Shown: positions 1-64,000 of the stretch, in pieces
Numbering within the stretch: the first letter of the stretch is position 1
Layout of the letters: every line of letters starts with the position of its first letter
DNA from: Pararcticibacter amylolyticus
GTDB lineage: Bacteria > Bacteroidota > Bacteroidia > Sphingobacteriales > Sphingobacteriaceae
Length of the DNA stretch: 64,000 nucleotides
Direction: 5' to 3'
NCBI RefSeq assembly: GCF_003130405.1
Contig: NZ_QEAS01000001.1
Location: forward strand, 269,314-333,313
Notes under the pieces: generated by a model
What the model saw: only the letters and a program-made list of their open reading frames with translations
What the model was told of the DNA's origin: nothing
Databases searched by the model: none
Program-made: the position numbers and the translations under genes

Positions 1-19
1 CTAACAGATAGCCGCTTCG

Positions 20-469
20 CTATTTCGCTTCCCATAATAATTTCTTTCCGAACCCAAGAGTGTTATCCGTAAATTTAATACGGGTCAATTTTACTGCCCA
101 TAATTCGCCTCCGATTGCCATAGCAAAAGGATACTTCTTATAGTACACCTTCTGAAGATCCGGCAATTCAGGGTCTGTTGCACGTACAAATGAACCTGAA
201 AACTGAATTCCTTTTACCTTACCGGTGATCAGTTTATCAGGCAGTACAGAACCAGCAACTTTGTCATTTTCAAGCCCCTGCACAACATGTAACGTTTCAG
301 GAGAGGATTTAAAAATAAGGCTGTTATATTTTTCACTGTATGCATAAAAGCATGTCGCACAATAGGGAATACCATCTGTACACGTAGCCAGTGTAAGAAC
401 CGTCTGAGATTGTAAAAAGGCAACAATCCGCTTATCAACTTCCATTGCCGGAGACAGAGTTTCAATCAT
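20..469 (-). CDS. YhbP/PNPOx-like flavin-binding split-barrel protein
   Basis: A 149-residue protein with the look of the pyridoxamine-phosphate-oxidase-like split barrel, closest in feel to the YhbP (UPF0306) group. Visible signs are the first strand LATCTDGIPYCATCFYAY (residues 27-44), a KGIQFSG strand (86-92) and a closing LWAVKLTRIKFTDN strand (123-136). Members bind FMN or similar cofactors, but the substrate is unknown. It is the last gene of a leftward operon and its ATG overlaps the ferredoxin stop by 4 bases (ATGA type), suggesting translational coupling. A flavin-like protein coupled to a ferredoxin could belong to an electron-transfer step, but that is inference. Family assignment is fairly confident; function is not. 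Confidence 0.7.
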   Translation of the reverse strand: MIETLSPAMEVDKRIVAFLQSQTVLTLATCTDGIPYCATCFYAYSEKYNSLIFKSSPETLHVVQGLENDKVAGSVLPDKLITGKVKGIQFSGSFVRATDPELPDLQKVYYKKYPFAMAIGGELWAVKLTRIKFTDNTLGFGKKLLWEAK

Positions 470-696
470 TTCGTCTTTTCTACTTTAATAATATTAACAG
501 GACAATGCTGAGCTGCACTTTTGTTACTTTCATACTCATCATCGCCCACAATAACGGTGAAAAACCCTCTCTTTTCCACGCCCTGTATCAAGGTGCATTT
601 TCCATCCCTTCTCGAAATGCGCCACCGGTAATTTGCAGCCTCCACACAGGCATTACAGCCTATACACTTTGCCCTTTGCTGAGTAATACGGACCAT
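466..696 (-). CDS. Single-cluster [4Fe-4S] ferredoxin-like protein
   Basis: A 76-residue protein with the cluster motif C11-x2-C14-x2-C17 and a distant C65-Pro, the pattern of a single [4Fe-4S] ferredoxin. A further Cys at 34 lies outside the motif. It has no signal peptide and is expected to be cytoplasmic. Its ATG overlaps the TGA of the upstream U32 gene, and its own end overlaps the start of the YhbP-like gene, so three genes are translationally chained. U32 proteins of the TrhP/RlhA group need iron-sulphur chemistry for RNA hydroxylation, so this ferredoxin could be their electron donor. The motif is seen directly; the partner role is inference. Confidence 0.8.
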   Translation of the reverse strand: MVRITQQRAKCIGCNACVEAANYRWRISRRDGKCTLIQGVEKRGFFTVIVGDDEYESNKSAAQHCPVNIIKVEKTK

Positions 697-1934
697 CAGG
701 CGTCAACAAGTTTATATAGTTTATCCGATGCCCTCACCTTTTCCCTCAGGGGCATGGAAAATACATCGCCTTTTTTTACCCTGCCGGTTGCCCGGTCATT
801 TACACGAAGCTCATTTACTACTGTCTGTACTACCCCCGTGGTTGGGCCGGTGATCAGGATCTCATCACCAATATCAAGCGACTGCGATTCCATTCTGAAC
901 TCCCCTGTTCCTGCATTGTCGAAATATTTGACCCCCTTACCAAGATACACCTTCTTTTTAGTGGCTTTGGATCCGTAGGCATTACTCCATTCACCGATTT
1001 TTCGACCCAGGTAATAGCCTTCCCAGAATCCCCTGTTAAACACTGTTGCCAGACGCGCTTTCCAGTCTTCTATCTTACTATCGGTATAATCTCCTGCGTA
1101 GTATGAATCGATAGCTTCACGGTAACTTTTAATAACTGTATAAACGTAATCAGCACTCCTGCCCCGGCCTTCAATCTTCAGCACTTTCACCCCTGCATCA
1201 ATGATCTTGTCAAGGAAATCTATCGTGCATAAGTCCTTGGCAGACATGATATACTCGTTGTCGATCTCAAACTCTACCCCTTGCTCCTTGTCTGTAACAA
1301 TGTAACTCCTCCGGCAATTCTGAATACACGCGCCCCTGTTGGCCGATGCAAAATCAGAATGAAGGCTCATATAACATTTTCCTGACACCGCCATACACAG
1401 CGCCCCATGCCCGAAAATTTCAAGCTCAACAATTTTGCCGGATGGCCCGGTGATATTTCTCCGTTTTATTTCACGGGTTATAGCAGCAACCTGCATCAGG
1501 CTCAACTCCCTTGCCATCACCATCACATCCCCATATTCCGCAAAGAACTCGATCGTCTCTATATTCGTCACGTTCGCCTGGGTAGATATATGAACATTCA
1601 CCCCTGCCTTACGGGCATAATGGATGGCAGCAAAATCCGAAGCGATAATGGCATCCACACCATATGCCTTCCCTGCATCAACAATGCTCTTCATCAGGCT
1701 GATGTCGTGATCATAAAGAATTGTATTGAGAGTCAGATAACTTTTTATGTTATGCTGCCGGCAAATAGAAGTAATCTGAGCCAGGTCATCAATTGTAAAA
1801 TTGTTACTGGACCGTGCGCGCATGTTAAGCTGCTCAATTCCGAAGTACACCGAGTCAGCACCAGCTTTAATAGCAGCCATGAGCGATTCAAACGATCCTG
1901 CTGGAGCCAGCAATTCAATTTTATTATCTTGCAT
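696..1934 (-). CDS. Peptidase U32 family protein, likely tRNA hydroxylation protein TrhP-like
   Basis: About 412 residues. It carries the U32 signature EIFGHGALCMAVSGKCYMS (172-190) followed by NRGACIQNC, giving four conserved Cys (C180, C187, C203, C207) that in this family bind an iron-sulphur cluster. Despite the peptidase name, E. coli members TrhP (YegQ) and RlhA act in prephenate-linked RNA hydroxylation (ho5U34 of tRNA, or ho5C of 23S rRNA). The reading frame is open further upstream to 2000, but the start MQDNKIELLAPAG at 1934 fits the family N-terminus. First gene of the operon with the ferredoxin and YhbP-like genes, and divergent from the ThrE gene. TrhP versus RlhA cannot be decided by eye. 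Confidence 0.85.
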   Translation of the reverse strand: MQDNKIELLAPAGSFESLMAAIKAGADSVYFGIEQLNMRARSSNNFTIDDLAQITSICRQHNIKSYLTLNTILYDHDISLMKSIVDAGKAYGVDAIIASDFAAIHYARKAGVNVHISTQANVTNIETIEFFAEYGDVMVMARELSLMQVAAITREIKRRNITGPSGKIVELEIFGHGALCMAVSGKCYMSLHSDFASANRGACIQNCRRSYIVTDKEQGVEFEIDNEYIMSAKDLCTIDFLDKIIDAGVKVLKIEGRGRSADYVYTVIKSYREAIDSYYAGDYTDSKIEDWKARLATVFNRGFWEGYYLGRKIGEWSNAYGSKATKKKVYLGKGVKYFDNAGTGEFRMESQSLDIGDEILITGPTTGVVQTVVNELRVNDRATGRVKKGDVFSMPLREKVRASDKLYKLVDA

Positions 1935-2021
1935 TTTACAACGATTTATTACTTTACAAAATTTTGCATTTTTTTCGCTATAAAATATGATCTCTGTCAA
2001 GTGTGGAGAAAGAAGTTATCC

Positions 2022-2029
2022 TATTTTTG
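2022..2029 (+). promoter_or_regulatory. Candidate -7 element for the threonine/serine exporter operon
   Basis: TATTTTTG matches the Bacteroidota -7 consensus TAnnTTTG and lies 27 bases before the ATG at 2057. Its position argues against the upstream in-frame start at 2003. No convincing -33 element was found. Confidence 0.45.
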
Positions 2030-2056
2030 CAGAGTTTTTCAAAAATTGTCAATTCT

Positions 2057-2830
2057 ATGACATCAAATTTAAAAAATACTGAAATTAAAGAATTAGGCGA
2101 CACCCTCTTGCATATAGGAGCTTTGCTATTGAGTGCAGGTGCCAGTACAGGCAGAACCAGGAATACTATCACCAGGATTTCTGATTCATTTGGATACAAC
2201 ACGGAGTTTGTGATCAGCAACAGAACACTTCTCCTGTCTCTAAATGATGAGAATGACGAGTATTTCTTCAACAGCCTCAAAAGGTCATCTCCGCACGGAG
2301 TAAATTTCACCCTGCTCGTAGGGATCAGCCACCTCAGCTGGCAGGCTGTGGAAGATAAGCTGAGTGTTCAGGAAATAAACGAACGCCTTTCGCGGTTGGT
2401 GGCTCTTCCCCACTACACCAGATGGATAGTGCTCACGCTGGTCGGACTTGCAGGTTCTTCATTCTGCCGGGTGAACGGAGGAGAAGCACTTGACATGCTC
2501 ACTGTTTTTGTAGCGACCGTTGCAGGCCTGTTTGTCAGACAGGAGGCCGTACGCCTCAAGTTCAATAGTTATATGTGTGTATATTTCGGCGCCCTGACAG
2601 CCTCTCTTATCGCCGGGGCAGCGGTCAAGTTCGGAATGGGCTATACCCATCTTCCTGCATTTGCCACTTCCGTTCTCTTCCTCATTCCGGGAGTTCCATT
2701 GATCAATACATTTTCAGATATGATTGAGGGAAATCTTCAAAATGCAATTATCCGCGGCATGAACGGACTTATTATTTCCTTTGCAATTGGTCTGGGACTC
2801 TTAACGTCAACTTTTATTTATCAGCTTTAA
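2057..2830 (+). CDS. Threonine/serine exporter family, N-terminal half (ThrE/YjjP-like)
   Basis: About 257 residues. The soluble N-terminal region has LLSAGASTGRTRNTI and, later, SPHGVNFTLLVGISHLSW, patterns of the ThrE (PF06738) domain; the C-terminal half holds roughly five hydrophobic helices, ending in IIRGMNGLIISFAIGLGL. In Corynebacterium ThrE is one chain; here, as in the YjjP/YjjB pair, it is split in two. The next gene starts 3 bases after this stop and encodes the small second half, so the two form one inner-membrane exporter. The ATG at 2057 is preferred over 2003 because a -7 promoter element lies between them. Confidence 0.85.
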   Translation: MTSNLKNTEIKELGDTLLHIGALLLSAGASTGRTRNTITRISDSFGYNTEFVISNRTLLLSLNDENDEYFFNSLKRSSPHGVNFTLLVGISHLSWQAVEDKLSVQEINERLSRLVALPHYTRWIVLTLVGLAGSSFCRVNGGEALDMLTVFVATVAGLFVRQEAVRLKFNSYMCVYFGALTASLIAGAAVKFGMGYTHLPAFATSVLFLIPGVPLINTFSDMIEGNLQNAIIRGMNGLIISFAIGLGLLTSTFIYQL

Positions 2831-2833
2831 CAG

Positions 2834-3322
2834 ATGGATTGGTTATTATTAGAAAAATGCATATGGTTCGGTCTTGCAGCAACAGGATTCGCTGTATTAT
2901 TTAATGTTCCGGTGAAAAATCTGCCAGCTATTTATCTCATGGGAGCAGCGGGAGGATTTACGAAGGTATTTACCATGCATTTAGGCACGAACATAGTTTT
3001 CGGTTCACTATATGGGGCAACAGTAGTTGGATTCCTTAGTATTTATTTTGCACACAGACGCCACTCTCCTCCTCCTGTTCTGGCCATTCCTGCCGTCATA
3101 CCCATGATCCCGGGGATCCTCGCATACAAGATGATCATTGGTCTTATAAAGCTCGCAGGAGAGGTTCAGCCCGACACCTATTCCCAAATATTATCTGAAA
3201 CGGTCAATAACGGGCTGAAAGTGATGTTCATCCTGATGTGCTTAGCCGGCGGTGTTGCCATCCCTATGCTCATCACACGTAAGGAATCAGCCAAAGAACT
3301 TAAGTTCAAAAGAAAAGGATGA
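2834..3322 (+). CDS. Threonine/serine exporter family, C-terminal half (ThrE_2/YjjB-like)
   Basis: A 162-residue membrane protein with about four or five hydrophobic segments and the conserved stretch AIPAVIPMIPGILAYKM typical of ThrE_2/YjjB proteins. It ends in a basic tail, ESAKELKFKRKG. It sits 3 bases behind the ThrE-domain gene and is almost certainly its membrane partner. The pair exports small molecules; L-threonine/L-serine is the Corynebacterium precedent, while succinate has been linked to YjjPB in E. coli, so the substrate remains open. Confidence 0.85.
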   Translation: MDWLLLEKCIWFGLAATGFAVLFNVPVKNLPAIYLMGAAGGFTKVFTMHLGTNIVFGSLYGATVVGFLSIYFAHRRHSPPPVLAIPAVIPMIPGILAYKMIIGLIKLAGEVQPDTYSQILSETVNNGLKVMFILMCLAGGVAIPMLITRKESAKELKFKRKG

Positions 3323-3388
3323 TAAGGCGGTAAGATATCGGCTATTAGCTTTGGGCCTGCGATACAAAACACAACATTCATAAAAAGA

Positions 3389-3418
3389 AAATGCCGGAGC
3401 TAAACAACTCCGGCATTT
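3389..3418. terminator. Bidirectional terminator between exporter and phosphorylase-like gene
   Basis: An 11-bp perfect stem (3389-3399 with 3408-3418, core atgccggag) with an 8-base loop. T-rich tails lie on both sides (cttttata rightwards; tctttttatg read leftwards), fitting the convergent genes that flank it. Confidence 0.85.
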
Positions 3419-3487
3419 CTTTTATAATTATAATCTATACTTGCTGATAGCTAAAAGCCGAAACTTATGGCCAACATTGTTCAGCTG

Positions 3488-5140
3488 TTATTTCGAGAAC
3501 ATCACCTCGTAATACTCATTAGCCATACGGCCGGATTCGAACGCAGGAACAACGTCTGCTGCTGCTTTCTTCACAATTGAAAGCCACCTGCTCTGATCCT
3601 TATAATAAGTTGGCAATACCTCTTTCTCCAGAGTATCAATCAGATTTAAGGCCTCAAGGCGGTCCTTCTCTTCAAATGAAAGCTCATCAGCAGCCGGCTG
3701 AATAAGGAAACAGTTTTCCTTATCTATTGCAAACTCGGGGATCCACCCATCCGGAATGGAAAGATTCACACATCCGTTCATAGCTGCCGTCATACCACTG
3801 GTACCCGAAGCCTCCCTGTACATCCTTGGGTTATTCAGCCAAACATCAGAACCTTTCTTCAATAATGCAGACAATTTCAATTCATAGCCTGTTACCACTG
3901 CGCAATTAGTAAGAGACCGCGTACGGTCAATGATGCTGTTAAACGTATCAATTGCACCATAATCCTGAGGATAAGGCTTCCCAGCCCATATTATCTGAAC
4001 AGGATATTCAGAATTATTCACCAGCTTAAGAAAACGCTCCCAGTCGTTCATCAGCAGATCAGCTCTTTTGTATCCGGCGAAGCGCCTGGCCCAAACCACT
4101 GTCAGCACATTTTCGTCAAAGATCTTCCCGCACTGATCAGCAACAAGATCAAACAGAGCTTTTTTCATCTCTTTCTTTCTGGCTACCATGGCCGTGTCAT
4201 CACCAGCTTCAAGAGCTTTCCCAAAAGCGGGATCTTCCCAGTAAGTCTTGTTCTGGGCGTTTGTAATAGAAGTAATATCGCATATTCCTGGATTACCCTT
4301 CCACATATCGCGGGAAACTTCACCATGGAGTTTCGAGACCGCATTAGCTTTCCCGGCAAACTTAAGAGCCCCGAGGGTATAATTAAATGCGTGCCCTTCC
4401 AGCCCAAGAACCGACTTCACCTCGTGCTCTGTAAGGCCGTAGAAGAAAGACATATCCTGCAGGAGGGAGTAGCCGTGCTCTTCGTTACCCGCAGCTTCCG
4501 GTGTATGCGTAGTAAACACTACCCGCTTCTTCACCTCTTCAACACTTTTAAATTTAGAGTACAGATAGAAGTTAAGAGAAATAGAATGTCCTTCATTCAT
4601 ATGATACAAGGTGTCGTCTCTTCCGATCAGGTCAAGCAGCTTTGCACCGCCTGTTCCCAGAAGGATAGACTGAGCAACACGTGTTGCCTCGTTTGAATCG
4701 TACAACCGATGGCTGATACCTCTCGAAACTTCATCATTTTCAGGAAGATCGGTACTCAGCAAAAACAGGGGCGCAGACTTAAAGACCTCAGGCTTCAGAA
4801 GCCATACTTTTACATGCACGGGAGAATCATGAATGGGAATAGTAAACCGGATACCGGTATCTTCCAGAAACGAATATTGTTTCTCAACAAATGCAGGTTT
4901 CATGATACCGCTGGTATCTCTCACCTGGTCATAATATCCATATTTCCAGAGTATTCCAACTCCAACAAGATTCTGTTTAAGTTCATAAGCACTTCTAAGA
5001 TGTGATCCGGCAAGGAATCCGAGACCACCACTATAAATTTTTAATGCCTGGTCGATGGCAAATTCCATAGAAAAATATGAAACAGGAGTTGCATATTTCT
5101 GATCGGGCTCATAGCTAAAAATATCCTTAGTTGTAATCAT
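3488..5140 (-). CDS. Alpha-glucan phosphorylase family protein with PLP lysine replaced by Thr
   Basis: A 550-residue GT35-type protein of the short alpha-glucan phosphorylase group. Family marks include YFSMEFAID (22-30), GGLGFLAGSH (38-47), FTTHTPEAAGNEEH (209-222), ARRFAGYKRADL (351-362) and EASGTSGM (443-450). Normal members phosphorolyse glycogen or maltodextrin to glucose-1-phosphate using PLP on a lysine right after the GTSGM/GTGNM motif. Here that position is T451 (codon ACG, 3788-3790), so PLP attachment may be lost or altered. Glycogen synthesis genes glgA-glgC lie about 26 kb away. It could be a non-phosphorolytic glucan-binding or transferase relative, perhaps common in this lineage. 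Fold assignment is strong; activity is doubtful. Confidence 0.8.
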   Translation of the reverse strand: MITTKDIFSYEPDQKYATPVSYFSMEFAIDQALKIYSGGLGFLAGSHLRSAYELKQNLVGVGILWKYGYYDQVRDTSGIMKPAFVEKQYSFLEDTGIRFTIPIHDSPVHVKVWLLKPEVFKSAPLFLLSTDLPENDEVSRGISHRLYDSNEATRVAQSILLGTGGAKLLDLIGRDDTLYHMNEGHSISLNFYLYSKFKSVEEVKKRVVFTTHTPEAAGNEEHGYSLLQDMSFFYGLTEHEVKSVLGLEGHAFNYTLGALKFAGKANAVSKLHGEVSRDMWKGNPGICDITSITNAQNKTYWEDPAFGKALEAGDDTAMVARKKEMKKALFDLVADQCGKIFDENVLTVVWARRFAGYKRADLLMNDWERFLKLVNNSEYPVQIIWAGKPYPQDYGAIDTFNSIIDRTRSLTNCAVVTGYELKLSALLKKGSDVWLNNPRMYREASGTSGMTAAMNGCVNLSIPDGWIPEFAIDKENCFLIQPAADELSFEEKDRLEALNLIDTLEKEVLPTYYKDQSRWLSIVKKAAADVVPAFESGRMANEYYEVMFSK

Positions 5141-5268
5141 AAAAGCAAAATAGCGAATTATTTAATATATTAAATTGATCGGGACGATGTTATTTATACT
5201 TATGTGAAAATTAAAAGTTTCAACGCACATCAACATTCCGCCATATTAATACATTTATATTAAAAAAC

Positions 5269-5291
5269 AAAAGGGCAGAGACTGCCCTTTT
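5269..5291 (-). terminator. Terminator of the tandem aldolase gene
   Basis: A 10-bp stem (aaaagggcag 5269-5278 with 5282-5291), 3-base loop, and a T-rich run (gttttttaa) on the leftward transcript. It lies just past the aldolase stop and separates it from the phosphorylase-like gene. Confidence 0.85.
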
Positions 5292-5317
5292 TGTGATTTG
5301 TACCTACAAATACTGAG

Positions 5318-6619
5318 TTATCCTTTTAGAAATGCCTTTCTAAGCTCCTCAACCTGCTCATTGCTGATAGGCACCATAGCACCGATCGGGGCACACATAA
5401 CCAAGGATTTGGCACTGAATTCTGCAACCTCCAGGTAATCAAAAGTTTGAAGCAACTTATTCCCTGTCACTATCACACAATCGTTCTTTATCAGCACTGC
5501 CGGATTATTTTTGCTTACCAGGTCCGGAATTTCAGGTCTTCCGGCAAACTGAGTACCAAAGTCTAGTGTATGAACATCCTGCAGGAATATCCAGCTTTCG
5601 GGTATCGTACGCACATTAAAGGAAGCTCCCGTTACCGAAAACGCCATTAAATAAGGCGATTGCGTAATAATGATCGAATTTATTTCCGGATGTTTCCGGT
5701 AGATCTCCTGGTGCAGATAAGTAGTGCGGCTTGGCATCTTGCCTGGTTCGCGCTCTCCATTCCTGATCTGAACAATATCTTCTGGCTTAAGATCCCACCT
5801 CGAAACATCTGTAGGTGTAATCAGAAAATCATTATCTCTCCATCTTACCGAAATAGTTCCATAAGAGCTGAACATCAGGCCCTGCGTGCAGGCACGGTGC
5901 ACTATTTTACATATTTCAGATCTCTTCTCTCTTTCGTCTGAAGGATATTCTGCCACCTTCATTTCAGGAAGAGGCTCCGGCAACTGTGCCTCAAATGCAT
6001 CTACATCAGAATCCTTAAGGTAGGCAGGGGTTCCCACCGCTTTTCCATAAAGGATAGTACGGGCAGAAAATTCCAGGGTCTCGAAACGCTGAAACGCATC
6101 CATCAAATCATCTCCTCCTACCACAGTTCCGTGGTTTTCCATTATCACAGCCTTATATCCCCTGGTAAACTCGCTAGCGATCTTTGCACCCAGAGCTTCA
6201 CTTCCCGGCAGCTCGTATTCAGCATATCCAATAGCTCCGCATACCTGCCGGGCTTGCGATAAAATATTGGTGTCCGGAATTGTTCTGGCAATACTAAATG
6301 AAACCAATGCCGGCGGGTGGGCATGGATAATCGCTTTTATATCCGGGCGAATAGCATAAATAGCCCGGTGGAAAGGAAACTCAGAGGACGGTTTGTGTAA
6401 ACCTTCTATTGTCCCATCCTTCCTGATACACACGATATCAGACGGCTGCAGTGAGCCCTTGTCTACCGCAGAAGGAGAGATCCATATATCCCCGTTAGCA
6501 TCCATAACAGAGATATTTCCGCCGGATGTAGTAGTCAGGCCTCTGCGATAAATCCGGGTCATCACCAGCGCTACCTGCTCCCTGGGATGCATCAAACTGG
6601 TATTTAAAATATCATTCAT
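5318..6619 (-). CDS. Tandem class II aldolase/adducin-domain protein, second domain degenerate
   Basis: A 433-residue protein built of two class II aldolase/adducin domains (about 10-200 and 232-415). The first keeps the metal site: E80, HAH at 99-101 and the ENHG motif with H163. In the second the matching positions are T300, T319, S321 and D380, so no zinc site remains. Class II aldolases act on sugar phosphates such as fuculose- or ribulose-1/5-phosphate, but the substrate here cannot be read. The second domain may have become structural or regulatory. Monocistronic, with its own terminator, and divergent from the aspartyl-protease gene. Confidence 0.75.
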   Translation of the reverse strand: MNDILNTSLMHPREQVALVMTRIYRRGLTTTSGGNISVMDANGDIWISPSAVDKGSLQPSDIVCIRKDGTIEGLHKPSSEFPFHRAIYAIRPDIKAIIHAHPPALVSFSIARTIPDTNILSQARQVCGAIGYAEYELPGSEALGAKIASEFTRGYKAVIMENHGTVVGGDDLMDAFQRFETLEFSARTILYGKAVGTPAYLKDSDVDAFEAQLPEPLPEMKVAEYPSDEREKRSEICKIVHRACTQGLMFSSYGTISVRWRDNDFLITPTDVSRWDLKPEDIVQIRNGEREPGKMPSRTTYLHQEIYRKHPEINSIIITQSPYLMAFSVTGASFNVRTIPESWIFLQDVHTLDFGTQFAGRPEIPDLVSKNNPAVLIKNDCVIVTGNKLLQTFDYLEVAEFSAKSLVMCAPIGAMVPISNEQVEELRKAFLKG

Positions 6620-6855
6620 TCTTCTAAATCTTAATAAAGCACAATATTACATCGCAAGTTTAATTCAGCTGTCATGTAGTGTCTTGCTCCTGCATCTGCA
6701 CCTATACAAAACACCTAAAAATCAAATAATTCCGGAATGACAAAAATCACGCAGGATCATGACAATAAACCGCAAAAAATATACTATCCATTTTATATTC
6801 ACGTTTAGGTAAAGAGTTTATAAGAAAATTTATAACTTGAGCTAAACTGACCATT

Positions 6856-8097
6856 GTGAACCATCGGAGAGCTTACCGGTATTTCGTTATAAGTATTTTG
6901 CTTATATCTGCTCCCTTTGAGATTTCTGCACAGTCCCTGCACTTTATAAATGGTAAAAAAAACAAGACTATCAGCTTCCAGTACATCAAAAATCTGATTA
7001 TCATCCCACTCCAGATTAACGGAAAAGGCCCTTATAATTTTGTACTCGACACCGGCATTGGCATTACCCTGATCACAGACCCATCCCTGGCGGATTCACT
7101 GGGGTTAAAAAATCTCCGCACATTAAAGATCAGCGGCTTCGGAGAAGGAGAAGAGCTGGAAGCCGGCGTCACCCCCTCTCTGCTCTTCAATATCGGCAAC
7201 AATATCCTGGGAGAGATATCGGCGGCCATTCTGAAGCACGACACTTTCAACTTGTCGGCCTATACGGGTATGCCCGTCCACGGACTGATCGGATATGAAT
7301 TCTTCAGCAGCTTCATTGTCAAACTGAATTATTACACCAACACCCTTAAGCTTTATTCTCCCCGGACAACCTATGTTCCAAGGAAAGGACAAAAGATTCC
7401 GGTGTCCATTGAAGACAGGAAACCTTACCTCGTAGCCCTGGCCACATTGGCACCAGGCAATCAAAAACTGGTCAAACTGATCATCGATACGGGAGCCGGA
7501 CATCCCGTTTCACTGGAATCAGATGACAGCATTCCTTTCCCGGTACCAGAACCCAACATCCGTGCAAATTTAGGAGTAGGGCTGGGTGGGGCTATAAGCG
7601 GCTATATAGCACGGATACCGGCACTGTCTCTCGGAAAATATCAGTTTAAAAATGTTGTCACGGCGTTTCCGGACTTTCAGGATGCCGCCGGAAAGTTCAC
7701 GAGGATCACAAGGAATGGGAATATTGGCAACAGCATACTTCGCCGGTTTACGGTAGTTTTTGACTATGGCGGCTCGTGTATGTACATCAGGGCAAATGCA
7801 CGGTTCAAAACTCCGTTCGAACACGACATGAGCGGACTTGAACTGGCATGGGGTGGAGTGGGCTATCGCAGCCTGATCATCTCCAGGGTCGAAAGAGGCT
7901 CCGCTGCAGACGAAGCAGGGCTGGAGGAAAATGACGTTATAACAGACATCAACCTTAAACCATCTGATCAGATCGGCACTGAGGAAATACACGACCTGCT
8001 TCAATCCGGCAATAACCGCAATATTATGCTTCGTATCCGGAAGGAACGGTCCGGCAAACTGCAGGTAGTCATCCTGACGCTAAAACGGCGTATTTGA
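6856..8097 (+). CDS. Exported retropepsin-like aspartyl protease with PDZ domain
   Basis: A 413-residue protein starting at GTG (no in-frame ATG precedes the signal peptide). The Sec-type signal peptide covers about residues 1-26, ending ISAQS. Two retroviral-type aspartyl protease lobes follow, each with an active-site motif: FVLDTGIG (D65) and LIIDTGAG (D211). A PDZ domain occupies about 330-410 (SRVERGSAADEAGL). The architecture, tandem clan AA plus PDZ, is common among periplasmic Bacteroidota proteases of unknown substrate. It runs convergent with the exported flavoprotein gene with only 7 bases between stops, so the two transcripts probably overlap. Confidence 0.8.
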   Translation: MNHRRAYRYFVISILLISAPFEISAQSLHFINGKKNKTISFQYIKNLIIIPLQINGKGPYNFVLDTGIGITLITDPSLADSLGLKNLRTLKISGFGEGEELEAGVTPSLLFNIGNNILGEISAAILKHDTFNLSAYTGMPVHGLIGYEFFSSFIVKLNYYTNTLKLYSPRTTYVPRKGQKIPVSIEDRKPYLVALATLAPGNQKLVKLIIDTGAGHPVSLESDDSIPFPVPEPNIRANLGVGLGGAISGYIARIPALSLGKYQFKNVVTAFPDFQDAAGKFTRITRNGNIGNSILRRFTVVFDYGGSCMYIRANARFKTPFEHDMSGLELAWGGVGYRSLIISRVERGSAADEAGLEENDVITDINLKPSDQIGTEEIHDLLQSGNNRNIMLRIRKERSGKLQVVILTLKRRI

Positions 8098-8104
8098 AAA
8101 GCCC

Positions 8105-9331
8105 TTATCTCTTCAATGCGCCATCAAGATCAACTGCCACGATGAAGGGCTTCACGTAAGAATTAAAGAGAACCGCAAATTCCCGTCGGGTTACCGTCCG
8201 CTTAAGATCAAACTTCCCCGGAAGTTTCAAACCCGGCGTCCACGCCTTCTCAACCTCTTTGTTAAGCTCTTTGCCTCTGGAAGCAACACACTTTATCAGG
8301 CTTAAAACATCATCAACAGTGAGCTTCTCTTTAATATTGTCCGGGAACCAGATCTGACTGCGGAGATAATACTCCTTAACCGGAGCCATAATCTCATGTG
8401 AAGAGACAGAAGAATCAGGTCTGAACAGGAATTTACCATCCACCTTCTTTCCCTTTAAAATGCCTGTGAGCCCGATACTTTGGATCGCTGTCAGATTTGA
8501 GTCCCGGCGGTCGATATCATCAAAAGCAAGCAGGTGTGAACCAAAATTAATTAATTCACTCTGAATCGTGCGGACGTTCAGCTTTCCGGTTGTGGTCTTA
8601 AAGAAAGAACAATACGCCCCTACCGCTCCGGCCGCCTGGCCTGTGGACATAGAAGGAGGAATGATACTACCGCCGGTAACAATAAAATTCTCGGTTCCCG
8701 AAAGCAGCTCCGAAACCGGAAGGGTAGCGGGAACAAACTTCCCGGGAGGAATAAGTCCGATGCCTGTCCGGTATTTCTTTGACTGGTAAGGGATAGTGTC
8801 AACGGAACCAGCCGGCGTTTTACTTACCGGGATGAGCCTGCTAATATAGCCATCCGTTGTCGCATCAATTATCACGTCTGCCTTCAATCCACGCCGGTCA
8901 GAAAGAACGGCTTCCCATCCCTTTCCATTTTTTTTTATTGAAGTAATCGTGGCCTTAGTAACGACCTGAAGGTTTTTCACAGTGTCTGTCCAGGCCTTAA
9001 ATATGGTTGCAGCGAAGGATGGAGTAAATGTCTGATTTTTGGTAACAGGATATCGCTGTGCTCCTTCTACCCTTCTGATAAAAGCAGCATAAACCCCGGA
9101 GCGCATTTCAGCTTCAGACGCAGGCAGGTCAACAGACTCAAAATTACCTTTATCAAGAAGCACAGCCTTAGCCCCCGAATGAGCAGCCTGGATAGCAGCA
9201 GCAAGTCCTGAAGGAGAGGCTCCGATAACCAGAACACCGGTTTTAATATTCTGCGCAAAGCCAGCAAAATTAAGCAGCAGCAGAGCTACTGCCGAAAAGA
9301 TTGTTCTGTGTATATCTCTTATCATCATCAT
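8105..9331 (-). CDS. Exported FAD-dependent oxidoreductase-like protein
   Basis: About 408 residues. A hydrophobic leader (about 1-27, ending NFAGFAQ) precedes a Rossmann FAD-binding start, VLVIGASPSGLAAAIQAA, in which the middle Gly of GxGxxG is Ser, and the acidic end of strand two is VLLDKG. A later DVIIDATTDG strand fits the FAD_oxidored type family. No twin-arginine motif is visible, which is unusual for a flavoprotein that would normally fold in the cytoplasm. Three consecutive ATG codons (9331, 9328, 9325) follow a TTG, so the exact start is uncertain. The substrate is unknown. Confidence 0.7.
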   Translation of the reverse strand: MMMIRDIHRTIFSAVALLLLNFAGFAQNIKTGVLVIGASPSGLAAAIQAAHSGAKAVLLDKGNFESVDLPASEAEMRSGVYAAFIRRVEGAQRYPVTKNQTFTPSFAATIFKAWTDTVKNLQVVTKATITSIKKNGKGWEAVLSDRRGLKADVIIDATTDGYISRLIPVSKTPAGSVDTIPYQSKKYRTGIGLIPPGKFVPATLPVSELLSGTENFIVTGGSIIPPSMSTGQAAGAVGAYCSFFKTTTGKLNVRTIQSELINFGSHLLAFDDIDRRDSNLTAIQSIGLTGILKGKKVDGKFLFRPDSSVSSHEIMAPVKEYYLRSQIWFPDNIKEKLTVDDVLSLIKCVASRGKELNKEVEKAWTPGLKLPGKFDLKRTVTRREFAVLFNSYVKPFIVAVDLDGALKR

Positions 9332-9444
9332 CAATAACGCTAATATAAATCAACAACGCCAGAATAAAGCATTTCATCCTCCAGTACAGGATGTTTAACA
9401 ATTTTTAACACCTGAACCCACCGTTCCGTTCGCACAAAAAAGAA

Positions 9445-9472
9445 AAACCCTGTCCGGTGCAGGACAGGGTTT
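9445..9472 (-). terminator. Terminator of the OmpA-family lipoprotein gene
   Basis: An 11-bp perfect stem (aaaccctgtcc, 9445-9455, with 9462-9472) and 6-base loop, followed on the leftward transcript by ttcttttttg. It lies 24 bases past the stop of the OmpA gene. Confidence 0.9.
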
Positions 9473-9495
9473 CATCTTTTATTTCGCGATCAGCT

Positions 9496-10176
9496 TTACT
9501 GAGCACTCTGACGAGCTTCTTTTTTCATCTGATCATTTGCGACGATAACAATTTCAACACGACGGTTCTGGGCACGGCCAGCCTCGGTTGTATTGTCTCC
9601 AATAGGCTCAGATTCACCTTTTCCGACAATCCTCAGACGGGAAGCACTTACTCCGTTTGCAACAGCAAAGTCCTTCACGGCCTGTGCCCTTCTTTCAGAA
9701 AGAGAGAGGTTATAAGAATCAGAACCCTTATCGTCGGTATGCCCGATCACCATGATATCAGTCTGCGGATTGTTCTTCATGGAAGCGGCAAGGTTCGCGA
9801 TATTCGTTTTTGCGGCATCCTTCAGATTTGACTTGTCAAAATCAAACAATAAACCCGAATCAAACTTCACGATAAGCCCTTCCTCTGCATCGATCACTTC
9901 AGCACCTGGAACCGTATTCTTGATTTCCTGGGCCTGACGGTCCATTTTCCGGCCGATGAAAGCTCCGGCGGTACCACCAATTGCACCACCTAATATCGCA
10001 CCAACAGCGGTATTACCCGCTTTCTTACCAATCAGGGCTCCGATTGTACCTCCGGCAGCAGAACCAATAACTGCTCCTTTCTGGGTCTTTGTCATTTGGC
10101 TACAACCAGTAGCAAGAAATGTTGCACTAGCAAAAGCAACACAATAGGTCGCTATCTTAATTTTAGTAAATTTCAT
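9496..10176 (-). CDS. OmpA-family glycine-zipper lipoprotein (YiaD-like)
   Basis: A 226-residue outer-membrane lipoprotein. The lipobox LATGC places the lipid on C25. Residues about 34-80 are a glycine zipper (GAVIGSAAGGTIGALIG and a second copy), then an OmpA C-terminal peptidoglycan-binding domain spans about 107-216, with the signatures DFDKSNL, GHTDDKGSDSYNLSLSERR and NRRVEI. This architecture matches E. coli YiaD and anchors the outer membrane to peptidoglycan. It is monocistronic, with a strong terminator and a likely 5-prime leader of about 110 bases from a -7 element at 10289-10296. Confidence 0.9.
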   Translation of the reverse strand: MKFTKIKIATYCVAFASATFLATGCSQMTKTQKGAVIGSAAGGTIGALIGKKAGNTAVGAILGGAIGGTAGAFIGRKMDRQAQEIKNTVPGAEVIDAEEGLIVKFDSGLLFDFDKSNLKDAAKTNIANLAASMKNNPQTDIMVIGHTDDKGSDSYNLSLSERRAQAVKDFAVANGVSASRLRIVGKGESEPIGDNTTEAGRAQNRRVEIVIVANDQMKKEARQSAQ

Positions 10177-10288
10177 ATTGTATGTGTTATGTTAAGTTGA
10201 AAAATCAAATTCAGTGCCATTTGTTTAAACAGGACAAATCCTGCTTTAATCCAATTTACTGTAAATTTATATGTAAATATATTTTCTG

Positions 10289-10296
10289 CAAAAGTA
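10289..10296 (-). promoter_or_regulatory. Candidate -7 element for the OmpA lipoprotein gene
   Basis: Read leftwards this is TACTTTTG, a match to TAnnTTTG. It would give a leader of about 110 bases, long for this lineage but seen for abundant envelope lipoproteins. No -33 element was recognised. Confidence 0.4.
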
Positions 10297-10422
10297 AAAA
10301 TACTGACTTATTTTAAGTACACCCCCGGCTTATTCTGAGTAAGCAATTTGTAAACTTTAACAAAAAAAGTCAGGATGTTGTTTATTAAACCGCGACAAAC
10401 GTGTGTACCACTCTTTAAAACC

Positions 10423-10430
10423 TATCTTTG
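10423..10430 (+). promoter_or_regulatory. Candidate -7 element for the CPBP-family gene
   Basis: TATCTTTG matches TAnnTTTG and lies 20 bases before the ATG at 10451. Confidence 0.5.
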
Positions 10431-10450
10431 CATAACATAAAAAATAAAAG

Positions 10451-11176
10451 ATGTTCGTCTCTTCGCAACTGCTCAGCGGTTTACTTCATTTGATTCTGAT
10501 CGTTCCGTTCATATTCTTATCAAGACGCAAATGGACGAAAGAAGACCGTCGCATGATGGCAGTTTTCTTCATCCTGTTCCTTCTGTGGACAGTACTGACT
10601 ACCGGATTCACCAACGTTCGCTTATTTGAAGGCCAGCTTTGGAACTGGACGGGTAAAGTGATGGGCTTATTAATGTCCTTCTTTTTTATTTACAGGGCCA
10701 GGGTTTTGAACAGCCGCGAAACAGGCATGAGGATAACGATAAACGAAGGCTCTTTCCTGCCTGTTCTGGTCTTATTCCTTACAGGGTTATTAGTCCGCGC
10801 CGCAATCCTTTTTATTTTGCAAAACCCCTCTCCTGTTTTTAACACGGAAACCGTTCTGTTTCAGAGTACAGCCAATGCAATCGGTGATGAGATTTTTTTC
10901 AGAGGTATACTTCTTGGGCTTCTCAGCAAACTCTACCCCGCTGGCGAGGACTTATTCGGGTTCAAGTTAAGCTGGAGTATCCTGATTACCGCCCTGCTGT
11001 TCGGGTTAACACAGGGGCTGATCTTCCAGAATGGCTTTCATCTTCAGATCAACCTGATGAGTATTCTGATGGGATTCTTGTGTGGTTTGATTGCAGGTAT
11101 GCTGAAGGAACGCTCAGGCAATATCATCCCTGCAATCCTGTTTCATGCACTGTGGTTTCTGGCAACCAACCACTAG
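10451..11176 (+). CDS. CPBP-family intramembrane protein with altered motifs
   Basis: A 241-residue polytopic membrane protein with about seven hydrophobic segments. The region DEIFFRGIL (146-154) matches motif 1 of CPBP (ABI/CAAX-like) intramembrane glutamic proteases, normally EExxxR. Motif 2, normally FxxxH, reads FGLTQG with Gln at 188, and motif 3 has FHALWF with H232. So the first Glu is Asp and one His is Gln, which may weaken or abolish proteolysis. Monocistronic, convergent with the SDR gene, with 4 bases between stops. Family is fairly sure; catalytic competence is uncertain. Confidence 0.7.
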   Translation: MFVSSQLLSGLLHLILIVPFIFLSRRKWTKEDRRMMAVFFILFLLWTVLTTGFTNVRLFEGQLWNWTGKVMGLLMSFFFIYRARVLNSRETGMRITINEGSFLPVLVLFLTGLLVRAAILFILQNPSPVFNTETVLFQSTANAIGDEIFFRGILLGLLSKLYPAGEDLFGFKLSWSILITALLFGLTQGLIFQNGFHLQINLMSILMGFLCGLIAGMLKERSGNIIPAILFHALWFLATNH

Positions 11177-11180
11177 CCCA

Positions 11181-11966
11181 TCATAAAGAAGGGGTCTTTC
11201 CGCCGTCTACAGGAATATTGATACCGTTAATATAGTCAGCTGCTGGAGAAGCAAGAAATGCAATTGCTGCTGCCACGTCTTCTGCTGTGCCAATCCTGCC
11301 CGCCGGAATTTCACGGATCATCTCTTCCTTCACAGATTCCTCGCTTTTCCCTTCCTTCTCTGCCCTGCTTCGGATTAGCGATTCCAGCCTGCCGGTCATA
11401 GCCGCAGACGGTAAGACATTATTTACAGTAATTCCAAAAGGCCCAAGCTCAAAAGATAAGGTCTTCGCCCAATTAGCAACAGCACCTCTTATGGTGTTAC
11501 TAACTCCCAGACCTTTAAGCGGAGTTTTAACGGATGTAGAAATAACATTAATGATTCTTCCCCAGCCTGCCGCCTTCATCCCAGGCGATATCGCCTGGGC
11601 GAGGATCTGATTGCAGATAAGATGACTTGTAAAAGCCTGCAAAAATTCGTCGGGGCCGGCTTCAATTGCTGGTCCCCCCTTCGGCCCTCCCGTATTATTC
11701 ACCAAAATATCCACAGAGAAATCTTTAAGGAAACGTTCGAGCCCTGATTTTAACTGTTCAGGCTCCGCAAAGTCAGCTACGATATAATTATGCGTTTCCG
11801 TATCATCCACAGGAAGCTGACTGATGACGTTCTTCAGTTTCTCCTCATTTCTCGCTACCAATGTAATGCTCGCTCCCATGGAGGCCAGCTCAAAAGCGCA
11901 TGCACGACCGATCCCCTGCGTGCTTCCGCAAACCAATGCCCTCTTTCCTGTAAGATCCGTGTTCAT
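11181..11966 (-). CDS. SDR-fold protein lacking the Tyr-Lys catalytic pair
   Basis: A 261-residue short-chain dehydrogenase/reductase. The cofactor motif GSTQGIG (14-20), the strand VDILVNNTGG (85-94), and the C-terminal IPVDGG end are all present. S143 sits where the catalytic Ser is expected, but the usual YxxxK 13 residues later is replaced by S156 and R160 (GVSNTIRGAV). A subgroup of SDR proteins with SNTxR in this place is known and annotated only as oxidoreductase. Nucleotide binding is likely; reductase chemistry is doubtful. Upstream, 12 bases away, is the ABC ATPase gene, so it may be the last gene of that leftward operon. Confidence 0.75.
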   Translation of the reverse strand: MNTDLTGKRALVCGSTQGIGRACAFELASMGASITLVARNEEKLKNVISQLPVDDTETHNYIVADFAEPEQLKSGLERFLKDFSVDILVNNTGGPKGGPAIEAGPDEFLQAFTSHLICNQILAQAISPGMKAAGWGRIINVISTSVKTPLKGLGVSNTIRGAVANWAKTLSFELGPFGITVNNVLPSAAMTGRLESLIRSRAEKEGKSEESVKEEMIREIPAGRIGTAEDVAAAIAFLASPAADYINGINIPVDGGKTPSL

Positions 11967-11978
11967 TGTCCCTGGGTT

Positions 11979-12680
11979 TTATTGCATAACAGAAAAGTAC
12001 TCCTCAAGTTCTTCTTTTGTGTTACTATCCGTTTGTATATCCTTTATGATCTTGCCTTTCTCCATCAGCAATATCCTCCCGCATATGTCAGTAACATGAT
12101 TTAAATCATGGCTCGATACAATGGTGGTCGTCCCGGCTTCATGGTTAATCTGCCTGAGCATATTCTTCAAACGGATCTGGGTACTCGGATCTATATTGGC
12201 AAAGGGCTCGTCAAGCATGAGCACTTCGGGCCTCTGAAGCAAACAGGATACTACTCCTACCTTACATTGATTCCCTTTCGAAAGATCACGGATATACTTG
12301 TTCTTTTTAAGGATCTCCCCATTAAAGAAGTCGCTGTACGCCTCCAATTCAGAATCGGTATGCGCCCTGCTCAGACCCGTTAAACCAGCAATGAAGTAAA
12401 AGTACTCTTCAGGTGTAAAATAGTCAATCAGAAAACCCTCATCAAGATAGGAAGCCGTATAATCTTTCCAGCGCTCTGTCTGACCAACATGTTCCCCTTT
12501 TGACAATACTTCGCCGGCATCGGAACGGATCAGGTCAAGTATCATCCTGAAAAGGGTAGTTTTCCCCGCACCGTTATTTCCAACAAGCCCGATTGTTTCT
12601 CCTTTACTGATGGTCAGTTCCGGAATATTAACAACAGTAACTCCGTTATAAACCTTCTTTAAATTCTTTATTTCTATCAT
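11979..12680 (-). CDS. ABC transporter ATP-binding protein
   Basis: A 233-residue ABC ATPase. Walker A is GNNGAGKT (34-41), the signature reads LSKGNQ (133-138) instead of LSGGQ, Walker B ends MLDEP (D157, E158), and the H-loop His is H191 in SSHDLNH. The preceding leftward gene encodes a DUF5687 multispan protein, the usual permease partner of this kind of ATPase in Bacteroidota, about 100 bases upstream. The pair is an exporter-like system with unknown substrate. The SDR gene follows closely downstream. Confidence 0.9.
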   Translation of the reverse strand: MIEIKNLKKVYNGVTVVNIPELTISKGETIGLVGNNGAGKTTLFRMILDLIRSDAGEVLSKGEHVGQTERWKDYTASYLDEGFLIDYFTPEEYFYFIAGLTGLSRAHTDSELEAYSDFFNGEILKKNKYIRDLSKGNQCKVGVVSCLLQRPEVLMLDEPFANIDPSTQIRLKNMLRQINHEAGTTTIVSSHDLNHVTDICGRILLMEKGKIIKDIQTDSNTKEELEEYFSVMQ

Positions 12681-12781
12681 ACCCTGGTATTCTATTCTTA
12701 TCTGTCTTATTCAATTACAGTTCGTTACAGGCAAACCGTCCCCGGTCACTCTAAACCCATCCGGGATGTAAAGTCCCCGGA

Positions 12782-14257
12782 CTACTGATGCCTGAAGCCC
12801 TCCGCAATCTGATACCGCTGTTTCTTGAAATTTTCGGTCAACTTACCTACCCAGAACTGACGGGTTACCACAAACAACAAACCGGTAAAACCGATCAGCA
12901 ATATGGAAGCTTCGGGATATCCCAGGTATTTAAGCGGAACAAAAATAACATAAGGCAGGACCAGAAGAGGAAGAGTAAGCAACCACTGTGAAGCTCCCAC
13001 GCCTTCCCAGTTAAAGGTACCCCCTTTTGAGAGATCGATCCTTCTGTAATTCCTGTTAGCAAAATAAAGTACCAGCAAGGTATTGACACCGAGGTTCCAG
13101 AGAAACATACAAGTTTGTACGAGCAGCACCTGCCAGCCAAAATAAACATACGGGATAGTCAGGATAAACGTAACGCCCGAAAACAGAGTGAATAAAACAA
13201 ACTTAGATTTAATGAAATCTTCTGCGCTTATCCTGTGAGCAAGAATACCATCAAAATGGCTGGACTGCCAGCCAAACATAAACTGACCGTAGTTAATGAT
13301 AAATATTCCCGTCATAAACATAGCAGCGAAGATCTTCCATCCGATTCCGCTGTAAACGGGGTTCGTATAAAATAACAGCCCGTAAAACATCATAAATCCG
13401 CAAATGGTAAGAGAGGTCCTCGACCTCTTGTTCCTCAGTATCAATTTGATTTCCGCTATGGCAAGCTCACCGGGCATTCCCATCCGGGATAGAAAAGGAA
13501 TCTCTGTTGAGCTCTTGACGGTATGAGTATTTGATTGCAATTCGTCCAGATAAAGATTGTTTCTTAGAAACCGGTAGTTCACCAGGAACATACATGCTGC
13601 AATGAGTATAGGAACTACCATGTATCCCGGATTGACCATCAGGCTGTCGAACACCTGCGTTGAAAAAGCTCCGATTGAAATAATATGCCAGTTAAAATCC
13701 AAAAGCCCTGCCGAGGTAAGGATCAGGAGGAACCCCAGCAAATACCAGCCGTTCAGATTCATCTTCCTTTTGAACCATACACTGAAAAAATGATTAAAGG
13801 CTATGAGCCCCGTGATTGCAACCAGATAAGCAGTGAACACCGTACCGCCCTTCGCCATCAATACCACCTTAATTAAGAAAGGGACTGAGAGGAGATACGG
13901 GGTAAAATTAAAACCCGACCAGAGAGAAGTGATACATAAATAATTAACAATCTGATTCTTACTGACCGGCAAATGGAGATAGGGCCTTACGCTTAGTGTA
14001 GGTAACTCCTGCAACTGGAATCGCGCCAGTAAATCGAACAAGAAATAATAAATAAGAAAACTGTTGAAAGTACTTATAACATCGGCTGAAGGATAAGCAG
14101 CTTTAAAGATCTTATCAAGGAAGAATGCCAGCACCAGCATGTTTAAAAAAAAGTATAATAAAAGAATGCCCAAAATCACACGTACCGCTATACCTTTTCC
14201 TTTATTTTTTGATCTCCAAAAAGATTTCCACTGATGCTGTAAGAATAACGAGGTCAT
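12782..14257 (-). CDS. DUF5687 family ABC-type permease
   Basis: A 491-residue integral membrane protein with about a dozen hydrophobic helices. It opens with the DUF5687-like MTSLFLQHQWKSFWRSKN and has the conserved stretch LSVRPYLHLPVSK near residue 95. DUF5687 proteins are Bacteroidota-restricted permeases found with ABC ATPases; the ATPase gene follows on the same strand after about 100 bases. The substrate is unknown. The gene starts 36 bases past the rarA stop on the leftward strand, so it could be co-transcribed with glnS-rarA. Confidence 0.85.
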   Translation of the reverse strand: MTSLFLQHQWKSFWRSKNKGKGIAVRVILGILLLYFFLNMLVLAFFLDKIFKAAYPSADVISTFNSFLIYYFLFDLLARFQLQELPTLSVRPYLHLPVSKNQIVNYLCITSLWSGFNFTPYLLSVPFLIKVVLMAKGGTVFTAYLVAITGLIAFNHFFSVWFKRKMNLNGWYLLGFLLILTSAGLLDFNWHIISIGAFSTQVFDSLMVNPGYMVVPILIAACMFLVNYRFLRNNLYLDELQSNTHTVKSSTEIPFLSRMGMPGELAIAEIKLILRNKRSRTSLTICGFMMFYGLLFYTNPVYSGIGWKIFAAMFMTGIFIINYGQFMFGWQSSHFDGILAHRISAEDFIKSKFVLFTLFSGVTFILTIPYVYFGWQVLLVQTCMFLWNLGVNTLLVLYFANRNYRRIDLSKGGTFNWEGVGASQWLLTLPLLVLPYVIFVPLKYLGYPEASILLIGFTGLLFVVTRQFWVGKLTENFKKQRYQIAEGFRHQ

Positions 14258-14292
14258 AATAAAGTGAAGGTAAGAAATTTTCAGGGAGAAGA

Positions 14293-15573
14293 TCAGTACT
14301 TATATTTATTCTTCCATAGCGACTTCAGACGCTCTTTTAATTTCTGTTCAGCAGCATTATTCCCCGGCTCATATAAGGTAGTTCCGCTCAGGGCAGCCGG
14401 AAAATACTCCTGCTCCTCAAAATTACCTTGATAAGCGTGCGAATACTTGTAATCCGTACCATAGCCTATATTCTTCATAAGTTTCGTAGGCGCATTCCGT
14501 ATATGCAGCGGCACCGGCAGATCACCTGTCCTGGCAACCAGCTGTTCTGCCCTGTTAATAGCTTCATAACTCGCATTGCTCTTTGCCGAAGACGCCAGAT
14601 ACGTAACCGTTTGAGATAAGATGATCCGGGATTCCGGCCAGCCGATCACATTAACAGCCTGAAAACAGTTATTTGCAAGCAATAAAGCATTAGGATTAGC
14701 ATTACCGATGTCCTCTGACGCAAGGATCAGAAGCCTGCGTGCTATAAAAAGCGGGTCTTCACCTCCTGCGATCATTCTGGCCAGCCAGTAGACCGCAGCG
14801 TTCGGATCACTTCCCCGGATGGATTTTATAAAAGCAGAAATAATGTCGTAGTGCTGCTCCCCGGCCTTATCATAGAGAGCCATATTCTGCTGCACATTAT
14901 CGAGCACGAACTTATTGGTTATTTCAAGTTCGTTCGTACCTCCCGCATTGATCACCAGCTCCAGAACATTGAGCAGCCTTCGGGCATCCCCTCCCGAAAG
15001 ACGTAACAAAGCTTCGTACTCCTTTATATCCACCTTTTTAGCAGAAAGATATTTATCTTCCTTTAATGCCCTGTTGATGAGTTCGGTCAGATCATCCTCG
15101 CTGAGATGCTTCAGAATATAGACCTGGCACCTTGAGAGCAAAGCTGAAATTACCTCAAAAGACGGATTCTCTGTCGTTGCACCAATCAACGTGACGAGTC
15201 CCCGCTCAACAGCCCCGAGCAGAGAGTCCTGCTGCGACTTCGAAAACCGGTGGATCTCATCAATAAAAAGTACCGGCAGGTTCTCTCCTATATTTTTGTA
15301 GGCAGCCGCCTTCTCTATTACCTCTCTTACATCTTTAACCCCCGAATTGATAGCGCTGAGGCTAAAGAATGGTCTGTTTAGCTGCCGGGAAATAATATAA
15401 GCAAGGGTGGTTTTCCCAACCCCGGGAGGCCCCCACAGAATCATTGAAGGCAAATTGCCGCTCTCAATCGCTTTACGTAACACAGCACCAGATCCCACCA
15501 GGTGCTTTTGCCCTGAATATTCATCGAGAGACGACGGTCTCATCCTTTCAGCCAGCGGTGGTAGAGTTGCCAA
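14293..15573 (-). CDS. rarA: Replication-associated recombination protein RarA (MgsA), TTG start
   Basis: A 426-residue AAA+ ATPase. It shows PLAERMRPSSLDEY at the start, Walker A GPPGVGKT (48-55), the Walker B LFIDEIHRF (about 101-109) and the RarA-typical QQDSLLGAVERG and IGATTENPSF sensor-1 region. RarA acts at stalled replication forks with RecA and clamp-loader functions. The start is a TTG immediately after the glnS TAA; an internal ATG at codon 11 would delete the conserved PLAER residues, so TTG is preferred. An AGGA lies just upstream inside the end of glnS, acting as ribosome binding site. Operon glnS-rarA. Confidence 0.93.
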   Translation of the reverse strand: MATLPPLAERMRPSSLDEYSGQKHLVGSGAVLRKAIESGNLPSMILWGPPGVGKTTLAYIISRQLNRPFFSLSAINSGVKDVREVIEKAAAYKNIGENLPVLFIDEIHRFSKSQQDSLLGAVERGLVTLIGATTENPSFEVISALLSRCQVYILKHLSEDDLTELINRALKEDKYLSAKKVDIKEYEALLRLSGGDARRLLNVLELVINAGGTNELEITNKFVLDNVQQNMALYDKAGEQHYDIISAFIKSIRGSDPNAAVYWLARMIAGGEDPLFIARRLLILASEDIGNANPNALLLANNCFQAVNVIGWPESRIILSQTVTYLASSAKSNASYEAINRAEQLVARTGDLPVPLHIRNAPTKLMKNIGYGTDYKYSHAYQGNFEEQEYFPAALSGTTLYEPGNNAAEQKLKERLKSLWKNKYKY

Positions 15574-17244
15574 TTATCCTTTCTTAACTTCCTTCGCCCA
15601 GGTATCTTTCAAGGTAACAGTCCTGTTAAAGACAAGTTGTCCCGGAGCAGACTCCTTATCAAGAGTAAAATACCCTTTTCTGATAAACTGGTATCCCTTT
15701 CCAGGAACCGCGGATGCCAGATCAGGCTCGATATAGGCAGACGGAATCACCTGAAGGCTCTCCGGATTAACGTACTCCCTGAAATCACGTCCTTCTGCTC
15801 CCGGATCTTCCACTTTAAAGAGACGGTCATATAAGCGAACCTCCACCTGAGCAGCATGACGGGTACTCACCCAATGAATCGTTCCTTTTACCTTGATCGC
15901 AGATGTGTCATTTCCCGATTTTGATTCCGGAATATATGAGCAATGCACTTCGGTAATATCTCCCTGCTCATTCTTCACAAAATCATCGCATTTGATAATG
16001 TATGCATGCTTAAGTCTGACCATTAAACCCGGACCGAGCCGGAAATATTTCTTTGTAGGATTCTCCATGAAGTCTTCACGTTCAATCCATAATTCCCTGC
16101 TGAAAGGGATCTCCCTGCTGCCTTCTCCATCTTCTGCCTCAGGATTATTTTCCCCTACGAATATCTCTTCCTGATCTTCAGGGTAGTTAGTGATCACCAG
16201 CTTCAGCGGATCAAGGACAGCCATACGGCGCCATGCAGTTTTATTAAGATCTTCTCTGACACAAAACTCCAGAAGACTAACATCTATGATGTTTTCTCTC
16301 TTAGCCACTCCAATGCGGTCACAAAAATCACGGATTGAAGCAGATGTATACCCCCGTCTCCTGAGAGCGCTTATTGTGGGCATCCGGGGATCGTCCCATC
16401 CGTTAACAAAACCCTCATTGACGAGTTGTAACAGGCGACGTTTACTCATTACTGTATACGTCATGTTCAGCCGCGCAAATTCGTACTGTCTTGAAGGAAA
16501 TATTTCAAGTTCTTCGATAAACCAGTCGTATAAAGCCCTGTGCGGAATAAATTCAAGTGTACAAACAGAGTGAGTGATCTTTTCGATCGAGTCTGATTGC
16601 CCATGAGCAAAGTCATACATCGGATAAATGCACCACGCATCGCCCGTACGATGGTGATGGGCATGCCGGATACGGTACATGATCGGATCTCTCATATGCA
16701 TGTTTGGAGATGCCAGATCAATCTTAGCCCGGAGCACTTTTTCCCCATCCTGGTATTTACCATCCCGCATTTCAGCAAATAAGAGCAAATTTTCTTCAAC
16801 TGAACGGTCTCTCCAGGGAGAAGGCGTTCCCGGCTCTGTCGGCGTCCCTTTTTGCTCAGCTATCTGGTCAGGGGTACTGTCGTCCACATACGCTTTCCCT
16901 TTCCTGATCAGCATTACAGCAAAATCATACAGCTGACTAAAGTAATCGGACGCATACAATTCATTCTGCCACTCAAATCCAAGCCATTTAACATCCTCTT
17001 TGATACTTTCCACATATTCAGTCTCTTCCTTCTCCGGATTTGTATCATCAAAACGAAGATTGGTTTGACCGTTATATTTTTGAGCCAGTCCAAAATTTAA
17101 ACAAATAGATTTTGCATGGCCTATGTGCAGGTAACCATTAGGTTCAGGAGGGAAACGGGTATGGACGCGACCGTCATTTTTCCCGTTCCTAATATCTTCT
17201 TCTATTATTTCTTCTAAAAAATTAAGTGATCGTTCTTCGCTCAT
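15574..17244 (-). CDS. glnS: Glutaminyl-tRNA synthetase
   Basis: A 556-residue class I synthetase that charges tRNA-Gln. The N-terminal [18 protein letters not shown] holds the HIGH motif (H40-H43) and the KMSKS equivalent reads VMSKRRL near residue 265. The C-terminal beta-barrel anticodon-binding region is complete. GlnRS is a eukaryote-derived enzyme in bacteria; its presence means Gln-tRNA is made directly rather than only by GatCAB. Cytoplasmic. It leads a two-gene operon with rarA and has a clear -7 element 18 bases upstream of the ATG. Confidence 0.96.
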
Positions 17245-17262
17245 ATACAGATTAAAAGGCTA

Positions 17263-17270
17263 CAAAAGTA
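17263..17270 (-). promoter_or_regulatory. Candidate -7 element for glnS
   Basis: Read leftwards this is TACTTTTG, matching TAnnTTTG, 18 bases before the glnS ATG at 17244. Confidence 0.5.
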
Positions 17271-17315
17271 CTAAACATTCGGGGAAAAGCAGTCACTTTC
17301 GTCGGCTCAAATTGG

Positions 17316-17323
17316 TACTTTTG
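17316..17323 (+). promoter_or_regulatory. Candidate -7 element for the radical-SAM maturase gene
   Basis: TACTTTTG matches TAnnTTTG and lies 18 bases before the ATG at 17342. It mirrors the glnS element, so the 97-bp intergenic region appears to hold two back-to-back promoters. Confidence 0.5.
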
Positions 17324-17341
17324 CTTACTAAATACAAAAAC

Positions 17342-18589
17342 ATGAACCAACCTTCGCTTTCCGGATTTAATCTTCTTACTAAGCCTGGAGGAGCGGTTTG
17401 CAACCTCGATTGCTCATATTGCTATTATCTGGAGAAGGAAAAACTTTACGGCAATACCCGAAATTTCCAAATGAGTGACGAAACACTCGAAGTATTCACC
17501 CGCAAGTATATTCATGAACAGCCAGGGCCTGAAGTTACTTTTGTATGGCAGGGGGGAGAACCGACGCTTGCCGGTATTGATTTTTTCCGAAAAGCCTTAT
17601 CCCTGCAAAAGAAATACGGCAGTGGCAAAGTAATTCATAACTCGTTCCAAACGAACGGGGTGCTGCTGACCGGCGAATGGTGCAGCTTCTTCAAAGACAA
17701 TAACTTCCTTATCGGCATTTCCATCGACGGACCTGAGGAAATCCACGATGCATACAGGATCAATAAGGGAGGGACAGGAACCTTTGCAAAAGTTTTACAG
17801 GCAATAGCCCTGCTGCAAAAACACGGCGTCGAATTCAACACTCTGACAGTCGTCAATAATCTTAATGCAAAAAGACCGCTCGAAGTCTATAATTTCCTGA
17901 AACAGATTGGCAGCCGGTATATACAGTTTATTCCCGTCGTAGAACGGATATCAGTAAACTGCTCATCAACTGATCTTGCGCTGGTATTGCCCGAAACAAA
18001 GCAGGAAGCAGTGCTTACGCCGTGGTCGGTACCCGCACTGGAGTTTGGAAAATTCCTGATCGCTGTTTTCAATGAATGGGTAAAAAATGACGTTGGCAAA
18101 TATTTTATACAAACCTTTGACGCTGCACTGGCCAACGAAGCGGGCATTCCGGCCGGTGTTTGCGTCTTTAATGAGCGTTGCGGAAATGCGCTTGCAATTG
18201 AGCATAACGGCGACATCTATTCATGTGACCACTTTGTTTACCCGGAATACAAAATAGGCAATATTCACTCCGGCAGCCTGAAAAAGACCATCCTTCAACC
18301 GCAGCAACAGAAATTTGGAAATGATAAGTACGATCGCCTTCCCGAAGTCTGCAAGAGATGCGACGTCTATCATTACTGCCGTGGCGAATGTCCGAAAAAC
18401 CGCTTCATGCGCACCTCCACCGGTGAAGATGGATTAAACTATCTTTGTGAGGGCTACAAGATGTTCTTCAGACATGCCCGGCCATATGTCGAATTTATGG
18501 CTGGCGAGCTCCGCAACAACCGGCCCCCGGCCAATGTCATGTATCACAGGATCAATCAGTCCGCAGGTAATAGAACTGCGTCTCAATGA
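17342..18589 (+). CDS. Anaerobic sulfatase-maturase family radical SAM/SPASM enzyme
   Basis: About 415 residues from the ATG at 17342 (an upstream in-frame TTG would lie inside the promoter). The radical-SAM cluster motif is C20-x3-C24-x2-C27 in VCNLDCSYCYY, then WQGGEPTLAG. The C-terminal SPASM region has CGNALAIEHNGDIYSCDHFV and CKRCDVYHYCRGECPKNR, ligands for two auxiliary [4Fe-4S] clusters. This is the anSME pattern: oxidation of Cys or Ser to formylglycine in sulfatases. No sulfatase is in the window, so its client must be elsewhere, or it modifies another protein. Cytoplasmic. Confidence in family high, in substrate moderate. Confidence 0.88.
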   Translation: MNQPSLSGFNLLTKPGGAVCNLDCSYCYYLEKEKLYGNTRNFQMSDETLEVFTRKYIHEQPGPEVTFVWQGGEPTLAGIDFFRKALSLQKKYGSGKVIHNSFQTNGVLLTGEWCSFFKDNNFLIGISIDGPEEIHDAYRINKGGTGTFAKVLQAIALLQKHGVEFNTLTVVNNLNAKRPLEVYNFLKQIGSRYIQFIPVVERISVNCSSTDLALVLPETKQEAVLTPWSVPALEFGKFLIAVFNEWVKNDVGKYFIQTFDAALANEAGIPAGVCVFNERCGNALAIEHNGDIYSCDHFVYPEYKIGNIHSGSLKKTILQPQQQKFGNDKYDRLPEVCKRCDVYHYCRGECPKNRFMRTSTGEDGLNYLCEGYKMFFRHARPYVEFMAGELRNNRPPANVMYHRINQSAGNRTASQ

Positions 18590-18777
18590 GAAAATTATTA
18601 AACAGTTATCAGTTAAAAATTATTGTATCCTTTTAGGGGATTAATGAGTAAAAATAAATCTGAAACAATTTAAAGGCCAAAGGAACTTTATGGAAAAAAG
18701 GTTTTTTCTTTACAGAAATTGTAGAAAAAATTTCCCAAATGATTTTATAAAAGTACCTTTATAACTTGTCTATATTC

Positions 18778-20193
18778 ATGAATATGAAGAGAATTTTAAT
18801 AGTCGACGACGAAATAAATATAGGTCTTTTACTATCTAAGTTTCTTACCAGGAACGGCTATGAAGTAGCAATTTCTACCAGCGGAAATACAGCACTGGAA
18901 ATGCTTGCAAAAGAAAGCTTTAACCTGGTGTTATGCGATTTCAGGCTTGAAGACACAGATGGAAGGGAGATGCTGAAAAAGATCAAACTTCTCTACCCGT
19001 CTACAGGAGTAATCATTATAACAGGCTATTCGGATATTAAACTGGCAGTTGAGTTAATTAAAATGGGGGCTTACGATTATATCACAAAACCTCTCTACCC
19101 CGATGAAATACTCAACACCATTACCAAAGCCCTGGAAACACAGGAAGTGCTCAGTAAACCTGAAACCACTTCTTCGGTAAATACCACCCAGGTGAAAAAG
19201 GAAAAAAACGTGGTTGCCGGCCTTCCTGAGGCATTCATAGTAGGCGAAAGTATTGCATCAAAAGATTTATTAAGACAAATTGAATTAATTGCACCTACCA
19301 GCTACAGTGTAATCCTTACCGGAGAGAGCGGAACCGGAAAAGAATCTGTAGCCCAGGCTATTCACATAAAGAGCAACAGGAGAGATAAACCATTTATTGC
19401 GATGGACTGTGGGTCTTTAACCAAAGAACTCGCAGGAAGTGAATTTTTTGGCCATGAAAAAGGATCATTTACTGGCGCATTGTATACGAAAATCGGGCAT
19501 TTCGAAATGGCCAACGGGGGAACACTGTTTCTCGACGAAGTAGGGAACCTCTCTTATGAAATTCAGGCAGCACTGCTCAGAACAGTGCAGGAACGTAAAG
19601 TAAAAAGGATAGGCGGAACCAAAGAAATCGAACTCGATGTCAGAATCATCGTTGCTACAAACGAAAACCTGCATGAAGCTATCCAGAAAGGAAGGTTCCG
19701 GGAAGATTTGTATCACCGGTTTAACGAATTCAGCATCCATCTGCCCCCTCTCCGCCAGAGAGAAACAGACATCATCCTCTTTGCTCACCAGTTTTTGAAA
19801 TTCACCAATAAAGAGCTCAACCGGAATGTAGAGGGTTTCTCTGAGGAGGTAACCGAATGCCTGCTCACGTACAACTGGCCCGGCAATGTACGTGAACTTA
19901 AAAACGTGATCAGGAGAGCAACTCTTCTCACTGAGACCAATAAAATACAGCTAAAAGCCCTTCCGCTTGAGATTTCAACTTTTGCTAAGGTAGCCGCTAT
20001 TGAAAATGCAGTGGAACATATCCAGGGAAGGGAAAGCAGAAAAGGCCTGAAGGACGCAGCGCTCGAAGCTGAATATGAAACGATCCTCAGAGTTCTGAAA
20101 GAGGTAAATTTTAACAAAACAAAAGCCGCCCAGGTACTGAATATAGACCGTAAGACCTTATACAATAAAATGAAAGCTATTAACCTGGAATAG
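18778..20193 (+). CDS. Sigma-54-dependent response regulator (NtrC family)
   Basis: About 472 residues: an N-terminal receiver (MKRILIVDDE, acceptor D54), a sigma54-interacting AAA+ domain (Walker A GESGTGKE 182-189) and a Fis-type helix-turn-helix at the end (NKTKAAQVLNIDRKTLYNK). The sigma54-contact loop reads GSFTGA (229-234) rather than GAFTGA; the key Phe-Thr is kept. Two near ATGs (18778, 18784) are possible starts. The next genes are a histidine kinase and a REC-PAS protein, so it is probably the output of that local pathway. Targets would need -24/-12 promoters; none was recognised nearby. Confidence 0.93.
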   Translation: MNMKRILIVDDEINIGLLLSKFLTRNGYEVAISTSGNTALEMLAKESFNLVLCDFRLEDTDGREMLKKIKLLYPSTGVIIITGYSDIKLAVELIKMGAYDYITKPLYPDEILNTITKALETQEVLSKPETTSSVNTTQVKKEKNVVAGLPEAFIVGESIASKDLLRQIELIAPTSYSVILTGESGTGKESVAQAIHIKSNRRDKPFIAMDCGSLTKELAGSEFFGHEKGSFTGALYTKIGHFEMANGGTLFLDEVGNLSYEIQAALLRTVQERKVKRIGGTKEIELDVRIIVATNENLHEAIQKGRFREDLYHRFNEFSIHLPPLRQRETDIILFAHQFLKFTNKELNRNVEGFSEEVTECLLTYNWPGNVRELKNVIRRATLLTETNKIQLKALPLEISTFAKVAAIENAVEHIQGRESRKGLKDAALEAEYETILRVLKEVNFNKTKAAQVLNIDRKTLYNKMKAINLE

Positions 20194-20247
20194 GAATTGT
20201 TATCTCCATATACTTTAACACGCTCAGCGTATTAGGTTAAATTAAAC

Positions 20248-21540
20248 GTGGAGAAACATTCGCCTGATTACGATCACAATAACAGGTTCAATTCCCCCTT
20301 TGCCCTTATGGCAGTGGTTCTGATTGCGTGTATTATACCGTCCATTCTCCTTCTCACGTCACCCGGCCCGGACACACCGGCATTCATCAACTTTGCAGGA
20401 TATAAATCCAGCGGCCCCCTGTATCTTCTATGGCATGTATCAGGAATTTCTTCCGTTATAGCAACTGTTGGTTTTTGCCTGTTTGCAAGGTTACGGACAC
20501 ATTTTGCACCTCCCCTCACCCGGCTGATTCTCCTGAGCTCTATCCCGTCGGTGCTCGCAGAGGGTTTCATGACTATACACAGACTTCCATTCGATATATC
20601 TTTCAATATCGCCTGGATCCTTCGGTTTACTTCCTGTATCGTCCCGTTGCTGGCAATAGCCATCCATTACCTCCGGGCGCACCAAAAGAAAAAAGACCTC
20701 ATACAGTCCCTGCAGGATGAAATCAGCGAGCGGATAATTATCCAGAAGAAACTTGAGGACAGGGAAATTTTCCTTGTAAAAACCCAGGAACAACTAAAAC
20801 GGAATATAGAAGAATTAACCCGTTCCAATCTTGAACTGGAGCAGTTTGCCTATACTGCCTCACATGACATTAAAGAACCGCTCAGAAAAATACAAGCTTT
20901 TGGCAACATCCTCTTAAAGAACTGCGCAAGTGAGTTGTCAACAGATGCAGGAAATTATCTTTCGAGAATGATAAATGCATCTGAGAGGCTGCAAACAATG
21001 ATTGACGATCTGCTGATGCTATCAACACCAACGGAGAAAGACACCTGCCTGAGACCCGTAAAGCTAAATGACCTGGTTGCCGGCATACTCGCAGACCTTG
21101 AATATACAATCGAACAAAAAGGTGCCCGTTTCGATATATCCGTTAATATAACTGTTTCGGGCATCCCCGCGCAGATACGTCAGTTATTGTACAATCTAAT
21201 CAGCAACTCTCTTAAGTTCAGCAAAAAAGACACACCTCCCTTCATCCAGATAGTGAGTGAGGTTGTTAGTCTGGTACCGAAAAACACAGATACTGCTGGT
21301 CAGGCAGTCCCAAAGAAGTTTTACAAAATAGAAGTAAGAGACAATGGCATTGGTTTTGACACACAGAAGTCTGAGAAGATATTCAATAAATTTGAACGCC
21401 TGCACTCCAGGTCGGAATATGAAGGCACAGGATTAGGTCTTGCTCTGTGCAAAAAAATTACCGAAAATCACTCCGGTTGCATTGTTGCGGAAGGAAAAGA
21501 GAACGATGGGGCTTGCTTTAGAATATATCTGCCCGTTTAA
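20248..21540 (+). CDS. Membrane sensor histidine kinase
   Basis: A 430-residue kinase beginning at GTG. The N-terminal part has about four hydrophobic segments (roughly 18-38, 60-80, 92-104, 121-143) with little outside the membrane, then a coiled coil (148-195), a HisKA domain with H206 in ASHDIKEPLRKI, and an ATPase domain with LYNLISNSLKF, RDNGIGF and GTGLGLALCKK. This HisKA flavour resembles phytochrome-like/HWE-adjacent kinases of Bacteroidota. The membrane domain could sense lipid, light or redox cues but gives no clear hint. It lies between the sigma54 regulator and a REC-PAS protein. Confidence 0.88.
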   Translation: MEKHSPDYDHNNRFNSPFALMAVVLIACIIPSILLLTSPGPDTPAFINFAGYKSSGPLYLLWHVSGISSVIATVGFCLFARLRTHFAPPLTRLILLSSIPSVLAEGFMTIHRLPFDISFNIAWILRFTSCIVPLLAIAIHYLRAHQKKKDLIQSLQDEISERIIIQKKLEDREIFLVKTQEQLKRNIEELTRSNLELEQFAYTASHDIKEPLRKIQAFGNILLKNCASELSTDAGNYLSRMINASERLQTMIDDLLMLSTPTEKDTCLRPVKLNDLVAGILADLEYTIEQKGARFDISVNITVSGIPAQIRQLLYNLISNSLKFSKKDTPPFIQIVSEVVSLVPKNTDTAGQAVPKKFYKIEVRDNGIGFDTQKSEKIFNKFERLHSRSEYEGTGLGLALCKKITENHSGCIVAEGKENDGACFRIYLPV

Positions 21541-21551
21541 TTAGTGCATAT

Positions 21552-22535
21552 ATGCATCCTGTTAAAATATTATTGGTTGATGACGACGAAGAGGACTTCA
21601 TTATAACCCGCGAAATTCTTTCGGGCGGGCCAGGTGGAGATATGTATCAATTATACTGGTGCAACAGATATGAAGCAGCAATCAATTCTATGCTAAAGGG
21701 TCATTATGATATTTATCTTGTTGATTACCGGCTTGGCAGACATTCGGGGCTGGACTTGTTAAGGGAAGCCATCAAGTCAAATTGCCTTGACCCTCTGATT
21801 ATCCTGACCGGAAAAGGCGACCGGAAAACCGATGAAGAGGCTCTTATGCTTGGCGCAGCCGATTATTTAACCAAAGCCGAAATTAACTTCGATACACTAA
21901 CACGCGCCATCCGGTACGCTCTCAGGCACCATAACACCATCGGACAGTTAAAAACAAGTGAAAGCAAGTTCAGGGTGCTCTTTGAGCGCTCTAAGGATCC
22001 CGTTATCATCACAGATTCAACCGGTACCGTTTACGACGCAAACGGCTCGATTTTATCGTTTCTCGATACCACCTTTGAAGAACTGAAAAAGAAAAATATC
22101 ATCAGCTTCTTTGCAGATCCCGGCGATATCGAACATTTCATTTCCCAGATACAGCGTTACGGAGTTGTAAAAGATCTGGAACTCGAAATAGTAACATCCC
22201 GTGGCAGACGGAAGCATTGCAGGGTTTGGTCATTCATCCAGATCCTGCAACATGGAAACAGCGAACTTTATTACACCATTATTCACGAAACCGAAAAGAG
22301 TACGAACGAAATAAAAATTCCGGATGATTTTGCAGAAAGCTTTACCCGCCTGATGGCAGAGGAAGTCTACACTCCATTATCCAGTATTAATTTTGCAACC
22401 GAAGAACTCCTCAACAACCTGGATAAGCAAAACCCTGAATTAATTTCTATCATCAACAAGAACTGTGAACGGATCAGAACTATAACATCCTCACTGATCT
22501 CCGCCTCCCGGAAACACGGCAAGCAGAAGGTCTGA
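21552..22535 (+). CDS. REC-PAS protein with degenerate histidine-kinase dimerisation domain
   Basis: A 327-residue protein 11 bases after the kinase gene. Residues 1-125 are a receiver with DDD at 10-12 and acceptor D58. A PAS domain covers about 137-250. The C-terminus (265-320) aligns with a HisKA dimerisation helix pair: LMAEEVYTPLSSI resembles the H-box HExRTPLxxI, but the phospho-acceptor His is E270, and there is no ATPase domain. So it can receive phosphate and sense through PAS but cannot act as a kinase. It may dimerise with, or titrate, the upstream kinase. Order of domains is read directly; role is inference. Confidence 0.8.
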   Translation: MHPVKILLVDDDEEDFIITREILSGGPGGDMYQLYWCNRYEAAINSMLKGHYDIYLVDYRLGRHSGLDLLREAIKSNCLDPLIILTGKGDRKTDEEALMLGAADYLTKAEINFDTLTRAIRYALRHHNTIGQLKTSESKFRVLFERSKDPVIITDSTGTVYDANGSILSFLDTTFEELKKKNIISFFADPGDIEHFISQIQRYGVVKDLELEIVTSRGRRKHCRVWSFIQILQHGNSELYYTIIHETEKSTNEIKIPDDFAESFTRLMAEEVYTPLSSINFATEELLNNLDKQNPELISIINKNCERIRTITSSLISASRKHGKQKV

Positions 22536-22661
22536 GCGCAAATTTCATTCTCTCAGCATGCTATTTCGCTCCCAAACAATTTGAATTAATTAAAACAGTT
22601 AATATCAAAATTTTGTATTAATATTGGTTAAATAATACTTTAAAACTTAAACTACTAAATC

Positions 22662-22934
22662 ATGAACGACAATACTAAGGTTCTGGTAGCATTGCTTGCA
22701 GGCGTAGCCGCAGGAGCAGCATTAGGGATTTTATTTGCCCCTGAAAAAGGGTCAGATACCCGCGACAAGTTAAATGATGCTTTGAAAAATCTGGGTGATT
22801 CCATCAAAGACAAAGCAGCTGAAGAGATCGAAAATCTGACATCGTTGAAAGACAAGGTTGTTGACAACATTAAAACCAGATTCGCAGCAGCTGAAGAGGA
22901 ATTCGCAACTCAGAATTCAGAAAGTCAGGTTTAA
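22662..22934 (+). CDS. YtxH-domain small membrane protein
   Basis: A 90-residue protein with one N-terminal transmembrane helix ([20 protein letters not shown]) followed by [12 protein letters not shown], the hallmark of YtxH proteins, then an amphipathic helical tail. YtxH-type proteins are general-stress membrane proteins whose biochemical role is unknown. It is the first of three short genes (with a holin-like protein and an uncharacterised protein) that recur together in Bacteroidota. Confidence 0.85.
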
Positions 22935-22971
22935 TAATTTTTATAAAGTTCTGATCTCTTAACTATACTCT

Positions 22972-23328
22972 ATGTCAGAAACTCAAGAACAGAATCAGCA
23001 GGATATCGTTTCCTTACTAAAGGAATATATTACAACCAAACTGGAACTTGCGCGGCTGAGCGCTATCGAACGGCTTACAGTCGTAGTTTCAAGCCTGATT
23101 ACAATTAGCTGTGTGGTGGTAGCGGCTCTTTTAACGTTCCTGTTTGCATCCTTAACTCTTGCATTCTTTCTGGGCGAACTTCTCGATTCTTATGCTGCAG
23201 GATTCGGCATTGTAGCGCTCCTGTATCTCGTTGTGGCAATTGTAATTGCTAAAACGAAAGAGAAGTATATCAATAAATACCTTCAGGACTTTATTGTTAA
23301 GTTAATATTCAATAATAAGAAGAAATAG
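22972..23328 (+). CDS. Phage holin superfamily III-like membrane protein
   Basis: A 118-residue protein with an N-terminal amphipathic helix (LLKEYITTKLELARLSAIER), two hydrophobic helices (about 44-70 and 75-98) and a basic end (NNKKK). This matches the Phage_holin_3_6 / DUF1469 type, a name that is historical: such proteins sit beside YtxH in stress cassettes rather than in prophages. No phage genes are near. It likely acts in envelope or membrane homeostasis. Its stop abuts the ATG of the next gene. Confidence 0.8.
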   Translation: MSETQEQNQQDIVSLLKEYITTKLELARLSAIERLTVVVSSLITISCVVVAALLTFLFASLTLAFFLGELLDSYAAGFGIVALLYLVVAIVIAKTKEKYINKYLQDFIVKLIFNNKKK

Positions 23329-23790
23329 ATGGAAAAGGCTTTTAGCAGCCTGGCAGAGCTACAGGCGGAAATTGATCTTTTAAAGGTACGGAGCTTTCAG
23401 CAGGAAGAGGCCTTAAAAGAATCCCTGAGCAGTCCTGCTGCTGTATTTAATACAGTAAAAGGCTTTTTCAAGTCAGGCAACAACAAAAAATCTTTAACAT
23501 CAGATCTGTTAAGTCAGGATGCTATAACAAGTGTTGCCCGGATTGTGCTTCCTTTGTTTATGAATGGTGTTTTGTTCAGAAAATCAGGATTTATCACCAA
23601 AACGATCATTACTTTCCTTTCGCAGAAAGTAGCAAAACAAGTAAACTCTAATGCAGTTTCGGGCATTATGGATAAAGTAAAAGATTTTTTTAAAAAAAAG
23701 AGAAGTCCGCAATTCAGCAATTTCGGAGTTAAACAAACCAGCCGCCGGTCTGTAGATTACGGCATTCCTCCTGACAGCGAGAGTTATTAA
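23329..23790 (+). CDS. Uncharacterised protein of the YtxH/holin-like cassette
   Basis: A 153-residue protein not recognised as a named family. It starts directly after the TAG of the holin-like gene. It has a helical N-terminus (AELQAEIDLLKVRSFQQEE), a mildly hydrophobic middle (VARIVLPLFMNGVLF, 88-102) and a basic C-terminal part (KDFFKKKRSPQF). The pattern suggests a peripheral or single-pass membrane protein working with the two preceding genes. A strong terminator overlaps its stop codon. Confidence 0.7.
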   Translation: MEKAFSSLAELQAEIDLLKVRSFQQEEALKESLSSPAAVFNTVKGFFKSGNNKKSLTSDLLSQDAITSVARIVLPLFMNGVLFRKSGFITKTIITFLSQKVAKQVNSNAVSGIMDKVKDFFKKKRSPQFSNFGVKQTSRRSVDYGIPPDSESY

Positions 23791-23839
23791 CACAAACAGA
23801 AAGAGGCTCCCGATGGAGCCCTTTCTGTTTGTGTTAATA
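23785..23839. terminator. Long bidirectional terminator overlapping a stop codon
   Basis: A stem of about 25 bp (23785-23810 with 23815-23839, one bulged A) and a 4-base loop cgat. The left arm contains the TAA of the 153-residue gene. It sits between convergent genes and can end both transcripts. Confidence 0.85.
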
Positions 23840-23851
23840 TTTATCTTTCTC

Positions 23852-24778
23852 TTAAAGCTTACTCAAAAAGTCCTCATAAGCCAACTGAATCCCTTCTTCC
23901 AGTTCCACCTTGTGCTTCCAGCCATAAGAATGCAGCTTTGATACATCCATCAGCTTCCGCGGGGTACCATCCGGCTTGGTGGTATCAAATTCCAGCTCTC
24001 CTTCAAACCCGATGATCTTCTTTACCGTCAGGGCCAGTTCCTTAATGGTGACATCCTCCCCTGTACCGATGTTGATCAGGTTGGGTTCATTATACGTCTC
24101 CATCAGCGATACGCAGGCATCCGCCAGGTCGTCGGCAAACAGGAATTCTCTCTTTGGGCTACCGGTTCCCCAGATCACTACTTTATCTTTTCCTCCTGTC
24201 TTTGCTTCATGAAACTTGCGGATCAATGCGGGCAGCACATGTGAGTTTTCAGGGTGGTAGTTATCGTTATATCCATACAGGTTGGTGGGCATAACGGATA
24301 CGAAATTACATCCATACTGGTCACGGTATGCATCGCATAACTTGATCCCGGCTATCTTGGCTATGGCATAGGGCTCATTGGTTGGCTCTAATGTGCCGGT
24401 CAGCAGATATTCTTCTTTTAATGGCTGGGGGGCCATCTTTGGATAAATACAGCTGGATCCCAGGAACATCAGCTTCTTTACGCCTTGTACATAAGCGTTA
24501 TGGATAATGTTGTTCTGGATCATCAGGTTGTCATACAAGAACTCACCCCTGTAGGTATTATTGGCGATGATCCCTCCTACCTTGGCGGCGGCCAGAAATA
24601 CATAGTCGGGCTTTTCCTGTTCAAAGAACTCAGCCACTGCTGCCTGGTTCCTTAAATCCAGCTCAGAGGAGCTGCGGGTGATAATGTTTTCGTATCCTTC
24701 TTTTTGTAATTTTCTGAATATTGCCGAACCAACCATTCCTTTGTGGCCGGCAATGTAGATCTTAGAGTTTTTTTCCAC
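23852..24778 (-). CDS. fcl: GDP-L-fucose synthase
   Basis: A 308-residue extended SDR enzyme that converts GDP-4-keto-6-deoxymannose to GDP-L-fucose with NADPH. The cofactor motif is GHKGMVG (11-17), the active site shows GSSCIYP (107-113) with Y137-x3-K141 in PYAIAK, and the family signature [16 protein letters not shown] is present. The start codon is GTG. Its usual partner, GDP-mannose 4,6-dehydratase (gmd), is not in the window, so the precursor is made elsewhere. It is monocistronic and lies next to the long hairpin region. Cytoplasmic, feeding surface polysaccharide synthesis. Confidence 0.93.
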
Positions 24779-24983
24779 GGACGAGAACTATTTTGCCAAA
24801 GATAAAGATTCTGGGCACATCTGCCGAATACTTCTCTGTGATCCCCCTAAGATGAGACTCAATTGTATAAAGCATCGAACCCATTTCACATAGAATGCGT
24901 TCAGGACAGGTTAGGGTCAGAGATAAGGAAATCCCTTCCCTGATATGAAAAATGATTATACAATCTTCCGGTCGAAAGCACGG

Positions 24984-25061
24984 CAATAGCACAGTGAGTG
25001 CACCATAAGTGCACCTTTATGATGAAAAAGGTGCACTTATGGTGCACTCACTGTGTTATTG
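24984..25061. repeat. 35-bp near-perfect inverted repeat with four phased GTGCAC palindromes
   Basis: Left arm 24984-25018 and right arm 25027-25061 match at 34 of 35 positions (the one difference is a G-T pair), around an 8-base loop atgatgaa. The palindrome GTGCAC occurs at 24998, 25009, 25031 and 25042, that is with spacings of 11, 22 and 11 bases. Each arm carries two tandem 11-mers beginning GTGCACC. No T-tail follows, so it is not an ordinary terminator. It could be a protein-binding array, a cruciform, or a mobile-element relic. Confidence 0.95.
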
Positions 25062-25262
25062 ATGTACACTGGGGTGAAAGCAGGCACGACCGGATAACGG
25101 AAATAATTTTCGCTATGCACTTGTTTGGCTGCCACCAGGGAAGACATTGCCCGGGAGGCTATCAGTTTCTTTCTTGTGATGCTATGGAAGCCCAGCGTAC
25201 AATTGATACGGCGCTTTTCACAGGCACTAAAGTAAAACCCTTACAGATCACAGATTTTTCAA

Positions 25263-25270
25263 TATGTTTG
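25263..25270 (+). promoter_or_regulatory. Candidate -7 element for the trmB operon
   Basis: TATGTTTG matches TAnnTTTG and lies 15 bases before the trmB ATG at 25286. Confidence 0.5.
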
Positions 25271-25285
25271 CGTCAATTTTGACTA

Positions 25286-25936
25286 ATGGGAAAAGATAAG
25301 TTAAGGAGATTTGCAGAGGTTGCAACTTTTGCAAACGTTCATCAATTGGATGAGGGAAAAAAGTTTAAAGGATCCTGGAGCTCAGAACACTTCAAAAATG
25401 CCAAACCCCTTATTCTGGAACTTGCCTGCGGCAAGGGTGAATACACGGTGAATATGGCAAAACTCTTTCCGGAAAAAAACTTTATTGGATTAGACTATAA
25501 AGGCAACCGCATCTGGAGGGGAGCTAAAACAGCACTTGAAGAAAACATTGAAAATGTTGCTTTCCTCAGGATCCAGATAGAAAATATACTGGATTACTTC
25601 GGGGACCAGGAAGTATCAGAAATCTGGATTACATTTCCCGATCCGCAGCCTCAAATAAGCAGGGAAAAGAAACGCCTGACGTTTCCGGGCTTCCTGGAGA
25701 AATATAAAAGGATCCTCAAGCCAGGCGGCATCATTCATCTTAAAACCGACAACGACGGACTTCATGCCTATACGTTTGAAAAGATCGGGGAACTGCAACT
25801 CAGGCTGCACAGTAAAACGGAGGATCTGTATCATTCCGACCTGGTAAATGACGTGTTGTCCATTAAAACTTATTACGAAAAGAAGTATCTTGCACATGAT
25901 AAAAACATCAACTACCTCAGTTTTAGTTTTGATTAA
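25286..25936 (+). CDS. trmB: tRNA (guanine-N7-)-methyltransferase
   Basis: A 216-residue SAM-dependent enzyme making m7G46 in tRNA. The SAM site is LELACGKGEYT (43-53), the second acidic loop is NFIGLDYKGNR, and the TrmB-specific motif ITFPDPQPQ (normally FPDPWPK) leads to RLTFPGFLEKY. The C-terminal HLKTDNDGLHAY is also typical. It heads an apparent four-gene set with the alkyltransferase-like, AhpD-like and tag genes; its stop and the next ATG share one base (TAATG). Confidence 0.93.
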   Translation: MGKDKLRRFAEVATFANVHQLDEGKKFKGSWSSEHFKNAKPLILELACGKGEYTVNMAKLFPEKNFIGLDYKGNRIWRGAKTALEENIENVAFLRIQIENILDYFGDQEVSEIWITFPDPQPQISREKKRLTFPGFLEKYKRILKPGGIIHLKTDNDGLHAYTFEKIGELQLRLHSKTEDLYHSDLVNDVLSIKTYYEKKYLAHDKNINYLSFSFD

Positions 25937-26274
25937 TGGACAAGGAGAACTTTTTCGAAAGAGTTTATGACATCGTCAGACAAATTCCTTACGGAAGGGT
26001 CACTTCTTACGGAGCAATAGCAGAATATCTGGGCACAAAAGGTTCATCCAGAATGGTGGGATACGCGATGAACGCTTGCGGCACCGCATATCCACCGGTA
26101 CCGGCACACCGGGTGGTCAATCACCAGGGACTTTTAACTGGCAAGAGGGCTTTCGCTTCGCCTAACCTGATGCAGGAATTGCTTCAAAGTGAAGGCATAG
26201 AAATTAAAAACGACAAGGTGATGGATTTTAAACATGTTTTCTGGCATCCTGCAGATCTGCAGACCATGTCTTAA
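25936..26274 (+). CDS. Alkyltransferase-like protein (ATL), active-site Cys replaced by Ala
   Basis: A 112-residue MGMT-fold protein. It keeps IPYGRVTSYGAIAEYLG (17-33) and a recognition-helix region with SSRMVGYAMNAC (37-48), but the active-site motif PCHRV reads PAHRVV with A57. ATL proteins bind O6-alkylguanine in DNA without removing the alkyl group and hand the lesion to nucleotide excision repair. The neighbouring tag glycosylase supports a role in alkylation tolerance. It overlaps the trmB stop by one base. Confidence 0.88.
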   Translation: MDKENFFERVYDIVRQIPYGRVTSYGAIAEYLGTKGSSRMVGYAMNACGTAYPPVPAHRVVNHQGLLTGKRAFASPNLMQELLQSEGIEIKNDKVMDFKHVFWHPADLQTMS

Positions 26275-26308
26275 GACATATTGTTACGTACTATCATAAC
26301 TTCTAATT

Positions 26309-26656
26309 ATGGGTAAACTAGTTGAAGATTTTAATACTTACCGCAGCCGGATGAATGAGCGGGTTATGGAAACGGCCAATACTAACATCAAACGGTTCTT
26401 TGCGCTGGATACTACCTCCTATGCGGAGGGGGCACTGGATGTAAAGACCAAGGAAATGCTCGGGCTGGTTGCGTCTATGGTTTTAAGATGTGACGATTGT
26501 ATTAAATACCATCTCGGAAAATGCCATGAAGCCGGCGTTAGTTCTGAAGAGCTGAATGAGGTATTTATGATCGCGAACCTGGTAGGCGGCTCTATCGTTA
26601 TTCCTCACTATCGCAGGGCGGTTGAATACTGGGATGAGCTTTGCGCCGGTAAATAA
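26309..26656 (+). CDS. AhpD-like carboxymuconolactone decarboxylase family protein
   Basis: A 115-residue all-helical protein with the motif C61-x2-C64-x3-H68 (RCDDCIKYHLGKC), the AhpD-type redox site. Such proteins reduce peroxidase partners or act as small thiol oxidoreductases; true AhpD pairs with AhpC, which is not seen here. It lies between the ATL and tag genes, possibly in the same transcript. Family assignment is firm and physiological role open. Confidence 0.85.
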   Translation: MGKLVEDFNTYRSRMNERVMETANTNIKRFFALDTTSYAEGALDVKTKEMLGLVASMVLRCDDCIKYHLGKCHEAGVSSEELNEVFMIANLVGGSIVIPHYRRAVEYWDELCAGK

Positions 26657-26680
26657 TGTCTGTCTTTTGCTTTAATTAAA

Positions 26681-27262
26681 ATGGTATCAACTTCCGAATC
26701 GAATAGTCCTGTTATCAGATGTGCCTGGTGTGGTTCTGACCCGCTATATGTTAAATACCATGATGAAGAATGGGGAAAGGAAGTTCATGATGACAAAACT
26801 CTTTTTGAATTCCTCATCCTGGAATCGGCGCAGGCCGGGTTAAGCTGGATCACTATCTTAAAAAGAAGAGAAAATTACAGAAGAGCGTTTGCCAACTTTG
26901 ACCCTGTTAAAGTTGCTGCCTTCGGACCAGATGATATTGAGCGCTTAATGGCAGACAGCGGCATTATCAGGAACCGTTTGAAAGTTGAAGCAGCAATAAG
27001 TAATGCAAAATGCTTCCTCAAAGTGCAGGAAGAGTTTGGTTCATTCGACAAATACCTGTACTCTTTTATGCCCGGCGGAAAACCTATCGTCAATACCTGG
27101 TCTGATCACAGAAATGCACCTGCAAAAACGGATATATCAGATGCGATCTCGAAAGACATGAAAAAACGCGGTTTTAAATTTTTCGGAACCACCATTTGCT
27201 ACGCGCATATGCAGGCTACGGGAATGGTCAATGACCATATTGAAAATTGCGCATTCAGGTGA
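26681..27262 (+). CDS. tag: DNA-3-methyladenine glycosylase I
   Basis: A 193-residue base-excision enzyme that removes 3-methyladenine from DNA. The N-terminal RCAWC holds C14 of the zinc snap, with H27 in VKYHDEEWG; the C-terminal NDHIENCAFR supplies the matching His and Cys. The family core LESAQAGLSWITILKRRENYR and FKFFGTTICYAHMQA region are intact. It follows the AhpD-like gene by 24 bases. With the ATL gene two positions upstream it makes an alkylation-damage cluster. Confidence 0.93.
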   Translation: MVSTSESNSPVIRCAWCGSDPLYVKYHDEEWGKEVHDDKTLFEFLILESAQAGLSWITILKRRENYRRAFANFDPVKVAAFGPDDIERLMADSGIIRNRLKVEAAISNAKCFLKVQEEFGSFDKYLYSFMPGGKPIVNTWSDHRNAPAKTDISDAISKDMKKRGFKFFGTTICYAHMQATGMVNDHIENCAFR

Positions 27263-27420
27263 TCGACAGGGCATTGTCTGAACCTGATACAACGACATCA
27301 AGAGACTGTAGCTATATCCGTAAATCAGCAGTTCAAAACCAGACGAGAGGATAAGCTATCCTTCATTTTCCCGTTATTGTAAGATTGTATTCTCCGGAAG
27401 AAGATTAATTTTATTGTTGC

Positions 27421-27428
27421 TACCTTTG
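27421..27428 (+). promoter_or_regulatory. Candidate -7 element for polA
   Basis: TACCTTTG matches TAnnTTTG and lies 87 bases before the polA ATG. The remainder of the 253-bp gap after tag shows no other clear feature. Confidence 0.4.
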
Positions 27429-27515
27429 GCTCAGCACCGAATGTGTGTCACTCACAGGATCGGTAAAATCGTCAATATCCGGAATACTTTAATATTAATC
27501 TGTACGACACTAACA

Positions 27516-30314
27516 ATGAAAAAACTCTTTCTTTTAGACGGTATGGCCCTCATTTACAGAGCGCACTTTGCTTTAAGCAAAAATCCGCGCTTTACTTCGG
27601 GGGGAATTAACACTTCTGCAATTATGGGCTTCACCAACACCCTGCTGGAAGTACTGAAAAAGGAAGCACCAACTCATATGGCGGTCGTATTCGATACGGA
27701 TGCACCGACAGAACGTCACGTGGACTTTGCAGACTATAAGGCCCACAGGCAGGCAATGCCGGAAGATCTTGCTGCTGCCATTCCTTATGTTGTACGCCTG
27801 ATCGAAGGGTTCAACATCCCCGTAATTACTTCCGACGGATATGAAGCCGACGATATCATAGGGACATTGGCAAAAAAAGCAGAAAAAGCTGGCTACACGG
27901 TTTATTGCATGACGCCTGATAAAGACTTTGCCCAGCTGGTGTCTGAGAATATTTTTATCTATAAGCCATCCCGCATGGGAAGCGACATAGAAATCTTAGG
28001 GGTACCTGAAGTATTGGCAAAATGGGAAATCGAACGGGTAGACCAGGTGATAGATATTCTCGGCCTCTGGGGAGATGCTGTGGATAATATTCCGGGAATA
28101 CCAGGTGTTGGAGAAAAGACGGCAAAAACGCTTATAAAGCAGTATGGTTCTGTTGAAAACATCATAGCCAGCAGTCACGAACTGAAGGGCAAACTGAAAG
28201 AAAACATAGAACAATATAAAGAACAGGGCCTTATATCCAAAAAGCTGGCTACTATTATGCTTAACGCGCCTGTTGAGCTGGATGAGGAAGCACTGCAGAT
28301 CAATCCACCAAGCCGGGAGAGGCTGGAGCCCCTGTTTATGGAACTTGAATTCAGAACAATAGGAAGGCGGGTATTTGGAGAGGAATTTAATGTTACGAAT
28401 GTAAAACAGGTGAGTTATGGCCAGCAGACCGATCTGTTTGGTCAGCCTGTGGAAAAGATCGAGATAAAGACAGAAACGATTGTTGAGCCGGTTTCTCCTT
28501 CTAAAAATATCGAGAATACTCCGCATGATTATGAGTTAACAGACACAGCTGAGAAAAGACAAGCGTTGATATCCACCCTGGAGAAACAGTCATTTATCTG
28601 TTTCGACACTGAGACAACATGCACCGACGCGAATAATTGCGAGCTGGTGGGGATGTCGTTTTCGATTGAGAAAGGCAAAGGCTGGTATGTTCCGGTCTCT
28701 TCGGACCAGGATGAAGCAATGAAGATAGTTTCGGAATTCCGGCATATCTTTGAGAACCCTTCCATCAAAAAGATCGGACAGAATCTGAAATACGATATCC
28801 TCGTGCTAAACTGGTACCAGGTGTATGTGAAAGGAGAACTGTTCGATACAATGATCGCTCATTACCTGCTCGATCCGGACACACGCCATAACATGGACCT
28901 CCTTTCGGAAAATTATCTGGGGTACAGCCCGGTCTCTATTACCACGCTTATTGGTGCGAAAGGAAAGAACCAGGGCAATATGCGGGATGTGGAAGTAGAA
29001 AAGGTTAAAGAATACGCCGTTGAAGATGCAGACGTCACCCTCCAGTTAAAAGATACTTTTGCTCCCCTCCTTGAAAAAGCAGAGGCCCGCGAGCTGGCAG
29101 AAAAAATAGAAAATCCTCTGATTTACGTATTGGCGGATATGGAGAGAGAGGGAGTGAAAGTGGATGAGCCGGCACTGGCTGAATATTCCAAACAACTTGA
29201 ATCTGAAATCAGGTTGCTGGAGCAGACAATCTGTGATAAAGCAGGGGTACGTTTCAACATTGCGTCGCCCAAACAGCTCGGAGAAGTCCTGTTTGATAAA
29301 CTTCAGCTGGATCCCAAGGCAAAGAAGACAAAAACAGGGCAATACCAGACAGGGGAAGATGTATTGACAGCCTTAGCCAACAAGAGCGATATTGCGAAAG
29401 ATATTCTCGACTTCCGCCAGCTTCAGAAATTAAAATCGACCTATGTTGACGCTTTGCCGCTTATGATCAACCCTAAAACAGGAAGGATCCATACCTCGTA
29501 TAACCAGGCGGTGGCAGCTACGGGTCGTCTAAGCTCTAACAACCCCAATCTTCAGAATATTCCGATCAGGACTGAAAGGGGCCGTGAAGTAAGAAAAGCC
29601 TTCATTCCCCGGGACGAGAATCATGTAATCCTCTCTGCCGATTATTCGCAGATAGAGTTGCGGCTGATAGCGGAAATCAGCAAAGACGAGAATATGATGG
29701 ATGCTTTCGCCAAAGGGCTGGATATCCATACTGCGACGGCGGCGAAGGTATACGGAGTTCCGCTTGAGGAGGTGGATTCAACCAAAAGAAGGAACGCCAA
29801 AGCTGTAAATTTTGGAATTATTTATGGTCAGTCAGCTTTTGGACTGTCTCAGAACCTTGGCATCCCCCGGAAGGAGGCAGCGGAAATTATTGAAGAATAT
29901 TTCAGGCAATATTCGGGGATAAAAAGATACATGAATGATACCATGAACTTTGCCCGGGAAAATGGATATGTACAAACCCTCATGGGCAGGCGGCGCTACC
30001 TGCGGGATATCAACTCCGCGAATGCGACGGTAAGAGGGTTTGCTGAACGAAACGCCATTAATGCCCCCATCCAGGGTTCTGCAGCAGATCTGATAAAGAT
30101 TGCAATGATCAATATCCATAATGATCTGAGGGAGCAGAATTTATTATCAAAAATGACAATGCAGGTGCATGACGAACTTGTTTTTGAGGTTCCTTTGCAG
30201 GAAATCGATCTTGTGAAACCGATTATTGAAGATCGCATGAAGAATGCAATAAAGACAAGCGTTCCGATTGTAATTGAAATAGGAACGGGCACAAACTGGC
30301 TTGAGGCACATTAG
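27516..30314 (+). CDS. polA: DNA polymerase I with proofreading exonuclease
   Basis: A 932-residue polymerase starting MKKLFLLDGMALIYRAHF at 27516. The 5-3 exonuclease (about 1-290) includes YEADDIIGTLA and PDKDFAQLV. The 3-5 exonuclease (about 350-540) keeps its catalytic residues: FDTETT, NLKYDILVL and YAVEDADVTL, so proofreading should be active. The polymerase domain has ASPKQLGEVLF, motif A LSADYSQIELR, the O-helix RRNAKAVNFGIIYG and motif C MQVHDELVFEV. It acts in Okazaki maturation and repair. An upstream in-frame extension to 27414 lacks family similarity. Confidence 0.97.
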   Translation: MKKLFLLDGMALIYRAHFALSKNPRFTSGGINTSAIMGFTNTLLEVLKKEAPTHMAVVFDTDAPTERHVDFADYKAHRQAMPEDLAAAIPYVVRLIEGFNIPVITSDGYEADDIIGTLAKKAEKAGYTVYCMTPDKDFAQLVSENIFIYKPSRMGSDIEILGVPEVLAKWEIERVDQVIDILGLWGDAVDNIPGIPGVGEKTAKTLIKQYGSVENIIASSHELKGKLKENIEQYKEQGLISKKLATIMLNAPVELDEEALQINPPSRERLEPLFMELEFRTIGRRVFGEEFNVTNVKQVSYGQQTDLFGQPVEKIEIKTETIVEPVSPSKNIENTPHDYELTDTAEKRQALISTLEKQSFICFDTETTCTDANNCELVGMSFSIEKGKGWYVPVSSDQDEAMKIVSEFRHIFENPSIKKIGQNLKYDILVLNWYQVYVKGELFDTMIAHYLLDPDTRHNMDLLSENYLGYSPVSITTLIGAKGKNQGNMRDVEVEKVKEYAVEDADVTLQLKDTFAPLLEKAEARELAEKIENPLIYVLADMEREGVKVDEPALAEYSKQLESEIRLLEQTICDKAGVRFNIASPKQLGEVLFDKLQLDPKAKKTKTGQYQTGEDVLTALANKSDIAKDILDFRQLQKLKSTYVDALPLMINPKTGRIHTSYNQAVAATGRLSSNNPNLQNIPIRTERGREVRKAFIPRDENHVILSADYSQIELRLIAEISKDENMMDAFAKGLDIHTATAAKVYGVPLEEVDSTKRRNAKAVNFGIIYGQSAFGLSQNLGIPRKEAAEIIEEYFRQYSGIKRYMNDTMNFARENGYVQTLMGRRRYLRDINSANATVRGFAERNAINAPIQGSAADLIKIAMINIHNDLREQNLLSKMTMQVHDELVFEVPLQEIDLVKPIIEDRMKNAIKTSVPIVIEIGTGTNWLEAH

Positions 30315-30318
30315 AAAA

Positions 30319-31434
30319 ATGAAAGAACGACTATCCGGCTTTATTATTTTTATACTCCTGGGCTTTTGCTTTTCAGCAAGCGGACAACCAGAGAAACAAA
30401 CTGTGTTTGAACGAACACCGGATAGTCTCTATAACTTCTTTTTCGACAGTCAGTACTACCTCACCGATAAGAATTGCGAGTTTTACGAGATCAAAAGGAC
30501 GTGTTCATACAACACGGCATTTAAAACATTTGACGGCCGTTTTACCGATACAGATACTAATGGAAACATACTCCTGACAGGCACCTATAAGGATGGCAGG
30601 AAACAGGGCTCTTTCCAGGCGTTTTATCCGGGAGGGGTGTTAAAATGGCAGGCAGAGTTCCTGGATGATGTACCTGTAAAAACCTGGTATTACTTCTACC
30701 CGGACGGGCGGCCACTGAGTATCCTTAAAGTGGAAAATGGAGAAGTACTGATTACGGATGCCTGGGATGTCAAAGGGCGGGTAACAGTTAAAAACGGGAC
30801 CGGGAAGTTTTCGCTGGAAGACCCGCAGTTCGGCTTCAATGAGCAGGGCTATGAGGCTGTCATTTACCGGGGTTCTCTGAAAGACGGGAAGCCGGAAGGC
30901 ACATGGAGGATACTAAGGAAGTTTTCGGGGAGTGATTATGAAACGGCAGCGATAGAGACCTTTTCGGACGGAAAGTTCATAGCGGGGATCTCCCAGGCTG
31001 ATGGAAATATATCTTACAAAAAGTCGAGGATCCTTTTTGCGGCGAGTCATCCATTCACTAATGCAGAACGGTTTGTAGCCAAGAACTGTAACATTGATGA
31101 GCATTTTAATTTCACGATCTACCTGAGCAATTACCTCACTGAAAATTTCAGAGCCGAGCTGCCTTTGGGCGATACTGAGCGAACGTTAGAACTTTCACTC
31201 GAGGTTAATAAAAACGGGCAGCTATCGGGAGTTACGCTCCTTAAGGGTTTTGATGATAAAACGGCAGATAAGTACCTTCTCCAAATTCTTTATTCAATAG
31301 GATACTGGATTCCATCGCAAAAAGCAGGGAAAGTGATCAATGATACCCTTACTGTCAGAATTGATATTACAGCAGAAAACGCAGGTAAAATGACATTTTC
31401 AAATGTCCGGATAAGCAGGAAAACAGGATCATAG
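30319..31434 (+). CDS. Exported MORN-repeat protein with TonB-like C-terminus
   Basis: About 371 residues, starting 4 bases after the polA stop, with a signal peptide ending FSASGQ. The middle holds MORN/YwqK-type repeats (GTYKDGRKQGSFQAFYPGG, then DDVPVKTWYYFYPDGRP and later GSLKDGKPEGTWRIL). The last 90 residues (LELSLEVNKNGQLSGVTLLKGFDD onward) look like the C-terminal fold of energy transducer TonB proteins. No TonB transmembrane anchor of the usual kind is visible. Probably periplasmic; partner and function unknown. Similar MORN-TonB proteins are frequent in Sphingobacteriales. Confidence 0.65.
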   Translation: MKERLSGFIIFILLGFCFSASGQPEKQTVFERTPDSLYNFFFDSQYYLTDKNCEFYEIKRTCSYNTAFKTFDGRFTDTDTNGNILLTGTYKDGRKQGSFQAFYPGGVLKWQAEFLDDVPVKTWYYFYPDGRPLSILKVENGEVLITDAWDVKGRVTVKNGTGKFSLEDPQFGFNEQGYEAVIYRGSLKDGKPEGTWRILRKFSGSDYETAAIETFSDGKFIAGISQADGNISYKKSRILFAASHPFTNAERFVAKNCNIDEHFNFTIYLSNYLTENFRAELPLGDTERTLELSLEVNKNGQLSGVTLLKGFDDKTADKYLLQILYSIGYWIPSQKAGKVINDTLTVRIDITAENAGKMTFSNVRISRKTGS

Positions 31435-31555
31435 GTATATATACCTGATTTGTAACAAAATAAAAATGATTAAAACTATTATCAAAATTAATGTTTTGTT
31501 GTTTTTCAGGTATATAATTTCATAACTTTCAAAACAGAATAACAACGTTCAAATT

Positions 31556-32983
31556 ATGGTTGTAATCCATGTAAGCGCAGAGTGTTACCCGGTAGCTAAG
31601 GTGGGGGGGCTCGGCGATGTTGTAGGTTCTCTACCTAAATATCAGCAGGCTGCGGGTATCACGTCGATGGTGGTAGTTCCTTATTATGACAGGCAATTTG
31701 CAAGAGAAAGCAGCCTGGAAGTAATTTATCAGTCAGAGGTTCCTCTGGGCAACAAAATGCTTTCTTTTGAGGTACTGAAGGAAAGTACAGACAAACTTGG
31801 TTTTCCGCTTCATTTAATAAGAATTCCAGACCTTCTAGACAGGCCTGACATCTACTCTTACCCCGACGAAACTGAGCAGTTTGTGGCTTTTCAGCTTGCG
31901 GTCCTTGAGTGGCTGCTGCAATTTGGGGAGAAGCCCGATATTGTTCATTGCCACGATCACCAGGCAGCGCTGATTCCATTCCTGATGAACCATTCTTTCA
32001 GGTACAACCGGCTGACCAACATTCCAACTGTTCTGACTATTCATAACGCGCAGTACCAGGGTTGGTTCGGGTGGGACAAATATCATTATCTGCCCGACGT
32101 AGATCCCTGGAAGTGGGGGATGCTTGACTGGCAGGGCAGCATCAATCCCCTGGCATGCGGAGTAAAAAGCTGCTGGGCATATACTACTGTTTCTCCAAGC
32201 TATCTGGAAGAGTTAAAAACTAATTCGAATGGACTGGAAGAGCTGTTTATACTCGAGGAAGCTAAAAGTAAAGGAATCATCAACGGGATAGACACCAATG
32301 TCTGGAATCCTGCTACAGATGCGATGATCCCATGTAACTATCATATTGACAACGTCAGCAAAGGCAAGCAGGAAAATAAGAGAACAATCTGCAAAGACTT
32401 CGGCCTGTCTCTCTCCAAGCCGCTTGTTGCGTTTATCGGACGCCTTGTGCATGAAAAAGGGGCAGACCTCCTTCCGGAAGCGATCAGTCACCTCCTCACA
32501 TCGTTAAAAGGGAAAGTAAGCGTGCTGGTGCTGGGTTCAGGAGATCCGGTAATAGAAGAAGCACTGGCGGGATTGAGGAATACGTATAAGAAAGATTATA
32601 ATGTATTTATCGGCTATGATGAAGCGCTGTCGCATGTTATATATGCAGGTGCCGATTTTATTCTTATGCCGTCGAGAGTAGAGCCCTGCGGGCTGAATCA
32701 ATTATATGCATTAAGATACGGAACTATCCCAATTGTGCGGAGTACAGGAGGATTAAAAGATACGGTCATTGATTTTTCGGAAACAGACGGATATGGCGTT
32801 CGTTTCACGGAAGCAGATCCGGAAGCAATAGCAGAGGCGGTAACCAGAGCTACAGAGTTGTGCTCAAACACGCCGGGCATTAGATTGTTAAGAAAAAGGA
32901 TGATGAACCTTGATTTTTCATGGAATCGTTCGGCGGATGAATATATCGACCTTTATAAGAGCCTAAATAATTTAAACATATGA
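31556..32983 (+). CDS. glgA: Glycogen synthase (ADP-glucose type, GT5)
   Basis: A 475-residue enzyme that elongates alpha-1,4-glucan from ADP-glucose. The N-terminal ECYPVAKVGGLGDVVGSLP carries the KVGGL ADP-glucose motif (K15-L19); later HDHQAALIPF, INGIDTNVWNP, IGRLVHEKGADLL and the GT-B acceptor motif PSRVEPCGLNQLYALRYG are present. A run of seven G bases at 31603-31609 encodes part of KVGGL. It overlaps glgC by four bases (ATGA), so the two are co-translated. Together they make storage glycogen. Confidence 0.95.
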   Translation: MVVIHVSAECYPVAKVGGLGDVVGSLPKYQQAAGITSMVVVPYYDRQFARESSLEVIYQSEVPLGNKMLSFEVLKESTDKLGFPLHLIRIPDLLDRPDIYSYPDETEQFVAFQLAVLEWLLQFGEKPDIVHCHDHQAALIPFLMNHSFRYNRLTNIPTVLTIHNAQYQGWFGWDKYHYLPDVDPWKWGMLDWQGSINPLACGVKSCWAYTTVSPSYLEELKTNSNGLEELFILEEAKSKGIINGIDTNVWNPATDAMIPCNYHIDNVSKGKQENKRTICKDFGLSLSKPLVAFIGRLVHEKGADLLPEAISHLLTSLKGKVSVLVLGSGDPVIEEALAGLRNTYKKDYNVFIGYDEALSHVIYAGADFILMPSRVEPCGLNQLYALRYGTIPIVRSTGGLKDTVIDFSETDGYGVRFTEADPEAIAEAVTRATELCSNTPGIRLLRKRMMNLDFSWNRSADEYIDLYKSLNNLNI

Positions 32984-34242
32984 TGTCGAAAGTAATTGCA
33001 GTTATTCTTGGAGGGGGACAGGGGACCCGTCTGCACCCTCTTACTGCCACACGTTCAAAGCCGGCTGTTCCTATTGCCGGAAAATATCGCCTGGTTGATA
33101 TCCCGATCTCAAACTGTCTTAATTCCGGAATAGACCGTATTTTCGTTTTAACCCAGTTTAATTCGGCTTCTCTTAATAAACATATTAAGAATACCTATCA
33201 TTTTAATGTATTCAGCAATGGTTTTGTCGATATTCTCGCGGCAGAGCAAACGCCGAGTAACAGTGGCTGGTTCCAGGGTACCGCTGATGCGGTAAGGCAG
33301 TCGCTTCATCACATCTCGCCTTTCGAGTTCGATTATGTATTGATCCTTTCTGGAGACCAGCTGTATCAGGCAGACTTTAACGACATGATCAAAAAGCATG
33401 CTGAGAATAAAGCGGATGTGACCGTTGCCACTATTCCTGTGACAGCAAAGGATGCTTCTTCTTTCGGGATCATGAAAACCGATGAGAATAATAATATTAT
33501 CTCATTTATCGAAAAGCCGAAAAGCGGACTTGAAGAATGGACTTCGGAGGTAGATGACCAAATGAAAGCCCAGGGACGGCTGTACCAGGCTTCAATGGGA
33601 ATTTACATCTTCAACAGGGAAACTATCTATAACACCCTGATGAATGATCCTCACACGGACTTTGGAAAGGAAATCATTCCCGAGGCTATTACCAAACAAA
33701 AGGTTATTAGCTATCAATACGATGGATACTGGACGGATATTGGTACTATTCCCTCGTTCTTTGAGGCTAACATCGGCTTAACTGATAATATTCCTCAGTT
33801 CAACCTGTTTGATAAGAGAAGTATTTTTTCAAGGGCCAGAATGCTTCCGCCTTCCAAGATCCTTGGAACTACTCTTGAAAAGACCATTATCGCAGATGGT
33901 TGCATCATAGATGCCAGCCGCATTGAAAGGTCTGTAATCGGGATACGTACACGCATCGGCCGCGGCACTACTATCGAATGCAGTTATATCATGGGGTGTG
34001 ATTACTACCAGACTCTTGAGCAACTGGGAGAAGCTAAGGCTACAGGTGCGCCGATAATGGGTGTGGGAGAGAGATGCTACATCAAAAATGCTATCCTCGA
34101 CAAGAATTGCCGCATCGGAAATGATGTGAGAATTAACGGTGGCCCTCATCTCGAAGATGGCGATTATGAAAAGTACACGGTAAGAGATGGGATTGTAGTG
34201 ATCAAAAAGACGGCTGTGATACCGAATGGAACGGTGATTTAG
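32980..34242 (+). CDS. glgC: Glucose-1-phosphate adenylyltransferase
   Basis: A 420-residue enzyme making ADP-glucose from ATP and glucose-1-phosphate, the committed step for glycogen. Visible are LGGGQGTRLHPLTATRSKPA, the substrate loops SGDQLYQADF and IEKPKSGLEEW, and YWTDIGTIPSFFEANIGL; the C-terminal left-handed beta-helix follows (about 290-410). Two ATGs (32980, 32983) are possible. It ends in a convergent pair with the MBL hydrolase gene, separated by a hairpin terminator. Confidence 0.96.
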   Translation: MMSKVIAVILGGGQGTRLHPLTATRSKPAVPIAGKYRLVDIPISNCLNSGIDRIFVLTQFNSASLNKHIKNTYHFNVFSNGFVDILAAEQTPSNSGWFQGTADAVRQSLHHISPFEFDYVLILSGDQLYQADFNDMIKKHAENKADVTVATIPVTAKDASSFGIMKTDENNNIISFIEKPKSGLEEWTSEVDDQMKAQGRLYQASMGIYIFNRETIYNTLMNDPHTDFGKEIIPEAITKQKVISYQYDGYWTDIGTIPSFFEANIGLTDNIPQFNLFDKRSIFSRARMLPPSKILGTTLEKTIIADGCIIDASRIERSVIGIRTRIGRGTTIECSYIMGCDYYQTLEQLGEAKATGAPIMGVGERCYIKNAILDKNCRIGNDVRINGGPHLEDGDYEKYTVRDGIVVIKKTAVIPNGTVI

Positions 34243-34243
34243 G

Positions 34244-34296
34244 AGTAAAAAGTTGAAAGTAAAAGCGAATTAACTTTTTACTTTCAACTTTTTACT
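34244..34296. terminator. Hairpin with tandem agttgaaagtaaaa units between convergent genes
   Basis: A 21-bp perfect stem (34244-34264 with 34276-34296) around an 11-base loop. The right side is two direct copies of tttttactttcaac (34275-34288 and 34289-34302), so the stem is built from a repeated unit. It lies between glgC (rightward) and the MBL hydrolase (leftward) and is placed to terminate both. Confidence 0.75.
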
Positions 34297-34310
34297 TTCA
34301 ACTCCCAATG

Positions 34311-34991
34311 CTATAGCTCAATCGAACTTCCGATGTCCGGGAGCCTCAAATTAAGCCCTGCATGTTCAAATTTTGCCAGGGCTTCTTTTTTGTCTATTTT
34401 AATATAGCCGAAAGTATCGTAGTGCATTCCGATGATCTCGGTACAATTAATGAATTTAGAAGCGATAATAGCATCGTCTACCCCCATGGTAAAATTGTCG
34501 CCTATCGGAAGAAAAGCTACATCTAAGGAGTAGAGCTCACCTGTCAGTTTCATTTCCTGGGTTAAAGCTGTATCGCCTGAATAATAAATGATCTTATTGT
34601 CTGCATGAATAATAAACCCCGCAGCTGTACCTCCGTAAGTACCGTCGGGAAGTGAATTTGAATGAGCGGCGAACACCATTTTTACCTTTCCGAACTCAAA
34701 TGACCATTGGCCGCCGAGGTTCATCGGGTGAGTATTGGTCACTCCTCTCGTTCCAAGCCATTCTGCAATTTCAAAGGAGCAAACAACGGTGGCACCCGTG
34801 CGGCTGGCTATAGGCACAAGATCCGCTGTATGATCGGAGTGGCCGTGGGAAACCAGTATGAAATCAGCTTCTATTGTATCGGGATCAATGTCTTTTGCAA
34901 GTTCATTGGGGGTTATAAATGGATCGAATAATATTTTCGTGCCCTGCAGCTCGAGGAGAAAACAGGACTGGCCATAATAGGTTGCCTTCAT
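34311..34991 (-). CDS. UPF0173 metal-dependent hydrolase (MBL fold)
   Basis: A 226-residue metallo-beta-lactamase-fold protein. Metal ligands are in SHGHSDHTADL (H-x-H-x-D-H), HPMNLGGQW, YYSGDTALT and the closing GMHYDTF. The YYGQSCFLLE start matches UPF0173/UlaG-like hydrolases of unknown substrate. The ATG is 12 bases past the stop of the upstream YbaB gene, suggesting a small leftward operon. Cytoplasmic. Confidence 0.88.
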   Translation of the reverse strand: MKATYYGQSCFLLELQGTKILFDPFITPNELAKDIDPDTIEADFILVSHGHSDHTADLVPIASRTGATVVCSFEIAEWLGTRGVTNTHPMNLGGQWSFEFGKVKMVFAAHSNSLPDGTYGGTAAGFIIHADNKIIYYSGDTALTQEMKLTGELYSLDVAFLPIGDNFTMGVDDAIIASKFINCTEIIGMHYDTFGYIKIDKKEALAKFEHAGLNLRLPDIGSSIEL

Positions 34992-35003
34992 TTTATAATG
35001 AAT

Positions 35004-35312
35004 TTATTGTCCTCCAAAAAGATTTCCCAGTCCGCCCAGCATATTCTGGCTCAACGCCTGCATCTCAGACTGATGCACGTTCTCTGCCTGTTCTATCGCC
35101 TTATTTACCGCAACAGCAAGCAGTTCTTCCAGCTCCTCTTTGTCGGCAGCTCCGAATAGCTCATTGTCGATCTGAATGGATGTTATGTATTTGTTTCCGG
35201 TTGCAGTGACCCTGATTTTCCCGCCTTCTGCTTCTCCGCTTACCGTTACAGCGTCTAACCTTTTTTTTATTTCATCAGCCTGTTGCTGAACCTGAAGTAA
35301 TTTATCAAACAT
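35004..35312 (-). CDS. YbaB/EbfC nucleoid-associated protein
   Basis: A 102-residue protein of the YbaB/EbfC family, which binds DNA as a dimer and is often next to dnaX-recR in other bacteria. The start MFDKLLQVQQQADEIKKRLD and the strand-rich core GKIRVTATGNKYITSIQIDNELF are characteristic; the end is MLGGLGNLFGGQ. Here it lies between a CheY-like regulator (upstream) and the MBL hydrolase (downstream). Confidence 0.9.
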   Translation of the reverse strand: MFDKLLQVQQQADEIKKRLDAVTVSGEAEGGKIRVTATGNKYITSIQIDNELFGAADKEELEELLAVAVNKAIEQAENVHQSEMQALSQNMLGGLGNLFGGQ

Positions 35313-35357
35313 ATTGAATCAGATATATTAAAATTAACAGCAGTGCTATTGAAATGT

Positions 35358-35738
35358 TCACTGCGTGGTACGTAGAATCTGAGGGGTAAGAGGTTTGGAT
35401 ATAAAGCCATTTACTGTAGGGTAGGTTTCGGCCCTGAGCTTATCTTTCTCATCCACGGACGAACTCACAATAAAAATCTTTATATCCTTGGTGATGCCCG
35501 CCCGCAGCTTATCGTATTGGTCAAGGAAATCCCACCCATCCATTCCGGGCATGTTTAAGTCCAGAAGAATTACATCAGGAAGGTCCCGGGTATTATCATG
35601 ATGATCTGCCAGATATTCAAGAGCCTTGGTTGCTTCCATATAACTCGAATATTCGTCGTAGATCATGTGCTTGGCTATCATGATTTGCGCAATTCTCTGA
35701 TGAATAGGATCATCATCAATAATAAAAACCTTACTCAT
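35358..35738 (-). CDS. Stand-alone CheY-like response regulator
   Basis: A 126-residue receiver domain with no output domain. The acidic pocket is DDD at 8-10 and the phospho-acceptor is D60 in LLDLNMPGMDG; the SSS switch (91-93) and the K of SKPL (114-117) complete the site. The insert between helix 2 and strand 3 (DHHDNTRDLPD) is typical of Rcp1-like regulators in Bacteroidota. No kinase is adjacent, so its partner is unknown. Confidence 0.88.
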   Translation of the reverse strand: MSKVFIIDDDPIHQRIAQIMIAKHMIYDEYSSYMEATKALEYLADHHDNTRDLPDVILLDLNMPGMDGWDFLDQYDKLRAGITKDIKIFIVSSSVDEKDKLRAETYPTVNGFISKPLTPQILRTTQ

Positions 35739-35909
35739 TGTGGCTTAGACCTTTAAATGTATGTTTACTGATTTTTCAGAATAGTTTATCCTCTTTCACC
35801 CATTTGTATTTACCACTACGGCTATTTCAGTGTATCTATCTGCAACAATTGTTAAACATACAAAATTGCGAGAAATCAATCAACAATAATATATCGTGAT
35901 TTCACAACC

Positions 35910-37112
35910 CTAGTCTTCAGATGTATCTCCGTTTCCTGTATAAGCAGATTTTCTAACAATTGGCATCCCCACTATCTTAAAAAGCTCATCTAACTGTAAC
36001 AGACTGCCATTTGTTAGGTTGCAAAGCAACACAATAGTTACATCTGCTGTGAGATCCCGCAAATAAATGTGCCTGAAACCATGCCACCAGCCGGTGTGAT
36101 ATACTACTTTGTGTCCGTCTCCTTCAAAAATACGCCAGCCATAACCATAATTGAAATGACCTCTAACTAATGTATTATGCCCGGTATAAGCGGAATCCTG
36201 CCAGGCTTTAGAAATTAGCTTTCCCTTTAACAGGCTGCGGTCGAATAGTAAAAGGTCGTGTACAGTACTATAAATTCCTTTATCTCCCACAGGGCCATCA
36301 AGGAAGTTTTGAACAACGGAATACCGCCATGTCCTGTCGTGCCCTACCACGTCAACCGGGATCTTCTCATATTCAGATTTCGAATAAACTGCTGTATTTG
36401 TCATACCGCATGGTTTAAAGACATTCTCTTTCATAAACTGGGAATATCTCATTCCGGTAACCTTCTCTATAATGGCTCCCAGGATCATAAAGTTCGAATT
36501 ATTGTAATGGAACTTCACGTTTGGCCGGGTGTAAGGAGCAGGCTTATTTTGTGCAATGAGCTTCATCACATCGTCATTGGTGATCCCTTTGCTTTCATCT
36601 TTTTTCTGAGCTTTCCACAGCCGGTCTACAAAATACACATAGTTCATTAAGCCAGAACGATGAGAAAGGAGCATACGGATAGTAATTCCCGGATAGGGAA
36701 AATCCGGATAAAAGTCGTTCACTGTTTGGTCCAGCTTAAGTTTTCCCTGTTCAACCAGCATTAATATGGCGGTGGCAGTCATCGGTTTAGAAACCGAAGC
36801 CAGCTCGAATACGGAATTAATCTTCAGGCTATCCCGGTGCAGGTAATCAGCCCAGCCTATAGCGTTCTGATAAATAATCTTCCCCTTCTTTGCTACCAGG
36901 ACGTTTCCGTTAAATCCTCTTTTTTGGTGCAGGTTCTGCATGAAATCGTCTATCCGCTTATCGGCCTTTTTGCTGTCATATATTAAAAGAAGGCTATCCG
37001 ATTTATCATCTTCAACAGTTCTTTCTGTTTTATTCTTTTTATCGGATGAGCAGGAAGTACAGGTAATGACTGAACAAAGTAAACTAAGAGCGACAACACA
37101 GAAACGGGTCAT
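35910..37112 (-). CDS. Serine hydrolase lipoprotein (beta-lactamase class C/PBP fold)
   Basis: A 400-residue protein with a lipobox ending TSC (C21), so anchored to a membrane. It shows the SxxK motif SVSK (S106-K109), the YxN motif YNN in KFHYNNSNF, and HTG in VVYHTGWWHGF in place of KTG. This is the class C beta-lactamase/D-peptidase family; members act as esterases or peptidases and true lactamase activity is not implied. Monocistronic and divergent from fumC across a 339-bp gap. Confidence 0.9.
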   Translation of the reverse strand: MTRFCVVALSLLCSVITCTSCSSDKKNKTERTVEDDKSDSLLLIYDSKKADKRIDDFMQNLHQKRGFNGNVLVAKKGKIIYQNAIGWADYLHRDSLKINSVFELASVSKPMTATAILMLVEQGKLKLDQTVNDFYPDFPYPGITIRMLLSHRSGLMNYVYFVDRLWKAQKKDESKGITNDDVMKLIAQNKPAPYTRPNVKFHYNNSNFMILGAIIEKVTGMRYSQFMKENVFKPCGMTNTAVYSKSEYEKIPVDVVGHDRTWRYSVVQNFLDGPVGDKGIYSTVHDLLLFDRSLLKGKLISKAWQDSAYTGHNTLVRGHFNYGYGWRIFEGDGHKVVYHTGWWHGFRHIYLRDLTADVTIVLLCNLTNGSLLQLDELFKIVGMPIVRKSAYTGNGDTSED

Positions 37113-37350
37113 ATTACTTAAGCTAATTCTATATTAAAAGGCGAAAATCAGAAATTATTACAAAAGCAGGTTAAAAGAGTTTTAAACAATCCTTTCTCCT
37201 GCCTTCCCCGAGCCTCCGGTTTCCTTACACAGATAACGCAATTATTAGCGTCATCCCTCTTCTCAGCAATTCCAGGTCAGCAGGAATCAGAAGCCGGTAT
37301 TGCTCATAGTTCCCAACCGGGGAGCCAGGCTCTTCATTCCGTATCAAAAA

Positions 37351-37366
37351 CATGACTTAAATCATG
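37351..37366. promoter_or_regulatory. Crp/Fnr-like palindrome upstream of fumC
   Basis: CATGACTTAAATCATG is a 16-bp palindrome with one mismatched pair. Its arms and spacing resemble the TGA-N8-TCA class of Crp/Fnr-family sites. It lies 54 bases upstream of the -7 element at 37421, a distance typical of an activator site. Confidence 0.4.
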
Positions 37367-37420
37367 ACAAAATTTGTTCTAATATCACGTTTCGAAAAAC
37401 GCATATTGAACATTTTTATA

Positions 37421-37428
37421 TAAGTTTG
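37421..37428 (+). promoter_or_regulatory. Candidate -7 element for fumC
   Basis: TAAGTTTG matches TAnnTTTG and lies 23 bases before the ATG at 37452; the upstream in-frame GTG at 37428 overlaps it and is therefore rejected. Confidence 0.5.
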
Positions 37429-37451
37429 TGCGATCAAAAAACCCTAAAATC

Positions 37452-38849
37452 ATGAATTTCAGAATAGAACATGACACAATGGGCGAAGTACAGGTTCCTG
37501 CAGACAAATACTGGGGAGCTCAGACTGAACGCTCAAGAAACAACTTTAAAATAGGGCCCGAAGCCTCAATGCCGAAAGAGATAGTCGATGCGTTTGCATA
37601 TTTGAAAAAAGCAGCGGCATACACCAATACAGATTGCGGTGTGATGCCTGCCGAAAAGCGTGATCTTATTGCTAAAGTATGTGATGAAATCCTGGAAGGA
37701 AAACTCTATGGCGAGTTTCCGCTTGTTATCTGGCAGACAGGATCGGGAACCCAGTCTAACATGAATGTGAATGAAGTGGTTGCTAACCGGGCACACGTAC
37801 TTCAGGGAAATAAACTCGGGGAAGGAAAAACCTTCATACATCCGAATGATGATGTAAATAAATCCCAGTCTTCGAACGATACTTATCCGACAGCAATGCA
37901 TATTGCTGCCTATAAAATGGTAACTGAAGTTACGATTCCCGGTGTAGAGAAACTGAGAGATACATTAAAAGCGAAAGCAGAAGCGTTTAAAGATGTTGTA
38001 AAGATCGGACGTACGCATTTAATGGATGCAACGCCACTGACACTGGGGCAGGAATTTTCCGGCTACGTATCACAACTGGATCACGCACTGAAGGCTATTA
38101 AGAATACTCTTGATCACCTGGCAGAACTTGCACTGGGCGGAACTGCGGTTGGTACGGGAATCAATACGCCTAAAGGTTATGATGTTAAAGTTGCTGATTA
38201 TATAGCACAATTCACCGGGCTCCCTTTCAGAACGGCAGAGAATAAGTTTGAAGCACTTGCTTCTCATGACGCGATGGTAGAATCGCACGGAGCATTGAAA
38301 CAACTGGCAGTAGCATTGATGAAAATCGCCAACGACATCAGAATGATGGCTTCAGGCCCACGTTCAGGAATCGGAGAGATCTTCATCCCGGAAAATGAAC
38401 CAGGATCTTCTATCATGCCGGGAAAGGTTAATCCTACACAGAATGAAGCAATGACGATGGTGGCAGCCCAGGTAATGGGTAATGATGTTGCGGTCACTAT
38501 CGGCGGATCTAACGGACATTACGAACTGAACGTATTTAAGCCTGTTATTGCTGCAAACTTCCTTCAGTCGGCAAGATTACTCGGCGATGTATGTGTGTCA
38601 TTCAATGACCATTGTGCAATCGGAATCGAGCCTAATTATGACGGGATTAAAAGGCATGTTGAAAATTCACTCATGCTGGTAACGGCCCTTAATCCTCATA
38701 TCGGATACGAGAACGCGGCTAAAATTGCCAAGAAGGCTCATAAAGAAAAGACATCATTACGTGAAGCAGCCCTTGAGCTGGGCTTCCTGACTAATGAACA
38801 ATTCGATCAGTGGGTTCGCCCTGAAGACATGATCGGCGGATTAAAATAA
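37452..38849 (+). CDS. fumC: Class II fumarate hydratase
   Basis: A 465-residue oxygen-stable fumarase converting fumarate to malate in the TCA cycle. The N-terminal [19 protein letters not shown], substrate loops [12 protein letters not shown] and NDTYPTAMH, and the family signature [16 protein letters not shown] (catalytic Ser in the SS loop) are all intact. It is monocistronic with a clear terminator. Start chosen at 37452 because the -7 element overlaps the longer frame. Confidence 0.97.
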
Positions 38850-38866
38850 ACAAACAGTTTTAAAAC

Positions 38867-38901
38867 TCCCTCTCTCCGTAAGGGAGAGAGGGAATTTTTT
38901 T
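38867..38901 (+). terminator. Terminator of fumC
   Basis: An 11-bp stem (38867-38877 with 38883-38893, tccctctctcc) with a 5-base loop, followed by seven T. The next gene starts only 3 bases later. Confidence 0.92.
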
Positions 38902-38903
38902 AT

Positions 38904-39407
38904 ATGAGGTTCAACAATTACTATTTTCTATCTCTTTGCCTGGCGTTACTGATCCTAAGTTCGTGCCGGTTTAATCCTAATGTACAGGGACGGGGATCAG
39001 CTGAACTACAGGGCTCCTGGAATGAGGAACCTCCTGCATTCGTGGATACCTTACTTCAGTACAGCCAGCATTCCTTTAAATTTACCTGTGATTCTTTTTA
39101 TGCCACTATCAGCACCAGATCTAAGGTAAACTACTATGATGATCATTGTTTCAATAAAGGGGAGTGGAAAGAATACGCAAAAGGAGTTTATGTTGTAAGT
39201 CATGATACACTTTATATCAACGGCACATTTACACAATCAAATTTCAGGCAAAAACTCTCGGGATGTTACCGGATCGGGCAATATGTTCCCGTTTTCCTGG
39301 TAAAAAAGCTATCGGCGGAAAGAATAGAATTGTTTGACCTCAGTCAGAATATTCCGGTGATATTAAAACTTAAAGAAAAGTTAACTTGCGATCCCCAACC
39401 TTTGTAA
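38904..39407 (+). CDS. Small lipoprotein of unknown function
   Basis: A 167-residue protein with a lipobox ILSSC (C21), so a predicted lipoprotein. The mature part is beta-rich with aromatic residues (YYDDHCFNKGEWKEYAKGVY) and two or three further Cys. Small lipoproteins of this kind next to fumC occur in Sphingobacteriales and are sometimes mislabelled fumarate hydratase from the neighbour. No fumarase motif is present. The function is unknown. Confidence 0.65.
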   Translation: MRFNNYYFLSLCLALLILSSCRFNPNVQGRGSAELQGSWNEEPPAFVDTLLQYSQHSFKFTCDSFYATISTRSKVNYYDDHCFNKGEWKEYAKGVYVVSHDTLYINGTFTQSNFRQKLSGCYRIGQYVPVFLVKKLSAERIELFDLSQNIPVILKLKEKLTCDPQPL

Positions 39408-39503
39408 CAACACCGGGATACCGGAACAATGGGACAGTCGTAACAAGCAGTCTTCAGACATACAGCACAGGCGTTAACTCTTTTATGATTTGATAAATTA
39501 CAT

Positions 39504-40292
39504 ATGAAAAAGCTAAAAATACTTCTGGTTGCAATACTGTTTTTATATCTCCCTCTTCACTCTATGGCGTGGGGGCTTTTAGGACACCGGATTGTAGGTG
39601 AGATTGCCGGGCAGCATCTCACAAGTAAAGCGCGGAAAGAAATTCAGAAAATCTTCGGCGCCGAAACGCTTGCAATGAATGCCAACTGGATGGATTTTAT
39701 TAAATCAGATCCATCGTTTAAATATCTTGATGTGTGGCATTATGTAAACCTGCCGCAGGGCCTGACAGCGGAGCAGGTGGATTCATTCCTTAAGACTGAT
39801 ACCGCAGCGAATGCATTCAATAAAATCCGGTTTGTAGCGGCAGAGCTCAGGAAGAAAACATTACCGATGGACATGAAGCGGATGTATCTGCGCATACTGG
39901 TTCATGTGATGGGGGATATACACCAGCCGATGCACTGCGGACGAAGAGAAGACCGCGGCGGGAATGACGTCAAAATTAAGTGGTTTAATAAACCGTCTAA
40001 CCTGCACACCTTCTGGGATTCTGAGTTCATAGAGTTTCAGCAGCTCAGCTATACAGAATATGCGAAAGCCCTGGATCACCCTACTAAGGAGCAAGTTTCT
40101 GCATGGCAGAAAACAGGGCTGAACAACTGGATTTTCGAATCTTACCAAATCAGCGAACAGCTGTATGAGGAAGCAGAGAAAGATCAGAGCTTCAGCTACA
40201 GGTATAATTTCGATCATATCGATACTCTCAATGAGCAGTTGTTAAAAGGAGGTATCCGCCTTGCGGGGCTTCTAAACGAGATCTTTTCATAG
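39504..40292 (+). CDS. Secreted S1/P1-type zinc nuclease
   Basis: A 262-residue protein with a signal peptide (1-22) cut before Trp: the mature chain would start WGLLGHR, and in S1/P1 nucleases the N-terminal Trp itself binds zinc. Other ligands are in FKYLDVWHYVN, HVMGDIHQPMHCGRREDRGGND and NLHTFWDSEF. These enzymes cleave single-stranded DNA and RNA and dephosphorylate 3-prime nucleotides in the periplasm or outside. It is followed 21 bases later by a low-molecular-weight phosphatase gene. Confidence 0.92.
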   Translation: MKKLKILLVAILFLYLPLHSMAWGLLGHRIVGEIAGQHLTSKARKEIQKIFGAETLAMNANWMDFIKSDPSFKYLDVWHYVNLPQGLTAEQVDSFLKTDTAANAFNKIRFVAAELRKKTLPMDMKRMYLRILVHVMGDIHQPMHCGRREDRGGNDVKIKWFNKPSNLHTFWDSEFIEFQQLSYTEYAKALDHPTKEQVSAWQKTGLNNWIFESYQISEQLYEEAEKDQSFSYRYNFDHIDTLNEQLLKGGIRLAGLLNEIFS

Positions 40293-40313
40293 GCCAATTT
40301 AGTTATACTGCGA

Positions 40314-40751
40314 ATGAAAATATTAATGGTGTGCCTGGGCAATATATGCCGCTCCCCGCTCGCACATGGGATAATGGAAAGCATTGTGAAAGAGAAGGGA
40401 TTGGACTGGGAAATAGACTCTGCGGGAACAGGAGACTGGCACATTGGTTCTCCGCCTGACCGTCGTTCAACGGCTATAGCAAAGAAATACGGTATTGATA
40501 TTTCCGGTCAGTGCTGCCGGCAGTTTACGTCCGGTGACTTCGATCGTTTTGACAGGATCTATGTGATGGACCGCATGAACCTCCGGGATGTTCTGAGTAT
40601 GGCACACTCAGAAAATGACCGCAAAAAGGTCAGACTACTTCTGGATAAGGAAGTTGTTCCCGACCCTTACTACGATGATGATCAGTTTGATCCCGTTTTC
40701 CTCATGGTGGAAGAGGGATGCCGGAAAATCGTAGAGCAGGAGCTCAGCTAA
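40314..40751 (+). CDS. Low-molecular-weight protein-tyrosine-phosphatase
   Basis: A 145-residue phosphatase with the P-loop C7-LGNIC-R13-S (CX5R) at the N-terminus and the general-acid Asp in VPDPYYDDD. It removes phosphate from tyrosine or arginine residues of proteins. In this position, after the S1/P1 nuclease gene, no cognate kinase is visible. Cytoplasmic. Confidence 0.92.
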   Translation: MKILMVCLGNICRSPLAHGIMESIVKEKGLDWEIDSAGTGDWHIGSPPDRRSTAIAKKYGIDISGQCCRQFTSGDFDRFDRIYVMDRMNLRDVLSMAHSENDRKKVRLLLDKEVVPDPYYDDDQFDPVFLMVEEGCRKIVEQELS

Positions 40752-40761
40752 AAGCTATCAG

Positions 40762-40783
40762 AGAGCAGGGGCCTCCCTGCTCT
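40762..40783 (+). terminator. Weak terminator after the phosphatase gene
   Basis: A 9-bp stem (agagcaggg 40762-40770 with 40775-40783) and 4-base loop, followed by a short T/A tail. The absence of a strong T run lowers confidence. Confidence 0.5.
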
Positions 40784-40897
40784 TAATATACCCATTGGGA
40801 ATATCCCGTCACCTCTACCCTGTTGCTGTCTTTAAAAAAAGCGGACCTCCGCTAAATGAATTTAGAATCGGGCTATATACTCTCCTGCTGCTTTTTG

Positions 40898-40905
40898 TAC
40901 TTTTG
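40898..40905 (+). promoter_or_regulatory. Candidate -7 element immediately upstream of hisS
   Basis: TACTTTTG matches TAnnTTTG and ends only 4 bases before the hisS ATG at 40910, which would give a leaderless or near-leaderless message. Confidence 0.4.
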
Positions 40906-40909
40906 CGCC

Positions 40910-42295
40910 ATGGCGAGTAATAAACCATCCGTGCCAAAGGGTACAAGAGATTTTTCACCCGTGGAAATGGTGAGACGTAATTATATTTTCGACACTATTA
41001 AATCTGTGTTCCGGAAGTATGGTTACCAGGAAATTCAAACACCTTCTATGGAAAACCTGAGTACATTAACAGGGAAATACGGAGATGAAGGAGACAAACT
41101 GATCTTTAAGATTTTAAACAGCGGGGATTTTTGGGGGGAAGCTGAAAAGCAACAACAAAAAGCGGAGGCTTTTCAATTTAGTTCCAGAAGCCTTCTCCCA
41201 GTATTATCGGAGAAAGCCCTCCGTTATGACCTTACCGTTCCTTTCGCCAGGTATGTGGTCATGCATCAAAACGAAATCTCTTTTCCTTTTAAGCGCTTCC
41301 AGATTCAGCCGGTATGGCGTGCAGACCGGCCGCAAAAAGGAAGATACCGGGAGTTTTATCAGTGTGATGCCGACGTGGTTGGCTCGGAGAGCTTACTTAA
41401 CGAAGCTGAATTCGTTCTTATCTACCAGGAAGCGTTAAGCAAGCTCGGTCTCAGGGATTTCACTATTAAGATCAACAACAGAAAGATCTTAACAGGGATC
41501 GCGGAGATAATAGGGAAGCCGGAGCTGATAGTAGACATGACAGTTGCTATTGACAAGATTGATAAGATCGGGCTGGATGGAGTTGAAAAGGAATTGCTTG
41601 AACGGGGATTCACTTCCGGGGATATAGAGATGCTAAGACCGGTGATCCTGCTTAAGGGAGACAATGCTGAAAAACTTGAAAAATTAAAAGCCGTTCTGGA
41701 ACCAACTTCTGTGGGCAAGGCGGGCATTAAGGAAATCGAGACAATATTTGACTACCTCGCCCGGCTATCGTCTTCATCCCTTCCAAATGTAGAACTGGAT
41801 ATCACGCTGGCAAGAGGGTTGAATTATTATACCGGTGCAATTTTCGAGGTGAAAACAAACGAGGTAGCGATGGGTAGTATCGGCGGCGGCGGACGCTATG
41901 ACGACCTCACAGGGATGTTTGGTTTAAAAGGTCTGACAGGGGCTGGAATTTCCTTTGGAGCCGACAGGATCTATGATGTTCTCGACGAGTTGAAGTTATT
42001 CCCTGAACAATCGTCGGAGATCACGAAAGTTCTCATCACCAACTTCGACCAGGACGCTGAAAAATATGCACTGCCCTTACTGTTCAGTTTCCGCAATAAG
42101 GGGATAGCAGCAGAATTATACCCCTCAGCTGCTAAGATAAAGAAACAAATGGCTTATGCAGACAGCAAGAATATTCCTTTTGTCTTACTGATAGGAAGTG
42201 AGGAGATACAGTCAGGAGAATTAACATTGAAGGATATGAAAAGCGGGCAGCAGGAGAAACTGACTAAAGAAGAATTAATAAAGAAGCTTAGTTAA
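40910..42295 (+). CDS. hisS: Histidyl-tRNA synthetase
   Basis: A 461-residue class II synthetase charging tRNA-His. It has [12 protein letters not shown] at the start, motif 2 [20 protein letters not shown], the HisRS-specific [15 protein letters not shown] and motif 3 [13 protein letters not shown], and a C-terminal anticodon-binding domain. The frame opens 54 bases earlier, but family alignment and the -7 element support 40910. The stop codon lies in a shared terminator with the convergent methyltransferase gene. Confidence 0.97.
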
Positions 42296-42310
42296 CCAAC
42301 TAAGCTTCTT
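42281..42310. terminator. Bidirectional terminator containing both stop codons
   Basis: A 13-bp perfect stem (42281-42293 with 42298-42310, aagaagcttagtt) and 4-base loop aacc. The hisS TAA (42293-42295) and the methyltransferase stop (42300-42302) both lie within it, followed by ctcttttt rightwards. Confidence 0.85.
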
Positions 42311-43466
42311 CTCTTTTTGTGCCTTCATATAATTCGTATTCCAGCAAGCGGCAATCAAGTTTCCCATTATAAAACTCAATTCTTCTGGAAGCTTTCAGTC
42401 CTATCTTTTTAGCGAGATCGGGATTTCCTGTAAAGATGTACCCATAATATCCCTTACACTTTTGTTTCAGAAAGTCGCCGATACGTTTATAGGTAGCTTC
42501 GAGTTTGGTATGTGTTCCCAGCCTTTCACCATACTCTGGGTTGAACATCACTACACCGCTGCCTTCGGGAACTTCCGTCTCTTCAAAATCACACACCTGA
42601 AAATCTATGAGGTGATCTACGCCGGCTGTTTTTGCATTCTTTCTTGCAATATCGATGGCTTCGTCTGATATATCAGAAGCTATAATTTTAAAATCAAGTG
42701 ATTTCTTTGCTTTATCTTTTAACTTCCTTCTTTCGGCAAAGAACACTTGCTCATCATATCCGAGGATGTGCATAAAACCATAATTCATGCGAAAGTATCC
42801 CGGGCTTTTATTTGTGGCAATGAGTGCAGCCTCAATAGCAAGGGTTCCGGATCCGCACATGGGATTTACAAAAGAGCTGTTGCGGTCCCACTTCCCGGAA
42901 AGAATAGTCCCGGCAGCAAGGGCCTCGAGCATCGGTGCTTTCCCCGGCAGCTTCCTGTAGCCGTGTTTCGAAATAACCTCTCCCGAAGTATCTATGAATA
43001 CTTCGGCCTGATTATCTCTCCAGTAGAGATGGATCACGGTTTTATTTACAAGCGGGCCTGAATCGGGTCTTAGGTTCTTTTTCTCCCTGATTCGGTCGAC
43101 AATGGCATCCTTAACCTTCACATTTGCAAACAGAGGCGTCCTGATATGTTCGTTACTGACATTCGAGGTAATCGAAAAATATCCCGCGAAGTCAATCAGT
43201 TCTTCCCATTCAATTTCAACAAGGGATTTATACAAATCATCGGGAGTTTCAGCATTGAAGCTCTTAAGGGAATAAAGAACCTGGCTTGCAGTGCGGAGAT
43301 TCAGGTTAAGAACAATACAATCGTTAACTGTTCCCGAAATTTCTACTCCGGTACTGAAACTTCTCTCTATTTTTAAACCAAGCTCTTCTATCTCAGTTAT
43401 GAGATACGGAGCCAGTCTTTTATTACATGTTACAAGAATACGACTTGCAGTGTTGAAAACTTCCAT
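42300..43466 (-). CDS. THUMP-domain class I RNA methyltransferase (RlmL N-half-like)
   Basis: A 388-residue protein: N-terminal THUMP RNA-binding domain (about 10-160), then a SAM-dependent methyltransferase domain (about 165-375) with DPMCGSGTLAIEAAL-like sequence (FVNPMCGSGTLAIEAA), the acidic FKIIASDISDEAI and catalytic motif MFNPEYGERLG (normally NPPYGER; the second Pro is Glu). This matches the YpsC/RlmL-N group that makes m2G in 23S rRNA or tRNA. Convergent with hisS. Exact target uncertain. Confidence 0.88.
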   Translation of the reverse strand: MEVFNTASRILVTCNKRLAPYLITEIEELGLKIERSFSTGVEISGTVNDCIVLNLNLRTASQVLYSLKSFNAETPDDLYKSLVEIEWEELIDFAGYFSITSNVSNEHIRTPLFANVKVKDAIVDRIREKKNLRPDSGPLVNKTVIHLYWRDNQAEVFIDTSGEVISKHGYRKLPGKAPMLEALAAGTILSGKWDRNSSFVNPMCGSGTLAIEAALIATNKSPGYFRMNYGFMHILGYDEQVFFAERRKLKDKAKKSLDFKIIASDISDEAIDIARKNAKTAGVDHLIDFQVCDFEETEVPEGSGVVMFNPEYGERLGTHTKLEATYKRIGDFLKQKCKGYYGYIFTGNPDLAKKIGLKASRRIEFYNGKLDCRLLEYELYEGTKREEA

Positions 43467-43490
43467 AAAATATGTGCGAAGTTAGTCAAT

Positions 43491-43498
43491 TAAATTTG
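43491..43498 (+). promoter_or_regulatory. Candidate -7 element for the DUF3127 gene
   Basis: TAAATTTG matches TAnnTTTG and lies 34 bases before the ATG at 43533. Confidence 0.45.
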
Positions 43499-43532
43499 CC
43501 AGTTTTGAATCTTGTAATAATTGAAAGAGAAA

Positions 43533-43898
43533 ATGGATATAAAGGGCAAAGTACATGAAATATCTCCGGTAATGAATGTAACGGAAACATTCAAGAAACG
43601 GGAGTTGGTTATTGAATATGCAGAGAATCCTTCCTACCCAGAGTATATTAAATTCGAAGCACTTCAGGATAAAGTAAATCTATTTGATACTTTAAAACCT
43701 GGCGACCAGGTAGAAGTATTTTTTAATTTAAGAGGTCGTCCGTGGACTGACCGCAACGGAAAGACAGCGTATTTTAATACCCTGGTTGTATGGAGAGTAA
43801 ATGCGCTCACAGCTACCAATACGCCTGCACCTGCGCCGGAATATGCACCTCCTGCTGATTTCAATTCAGCGCCCCAGGACGACGATTTGCCATTCTGA
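43533..43898 (+). CDS. DUF3127 OB-fold protein with SSB-like C-terminal tip
   Basis: A 121-residue protein starting MDIKGKVHEISP at 43533 (an in-frame TTG 12 bases earlier is less likely). Residues about 1-90 are a small beta-barrel typical of DUF3127 (FKKRELVIEY and VEVFFNLRGRPW). A Pro/Ala linker (TNTPAPAPEYAPPA) leads to an acidic end, QDDDLPF. This end copies the SSB C-terminal tip DDDIPF that recruits repair and replication proteins. DUF3127 has been predicted to bind single-stranded nucleic acid. Ends before a strong terminator. Confidence 0.85.
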   Translation: MDIKGKVHEISPVMNVTETFKKRELVIEYAENPSYPEYIKFEALQDKVNLFDTLKPGDQVEVFFNLRGRPWTDRNGKTAYFNTLVVWRVNALTATNTPAPAPEYAPPADFNSAPQDDDLPF

Positions 43899-43926
43899 TT
43901 AGTGCATCCTATAATATTTTTAAGAG

Positions 43927-43953
43927 GCCCTTCCCGCAAAGAAGGGCTTTTTT
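43927..43953 (+). terminator. Terminator of the DUF3127 gene
   Basis: A 7-bp stem (gcccttc 43927-43933 with 43941-43947), 7-base loop and six T. Confidence 0.88.
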
Positions 43954-44064
43954 CATATGATTACTTTAAGGGCTGAAACAACGACTTCCCTCCCCTAAAT
44001 CTCTGTTCTTCAAGTTCATTGTGTTAAAATTTGTTAAACCATGGTACTGTTACGGTGCCTTACG

Positions 44065-44072
44065 TATTTTTG
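44065..44072 (+). promoter_or_regulatory. Candidate -7 element for the histidine kinase gene
   Basis: TATTTTTG matches TAnnTTTG, ending 6 bases before the ATG at 44079. It supports that ATG over the earlier in-frame start at 44031 and implies a very short leader. Confidence 0.45.
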
Positions 44073-44078
44073 TATGAG

Positions 44079-45929
44079 ATGAAGAAGAGAAGTATCAGCC
44101 TTATTATCGGATTGATGAGTGCGGCCCTGTTGGGGGTAATGGGTATGCAATACTATTTCATAAGAGAATCTTACCGGCAGAAATCTCAGCTTTTTGATCT
44201 TTCTGTGAATAACTCCCTGAGCGAGGTAACTAAAAAGCTTGCAAAAAGAGATGCTATGCTTTTCGTAAAGCGGAAAGCACAGGCGGATGAGCAGTTAAAA
44301 AACTCAAGGGAAAAAAGAAGGGAACAGGAAGCTGCACGCCGCCAGGCTGAAGAATTTGTTGCGCGGATAAAAGGGCTGAATAACCGGATCGAACGGGATT
44401 TTAAAAAGAGGGACAGTATTCTCAGAAGCAGCTTCCCCAGGGTGATGACAATAGACAATGATTTTTACGAAACATACCTCAGGGATCCGGGTCAGAGGAG
44501 CAAAGTATCCCTCAGGATTAAAATGCATCAGTCTGTTGACGATTATGGGCAGGTATTTCAGAATGAAGTACACGAACTGTATGTGGAGAACGGCGACGTT
44601 CAGAAAATGCAGAAATCCGGAAAGAGAAATGCCGATACCGTTTATTATCTTATTGAAGATCCTGTAGCCGGACTGAGGGTAGTGTCACTGCCCCGCAGAA
44701 ACCCTACGCTGAATAAGCAGCTAAAAAAAGAGCAGGAAAAGCACGAGTCGGAAAGGCTCGCCAGGCTGATGGAAGAGGAGAAAAGAAAAGAAGTAAAGAA
44801 CATCAACCGATTTTTCAAATCTGCCACATCCAGCCATAAATCTGCGCTGTTTGAAGATCTGGCCAATGAATATGAACAATTTGACATTCCCTTGCTAAGC
44901 CGGATTAATCCAATTGTAGTAGACACCTTACTTCGGTCTGAACTTTTAACAAGGGGCATTAATTTACCCTATAATTACAGGATCGGCTCTGCAAATTCTG
45001 ATTCACTGTTGTTCGCAAACGACAAAACAGGGGTTTTTGATAATGACAACACTTATTCTACTACCCTTTTCCCGAAAGAAATTATCCATGATTCCGGTAT
45101 TCTAAGCATCACTTTCCCCCAAAAAAGCAGATATCTGATTCAAAACATGAATTTTATTCTGGCTTCTTCCGCCAGTCTTCTTATCGTAATGATTGGATGT
45201 TTTGCATTCACGATCCTGACGATCTTCAGGCAGAAAAAGATCTCAGAGATGAAGACTGATTTCATCAATAATATGACGCATGAGTTTAAAACTCCTGTCG
45301 CGACTATCATGATCGCCAGTGAGGCGCTGAAGGATCCTGAAATTACGGAGGACCAAAACAGGATACAGCGACTGGCTGGGATCATATACGACGAAAACGT
45401 TCGTCTTGGGAACCACATTGAAAGGGTATTGAACATTGCGAAAATAGACAGAGACGATCTCAAGCTCGAGTTTAAACCTCTTGATATGAATGACCTCATT
45501 TCTGCAATTGCTGATAGTATGCAACTTCAATTTGCAAAGAAAGAAGCAAAGGTTTCTGTCAATCTCAATGCGTCCCATTCTGAGGTAAAAGGGGACGAAC
45601 TTCATTTAAGCAATGTTATCTTCAATCTGATAGACAATGCACTGAAGTACAGTAAAGGGACGCCGGAGATCAGCATAAGCACAGCCAATACAGGAAAAAA
45701 CCTAATTATAAAGGTGACTGACAAGGGAATCGGAATGAATAAAGACCAACTGTCGAAGATATTCGAGCAGTTCTACAGAATTCCCACCGGAAATCTCCAT
45801 GATGTGAAGGGATTTGGATTGGGTCTTAGCTATGTAAATAACATTGTAAAAAGACATCATGGAAGCGTAAAGGTTAAGAGTGAAAAGGATAAAGGTTCGG
45901 AATTCGAAATTATCCTGCCGGCAGTCTGA
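44079..45929 (+). CDS. Sensor histidine kinase with large periplasmic sensor
   Basis: About 616 residues. A first membrane helix (about 5-27) and a second (about 356-382, ILASSASLLIVMIGCF) bracket a charged periplasmic domain rich in Lys, Arg and Glu, including coiled-coil-like stretches (KNSREKRREQEAARRQAEE). Then HisKA with H401 in NMTHEFKTPVATI and an ATPase domain with VIFNLIDNALKYSK, DKGIGMN and GFGLGLSYVNNI. The adjacent OmpR-type regulator, 73 bases downstream, is its partner. The signal is unknown; the basic sensor could contact envelope polymers, which is speculation. Confidence 0.92.
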   Translation: MKKRSISLIIGLMSAALLGVMGMQYYFIRESYRQKSQLFDLSVNNSLSEVTKKLAKRDAMLFVKRKAQADEQLKNSREKRREQEAARRQAEEFVARIKGLNNRIERDFKKRDSILRSSFPRVMTIDNDFYETYLRDPGQRSKVSLRIKMHQSVDDYGQVFQNEVHELYVENGDVQKMQKSGKRNADTVYYLIEDPVAGLRVVSLPRRNPTLNKQLKKEQEKHESERLARLMEEEKRKEVKNINRFFKSATSSHKSALFEDLANEYEQFDIPLLSRINPIVVDTLLRSELLTRGINLPYNYRIGSANSDSLLFANDKTGVFDNDNTYSTTLFPKEIIHDSGILSITFPQKSRYLIQNMNFILASSASLLIVMIGCFAFTILTIFRQKKISEMKTDFINNMTHEFKTPVATIMIASEALKDPEITEDQNRIQRLAGIIYDENVRLGNHIERVLNIAKIDRDDLKLEFKPLDMNDLISAIADSMQLQFAKKEAKVSVNLNASHSEVKGDELHLSNVIFNLIDNALKYSKGTPEISISTANTGKNLIIKVTDKGIGMNKDQLSKIFEQFYRIPTGNLHDVKGFGLGLSYVNNIVKRHHGSVKVKSEKDKGSEFEIILPAV

Positions 45930-46002
45930 ACATTTGCTACAGGAGATCCATGCAGATATATTTTATAAGTTACGTTGTAGAATTATTAAGAGATAATTAT
46001 AA

Positions 46003-46692
46003 ATGAAGAAAATTTTACTGGTAGAAGACGACCCGAATCTTGGTTTGCTCCTTCAGGATTACCTGGAGCTGAAAGGCAAGTATAAAGTTGTTCTGGCTAA
46101 GGACGGAGAAGAGGGCTTAGAAATTTTTACTAAAGAGAATTTTGATCTGTGTATCCTGGATGTGATGATGCCTAAGAAAGACGGCTTTTCTCTCGGAAAA
46201 GATATAAGGAAAATAAACCCTGTTGTTCCGATCATTTTTGCAACCGCCAAAACAATGATCGAGGACAAATCAGAGGCATTTAATCTTGGCGGGGACGATT
46301 ATATAACAAAACCCTTCAGGATTGAAGAACTTCTGTTACGGATTAATGCTCTGCTTAAAAGAGTCTCTAACAATGAGAGCAAACCAGAGGAACAGGACAA
46401 ATTCCAGATCGGCGACTACCAGTTTGATTACAAAGGGCAGATAATCAGAAAAGACGATAATCAGCAAAAGGTTTCTACCAAGGAAGCTGAACTGCTGCGG
46501 CTCTTATGTTTAAAAAAGAATAATGTTCTGACGCGCGAAGAAGCGCTTATCAGCATCTGGCATGATGATAATTATTTCAATGGCAGAAGCATGGACGTCT
46601 TTCTTAGTAAGCTGAGAAAGTATCTTAAAGATGATCCGAAAGTGGAGATTATTAACGTACATGGAAAAGGATACAAATTAATTGTTAACTAA
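46003..46692 (+). CDS. OmpR-family response regulator
   Basis: A 229-residue regulator: receiver with acidic pair E8-D9-D10 and acceptor D53 (CILDVMMPKKDG), T-A-K switch residues, then a winged-helix DNA-binding domain (about 125-225) with TKEAELLRLLCL and RSMDVFLSKLRKYLKDD. It pairs with the upstream kinase. A 35-base gap separates it from the His/Cys-rich protein gene, whose promoter carries a Zur-like palindrome, so the two are probably controlled separately. Confidence 0.94.
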   Translation: MKKILLVEDDPNLGLLLQDYLELKGKYKVVLAKDGEEGLEIFTKENFDLCILDVMMPKKDGFSLGKDIRKINPVVPIIFATAKTMIEDKSEAFNLGGDDYITKPFRIEELLLRINALLKRVSNNESKPEEQDKFQIGDYQFDYKGQIIRKDDNQQKVSTKEAELLRLLCLKKNNVLTREEALISIWHDDNYFNGRSMDVFLSKLRKYLKDDPKVEIINVHGKGYKLIVN

Positions 46693-46698
46693 ATCAAT

Positions 46699-46729
46699 AT
46701 TTTTAATGTAACTTTGCTGCATTAAAAAT
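46699..46729. promoter_or_regulatory. Zur/Fur-like 31-bp palindrome over a promoter and start codon
   Basis: Two 14-base half-sites, ATTTTTAATGTAAC and GCTGCATTAAAAAT, flank a central TTT; the halves match at 12 of 14 positions as inverted copies. The centre contains TAACTTTG, a -7 element (46709-46716), and the right end overlaps the ATG at 46728. A bound repressor would block the promoter. Size and core (TGyArC-TTT-GyTGCA) resemble Fur-superfamily, Zur-type operators. Confidence 0.6.
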
Positions 46730-47087
46730 GAAGATTCTGCATAAGTCAATCAGGGTTGTTTTGTCATGGGTATTCCTGCTGCATTTTTCAGCGGTTACCC
46801 TGTCCCTTGATTTTCTGCACGATCATTCTTCGGAAACCACCTGTCAGGATTTGGCCAGGCATGGCTCATGCAGCCACAAGTCCCATCTTTCCAACAATTC
46901 ATCATGCTGGGTCTGTTTAGCTCATTTCCAGAAAGAAGCAATTAAACCAAATGAGACAGGGATTGATATTAACAGTATTCCCCTCACTGGCTTTCTGCAT
47001 CCTGACTACACATGCATCTTTATTTCAAATGACTCCTTACTACTTTCTTTAAGAGGCCCGCCCCCTGCTCCTTCATTCGGGGGTTGA
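46728..47087 (+). CDS. His/Cys-rich exported small protein, probably metal-related
   Basis: A 119-residue protein with a hydrophobic leader (about 8-27, VVLSWVFLLHFSAVTLSL) and a short mature part with metal-ligand clusters: FLHDHSSETTC, HGSCSHKSHLS, SCWVCLAHF. It ends in LRGPPPAPSFGG, an ending style seen in DUF2946-like proteins near TonB receptors. It is followed by a TonB-dependent receptor after 115 bases. It may bind zinc or copper at the membrane. Not a recognised named family; the metal is inferred from composition and operator. Confidence 0.7.
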   Translation: MKILHKSIRVVLSWVFLLHFSAVTLSLDFLHDHSSETTCQDLARHGSCSHKSHLSNNSSCWVCLAHFQKEAIKPNETGIDINSIPLTGFLHPDYTCIFISNDSLLLSLRGPPPAPSFGG

Positions 47088-47202
47088 TGATCGACCCTAT
47101 CAATCATATTTAGGAATCAACACTAAAAGCAGACTCGGGCGGCATTTACGCCAGTTATACCTGTTTAATCACCCTGCCATTCATTTTAGCACACAATTAA
47201 AG

Positions 47203-49506
47203 ATGAAAACATTCTCATTTTATATTTCCCTGTTCATTTCATTCCTGGCTTTTACTGCCAGAGCCGATGCCCCGCCGATCAGGGGAACGGTAACGGACGT
47301 CGCTACCGGAAATCCTCTTCCCGGTGCTACCCTATCTATTCCTGAGCTTAGAATCTCGGTGGTTACCAACCAGAAAGGCGAGTACTTTTTTCCTTCTCTA
47401 CCTCAAAAAGGCCAGTTTCTGCTGGAAGTAAAGTATATAGGATACAAATCTGTCGCACAGACGGTTGATGTAAGTAAACCTGTTTCTGTTGATTTCAGGC
47501 TGCAAAAAACTGTTATAGAAGTTCAGGAAGTCGTCATTACCGGAACAGCTGCCAGTTCAACCAACAAAAGAAACAGCACTTCTGTCACGGTCCTAAACAA
47601 GGAAGACCTCCTCCGCAAGCCATCTACTACACTGATCGGAGCTCTTGCTACGGTTCCCGGGGTCTCTCAGATCACTACAGGATCTGGAATTGCCAAACCG
47701 GTAATCCGCGGATTAAGTTACAACCGGGTGATCACGCTGTCTGACGGTGTTAAGCAGGAAGGACAGCAATGGGGTGACGAACATGGAATAGAAGTCGACC
47801 AGTATCGCGCCGAACGGGTAGAGATCCTTCGCGGGGCTGCCAGCCTTCTTTATGGCTCTGACGCTATGGGCGGGGTGATCAACATTATTGATCCTCTTCC
47901 TCCTTCTCCCGGGCAAGTAAAGGGGGAGATCCTGAGTAATTATGCAACCAATAATGGTTTAAGCGGTAATTCTGCCATGCTGGAAGGCAATGCAGGCGGA
48001 TTCGTCTGGAGAAGCAGGGCTTCGTATAAAAATGCGTTTGGCTACAATACTCCTGATTACAGGCTTCCGAATACCGGGTTTCATGAAACAAATCTGAGCG
48101 GGCAGCTGGGATTGAACAAGAGCTGGGGGTATATGCACCTGGATCTTTCATCGTTCCGTCAAAAATTAGGTCTTCCTGAATACACCAGAAATGAGGAGGG
48201 CCAGTTTGTGACAGAACCGGAGGATGAAGGTGAAGAAGGATCTGTTATCTCTCCCTCCCTGTACAAAACGCGCAATCTCTTTACCCCTCTGCAAGATATC
48301 CGGCATTATAAAACAGCTCTCAACAGCTACATAGTCCTTGGAGAAGGGAAACTCCGTTCGACACTGGCCTTCCAAAATAATCAAAGACGGGAGCTTGAGG
48401 AAAACGAAACCGACCCTTCCCTGTTCTTCGATCTGAAGACATACAGCTATGATTTTAAATACTACTTCCCGGTAAGAAAAGGCTGGGAGCCCGTTATAGG
48501 CATTTCGGGAGCGTTCCAGAACAACGAGAATAAAGCGGAGGAGCTATTGATCCCTGACTACGACAGCCAGGACATAGGTGCATTTTTATATGCCAAGAAG
48601 AACTGGAAATCTACTACATTCAACGCCGGGCTTCGGTTTGACTACCGGAATATCGACGGGAAACAAATGGAAGAAGACGGCACCCCTAAATTCAGCAACT
48701 TCTCGAACAATTTTTCAAATATAAGCGGTGCGCTGGGTATCACCCATGAGATATCACAGACCGTCAATTTCAAAGCAAATGTTGGAAGTGCCTTCCGGGC
48801 TCCAAATGTAGCCGAACTGAGTACTGATGGAGTGCACGAAGGGACTGAGCGATACGAAGTAGGCAATCCGCAACTGAATCCGGAAAGAAGCTTCTATGCC
48901 GATGCCTCTCTTGAATATCATACAGATAAAGCCAGCGCGTTTGTAAATATTTATAATAACTACATTGATAATTATATTTATCTAAAACAGTTGTCGGAAG
49001 ATGAAATGCTGGACGATCACTATGTTTATCACTACACCCAGGATAATGCAAATCTATATGGGCTGGAAGCTGGAATAACTTTGCATCCTGTATCCCTGAT
49101 CCATTTTGAGAATACTTTCTCGCTGACAAGAGCGAAGAACAATTCGACAAAGAGCGATCTTCCATTTATTCCAGCTCCTGTATTAAGGAATGAACTGAGA
49201 TTTGAGCCAGAAATAAAGAACCTGGATGACAGCTGGATATCAGTCGGCCTTGACAATTTTTTCCGGCAATCGCGCGTAGACCAATTTGAGACTCCGACGG
49301 GCGCATATTCCCTTTTAAACGCCTCTGCCGGAACTACCGTTAAAGCAGGAAAGCAGTCCATTCAGCTTAGCATCACAGCAAGCAATATCCTTGATAAAGC
49401 GTACATAAGCCACTTAAGCAGGTTTAAGAAGGATGGCTTCTGGGATGCAGGAAGAAACATTTCATTTTCTGTACGTGTACCGCTGTCCTTCGGACATGCA
49501 GAATAG
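47203..49506 (+). CDS. TonB-dependent receptor, likely metal uptake
   Basis: A 767-residue outer-membrane receptor. Signal peptide (about 1-22), then a carboxypeptidase-regulatory-like domain (RGTVTDVATGNPLPGATLS; about 25-105), the TonB-box/plug (EVQEVVITGTAASS; SGIAKPVIRGLSYNRVITL; about 110-235) and a 22-strand beta-barrel to the end. It lacks the SusC length and has no SusD beside it, so it is a classic siderophore/metal type receptor. It follows the His/Cys-rich gene and the Zur-like palindrome, so zinc is the leading but unproved substrate; iron or copper are alternatives. Confidence 0.88.
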   Translation: MKTFSFYISLFISFLAFTARADAPPIRGTVTDVATGNPLPGATLSIPELRISVVTNQKGEYFFPSLPQKGQFLLEVKYIGYKSVAQTVDVSKPVSVDFRLQKTVIEVQEVVITGTAASSTNKRNSTSVTVLNKEDLLRKPSTTLIGALATVPGVSQITTGSGIAKPVIRGLSYNRVITLSDGVKQEGQQWGDEHGIEVDQYRAERVEILRGAASLLYGSDAMGGVINIIDPLPPSPGQVKGEILSNYATNNGLSGNSAMLEGNAGGFVWRSRASYKNAFGYNTPDYRLPNTGFHETNLSGQLGLNKSWGYMHLDLSSFRQKLGLPEYTRNEEGQFVTEPEDEGEEGSVISPSLYKTRNLFTPLQDIRHYKTALNSYIVLGEGKLRSTLAFQNNQRRELEENETDPSLFFDLKTYSYDFKYYFPVRKGWEPVIGISGAFQNNENKAEELLIPDYDSQDIGAFLYAKKNWKSTTFNAGLRFDYRNIDGKQMEEDGTPKFSNFSNNFSNISGALGITHEISQTVNFKANVGSAFRAPNVAELSTDGVHEGTERYEVGNPQLNPERSFYADASLEYHTDKASAFVNIYNNYIDNYIYLKQLSEDEMLDDHYVYHYTQDNANLYGLEAGITLHPVSLIHFENTFSLTRAKNNSTKSDLPFIPAPVLRNELRFEPEIKNLDDSWISVGLDNFFRQSRVDQFETPTGAYSLLNASAGTTVKAGKQSIQLSITASNILDKAYISHLSRFKKDGFWDAGRNISFSVRVPLSFGHAE

Positions 49507-49528
49507 ACGTTCCGGAACATGATATCTG

Positions 49529-49566
49529 AAAAGCCCCGGCAATAATTAATGCCGGGGCTTTTACAT
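49529..49566 (+). terminator. Terminator of the TonB receptor operon
   Basis: A 13-bp perfect stem (49529-49541 with 49550-49562, core agccccggc) and 8-base loop, followed by a short T-containing tail. Confidence 0.85.
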
Positions 49567-49658
49567 TTGAACAATCAAAACCATTCCTTTTAAATACAGT
49601 TACCATTGAGGTGGTACGCAGCTATCAGCGCCACCAGAGAGATGCAATCACACCCGAT

Positions 49659-50633
49659 ATGAAGACAATTCTGCTCTTATTAAATTTGTTGATTCCGCCG
49701 GTTTTATTTGCGCAACCGGATACCCTTTCTATTACGCTCGAAAATGTTCAATATCCCTATCCGGTGAATTTTATCAACATAAATGCAGAAGGACAGGATT
49801 TAAGAATGGCATATATGGACGTCGCGCCTGCCAGCCCGAATGGGAAAACAATTATGCTCTTGCACGGGAAGAACTTTGCCGGTTATTACTGGACAGATGT
49901 TATAAAAGCTCTTTCTGAAAAAGGGTACCGGGTGATTGTTCCCGACCAGCCTGGATTCGGAAAATCATCGAAAGCTTTCATCCATTATAGCTTTCATCTT
50001 CTTGCTAAATTCAACAAGCAGCTTCTGGACAGCCTCGGAATACAAAAAACATCCGTTCTTGGCCATTCCATGGGTGGCATGCTTGCTACACGTTTTGCGC
50101 TTCAGTACCCGGACCGTGTGTCGAAGTTATTGCTTGAGAACCCTATCGGTTTTGAGGATTACCGGACTTTTGTTCCCTACATCACGACGGAGGAACAATA
50201 CATGACAGAACTAAAAACAACTCCTGCCAGTGTCAGAAAATACTATGAATCCTCTTATTTTCCTGTCTGGAAACCAGAATATGATTACCTGGTAAAGATC
50301 GGAGCCGGGGTGGCAAAAAGCGCAGATTTCCCGCGGTATGCAAAAGTATCGGCAATGACCTTTACGATGATCTATGAACAGCCGGTAGTTTATGAATTTA
50401 GCAATTTAAAGGTTCCGGTTGTGCTGTTCATTGGCCTCGAGGACAAAACAATCGTGGGAAAAGCACTCCTTTCAAAAGAAGAGCAATCCAGGCACGGGCA
50501 ATATAAAGTTCTTGGAAAACAAATCGCTTCCAGGATATCCGGATCTAAGCTGATAGAATTCGAAGGTGTCGGACATATTCCGCATATTCAGATCCCGCAA
50601 AAATTTATTTCTTCCCTGACTGCTAATCTCTAA
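49659..50633 (+). CDS. Exported alpha/beta hydrolase
   Basis: About 324 residues from the ATG at 49659, with a signal peptide ending VLFAQ. The nucleophile elbow is GHSMGG, the oxyanion region is MLLHGKNFAGYYW, and the catalytic His is in FEGVGHIPHIQ. The closest look is epoxide hydrolase / haloalkane-type hydrolases of the periplasm; the substrate is unknown. Monocistronic; the next gene begins 18 bases later and may be in the same transcript. Confidence 0.85.
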   Translation: MKTILLLLNLLIPPVLFAQPDTLSITLENVQYPYPVNFININAEGQDLRMAYMDVAPASPNGKTIMLLHGKNFAGYYWTDVIKALSEKGYRVIVPDQPGFGKSSKAFIHYSFHLLAKFNKQLLDSLGIQKTSVLGHSMGGMLATRFALQYPDRVSKLLLENPIGFEDYRTFVPYITTEEQYMTELKTTPASVRKYYESSYFPVWKPEYDYLVKIGAGVAKSADFPRYAKVSAMTFTMIYEQPVVYEFSNLKVPVVLFIGLEDKTIVGKALLSKEEQSRHGQYKVLGKQIASRISGSKLIEFEGVGHIPHIQIPQKFISSLTANL

Positions 50634-50651
50634 TTTAGGCAGCTCTTAGAT

Positions 50652-51305
50652 ATGCAAAAAGAAGAAATAGTTGAATTAACGGTTCGTTTCGTGAAAGATT
50701 CACTGAAGGAAGCTGAGAGTGGCCATGACTGGTGGCATATATTAAGGGTGTGGAATACTGCGAAGGCCATTGCCCTTGAAGAACAGGTAGACGGGCTGAT
50801 TGTGGAACTCGCGTCTCTCCTGCACGATATTGCAGATCCTAAGTTCCACAACGGCGACGAGGAGATTGGTCCTGAAACAGCCAAAAAATTCATGCAGTCA
50901 ATTGGATTACAGCAGGATATAGCATTCCACGTGGAACAGATTATTAGAAATATGTCATTCAAATCCAGCCTTGGAAAGCTTACTTTCCATTCAAAGGAAC
51001 TGGAGGTTGTGCAGGACGCAGACAGACTGGATGCCATAGGTGCCATAGGTATAGCACGGGCCTTTACCTATGGCGGATATAAAAATCGCGAACTCTTTAA
51101 TCCGCAGATCCCCCCAAATCTAAATATGAGCAAAGAGGATTATAAAAAAAACACAGCGCCTACTATCAATCATTTTTACGAGAAGCTTCTTTTGCTGAAG
51201 GATAAAATGAATACTGCTGCCGGAAAACGCCTTGCGGAAAAAAGGCATCTTTTTATGGAAGATTTTCTTAATCAGTTTTATGCTGAGTGGAATGGAGAAA
51301 AATAG
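50652..51305 (+). CDS. HD-domain phosphohydrolase (YedJ-like)
   Basis: A 217-residue metal-dependent phosphohydrolase. HD-domain ligands are H30 in GHDWWHILRV, H58-D59 in LLHDIADPKF and an Asp in QDADRLDAIGAIG. Family members similar to YedJ act on nucleotides or cyclic nucleotides, but the substrate here is not known. It precedes the PhoR-like kinase by 12 bases and may be co-transcribed. Confidence 0.9.
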   Translation: MQKEEIVELTVRFVKDSLKEAESGHDWWHILRVWNTAKAIALEEQVDGLIVELASLLHDIADPKFHNGDEEIGPETAKKFMQSIGLQQDIAFHVEQIIRNMSFKSSLGKLTFHSKELEVVQDADRLDAIGAIGIARAFTYGGYKNRELFNPQIPPNLNMSKEDYKKNTAPTINHFYEKLLLLKDKMNTAAGKRLAEKRHLFMEDFLNQFYAEWNGEK

Positions 51306-51317
51306 TATCATTGTATA

Positions 51318-52358
51318 ATGAAACTCAGGGAATTAGTTTTTATAAATGCGTTTGTCGTAGCTCTTACTCTCGCTCTGGTGAATTATTATTTCCAGGGCAA
51401 TATATATGACCTTCTTTTAACTTTTATTATCACCTTAGTGATTTGTTATATCGTGTTCTATTACCTGATAGAGCGGTATATTTATAGTAAAATCAAGCTC
51501 ATTTATAAACTGATCCACAATCTGAAGTTAGGCAAAGACCTCAAGGACGCACTGGGAGAATACGTAAGTGACGATCCTATTAATGACGTGGAAAATGAAG
51601 TAAAAGAATGGGCAAGGGTTAAAAAAACGGAGATAGACGCGCTGAAGCAGCAGGAACAGTTCAGGAGAGATTTCCTGGGGAATATTTCACATGAACTGAA
51701 GACCCCTCTTTTTGCTGTACAGGGTTACATAGAAGCCCTACAGGACGATGCAATGGAGGATCCGGAGCTGGCAAAGCAGTTCCTTGATAAAGCGTCAAAA
51801 AATATCGACAGGCTGAGCCTTTTGATTAAAGACCTCGATTCTATCTCCAAGCTCGAAAGCGGGGAGATGCAATTAAATTATAAGAAGTTCGATCTTACTG
51901 TTCTGATAAAAGAGGTTATTGAACAAATGGAGCTTAAGGCGAAGAGCCAGACGATCGAGCTCATCTTCAAAGATAAATACCACATTCCCACACTTGTATA
52001 CGCTGACAGAGACAAGATCTGCCAGGTGTTGATTAACCTTATAGACAATTCAATAAAATACGGCAAAGAAAACGGGACGACTGCAATAAAGACATTTGAA
52101 CTTCACGATCAGATCCTGGTAGAAGTAACAGACGATGGAGCCGGCATAGAAGAGAAACATTTGCCCAGATTGTTTGAACGGTTTTTCAGAACCGATCAAA
52201 GCCGGTCAAGGCAGATTGGCGGATCGGGTCTTGGTCTCGCGATCGTTAAACATATACTGGAAGCTCATCAGCAAACCATCACAGTACGCAGTACGGAAGG
52301 GCTCGGTTCTACATTTGCGTTTACCCTCGCCAGAGCAAAGAGCAGTTTTCCGATTTAA
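51318..52358 (+). CDS. PhoR-like sensor histidine kinase
   Basis: A 346-residue kinase with two close hydrophobic helices (about 6-24 and 29-50) and almost no periplasmic loop, then a linker, HisKA with H125 in GNISHELKTPLFAVQGY and an ATPase domain with QVLINLIDNSIKYGK, DDGAGIEE and GGSGLGLAIVKHI. This short PhoR form is common in Bacteroidota, where it pairs with an OmpR-type regulator. No regulator is next to it here. The following phosphate transport genes support a phosphate-sensing role. Confidence 0.85.
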   Translation: MKLRELVFINAFVVALTLALVNYYFQGNIYDLLLTFIITLVICYIVFYYLIERYIYSKIKLIYKLIHNLKLGKDLKDALGEYVSDDPINDVENEVKEWARVKKTEIDALKQQEQFRRDFLGNISHELKTPLFAVQGYIEALQDDAMEDPELAKQFLDKASKNIDRLSLLIKDLDSISKLESGEMQLNYKKFDLTVLIKEVIEQMELKAKSQTIELIFKDKYHIPTLVYADRDKICQVLINLIDNSIKYGKENGTTAIKTFELHDQILVEVTDDGAGIEEKHLPRLFERFFRTDQSRSRQIGGSGLGLAIVKHILEAHQQTITVRSTEGLGSTFAFTLARAKSSFPI

Positions 52359-52391
52359 GTTAAGCCCTGGCGCGGTTCAGGAATGTCTTAA

Positions 52392-52415
52392 TTAACAATT
52401 AACATTAACTTAACA
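52392..52415 (+). promoter_or_regulatory. Four TTAAC repeats before the phosphate transport operon
   Basis: TTAACA, TTAACA, TTAACT and TTAACA begin at 52392, 52399, 52405 and 52410, just upstream of the -7 element TACCTTTG (52425-52432). Direct TTAACA repeats are the hallmark of Bacillus PhoP sites, although spacing there is about 11 bases. Candidate phosphate-responsive operator. Confidence 0.4.
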
Positions 52416-52424
52416 TTGTATTGA

Positions 52425-52432
52425 TACCTTTG
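52425..52432 (+). promoter_or_regulatory. Candidate -7 element for the PhoU-like/Pit operon
   Basis: TACCTTTG matches TAnnTTTG, 20 bases before the ATG at 52453. Confidence 0.5.
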
Positions 52433-52452
52433 CTGAGTTTTTAAAGCAATAT

Positions 52453-53100
52453 ATGTCATTAAACAGCATTTTCCAATACTTCGTACCGAAGGACAGGAAG
52501 TTTTTCCCCTTGTTCGAAAAAGCAAGCGGAAACCTTATACATTTAGGAGAAGCATTAAACGAACTGGTTAACTCCTCTGATCCAAACAGGAGAGCAGAAC
52601 TTACCAAAAAAATTGAAGACCTCGAGCATGTAGGTGATGATATCACTCACCAGATCTTTCTTGAACTTGGTAAAAACTTTATAACACCATTTGACCGGGA
52701 AGATATCCACGCCCTGGCTTCAGCTATCGACGACATAGCCGATTTTATTCATGGATCTGCCGCCCGTATGTCGCTTTACAAGGTTACGGATATTACCGCA
52801 CCGTTCACAAAGCTTGCTGAGCTGATCCTTCAGGGATGTATAGATCTGAATAAAGCTGTGGGTGAATTAAAGAACCTGAAGAACATCCGCCTCATAACGG
52901 ATTCCTGTGTACGTATTAACAGCATGGAAAATCAGGCAGACTATGTTTTTGACCGTGCAGTTGCCGATCTGTTTGAATATGAACAAGACACAAAGCTGAT
53001 CATCAAATATAAAGAGATCCTTTCTGCACTGGAAACAGCAACAGACAAATGCGAGGATGCCGCCAATGTATTGGAAACTATTCTTGTAAAGAACGCATAA
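52453..53100 (+). CDS. DUF47/PhoU-like accessory protein of the Pit transporter
   Basis: A 215-residue all-helical protein of the DUF47 (PhoU-like) family. It shows FYFVPKDRKFFPLFEKAS-like start (FVPKDRKFFPLFEKAS), metal-binding type LEHVGDDITHQIFLEL and FDREDIHALASAIDDIADF. DUF47 genes commonly precede pit and modulate phosphate uptake. The Pit gene begins 17 bases after the stop, so they form an operon. Cytoplasmic face of the membrane. Confidence 0.92.
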   Translation: MSLNSIFQYFVPKDRKFFPLFEKASGNLIHLGEALNELVNSSDPNRRAELTKKIEDLEHVGDDITHQIFLELGKNFITPFDREDIHALASAIDDIADFIHGSAARMSLYKVTDITAPFTKLAELILQGCIDLNKAVGELKNLKNIRLITDSCVRINSMENQADYVFDRAVADLFEYEQDTKLIIKYKEILSALETATDKCEDAANVLETILVKNA

Positions 53101-53117
53101 ACTAAAATCAACTAAAA

Positions 53118-54128
53118 ATGGTCACAACCCTTTTAGTAGTTGTCGTTATCCTGGCTGTTCTGTTCGATTACATTAACGGATTTCACGATGCGGCAAATTC
53201 TATTGCTACAGTAGTTTCAACAAAGGTTCTGTCTCCTTTTCAGGCAGTTCTGTGGGCAGCACTCTTTAATTTTGCAGCTTACTTTTACTTTGACGATCAT
53301 AAAGTTGCCAATACTGTTGCTAAAACAGTCGTGGAGAACTTCATTACCATGCATGTTGTACTGGCCGGGCTGGTTGCAGCAATTACATGGAACCTGTTTA
53401 CATGGTATTATGGAATTCCTTCAAGCTCAAGCCATACTTTAATAGGTGGCTTCGCAGGGGCGGGAATAACCTATGCATTACTTAACGGACATACTCCCAT
53501 GGAGGCCCTCAACCTGGGTTATGTATTCAAGATTCTTTCCTTCATTGTTTTGGCGCCGATTATAGGTATGATCATATCTGTTATCATAACCCTGATAATT
53601 GTGAATCTTAGCCGATGGTCGAAGCCAGCCACAGCAGAAAAATGGTTTAAGCGCCTGCAGCTGGTATCGTCTGCTGCCTTAAGTTTTGCTCACGGCGGAA
53701 ATGACGCGCAAAAAGTTATGGGGATCATCTATGTTGCATTAGTTGCTTCCAATGTAATCAGCAGTGAAGATCATATGCCTGAATGGGTTCCGATCGTATG
53801 TTACAGCGCCATTGCGTTTGGAACAATGAGCGGCGGATGGCGGATCGTTAAAACGATGGGTTCGAGGATAACTAAAGTTACAGCTCTTGAAGGAGTTGGC
53901 GCTGAAACTGCGGGTGCTATTACGTTAGGCATTACCGAGCACTTTGCCATCCCTGTATCCACTACTCACACCATAACCGGATCAATTATCGGGGTTGGAC
54001 TTACTAAAAGAGTATCAGCGGTACGATGGGGTGTCACCATCAACCTTGTATGGGCATGGATCTTAACAATCCCGGTATCGGCTATACTGGCCGGACTTGT
54101 TTATCTGGTTATAAACATGTTCCTTTAG
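53118..54128 (+). CDS. pit: Pit-family inorganic phosphate transporter
   Basis: A 336-residue inner-membrane symporter with about ten hydrophobic helices and the two Pit/PiT signatures: DYINGFHDAANSIATVVST (14-32) and AHGGNDAQKVMGIIYVAL in the second half. It takes up metal-phosphate with protons or sodium. Partner of the DUF47 protein upstream; likely controlled by phosphate through the PhoR-like kinase and the TTAAC repeats. Ends before a long hairpin terminator. Confidence 0.94.
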   Translation: MVTTLLVVVVILAVLFDYINGFHDAANSIATVVSTKVLSPFQAVLWAALFNFAAYFYFDDHKVANTVAKTVVENFITMHVVLAGLVAAITWNLFTWYYGIPSSSSHTLIGGFAGAGITYALLNGHTPMEALNLGYVFKILSFIVLAPIIGMIISVIITLIIVNLSRWSKPATAEKWFKRLQLVSSAALSFAHGGNDAQKVMGIIYVALVASNVISSEDHMPEWVPIVCYSAIAFGTMSGGWRIVKTMGSRITKVTALEGVGAETAGAITLGITEHFAIPVSTTHTITGSIIGVGLTKRVSAVRWGVTINLVWAWILTIPVSAILAGLVYLVINMFL

Positions 54129-54140
54129 ATACCGGTAAAA

Positions 54141-54193
54141 GGATATAAACAAGAAAAGGACGCCGGAAACGACGTCCTTTCCTGTTTATATCC
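54141..54193 (+). terminator. Long hairpin terminator after pit
   Basis: A stem of about 21 bp (54141-54162 with 54173-54193) with one wobble and one bulge and a roughly 10-base loop; T-rich sequence (gcttttttc) lies a few bases past. Confidence 0.7.
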
Positions 54194-54264
54194 AATGCTT
54201 TTTTCAATAAAAAAGGAGACATTTGTAATAATCTTTAAATCTTTTATACTGTTATAAATCCCGA

Positions 54265-54873
54265 ATGACACAAAATATCTCATACTTTATAGAGGTCCTG
54301 GGAATTATCGTATTTACCATTTCAGGGGCATTCTCTGCCATGCAAAAGAGATTCGACGCTTTTGGAGTACTGATAATAGGTTTTGTAACAGCTCTCGGAG
54401 GCGGGACAATAAGGGATGTGCTTATCGGTTTCACTCCAGTGACCTGGATGAGAACACCCGACATTCCAATTCTCATCTTCGTTACAGGGATCATCACCCT
54501 GTTTATCAAGAATTACATTAAGAACCTGAAAACCACATTCGTTTTTTTTGACGCTGTAGGACTCGGCCTTTTTACCATGATCGGCATTCAAAAGGGAGTG
54601 GTAACTGGTTTGGATCCGGGCATATGCATCATCCTTGGGACTATTACAGGCAGTTTTGGAGGAGTATTAAGGGATATCCTGCTGAACAATATCCCGCAGA
54701 TCTTCAGAAAAGAGATTTATGCAACTGCTTGTATTGTTGGTGGCGTAATATACTTTCTCCTTATACAAGTAATAGATAAAGATCTTTCCCGGGTTATTAC
54801 CATATCACTGGTTTGCGGGATCAGACTTGTAGCAGTAAAGTACAATCTCAGTATGCCCAAGTTTTACGCTTAA
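54265..54873 (+). CDS. TRIC-family cation channel protein (UPF0126)
   Basis: A 202-residue membrane protein with seven hydrophobic helices and an internal duplication. Each half has the pore motif: ALGGGTIRDVLIG (44-56) and GSFGGVLRDIL (about 130-140). Prokaryotic TRIC homologues form trimeric potassium-permeable channels. Monocistronic; convergent with the M1 peptidase gene. Confidence 0.92.
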   Translation: MTQNISYFIEVLGIIVFTISGAFSAMQKRFDAFGVLIIGFVTALGGGTIRDVLIGFTPVTWMRTPDIPILIFVTGIITLFIKNYIKNLKTTFVFFDAVGLGLFTMIGIQKGVVTGLDPGICIILGTITGSFGGVLRDILLNNIPQIFRKEIYATACIVGGVIYFLLIQVIDKDLSRVITISLVCGIRLVAVKYNLSMPKFYA

Positions 54874-54882
54874 ATTCTTCTC

Positions 54883-56742
54883 TTATTTAAGGATGGCGTC
54901 TATGGTATTATAGGAAACAGAGTGATAGTTAGGCCTTGCCTTTTTATAGATCTCTTTTGCCCATGCTTTACCGTCTTTAGTTAAAACCATTTCCTTATAT
55001 AAGGGGATCAGGAATTTACGCCGTCCGACATTTGTCAGAAATTCTTCAATGTAAGAATACGCCGGAGTATAGTGATGCCTGATTGCCAGAAGATACCAGG
55101 AACATTGAATTTCTGCATTTCCAGAACGTGTAAAAGAAAACTCCTTATCTAAGGCCTTCAGATGTGCTGCCGAAATACTATCAGGAAGAGCTTTGATGAA
55201 ATATAAAAGTTCATTGGCGGTCTTTAGCTGTTTTCTCAGTTCTCCGATATGCAGACTATTTTTCCACGAAGAAACCATAGAATCTATCGCTTCAAATTCC
55301 CGGGAGTTTACCGGAGGTACATTTGCAGGTATACCTGGCTCATAAATCCAGCGGGACATCTCAATTTTATCACGCAGCCCGGGGTTTTTGTTAATCAGGC
55401 CGGTCTCAAGATCATTCACAAAGTCCTCAGTCGTTACAGATTGAAAAGAATGACGTTTAAAGTACTGCTTCAGAAACGCATCAAATGCCTGCCGCCCCGC
55501 CGCTTCTTCGATTGTTCGCAGAAACGAGTATCCCTTCTCGTAGGCAATGTCCGTCATACCGTCGTCCGGATCTCTCCCTGCGAAGTTTCCTTTGAGCCTG
55601 GTATCTTTATTTTCTTTACCCATATCTGCGATGGTCTCCTTTAATGACTCAAAGCCCAATACCTCCTGCATGCGGGCTTCCTGCTTTCCGTACACTTCTT
55701 CAATGATCCTTCGCTCAAAATAAACAGTAAAGCCTTCGTTCAGCCAAAAGTCATTCCATGTGGCGTTTGTGACTAGGTTTCCGCTCCAGCTATGAGCGAG
55801 CTCATGTGCCACCAGGCTCACGAGGGATCTGTCTCCGGCTATCACCGTGGGTGTAGCAAATGTTAACATAGGATTCTCCATGCCACCGAAAGGAAAGCTC
55901 GGCGGCAGTACCAGAACATCGTATCTCCCCCACCTGTACGGACCATATAATTTCTCCGCAGCATCCACCATCTTACCCATATCTGCAAACTCCCATGCAG
56001 CTTTATCCAGCGCTGCCGGTTCAGCATATATGCCAGTCCGTTTGTCCACAGCTTTAAAATCAAGATCACCAACAGCAAGAGCCATCAGATAAGAAGGTAT
56101 AGGGTGCGGTTGTCTGAAGGTATATCTTCCATTTGCCGATCGTTGCTGCGGATTTTCAGCACTCATCAGAGCCATTAGACCCTGAGGAACAGTCACAGAT
56201 GCATTATATGTAAACCGGATGCCCGGACTGTCCTGGCAAGGTACCCAGGTACGGGCGAGAATAGCTTCAGACTGGGTATATAAAAACGGATGTTTTTTAC
56301 CCAGAGTCTGCTCAGGATTCAGCCACTGCAGCGCAGCAGCATCTTTCGAGGTTTTGTACCAGATAGTAACTTTGGACGTAGAGGGGCTAATCTTTATCTT
56401 CAGAGCCTGTCCAAGGTATTTATCCTTTTCCCCGAGGGAATAAGAAGTTTCACGGTGGTCATCACCCAGTGTCACCTTTTCAATTTTGATCTCTTTGGTG
56501 TCGAAAATGACTGTATCCGTTTTTGCAATATTTTCAATTGCCCATTCTGCTTTTCCATCTATACTCTGGTTTATAAAATCTATTTTCAGATCGAGATCAA
56601 GATGACTTACACGTACCTGTGCCGGGTTAGCAAACGAGTGCGGATCTTTCTTTTCAGTTTCAGAACCGGAGTTATTCCGGCTACATGCTATCAATAAAAA
56701 AGTACTCAGTACCAGAACAGGGAATGAGATATATTTCGTCAT
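54883..56742 (-). CDS. M1-family aminopeptidase lipoprotein, LTA4H-like
   Basis: A 619-residue lipoprotein (lipobox LIAC, C20) of zinc peptidase family M1. The substrate motif FGGMEN (285-290), HExxH in AHELAHSW (H313, E314, H317) and E336 of NEGFTVYFE give a complete active site. The C-terminal part (WIYEPGIPANVPPV onward) is the leukotriene-A4-hydrolase-type helical domain. It likely trims peptides in the periplasm. It follows the anti-sigma/TonB hybrid gene by 29 bases on the same strand and may be in its operon. Confidence 0.92.
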   Translation of the reverse strand: MTKYISFPVLVLSTFLLIACSRNNSGSETEKKDPHSFANPAQVRVSHLDLDLKIDFINQSIDGKAEWAIENIAKTDTVIFDTKEIKIEKVTLGDDHRETSYSLGEKDKYLGQALKIKISPSTSKVTIWYKTSKDAAALQWLNPEQTLGKKHPFLYTQSEAILARTWVPCQDSPGIRFTYNASVTVPQGLMALMSAENPQQRSANGRYTFRQPHPIPSYLMALAVGDLDFKAVDKRTGIYAEPAALDKAAWEFADMGKMVDAAEKLYGPYRWGRYDVLVLPPSFPFGGMENPMLTFATPTVIAGDRSLVSLVAHELAHSWSGNLVTNATWNDFWLNEGFTVYFERRIIEEVYGKQEARMQEVLGFESLKETIADMGKENKDTRLKGNFAGRDPDDGMTDIAYEKGYSFLRTIEEAAGRQAFDAFLKQYFKRHSFQSVTTEDFVNDLETGLINKNPGLRDKIEMSRWIYEPGIPANVPPVNSREFEAIDSMVSSWKNSLHIGELRKQLKTANELLYFIKALPDSISAAHLKALDKEFSFTRSGNAEIQCSWYLLAIRHHYTPAYSYIEEFLTNVGRRKFLIPLYKEMVLTKDGKAWAKEIYKKARPNYHSVSYNTIDAILK

Positions 56743-56771
56743 ACCGGAAAAAGAGAATTTAAGTGTTATGA

Positions 56772-58001
56772 TTATTTTCCGAAGGATACCGTCACCTGTA
56801 CCTCTTCTGTATCTTTACCAGAGCCTGAACGCCATGCCGGTCCCTCCTCAATCAGCCTGACCGCTTCTTTATTACATGCTTCGTTAAGTCCTTTTTCTAT
56901 ACTGAAACCGCTGAGTATACCCCCTGAGTTTACTTTAAAACGGACCACTACAGTTCCAGTTACTTGTTTGTCTTTAGCAAGCTTTATATTCTCTCTTAAA
57001 TAGATGTTGTATTTGCTCCAGCCGGAAACGGGCTCCGGCCGGACCTGCCGGGACAAGGTGGCGGCCGGCGCAGAGGTACCATTAGACAGCCTCATAATTA
57101 CCACAACGGGCTCTCCCGCTTCTACCCGTCTAACCTGAGATTCATATCCGGGAGCGGAGAAAGATACATTACCGGAAGTTGAATCAGCCAGAGCAAACAT
57201 GCCTTCAGCGTTTGTTGTGGCAGCGCCCCCCCCCCCTTCGCGTTTTACATAAACACCGGGAAGTGGCTCCCCTCCCTCTTTTGATACCTTGCCTGAAATT
57301 GTCCTGGTCTTATACGCAGCCGAACCATGGATAACCGCTGAAGTATCGCCTGGTTCAGATAAGGCAGAGGATGATATACCCGAGGTTTGAACAGGTACGT
57401 TGTCAGCTGTGCCCTGGCCATTCAGGGCTCTCCTTAGGGTATCCACTACACGTGCCGATAAAACTGTTATTTGTTGCTTATTTTGGGCAGAGGCAACTTT
57501 CTGACTCTGTATTGTAAATATTTCCTTACCGGCGTCTGCCCGCGCGATGGGAGCGTCTGAAGATAAAGAATCCGCTAATACGGCATTTCTTCCTGTTTCC
57601 GCCGCGTCGGATTGCATTCCGAGGCTGTCAGCCGGAGTAAGCTTCACTTCCACATGCTTCTGCACGGCAAGTTGCGTGTCACGATGGCTTCCCTTCATCC
57701 AGAAAAGAATACCAGCAGACACAAACATCAGGCCTGCCGCTGCTGCAACACTCAGCCTTTGCCAGGTAAAATAAAAAATACTCTTATTCTCATCTTTCCG
57801 GACGATGCGCTCTTCCAACTGCCGCTGCAATATGCTCAGGTTGTGATATGCAGATTCCCCGGCAGAAGAATACCCCTCGATAGCTTCAGCGAGAAAAGGA
57901 TCTTCAAGTGCCTGCTTCTCCAATTCATGCATCGCTTTAGGATCCAGTTTGCCTTCCAGATACTGTTGAATTAAGCTATATTTAATATTATTCGTTTCCA
58001 C
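56772..58001 (-). CDS. Anti-sigma-like membrane protein with CarboxypepD-like and TonB C-terminal domains
   Basis: A 409-residue hybrid. The N-terminus (1-80) is acidic-helical and begins just as anti-sigma factors do (IQQYLEGKLDPKAMHELE); one membrane helix (84-101) follows. Residues about 235-305 are a carboxypeptidase-regulatory-like domain (SGKVSKEGGEPLPGVYVK), and about 325-409 a TonB C-terminal energy-transducer-like domain (VVVRFKVNSGGILSGF). G256-G259 are encoded by an 11-G run. The start is GTG and overlaps the sigma gene end by 14 bases, so they are co-translated. It probably inhibits the sigma factor until an envelope signal arrives. Confidence 0.8.
   Translation of the reverse strand: METNNIKYSLIQQYLEGKLDPKAMHELEKQALEDPFLAEAIEGYSSAGESAYHNLSILQRQLEERIVRKDENKSIFYFTWQRLSVAAAAGLMFVSAGILFWMKGSHRDTQLAVQKHVEVKLTPADSLGMQSDAAETGRNAVLADSLSSDAPIARADAGKEIFTIQSQKVASAQNKQQITVLSARVVDTLRRALNGQGTADNVPVQTSGISSSALSEPGDTSAVIHGSAAYKTRTISGKVSKEGGEPLPGVYVKREGGGGAATTNAEGMFALADSTSGNVSFSAPGYESQVRRVEAGEPVVVIMRLSNGTSAPAATLSRQVRPEPVSGWSKYNIYLRENIKLAKDKQVTGTVVVRFKVNSGGILSGFSIEKGLNEACNKEAVRLIEEGPAWRSGSGKDTEEVQVTVSFGK
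57226..57236 (-). repeat. Homopolymeric tract of 11 G (coding strand)
   Basis: Eleven C on the plus strand, G on the coding strand, encode part of the run G256-G259 in the anti-sigma/TonB hybrid. Tracts of this length slip easily during replication; a change of one base would shift the frame in the carboxypeptidase-like domain. Confidence 0.9.
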
Positions 58002-58569
58002 TATTCTTTTCCATACAAATTTTCAGGTTCCGCTTACCGTTCTGAATGTAACTTTTTACTTTGTTCATATCAAAACCCGTAATATCGGAAACCTCTTTAT
58101 AACACTTCTCCTGGAGATAAAAGAGATCTATACTAAGCCTTTGTTCTTCAGGAAGTTTCTCCATGCATCTTTCCATTGAGTTGAGAGCCCCCTCTTTAGA
58201 GTCATCTATATTAAGATGCACTATTTCGGCTTTTTCCACAATGCCGTCTTCTACAGATATAAAGGTATGCTTAGAATTACTTCTCAATACCATGAGACAA
58301 TAATTCCTGGCCAAAGTATAAAGCCAGCTTTTGAAATTGGTAACCTCGTATTTCCGTAATTTCTCTACAAGCTCTTCGAAGATCTGCATTACAGCATCTT
58401 TACTCTGATCTTCATCTTTAAAGTACCGCAGACACAAACCGTATACAAGAGCCATATAATTCTGGTAGAGCTCTCCAAGGATCTCAAGATCACCAGTCCG
58501 CTGATATTCAGCAAGCATCTGTGCCTCTCCGGCCTCTCCACGCGGATACTTATTTTTGACAAACTTCAA
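57988..58569 (-). CDS. ECF-type RNA polymerase sigma factor
   Basis: A 193-residue sigma-70-family ECF factor. Region 2 has ELYQNYMALVYGLCLRYF and DQSKDAVMQIFEELVEKL; region 4 holds LPEEQRLSIDLFYLQEKCY and a helix-turn-helix near the end (MNKVKSYIQNGKRNLK). The start at 58569 is TTG; later starts would trim the poorly conserved first residues. It overlaps the anti-sigma-like gene by 14 bases, the usual sigma/anti-sigma arrangement. The candidate -7 element upstream (58707-58714) is weak. Confidence 0.88.
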   Translation of the reverse strand: MKFVKNKYPRGEAGEAQMLAEYQRTGDLEILGELYQNYMALVYGLCLRYFKDEDQSKDAVMQIFEELVEKLRKYEVTNFKSWLYTLARNYCLMVLRSNSKHTFISVEDGIVEKAEIVHLNIDDSKEGALNSMERCMEKLPEEQRLSIDLFYLQEKCYKEVSDITGFDMNKVKSYIQNGKRNLKICMEKNSGNE

Positions 58570-58846
58570 GGTACAGATTTGCTTTATAAATTAATTCAGA
58601 TGGCTTACTATATTTTGCAAGCTCCTCTATTCCGACCACCCGGACATCAATATTTACTACAATTACCGGTTATTCTCTTCTCCTGCATTTACACGGGAAC
58701 AGGAAACAAATTTACTGTTTTTCTTCCTCATAACATTAAATAGTCCTTTTTTTGCACCCGTAGGTAAGAAATATTCAGAGGAATGCTTTAATACATTAAG
58801 CCAGCATCTTCTGTGGCAAAAAAATTGCTGTTATTAAAGAAATTTA

Positions 58847-59581
58847 ATGAAAATGAAACATATATTTACTATCACCCTCCTCAGCGCAGGTCTTCTGCTA
58901 AGCAGCTGCGAAACGTTAAATCAAACGGCAAAGGTTTTAAACCAGTCACTTGGAACACCGACTGCAACGGAGATAGCACTAGGCCTCAAACAAGCACTGG
59001 AAGCAGGGACCAATAACGGTACCAGCAGGCTCCATGCGCAGGACGGCTTTCTGGGAAACCTGGCGGTAAAGATCCTGTTTCCTCCGGAAGCACAAAAGGC
59101 TGAAAATACTTTGCGGAAGCTAGGTCTGAATCAGCTCTGCGACAATGTTATAACCAGCCTCAACAGAGCCGCAGAAAGTGCAGCTGCTGAAGCTAAGCCA
59201 ATTTTCATCTCTGCGATCAAACAAATGACAATTGCAGACGCAACTAATATCCTTCTTGGAAAACAAGACGATGCGGCTACACAGTACTTTAAGCGCGTCA
59301 CGAATGCGCAGCTGACAGAGAAGTTTAAACCGGTCATTCAAAATAGTCTCGGTCAGGCGGGAGCAACCAAATATTGGGGAGAAGCAGTGTCCCGATATAA
59401 CCAAATTCCCCTGGTTACCGACATTAATCCCGATCTTACTTCTTATGTAACACAGAAAGCGATCGATGGCTTATTCATTGAAATTGCGAAAGAAGAACTA
59501 AAAATAAGACAGAACATCTCTGCCAGAAATACATCTCTTCTTCAAAAGGTATTTGGATATGCGGACAGACAGGGATCATAA
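58847..59581 (+). CDS. DUF4197 lipoprotein
   Basis: A 244-residue protein with a lipobox LLSSC (C21). The mature part fits DUF4197: QALEAGTNNGTSRL, KILFPPEAQKAENTLRKLGL, NRAAESAAAEAKPIF and a C-terminal DGLFIEIAKEELKIR. It is helical and of unknown function. Monocistronic, divergent from the sigma gene over 277 bases in which no other feature is clear. Two ATGs (58847, 58853) are possible. Confidence 0.88.
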   Translation: MKMKHIFTITLLSAGLLLSSCETLNQTAKVLNQSLGTPTATEIALGLKQALEAGTNNGTSRLHAQDGFLGNLAVKILFPPEAQKAENTLRKLGLNQLCDNVITSLNRAAESAAAEAKPIFISAIKQMTIADATNILLGKQDDAATQYFKRVTNAQLTEKFKPVIQNSLGQAGATKYWGEAVSRYNQIPLVTDINPDLTSYVTQKAIDGLFIEIAKEELKIRQNISARNTSLLQKVFGYADRQGS

Positions 59582-59593
59582 CCCCCGTCTGTC
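59564..59593. repeat. Imperfect hairpin at the convergent DUF4197/BrkB ends
   Basis: A stem of 7 bp (gacagac 59564-59570 with 59587-59593) continued after one mismatch by GGG/CCC. The DUF4197 stop codon lies in its loop. No T run follows, so terminator function is uncertain. Confidence 0.4.
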
Positions 59594-59599
59594 ACTCGC

Positions 59600-60589
59600 T
59601 TATGATTCACAGTCTTTTGTTGGATTGCCCTTTTCGTCTACTTTGCAATATCCCTGCGGGGGAAGCTTATCGACCTCAACTTCTTCTTCCCGCTGAACGA
59701 CGTGAACAGCATACGGTGCGGGACGGATAGCATTTCCAAACTTTTCAGCATATACCTGTGTGAATTCTGCACCGAAATAAAGAATTGCAGCGGTGTAATA
59801 TACCCAGGTCAATATAACAATGAGAGAACCGGCGGCACCAAAGGTAGATCCTGTACCAGCAAGCTCCATATATAATCCAATCAGATAACGCCCAAGCATG
59901 AATAATAATGCTGTAGTTATTGCTCCTACTCTTACATCTTTCCAGGAAATTTTAACATCCGGTAAAAACTTAAAAATTATCCCAAAAAGGAAGGAAATGA
60001 TCAGAAAGGTAAGTAGAATATTAAAAGCAAGGACCAGTATCACGGTTATATCAGGGAAATACATCTTCAGCCGTTCACTTATCACAGCTACGACCCCGTT
60101 GATGATTAGCGATACGACAAGCAAAAACCCAAGACTGATGATCATGGAGAAAGAGAGCACTCTGTTGATCAGCATTTTCTGAATTCCCTTTTTGGGTTTC
60201 GGCCTTACCCGCCAAATGATGTTAAGGGTGTCCTGAATCTCAGTGAAAATAGCGGATGCACCAATTAACAGGATAACAATACTAATGACGAGGGAAATAG
60301 TTGATTTTCCTGATACAGCACTTTTTTCAATCAATTGCTGTAACTGTAAGGCTGTATCAGGCCCTACCATTGCACTGATCTCACCAAAAAGCTTGTTCTG
60401 AACCTCTGCCCTTTCCGGATAAAATATACTGGCAACGGAAATGATCAATACGAGAAGAGGAGATAAAGCAAAAATAGTACTATAAGCAAGAGAACCGCTA
60501 TACTTCAGAGCTTTGTCCTGAGAGAACGCACTCCCAGCCCCTAATACAACCTGCCACAGATCTTTAAAGTATTGTTTGTTTAGCTTCAT
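59600..60589 (-). CDS. YihY/BrkB-family inner-membrane protein
   Basis: A 329-residue protein with about six hydrophobic helices. It opens FKDLWQVVLGAGSAFSQDKALKYSGSLAYST and has FSPLLVLIISVASIFYP-like sequence, the conserved YihY/BrkB regions, ending in the GSLIVILTWVYYTAAILYFGAEFTQVYA helix pair. The family was once named ribonuclease BN but is a membrane protein of unknown function. Upstream lies a 13-bp inverted repeat and the DUF3857-type gene. Confidence 0.9.
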   Translation of the reverse strand: MKLNKQYFKDLWQVVLGAGSAFSQDKALKYSGSLAYSTIFALSPLLVLIISVASIFYPERAEVQNKLFGEISAMVGPDTALQLQQLIEKSAVSGKSTISLVISIVILLIGASAIFTEIQDTLNIIWRVRPKPKKGIQKMLINRVLSFSMIISLGFLLVVSLIINGVVAVISERLKMYFPDITVILVLAFNILLTFLIISFLFGIIFKFLPDVKISWKDVRVGAITTALLFMLGRYLIGLYMELAGTGSTFGAAGSLIVILTWVYYTAAILYFGAEFTQVYAEKFGNAIRPAPYAVHVVQREEEVEVDKLPPQGYCKVDEKGNPTKDCES

Positions 60590-60592
60590 AAA

Positions 60593-60630
60593 CCTTTATA
60601 TTTTCCTCCCATAAGAAGAAAATATAAAGG
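60593..60630. repeat. 13-bp inverted repeat just upstream of the BrkB start
   Basis: CCTTTATATTTTC (60593-60605) pairs perfectly with GAAAATATAAAGG (60618-60630) across a 12-base loop. It begins 3 bases before the ATG. It could act as a transcript hairpin controlling translation, a weak terminator, or an operator. Confidence 0.75.
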
Positions 60631-60680
60631 AAAAGTGTTTTAGAAATTTATGATTCAGCGGAAGGCATTTCTGCAATTTA

Positions 60681-63600
60681 TTATCTAAAAGCCAGTTGCT
60701 TATTATCGACCGTTATGATCCTTTTATAAAACTCCTGAAATGCCTGCACCTGATCAGCCGGAATATTTGTTTGTTTCAATTTAACGGTCCTGGTGTAAGT
60801 TATAGCATTGGCATTCTGTTTCATACTCAGGCTGTAGTCCATAAATTCATTCGAAATCTTCATTGGAGTAAGGTTCTCGATTAACTTTTTACCAGCGGGT
60901 ATCTGAAGTGTAATCGTCTCTGTTTCCGAGTCAAAATAGTACAATTGAGAAAGATCGAGCGGGAATTTTCTGGGAAATGACAAAGTAAAATCCCCTGCAG
61001 CTGCTTTATCCGTCCATGGTAGTGAGAAAATGTTCAATCCTCCTACCTTCTTCACATCATCCCTGATCCGGTAGTCAATTTCCGTATAGAGAGTATCGCG
61101 CGCACCGCTATTTGCAAGGTTCCTGAAGGAGAGCCTGCTGAGCTCAGCCGACTGAAACGATTTCCCCAGTGCTTCCTGCATCTGTTTCCTGCGATCATTT
61201 TCACTCAAATTAACATACGCTTCCCGGAGATAGGCGGCCGGAGCAGCGACACGATAGTTCTTTTCTTTTATGACTAAGTCCTGCTGATCAATTGAAATGG
61301 TGGTTTTTCTTTCAATATTGTTTGCTTTCCGCGTCTGAGGATCCAGATACTTAATGGCCTTTACATCCTGCTTTCCATCTATATCCAGAATGGCTGAATT
61401 AAGTTCATTTCCACTGAGTGTACTAAAGGGCAGATAGTTAGAAGTGAGTTCGAGGTAACGGTCTGCTCCATCCGTATTCACTTTAACAATACAGTGGTTA
61501 AAATTAATAGAGGGAAGTACCATGCCCTTTACTCCTGCATCCTTTGTGTTCACAAGAACAAGCTGGGCGTTTAGCCCTGCTTCCCTGGCCATAGAAACGA
61601 AAAGCGTCGACACGTCCTTACAGTCGCCTATCCTTGTATTTAAAACAGCTGAGGGATTTTGAGGAATTAATCCGCCCTGACGAAAGGGCACAGAGCTGTA
61701 AGTGATATTGCTGGTGATATAATTATAGATCCTTTCCGCCTTCTCCGTATCGCTGATCCTGTCTTTGGCCGGAAGAATAGAATTCACAGCTTCTTTTACT
61801 TCGTATGCAGGTTTAGCCTTAGCGGAAGCCCAGTCGTTATACCAGTTGGATATAAAACTCCAGTCCGGAATAGTCGTCACATTAAACACGTTCGCAACAT
61901 CGTCCATCGCAGGCATTTTATCTTCATACTTTAATGATGGCTGATTCTCCTTCGCCCAGGAATATAGAACGAATTCATCTGCATCAGACTTCTGAACTTC
62001 TATATCCTGCTGGGAAAATTTATAATACAGGGGTTGGTTCTTAGCGGCCAGAACGCTATACTCCGTTCTAAGGGAAGGGGCTCCATGACTGAAATAAAAA
62101 CTGTCCCAGAATTTATTAGCAAGCTGTCCCTGTGAATAATTAAACAATTTGTAGCGCACAAAAATACAATCACCCACCTCAAGATTGGTGAATACCATCT
62201 GCGTCTGGTTTACTTCAGCCGGCACTTTGCTCCCGTTTGCCTTGATCACTTCAGCATCTTCAATAATATAATTCTGCCAGTTCTTAACGCCCGCGGCATA
62301 CTCCTTCCACCCTTCAATTCCGGTACTGTTCAAAATCTTCGTGAGCATGGTGTGTCTTTCTTCAGAACCTCCTCCCGGATATATGACAACCTGGGTACTT
62401 TCATTCAGTACCAGGGCATTATCATCAGGATATGAAGATGCAGCAGGGGCCGCTTTTATCATCGCCTGAACATCATAAGGTTTAAAATAGTCAAATACAT
62501 CTTTCTTTCCCTCAAGCTTCCTGAGCTCCCTGATAGCCAGGTAACTATTGGGATAAAGATCAAGGGCCGACTTGTACTCTGCAATCGCAGCATCCTTTTT
62601 CCCCTGACTGTTGAGTAAGCGTGCAAGATCAGTGTGGTATGCGGGGATATATGGAGCTATTGCAATCGCTTTTCTCAGCATTTCCTCCGCTTTAGAGTAG
62701 TTCTGCAATTGTGCGTATATATTTGATAAAGCTGTATAAATCCCAACACCTACCGGATCATTCTCTATCTCTGCAAGATATACCTTAATTCCTGCGTCCG
62801 CATTTCCGGAATCAAAATACGTCTTGGCAAGAGCCTTTGCTATATCGTAATCATCGTGATCCTTCAGGTATTCTCTCAACAATGAAATTACAGCTTTATT
62901 ATTCTTCCGTAAGTCGCGTTCTATTAAATATTTATATTCAATAAATGACTTATCCTGAGGATATCTACTGTAGCCATATTCTGCCAGCCGCACCAGCTCT
63001 GGTTGATTTTTATTTTTTCCGGCGAGATTAATTCTTTTTAAAAGTACCTGCCCGTCATCTTTACCGTACAATGCTTCCAGCTTATCAGTGTATTCTTCAG
63101 CCTGCTTGTAGTCGTCCTTTTCAAGTGCACTGTTATAGAAGAAATTAAGGGCCCAGGGATGTCCTGGATCAGCCATTTTAATCGCCTCGCGGGTACTTTC
63201 CAGTCCTGTTCTGTTATCGGTCTTACTAAACAGTTCCATAAAGAGAATATTCACTGCAGTACTCCCGGGATAAGAAGCTTTGAGCTTGTCGAGGACATGC
63301 CTTGCTTCAAATGTTTTATCTGCCTGCAGATAGATCTTGGCGAGGAGGATTTGATTAAGAGGATCGTCGGGACTGGCTTTCAATTTATCTTCAAAGAATT
63401 TCTCATATGCAGACTCAACTTTTTCGTTTTTATAAGGCTCTGCCGGGCTATACGCTTGAGATGAAGACTGAGATGTTAAACCAGCTACCGGATTACCCTG
63501 CTGATCTGTGAGCCTTAGCAGGAAATTAGACCTTCCTGCATAACTCTCGCCAACCTGTACCAGGATCCTGTTATACCCCTCATTCAACGTAATTTTTTGA

Positions 63601-64000
63601 ATATAACTATCAAGGTCATTATTTCTCTCCTCGGATTCAGATATTATCAGTTTGTCGTTTACCCAAACCTTCATAGAGCCGGAGACACCCGCCCGAAGTT
63701 CAACCTCCTGCTTTTTAGGGCTATTTACAAATGTCTGTGAGAAAACAACAGAATTCTCAAAATTAAAGTAATACGTAAAATCAAACCATTTATCCCTTCT
63801 TTGATAAGGAGGGGCGAACCACTTCACGCTGGCCCCGAACTTATTGACAAAAGAGGCATCAGGCCCGGCATTTTTAAGAGTCTGGTAGCTCTTGTCAAAA
63901 CCACAGGTTGAGATATTCTCAAATTCACCGGTAATCGCCCAGTTTTCTATAGCGCCGATCTTGCTAAACGCTTTTATCGCTTCCTCTCTTTTTTTACTGT
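60681..64000 (-). CDS. Large TPR-DUF3857-transglutaminase protein (5-prime end outside window)
   Basis: More than 1100 residues are visible and the frame stays open to 64000, so the start lies beyond the right edge; the GTG at 63827 is only an internal codon. Order of parts: a beta-rich N-terminal region (GRSNFLLRLTDQQGN), TPR repeats (about 130-420 of the visible GTG numbering; SKAEEMLRKAIAIAPYIPAYH), DUF3857, then a transglutaminase-like domain with Cys in IGDCKDVSTLFVSM and His in NFNHCIVKV, and a C-terminal domain. Such proteins are envelope-associated and of unknown catalytic role in Bacteroidota. Confidence 0.85.
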   Translation of the reverse strand, partial: SKKREEAIKAFSKIGAIENWAITGEFENISTCGFDKSYQTLKNAGPDASFVNKFGASVKWFAPPYQRRDKWFDFTYYFNFENSVVFSQTFVNSPKKQEVELRAGVSGSMKVWVNDKLIISESEERNNDLDSYIQKITLNEGYNRILVQVGESYAGRSNFLLRLTDQQGNPVAGLTSQSSSQAYSPAEPYKNEKVESAYEKFFEDKLKASPDDPLNQILLAKIYLQADKTFEARHVLDKLKASYPGSTAVNILFMELFSKTDNRTGLESTREAIKMADPGHPWALNFFYNSALEKDDYKQAEEYTDKLEALYGKDDGQVLLKRINLAGKNKNQPELVRLAEYGYSRYPQDKSFIEYKYLIERDLRKNNKAVISLLREYLKDHDDYDIAKALAKTYFDSGNADAGIKVYLAEIENDPVGVGIYTALSNIYAQLQNYSKAEEMLRKAIAIAPYIPAYHTDLARLLNSQGKKDAAIAEYKSALDLYPNSYLAIRELRKLEGKKDVFDYFKPYDVQAMIKAAPAASSYPDDNALVLNESTQVVIYPGGGSEERHTMLTKILNSTGIEGWKEYAAGVKNWQNYIIEDAEVIKANGSKVPAEVNQTQMVFTNLEVGDCIFVRYKLFNYSQGQLANKFWDSFYFSHGAPSLRTEYSVLAAKNQPLYYKFSQQDIEVQKSDADEFVLYSWAKENQPSLKYEDKMPAMDDVANVFNVTTIPDWSFISNWYNDWASAKAKPAYEVKEAVNSILPAKDRISDTEKAERIYNYITSNITYSSVPFRQGGLIPQNPSAVLNTRIGDCKDVSTLFVSMAREAGLNAQLVLVNTKDAGVKGMVLPSINFNHCIVKVNTDGADRYLELTSNYLPFSTLSGNELNSAILDIDGKQDVKAIKYLDPQTRKANNIERKTTISIDQQDLVIKEKNYRVAAPAAYLREAYVNLSENDRRKQMQEALGKSFQSAELSRLSFRNLANSGARDTLYTEIDYRIRDDVKKVGGLNIFSLPWTDKAAAGDFTLSFPRKFPLDLSQLYYFDSETETITLQIPAGKKLIENLTPMKISNEFMDYSLSMKQNANAITYTRTVKLKQTNIPADQVQAFQEFYKRIITVDNKQLAFR

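Follow-up and report, generated by a model that had tools for sequence, protein, structure and literature searches.

What is the almost perfect inverted repeat that lies between the divergent genes fcl and trmB of Pararcticibacter amylolyticus? It sits in a stretch of 64,000 nucleotides (contig NZ_QEAS01000001.1, positions 269,314 to 333,313), which is called the window here. An earlier note on this DNA described a 35-bp repeat with four phased GTGCAC palindromes and proposed that it could be an operator array, a cruciform element or a small mobile-element relic. The hairpin belongs to a dispersed family of elements of about 100 bases, in which an 11-base motif recurs once per helix turn in a mirrored arrangement. 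The family is spread between the genes of soil bacteria within one family. Judged by the open-licence papers searched, in which no description of such repeats in Sphingobacteriaceae was found, it is previously undescribed.

Anatomy of the element in the window

In the inverted repeat, 34 of the 35 positions of the arms (24984-25018 and 25027-25061) are paired, the loop between them consists of the 8 bases ATGATGAA, and the hexamer GTGCAC begins at 24998, 25009, 25031 and 25042. In these points, and in the lack of a T run after the 3' arm (none is seen in the sequence at 25062-25075), the earlier description was accurate. It was also an understatement. The near-perfect repeat at 24984-25061, which is defined by sequence, fold and hexamer positions, is the inner portion of a 102-bp element at 24972-25073 (44 + 14 + 44 bp), because the 11-bp period continues outward by two further units on each side; and the genome has about 16 related copies, this element included.

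Sequence, centre-aligned copies and periodicity define the whole element as a palindromic array with four 11-bp units on either side of a 14-bp centre, which belongs to type A (GTGCACCATRA) of its own genome. The left array on the plus strand (24972-25015), delimited by sequence and unit phase, contains from outer to inner the units TCGAAAGCACG, GCAATAGCACA, GTGAGTGCACC and ATAAGTGCACC. The centre, TTTATGATGAAAAA (25016-25029), is in the aligned copies the counterpart of TTTT-NNNNNN-AAAA, the usual centre of mirrored arrays. The right array on the minus strand (25030-25073), assigned from sequence and aligned copies, contains the inverted units GGTGCACTTAT, GGTGCACTCAC, TGTGTTATTGA and TGTACACTGGG, read from inner to outer on the plus strand.

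The window hairpin folds as RNA with -65.2 kcal/mol, compared with a mean of -23.5 kcal/mol for shuffled sequences (z -13). Its ungapped hairpin score is 32, while the best scores in five Markov-shuffled windows are 10-12 and the next-best hairpins of the real window reach 21 and 18. The latter two, at 34244-34296 and 23785-23839, resemble ordinary terminators; the second lies within the gap of the convergent genes 23329-23790 and 23852-24778. The window hairpin is the sole occurrence of exact GTGCAC pairs spaced 11 bp. An Rfam scan of the window gave no family above the gathering score, and the listed open reading frame at 24998-25282, whose start falls within the hairpin, is probably spurious.

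A dispersed family and its partner operon

The genome of P. amylolyticus (6.3 Mb; G000) contains about 16 elements with two types of unit: seven copies of type A, including the one in the window, and nine copies of type B (GTGAGWGCACG). Another genome of the genus, G002, has five copies of a third type, GTGAGTGCACG. An initial search of 40 relatives found the family in G002 and nowhere else, because other genomes use other units. Most of the other carriers checked, which are relatives from Arcticibacter and Pedobacter, have 3-17 array sites per genome, and in many carriers 8-17 sites are dispersed over the genome. Pedobacter foliorum and Pedobacter sp. PAMC26386 have many arrays with the unit TNAGTCCACSN. 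The presence of the family elsewhere in relatives speaks against a chance or assembly product, which the earlier note had tied to absence of the repeat from this site and others. The exact type A unit pair GTGCACCATAAGTGCACC was not found in the viral contigs of IMG/VR.

Some arrays precede an operon. At L041 and L053 in G000 and at L055 in G002 the array lies about 120-200 bp upstream of a gene whose product, of 276-293 aa, matches no Pfam family and which is followed by a DUF6266 gene (PF19781); we call the first gene DUF6266-like. The arrays in question are of type A at L041, of type B at L053 and of type GTGAGTGCACG at L055. Five of the six genus genomes have one or two intact arrays ahead of such an operon; in the sixth, G005, the leader array is partly deleted (L295) and has lost its centre along with some of one arm.

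The solo arrays in each of these genomes are of the same unit type as the array of its own operon. For one unit this match was predicted before the search: TGANGCCACNNTGANGCCAC, the unit of the operons in G001, G003, G004 and G005, was sought in all six genomes. It was found at 8 sites in G001, 3 in G003, 12 in G004 and 9 in G005, counts that each include the operon's own site, and at none in G000 and G002. A reversed-pattern control had zero hits across the six genomes. In Pedobacter the match between unit type and gene is looser. Pedobacter foliorum and PAMC26386 have one or two copies of the DUF6266-like gene together with their arrays; G155 has four direct arrays and no detectable DUF6266-like gene, and many genomes have distant relatives of the gene and no TNAGTCCACSN-type unit. 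The pattern-negative genomes in this comparison were picked by hand, so that no co-occurrence statistic is claimed.

The DUF6266-like gene itself belongs to a large family, with 9-27 mostly intact copies per genus genome. As a rule the other copies are preceded by a hairpin or motif whose core is related (consensus near TRAGTCCACC-TTTT); in many Arcticibacter copies it has degenerated too far to fold into a good hairpin. In G002 there are groups of near-identical gene copies within unrelated flanks, which indicates that the gene plus its leader has itself been dispersed. In these groups the homology begins ahead of the hairpin; in several it ends at or near the stop codon.

Several single loci are worth recording. 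The pair L124/L125 from G002 is 99.3% identical over 1512 bp (-531 to +980 relative to the gene start) within unrelated flanks; here the homology ends at the stop codon and no target duplication is obvious by eye. Thirteen close paralogues in G004 (L145-L157) have a conserved core and variable C-terminal tails, most of which terminate in a GKRVSFSS-like motif. At L091 in G067 (3850-4500) an array copy is followed by a decayed remnant of a DUF6266-like gene; what this locus has in common with the intact L092 includes the 3' end of the preceding gene, and it is a segmental duplicate in decay. A seventh GAGTCTACC-type hairpin in G002 (L331, G002:C1:4551165) has only about 42 codons of a DUF6266-like reading frame remaining. 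Around the window copy and most solo copies no such remnants were found.

The proteins of the operon give few hints on function. AlphaFold models of both show an N-terminal region and helices followed by an Ig/FN3-like sandwich. The second gene of the operon is a member of PF19781. The first has no Pfam model and shares with DUF6266 an N-terminal motif, the only part supported by a profile comparison, and the overall predicted architecture. Pfam gave no match to the operon proteins besides DUF6266 and no ParM, ParA, ParB-like or ParR partner. A fold search with the DUF6266-like protein returned weak Ig, C2 or FN3-like matches only (best Z 5.9), and no transposase, nuclease or DNA-binding fold was prominent among the matches listed. 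It has no sequence relatives in the PDB, nothing was found in PHROGs, and no paper on DUF6266 was found among the open-licence literature.

Phasing, placement and conservation of the arrays

The helical phasing suggested by the four hexamers turned out to be the strongest conserved feature of the family. In all six centre-aligned sets the arms match themselves at a shift of 11 with a score of 0.66-0.82, compared with at most 0.40 at the other shifts between 6 and 16. Hairpin pairing, on the other hand, is not clearly the conserved feature. In five of six sets the arms of one copy pair no better with each other than with arms of different copies; the exception is type A of G000, in which pairing is slightly better within than between copies (P 0.003). 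Furthermore, G085, G155 and G157 have direct arrays in which the inverted arm is weak or missing. The fact that the arms generally lack covariation and that direct-only arrays exist indicates that what all of them share is the phased array rather than the hairpin, which makes the earlier suggestion of a cruciform doubtful.

All of the 46 solo sites are intergenic; 21 lie in tandem, 12 in divergent and 12 in convergent gaps and one at a contig edge. This sample pools orthologues from G001 and G005, and the number of independent sites is somewhat smaller. The ratio of tandem, divergent and convergent gaps is that expected at random (2:1:1), which argues against terminators and against operators linked to promoters; in that sense the earlier reading as an operator array is not supported.

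Five of the seven solo sites in G001 are orthologous in position to sites in G005 on both sides and a sixth on one side. These six orthologous elements are 87-94% identical and free of internal indels, compared with 18-84% identity in the adjacent 90-bp flanks, where alignment gaps account for part of the low values. One orthologous pair, L285 and L297, has an asymmetric centre that is inverted between the two species, as expected from arm recombination. Among G000, G002, G003 and G004 the positions of the arrays differ, and a fixed number or position of sites can therefore not be essential.

In G002 and G003, too, the genes fcl and trmB are adjacent and divergent, with gaps of 127 and 60 bp that contain no array; in the window the gap is about 505 bp, and the extra length exceeds one element. 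From this comparison it is more likely that the array was gained in the lineage of the window than that it was lost by the relatives. The idea of a small mobile-element relic is supported with respect to a mobile or dispersed origin, given the many copies and the array-free syntenic gaps in two relatives. The word relic finds no support where it can be judged, since orthologous copies are constrained in two other species.

Origin and possible role

The organization of the system resembles that of REPtrons (PMC3733652) and its anatomy that of parC iterons (PMC9426499), but defining features of both fail. In REPtrons, i.e. REP/BIME elements with RAYT transposases, extragenic palindromes are likewise dispersed between genes, and a repeat family is specific to one gene of its genome, next to which the repeat also occurs. 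REP sequences, however, are palindromes of 20-40 bp with a GTAG or CGTC tag (PMC3733652, PMC2817692), whereas the present element is about 102 bp long, is built from 11-bp units and is present in anything from a handful of copies to 17. Its consensus ends differ by genome, and a constant tag of the GTAG or CGTC kind was not seen. The partner gene does not encode a Y1 (HUH) transposase, and the IS200/RAYT Y1 transposase (PF01797) is absent from all six genus genomes (positive in 5 of 14 controls). MITEs are also short, palindromic and dispersed copies without a reading frame, and related full-length elements with a reading frame exist here as well; unlike in MITEs, no transposase was found, the internal 11-bp array is atypical and the sequence is constrained between species. 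An intrinsic terminator was rejected as a candidate on account of the missing T run at 25062-25075 and the placement, which is random with respect to gene direction.

These comparisons bear on the best surviving alternative, in which the arrays are miniature REP- or MITE-like mobile elements that are moved in trans as folded hairpins, have no host function and are conserved simply by recent common descent. This explanation is conceivable but on balance doubtful. It agrees with the multiple intergenic copies at positions that differ in deeper lineages, with the syntenic gap that is array-free in two relatives, with the decayed copy and its reading-frame remnant in G067 and with the near-identical copies of related single-ORF elements in unrelated flanks of G002. 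It does not agree well with orthologous copies that are more conserved than their flanks and keep the unit phase without internal indels, nor with the absence of the Y1 transposase from the six genomes, the arms without covariation in five of six sets and the one near-identical pair of related single-ORF elements in which no target-site duplication was seen by eye.

The second comparison is with the ParR/parC system of plasmid R1, in which ParR requires at least two of the 11-bp repeats (PMC9426499). In both systems an operon is preceded by direct repeats in helical phase; an array of direct repeats in the range of about 10-20 bp is present here too, with the 11-bp period in all sets. The differences are that our arrays are chromosomal, are found at many sites per genome and are usually mirrored, and that by Pfam the operon lacks ParM and a ribbon-helix-helix ParR. 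A chromosome-organising site, either centromere-like or macrodomain-like, would explain why many carriers have 8-17 dispersed sites that are neutral in orientation to genes and conserved in place between two species. In Pedobacter sp. PAMC26386, with array sites at 4.01-4.59, 0.12, 0.49, 2.91 and 3.27 Mb, seven of the nine sites are even no farther than about 0.75 Mb from the GC-skew minimum, a pattern that was noticed post hoc with a noisy skew and is possibly due to chance. It was not reproduced in G002, and clustering at the origin is therefore not claimed. Since the positions also vary among deeper lineages and the operon has no ParM, ParA or ParB-like partner, we consider this role improbable.

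The least probable explanation, and one to which we give very little credit, is a transcribed RNA hairpin serving as terminator, processing or mRNA-stability element: a single strand folds very stably, the gene copies have an array in their leader and the type A arms of G000 pair slightly better within a copy (P 0.003), but there is no T run or Rfam match, sites are as frequent in divergent as in convergent gaps, and the arms show no covariation in five of six sets, with the inverted arm weak or missing in G085, G155 and G157.

The reading that we favor, and that we would give an even chance, is an array of putative binding sites in helical phase, mobile in origin and now constrained, that would be bound by an oligomerising protein, with an operon product as a candidate. 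Such a protein would bind the 11-bp units, which recur roughly once in each turn of the helix, on one face of the double-stranded DNA. The best candidate binder is the product of the DUF6266-like/DUF6266 operon, which carries the same type of unit in its own leader; there the array may function as an autoregulatory or nucleation site. Because neither operon protein has a recognisable DNA-binding domain, the binder may be another protein. The arrays of G155, where the DUF6266-like gene is not detectable, and the damaged operon leader of G005 also speak against this reading. Solo copies would arise through dispersal of the operon leader array; in the lineage of the window a copy would have been gained in the gap between fcl and trmB (or lost by the relatives), and solo copies would then be kept in intergenic DNA under sequence constraint.

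A more far-reaching proposal is tentative and in our view rather unlikely as it stands. The DUF6266-like and DUF6266 proteins could together make up a sequence-specific system in which they cover the phased 11-bp arrays at scattered places on the chromosome, while unit and operon diversify in step from one species to the next. Its role might be in organizing the chromosome or in moving the element, and its mechanism would differ from those of known transposases and partition systems.

The present results connect a precise DNA element with an abundant and uncharacterised protein family that has up to 27 dispersed gene copies per genus genome. Should the operon product bind the arrays, the species-wise change in the 11-bp unit would be a natural experiment in protein-DNA co-evolution, and the binding would be the first function for DUF6266.
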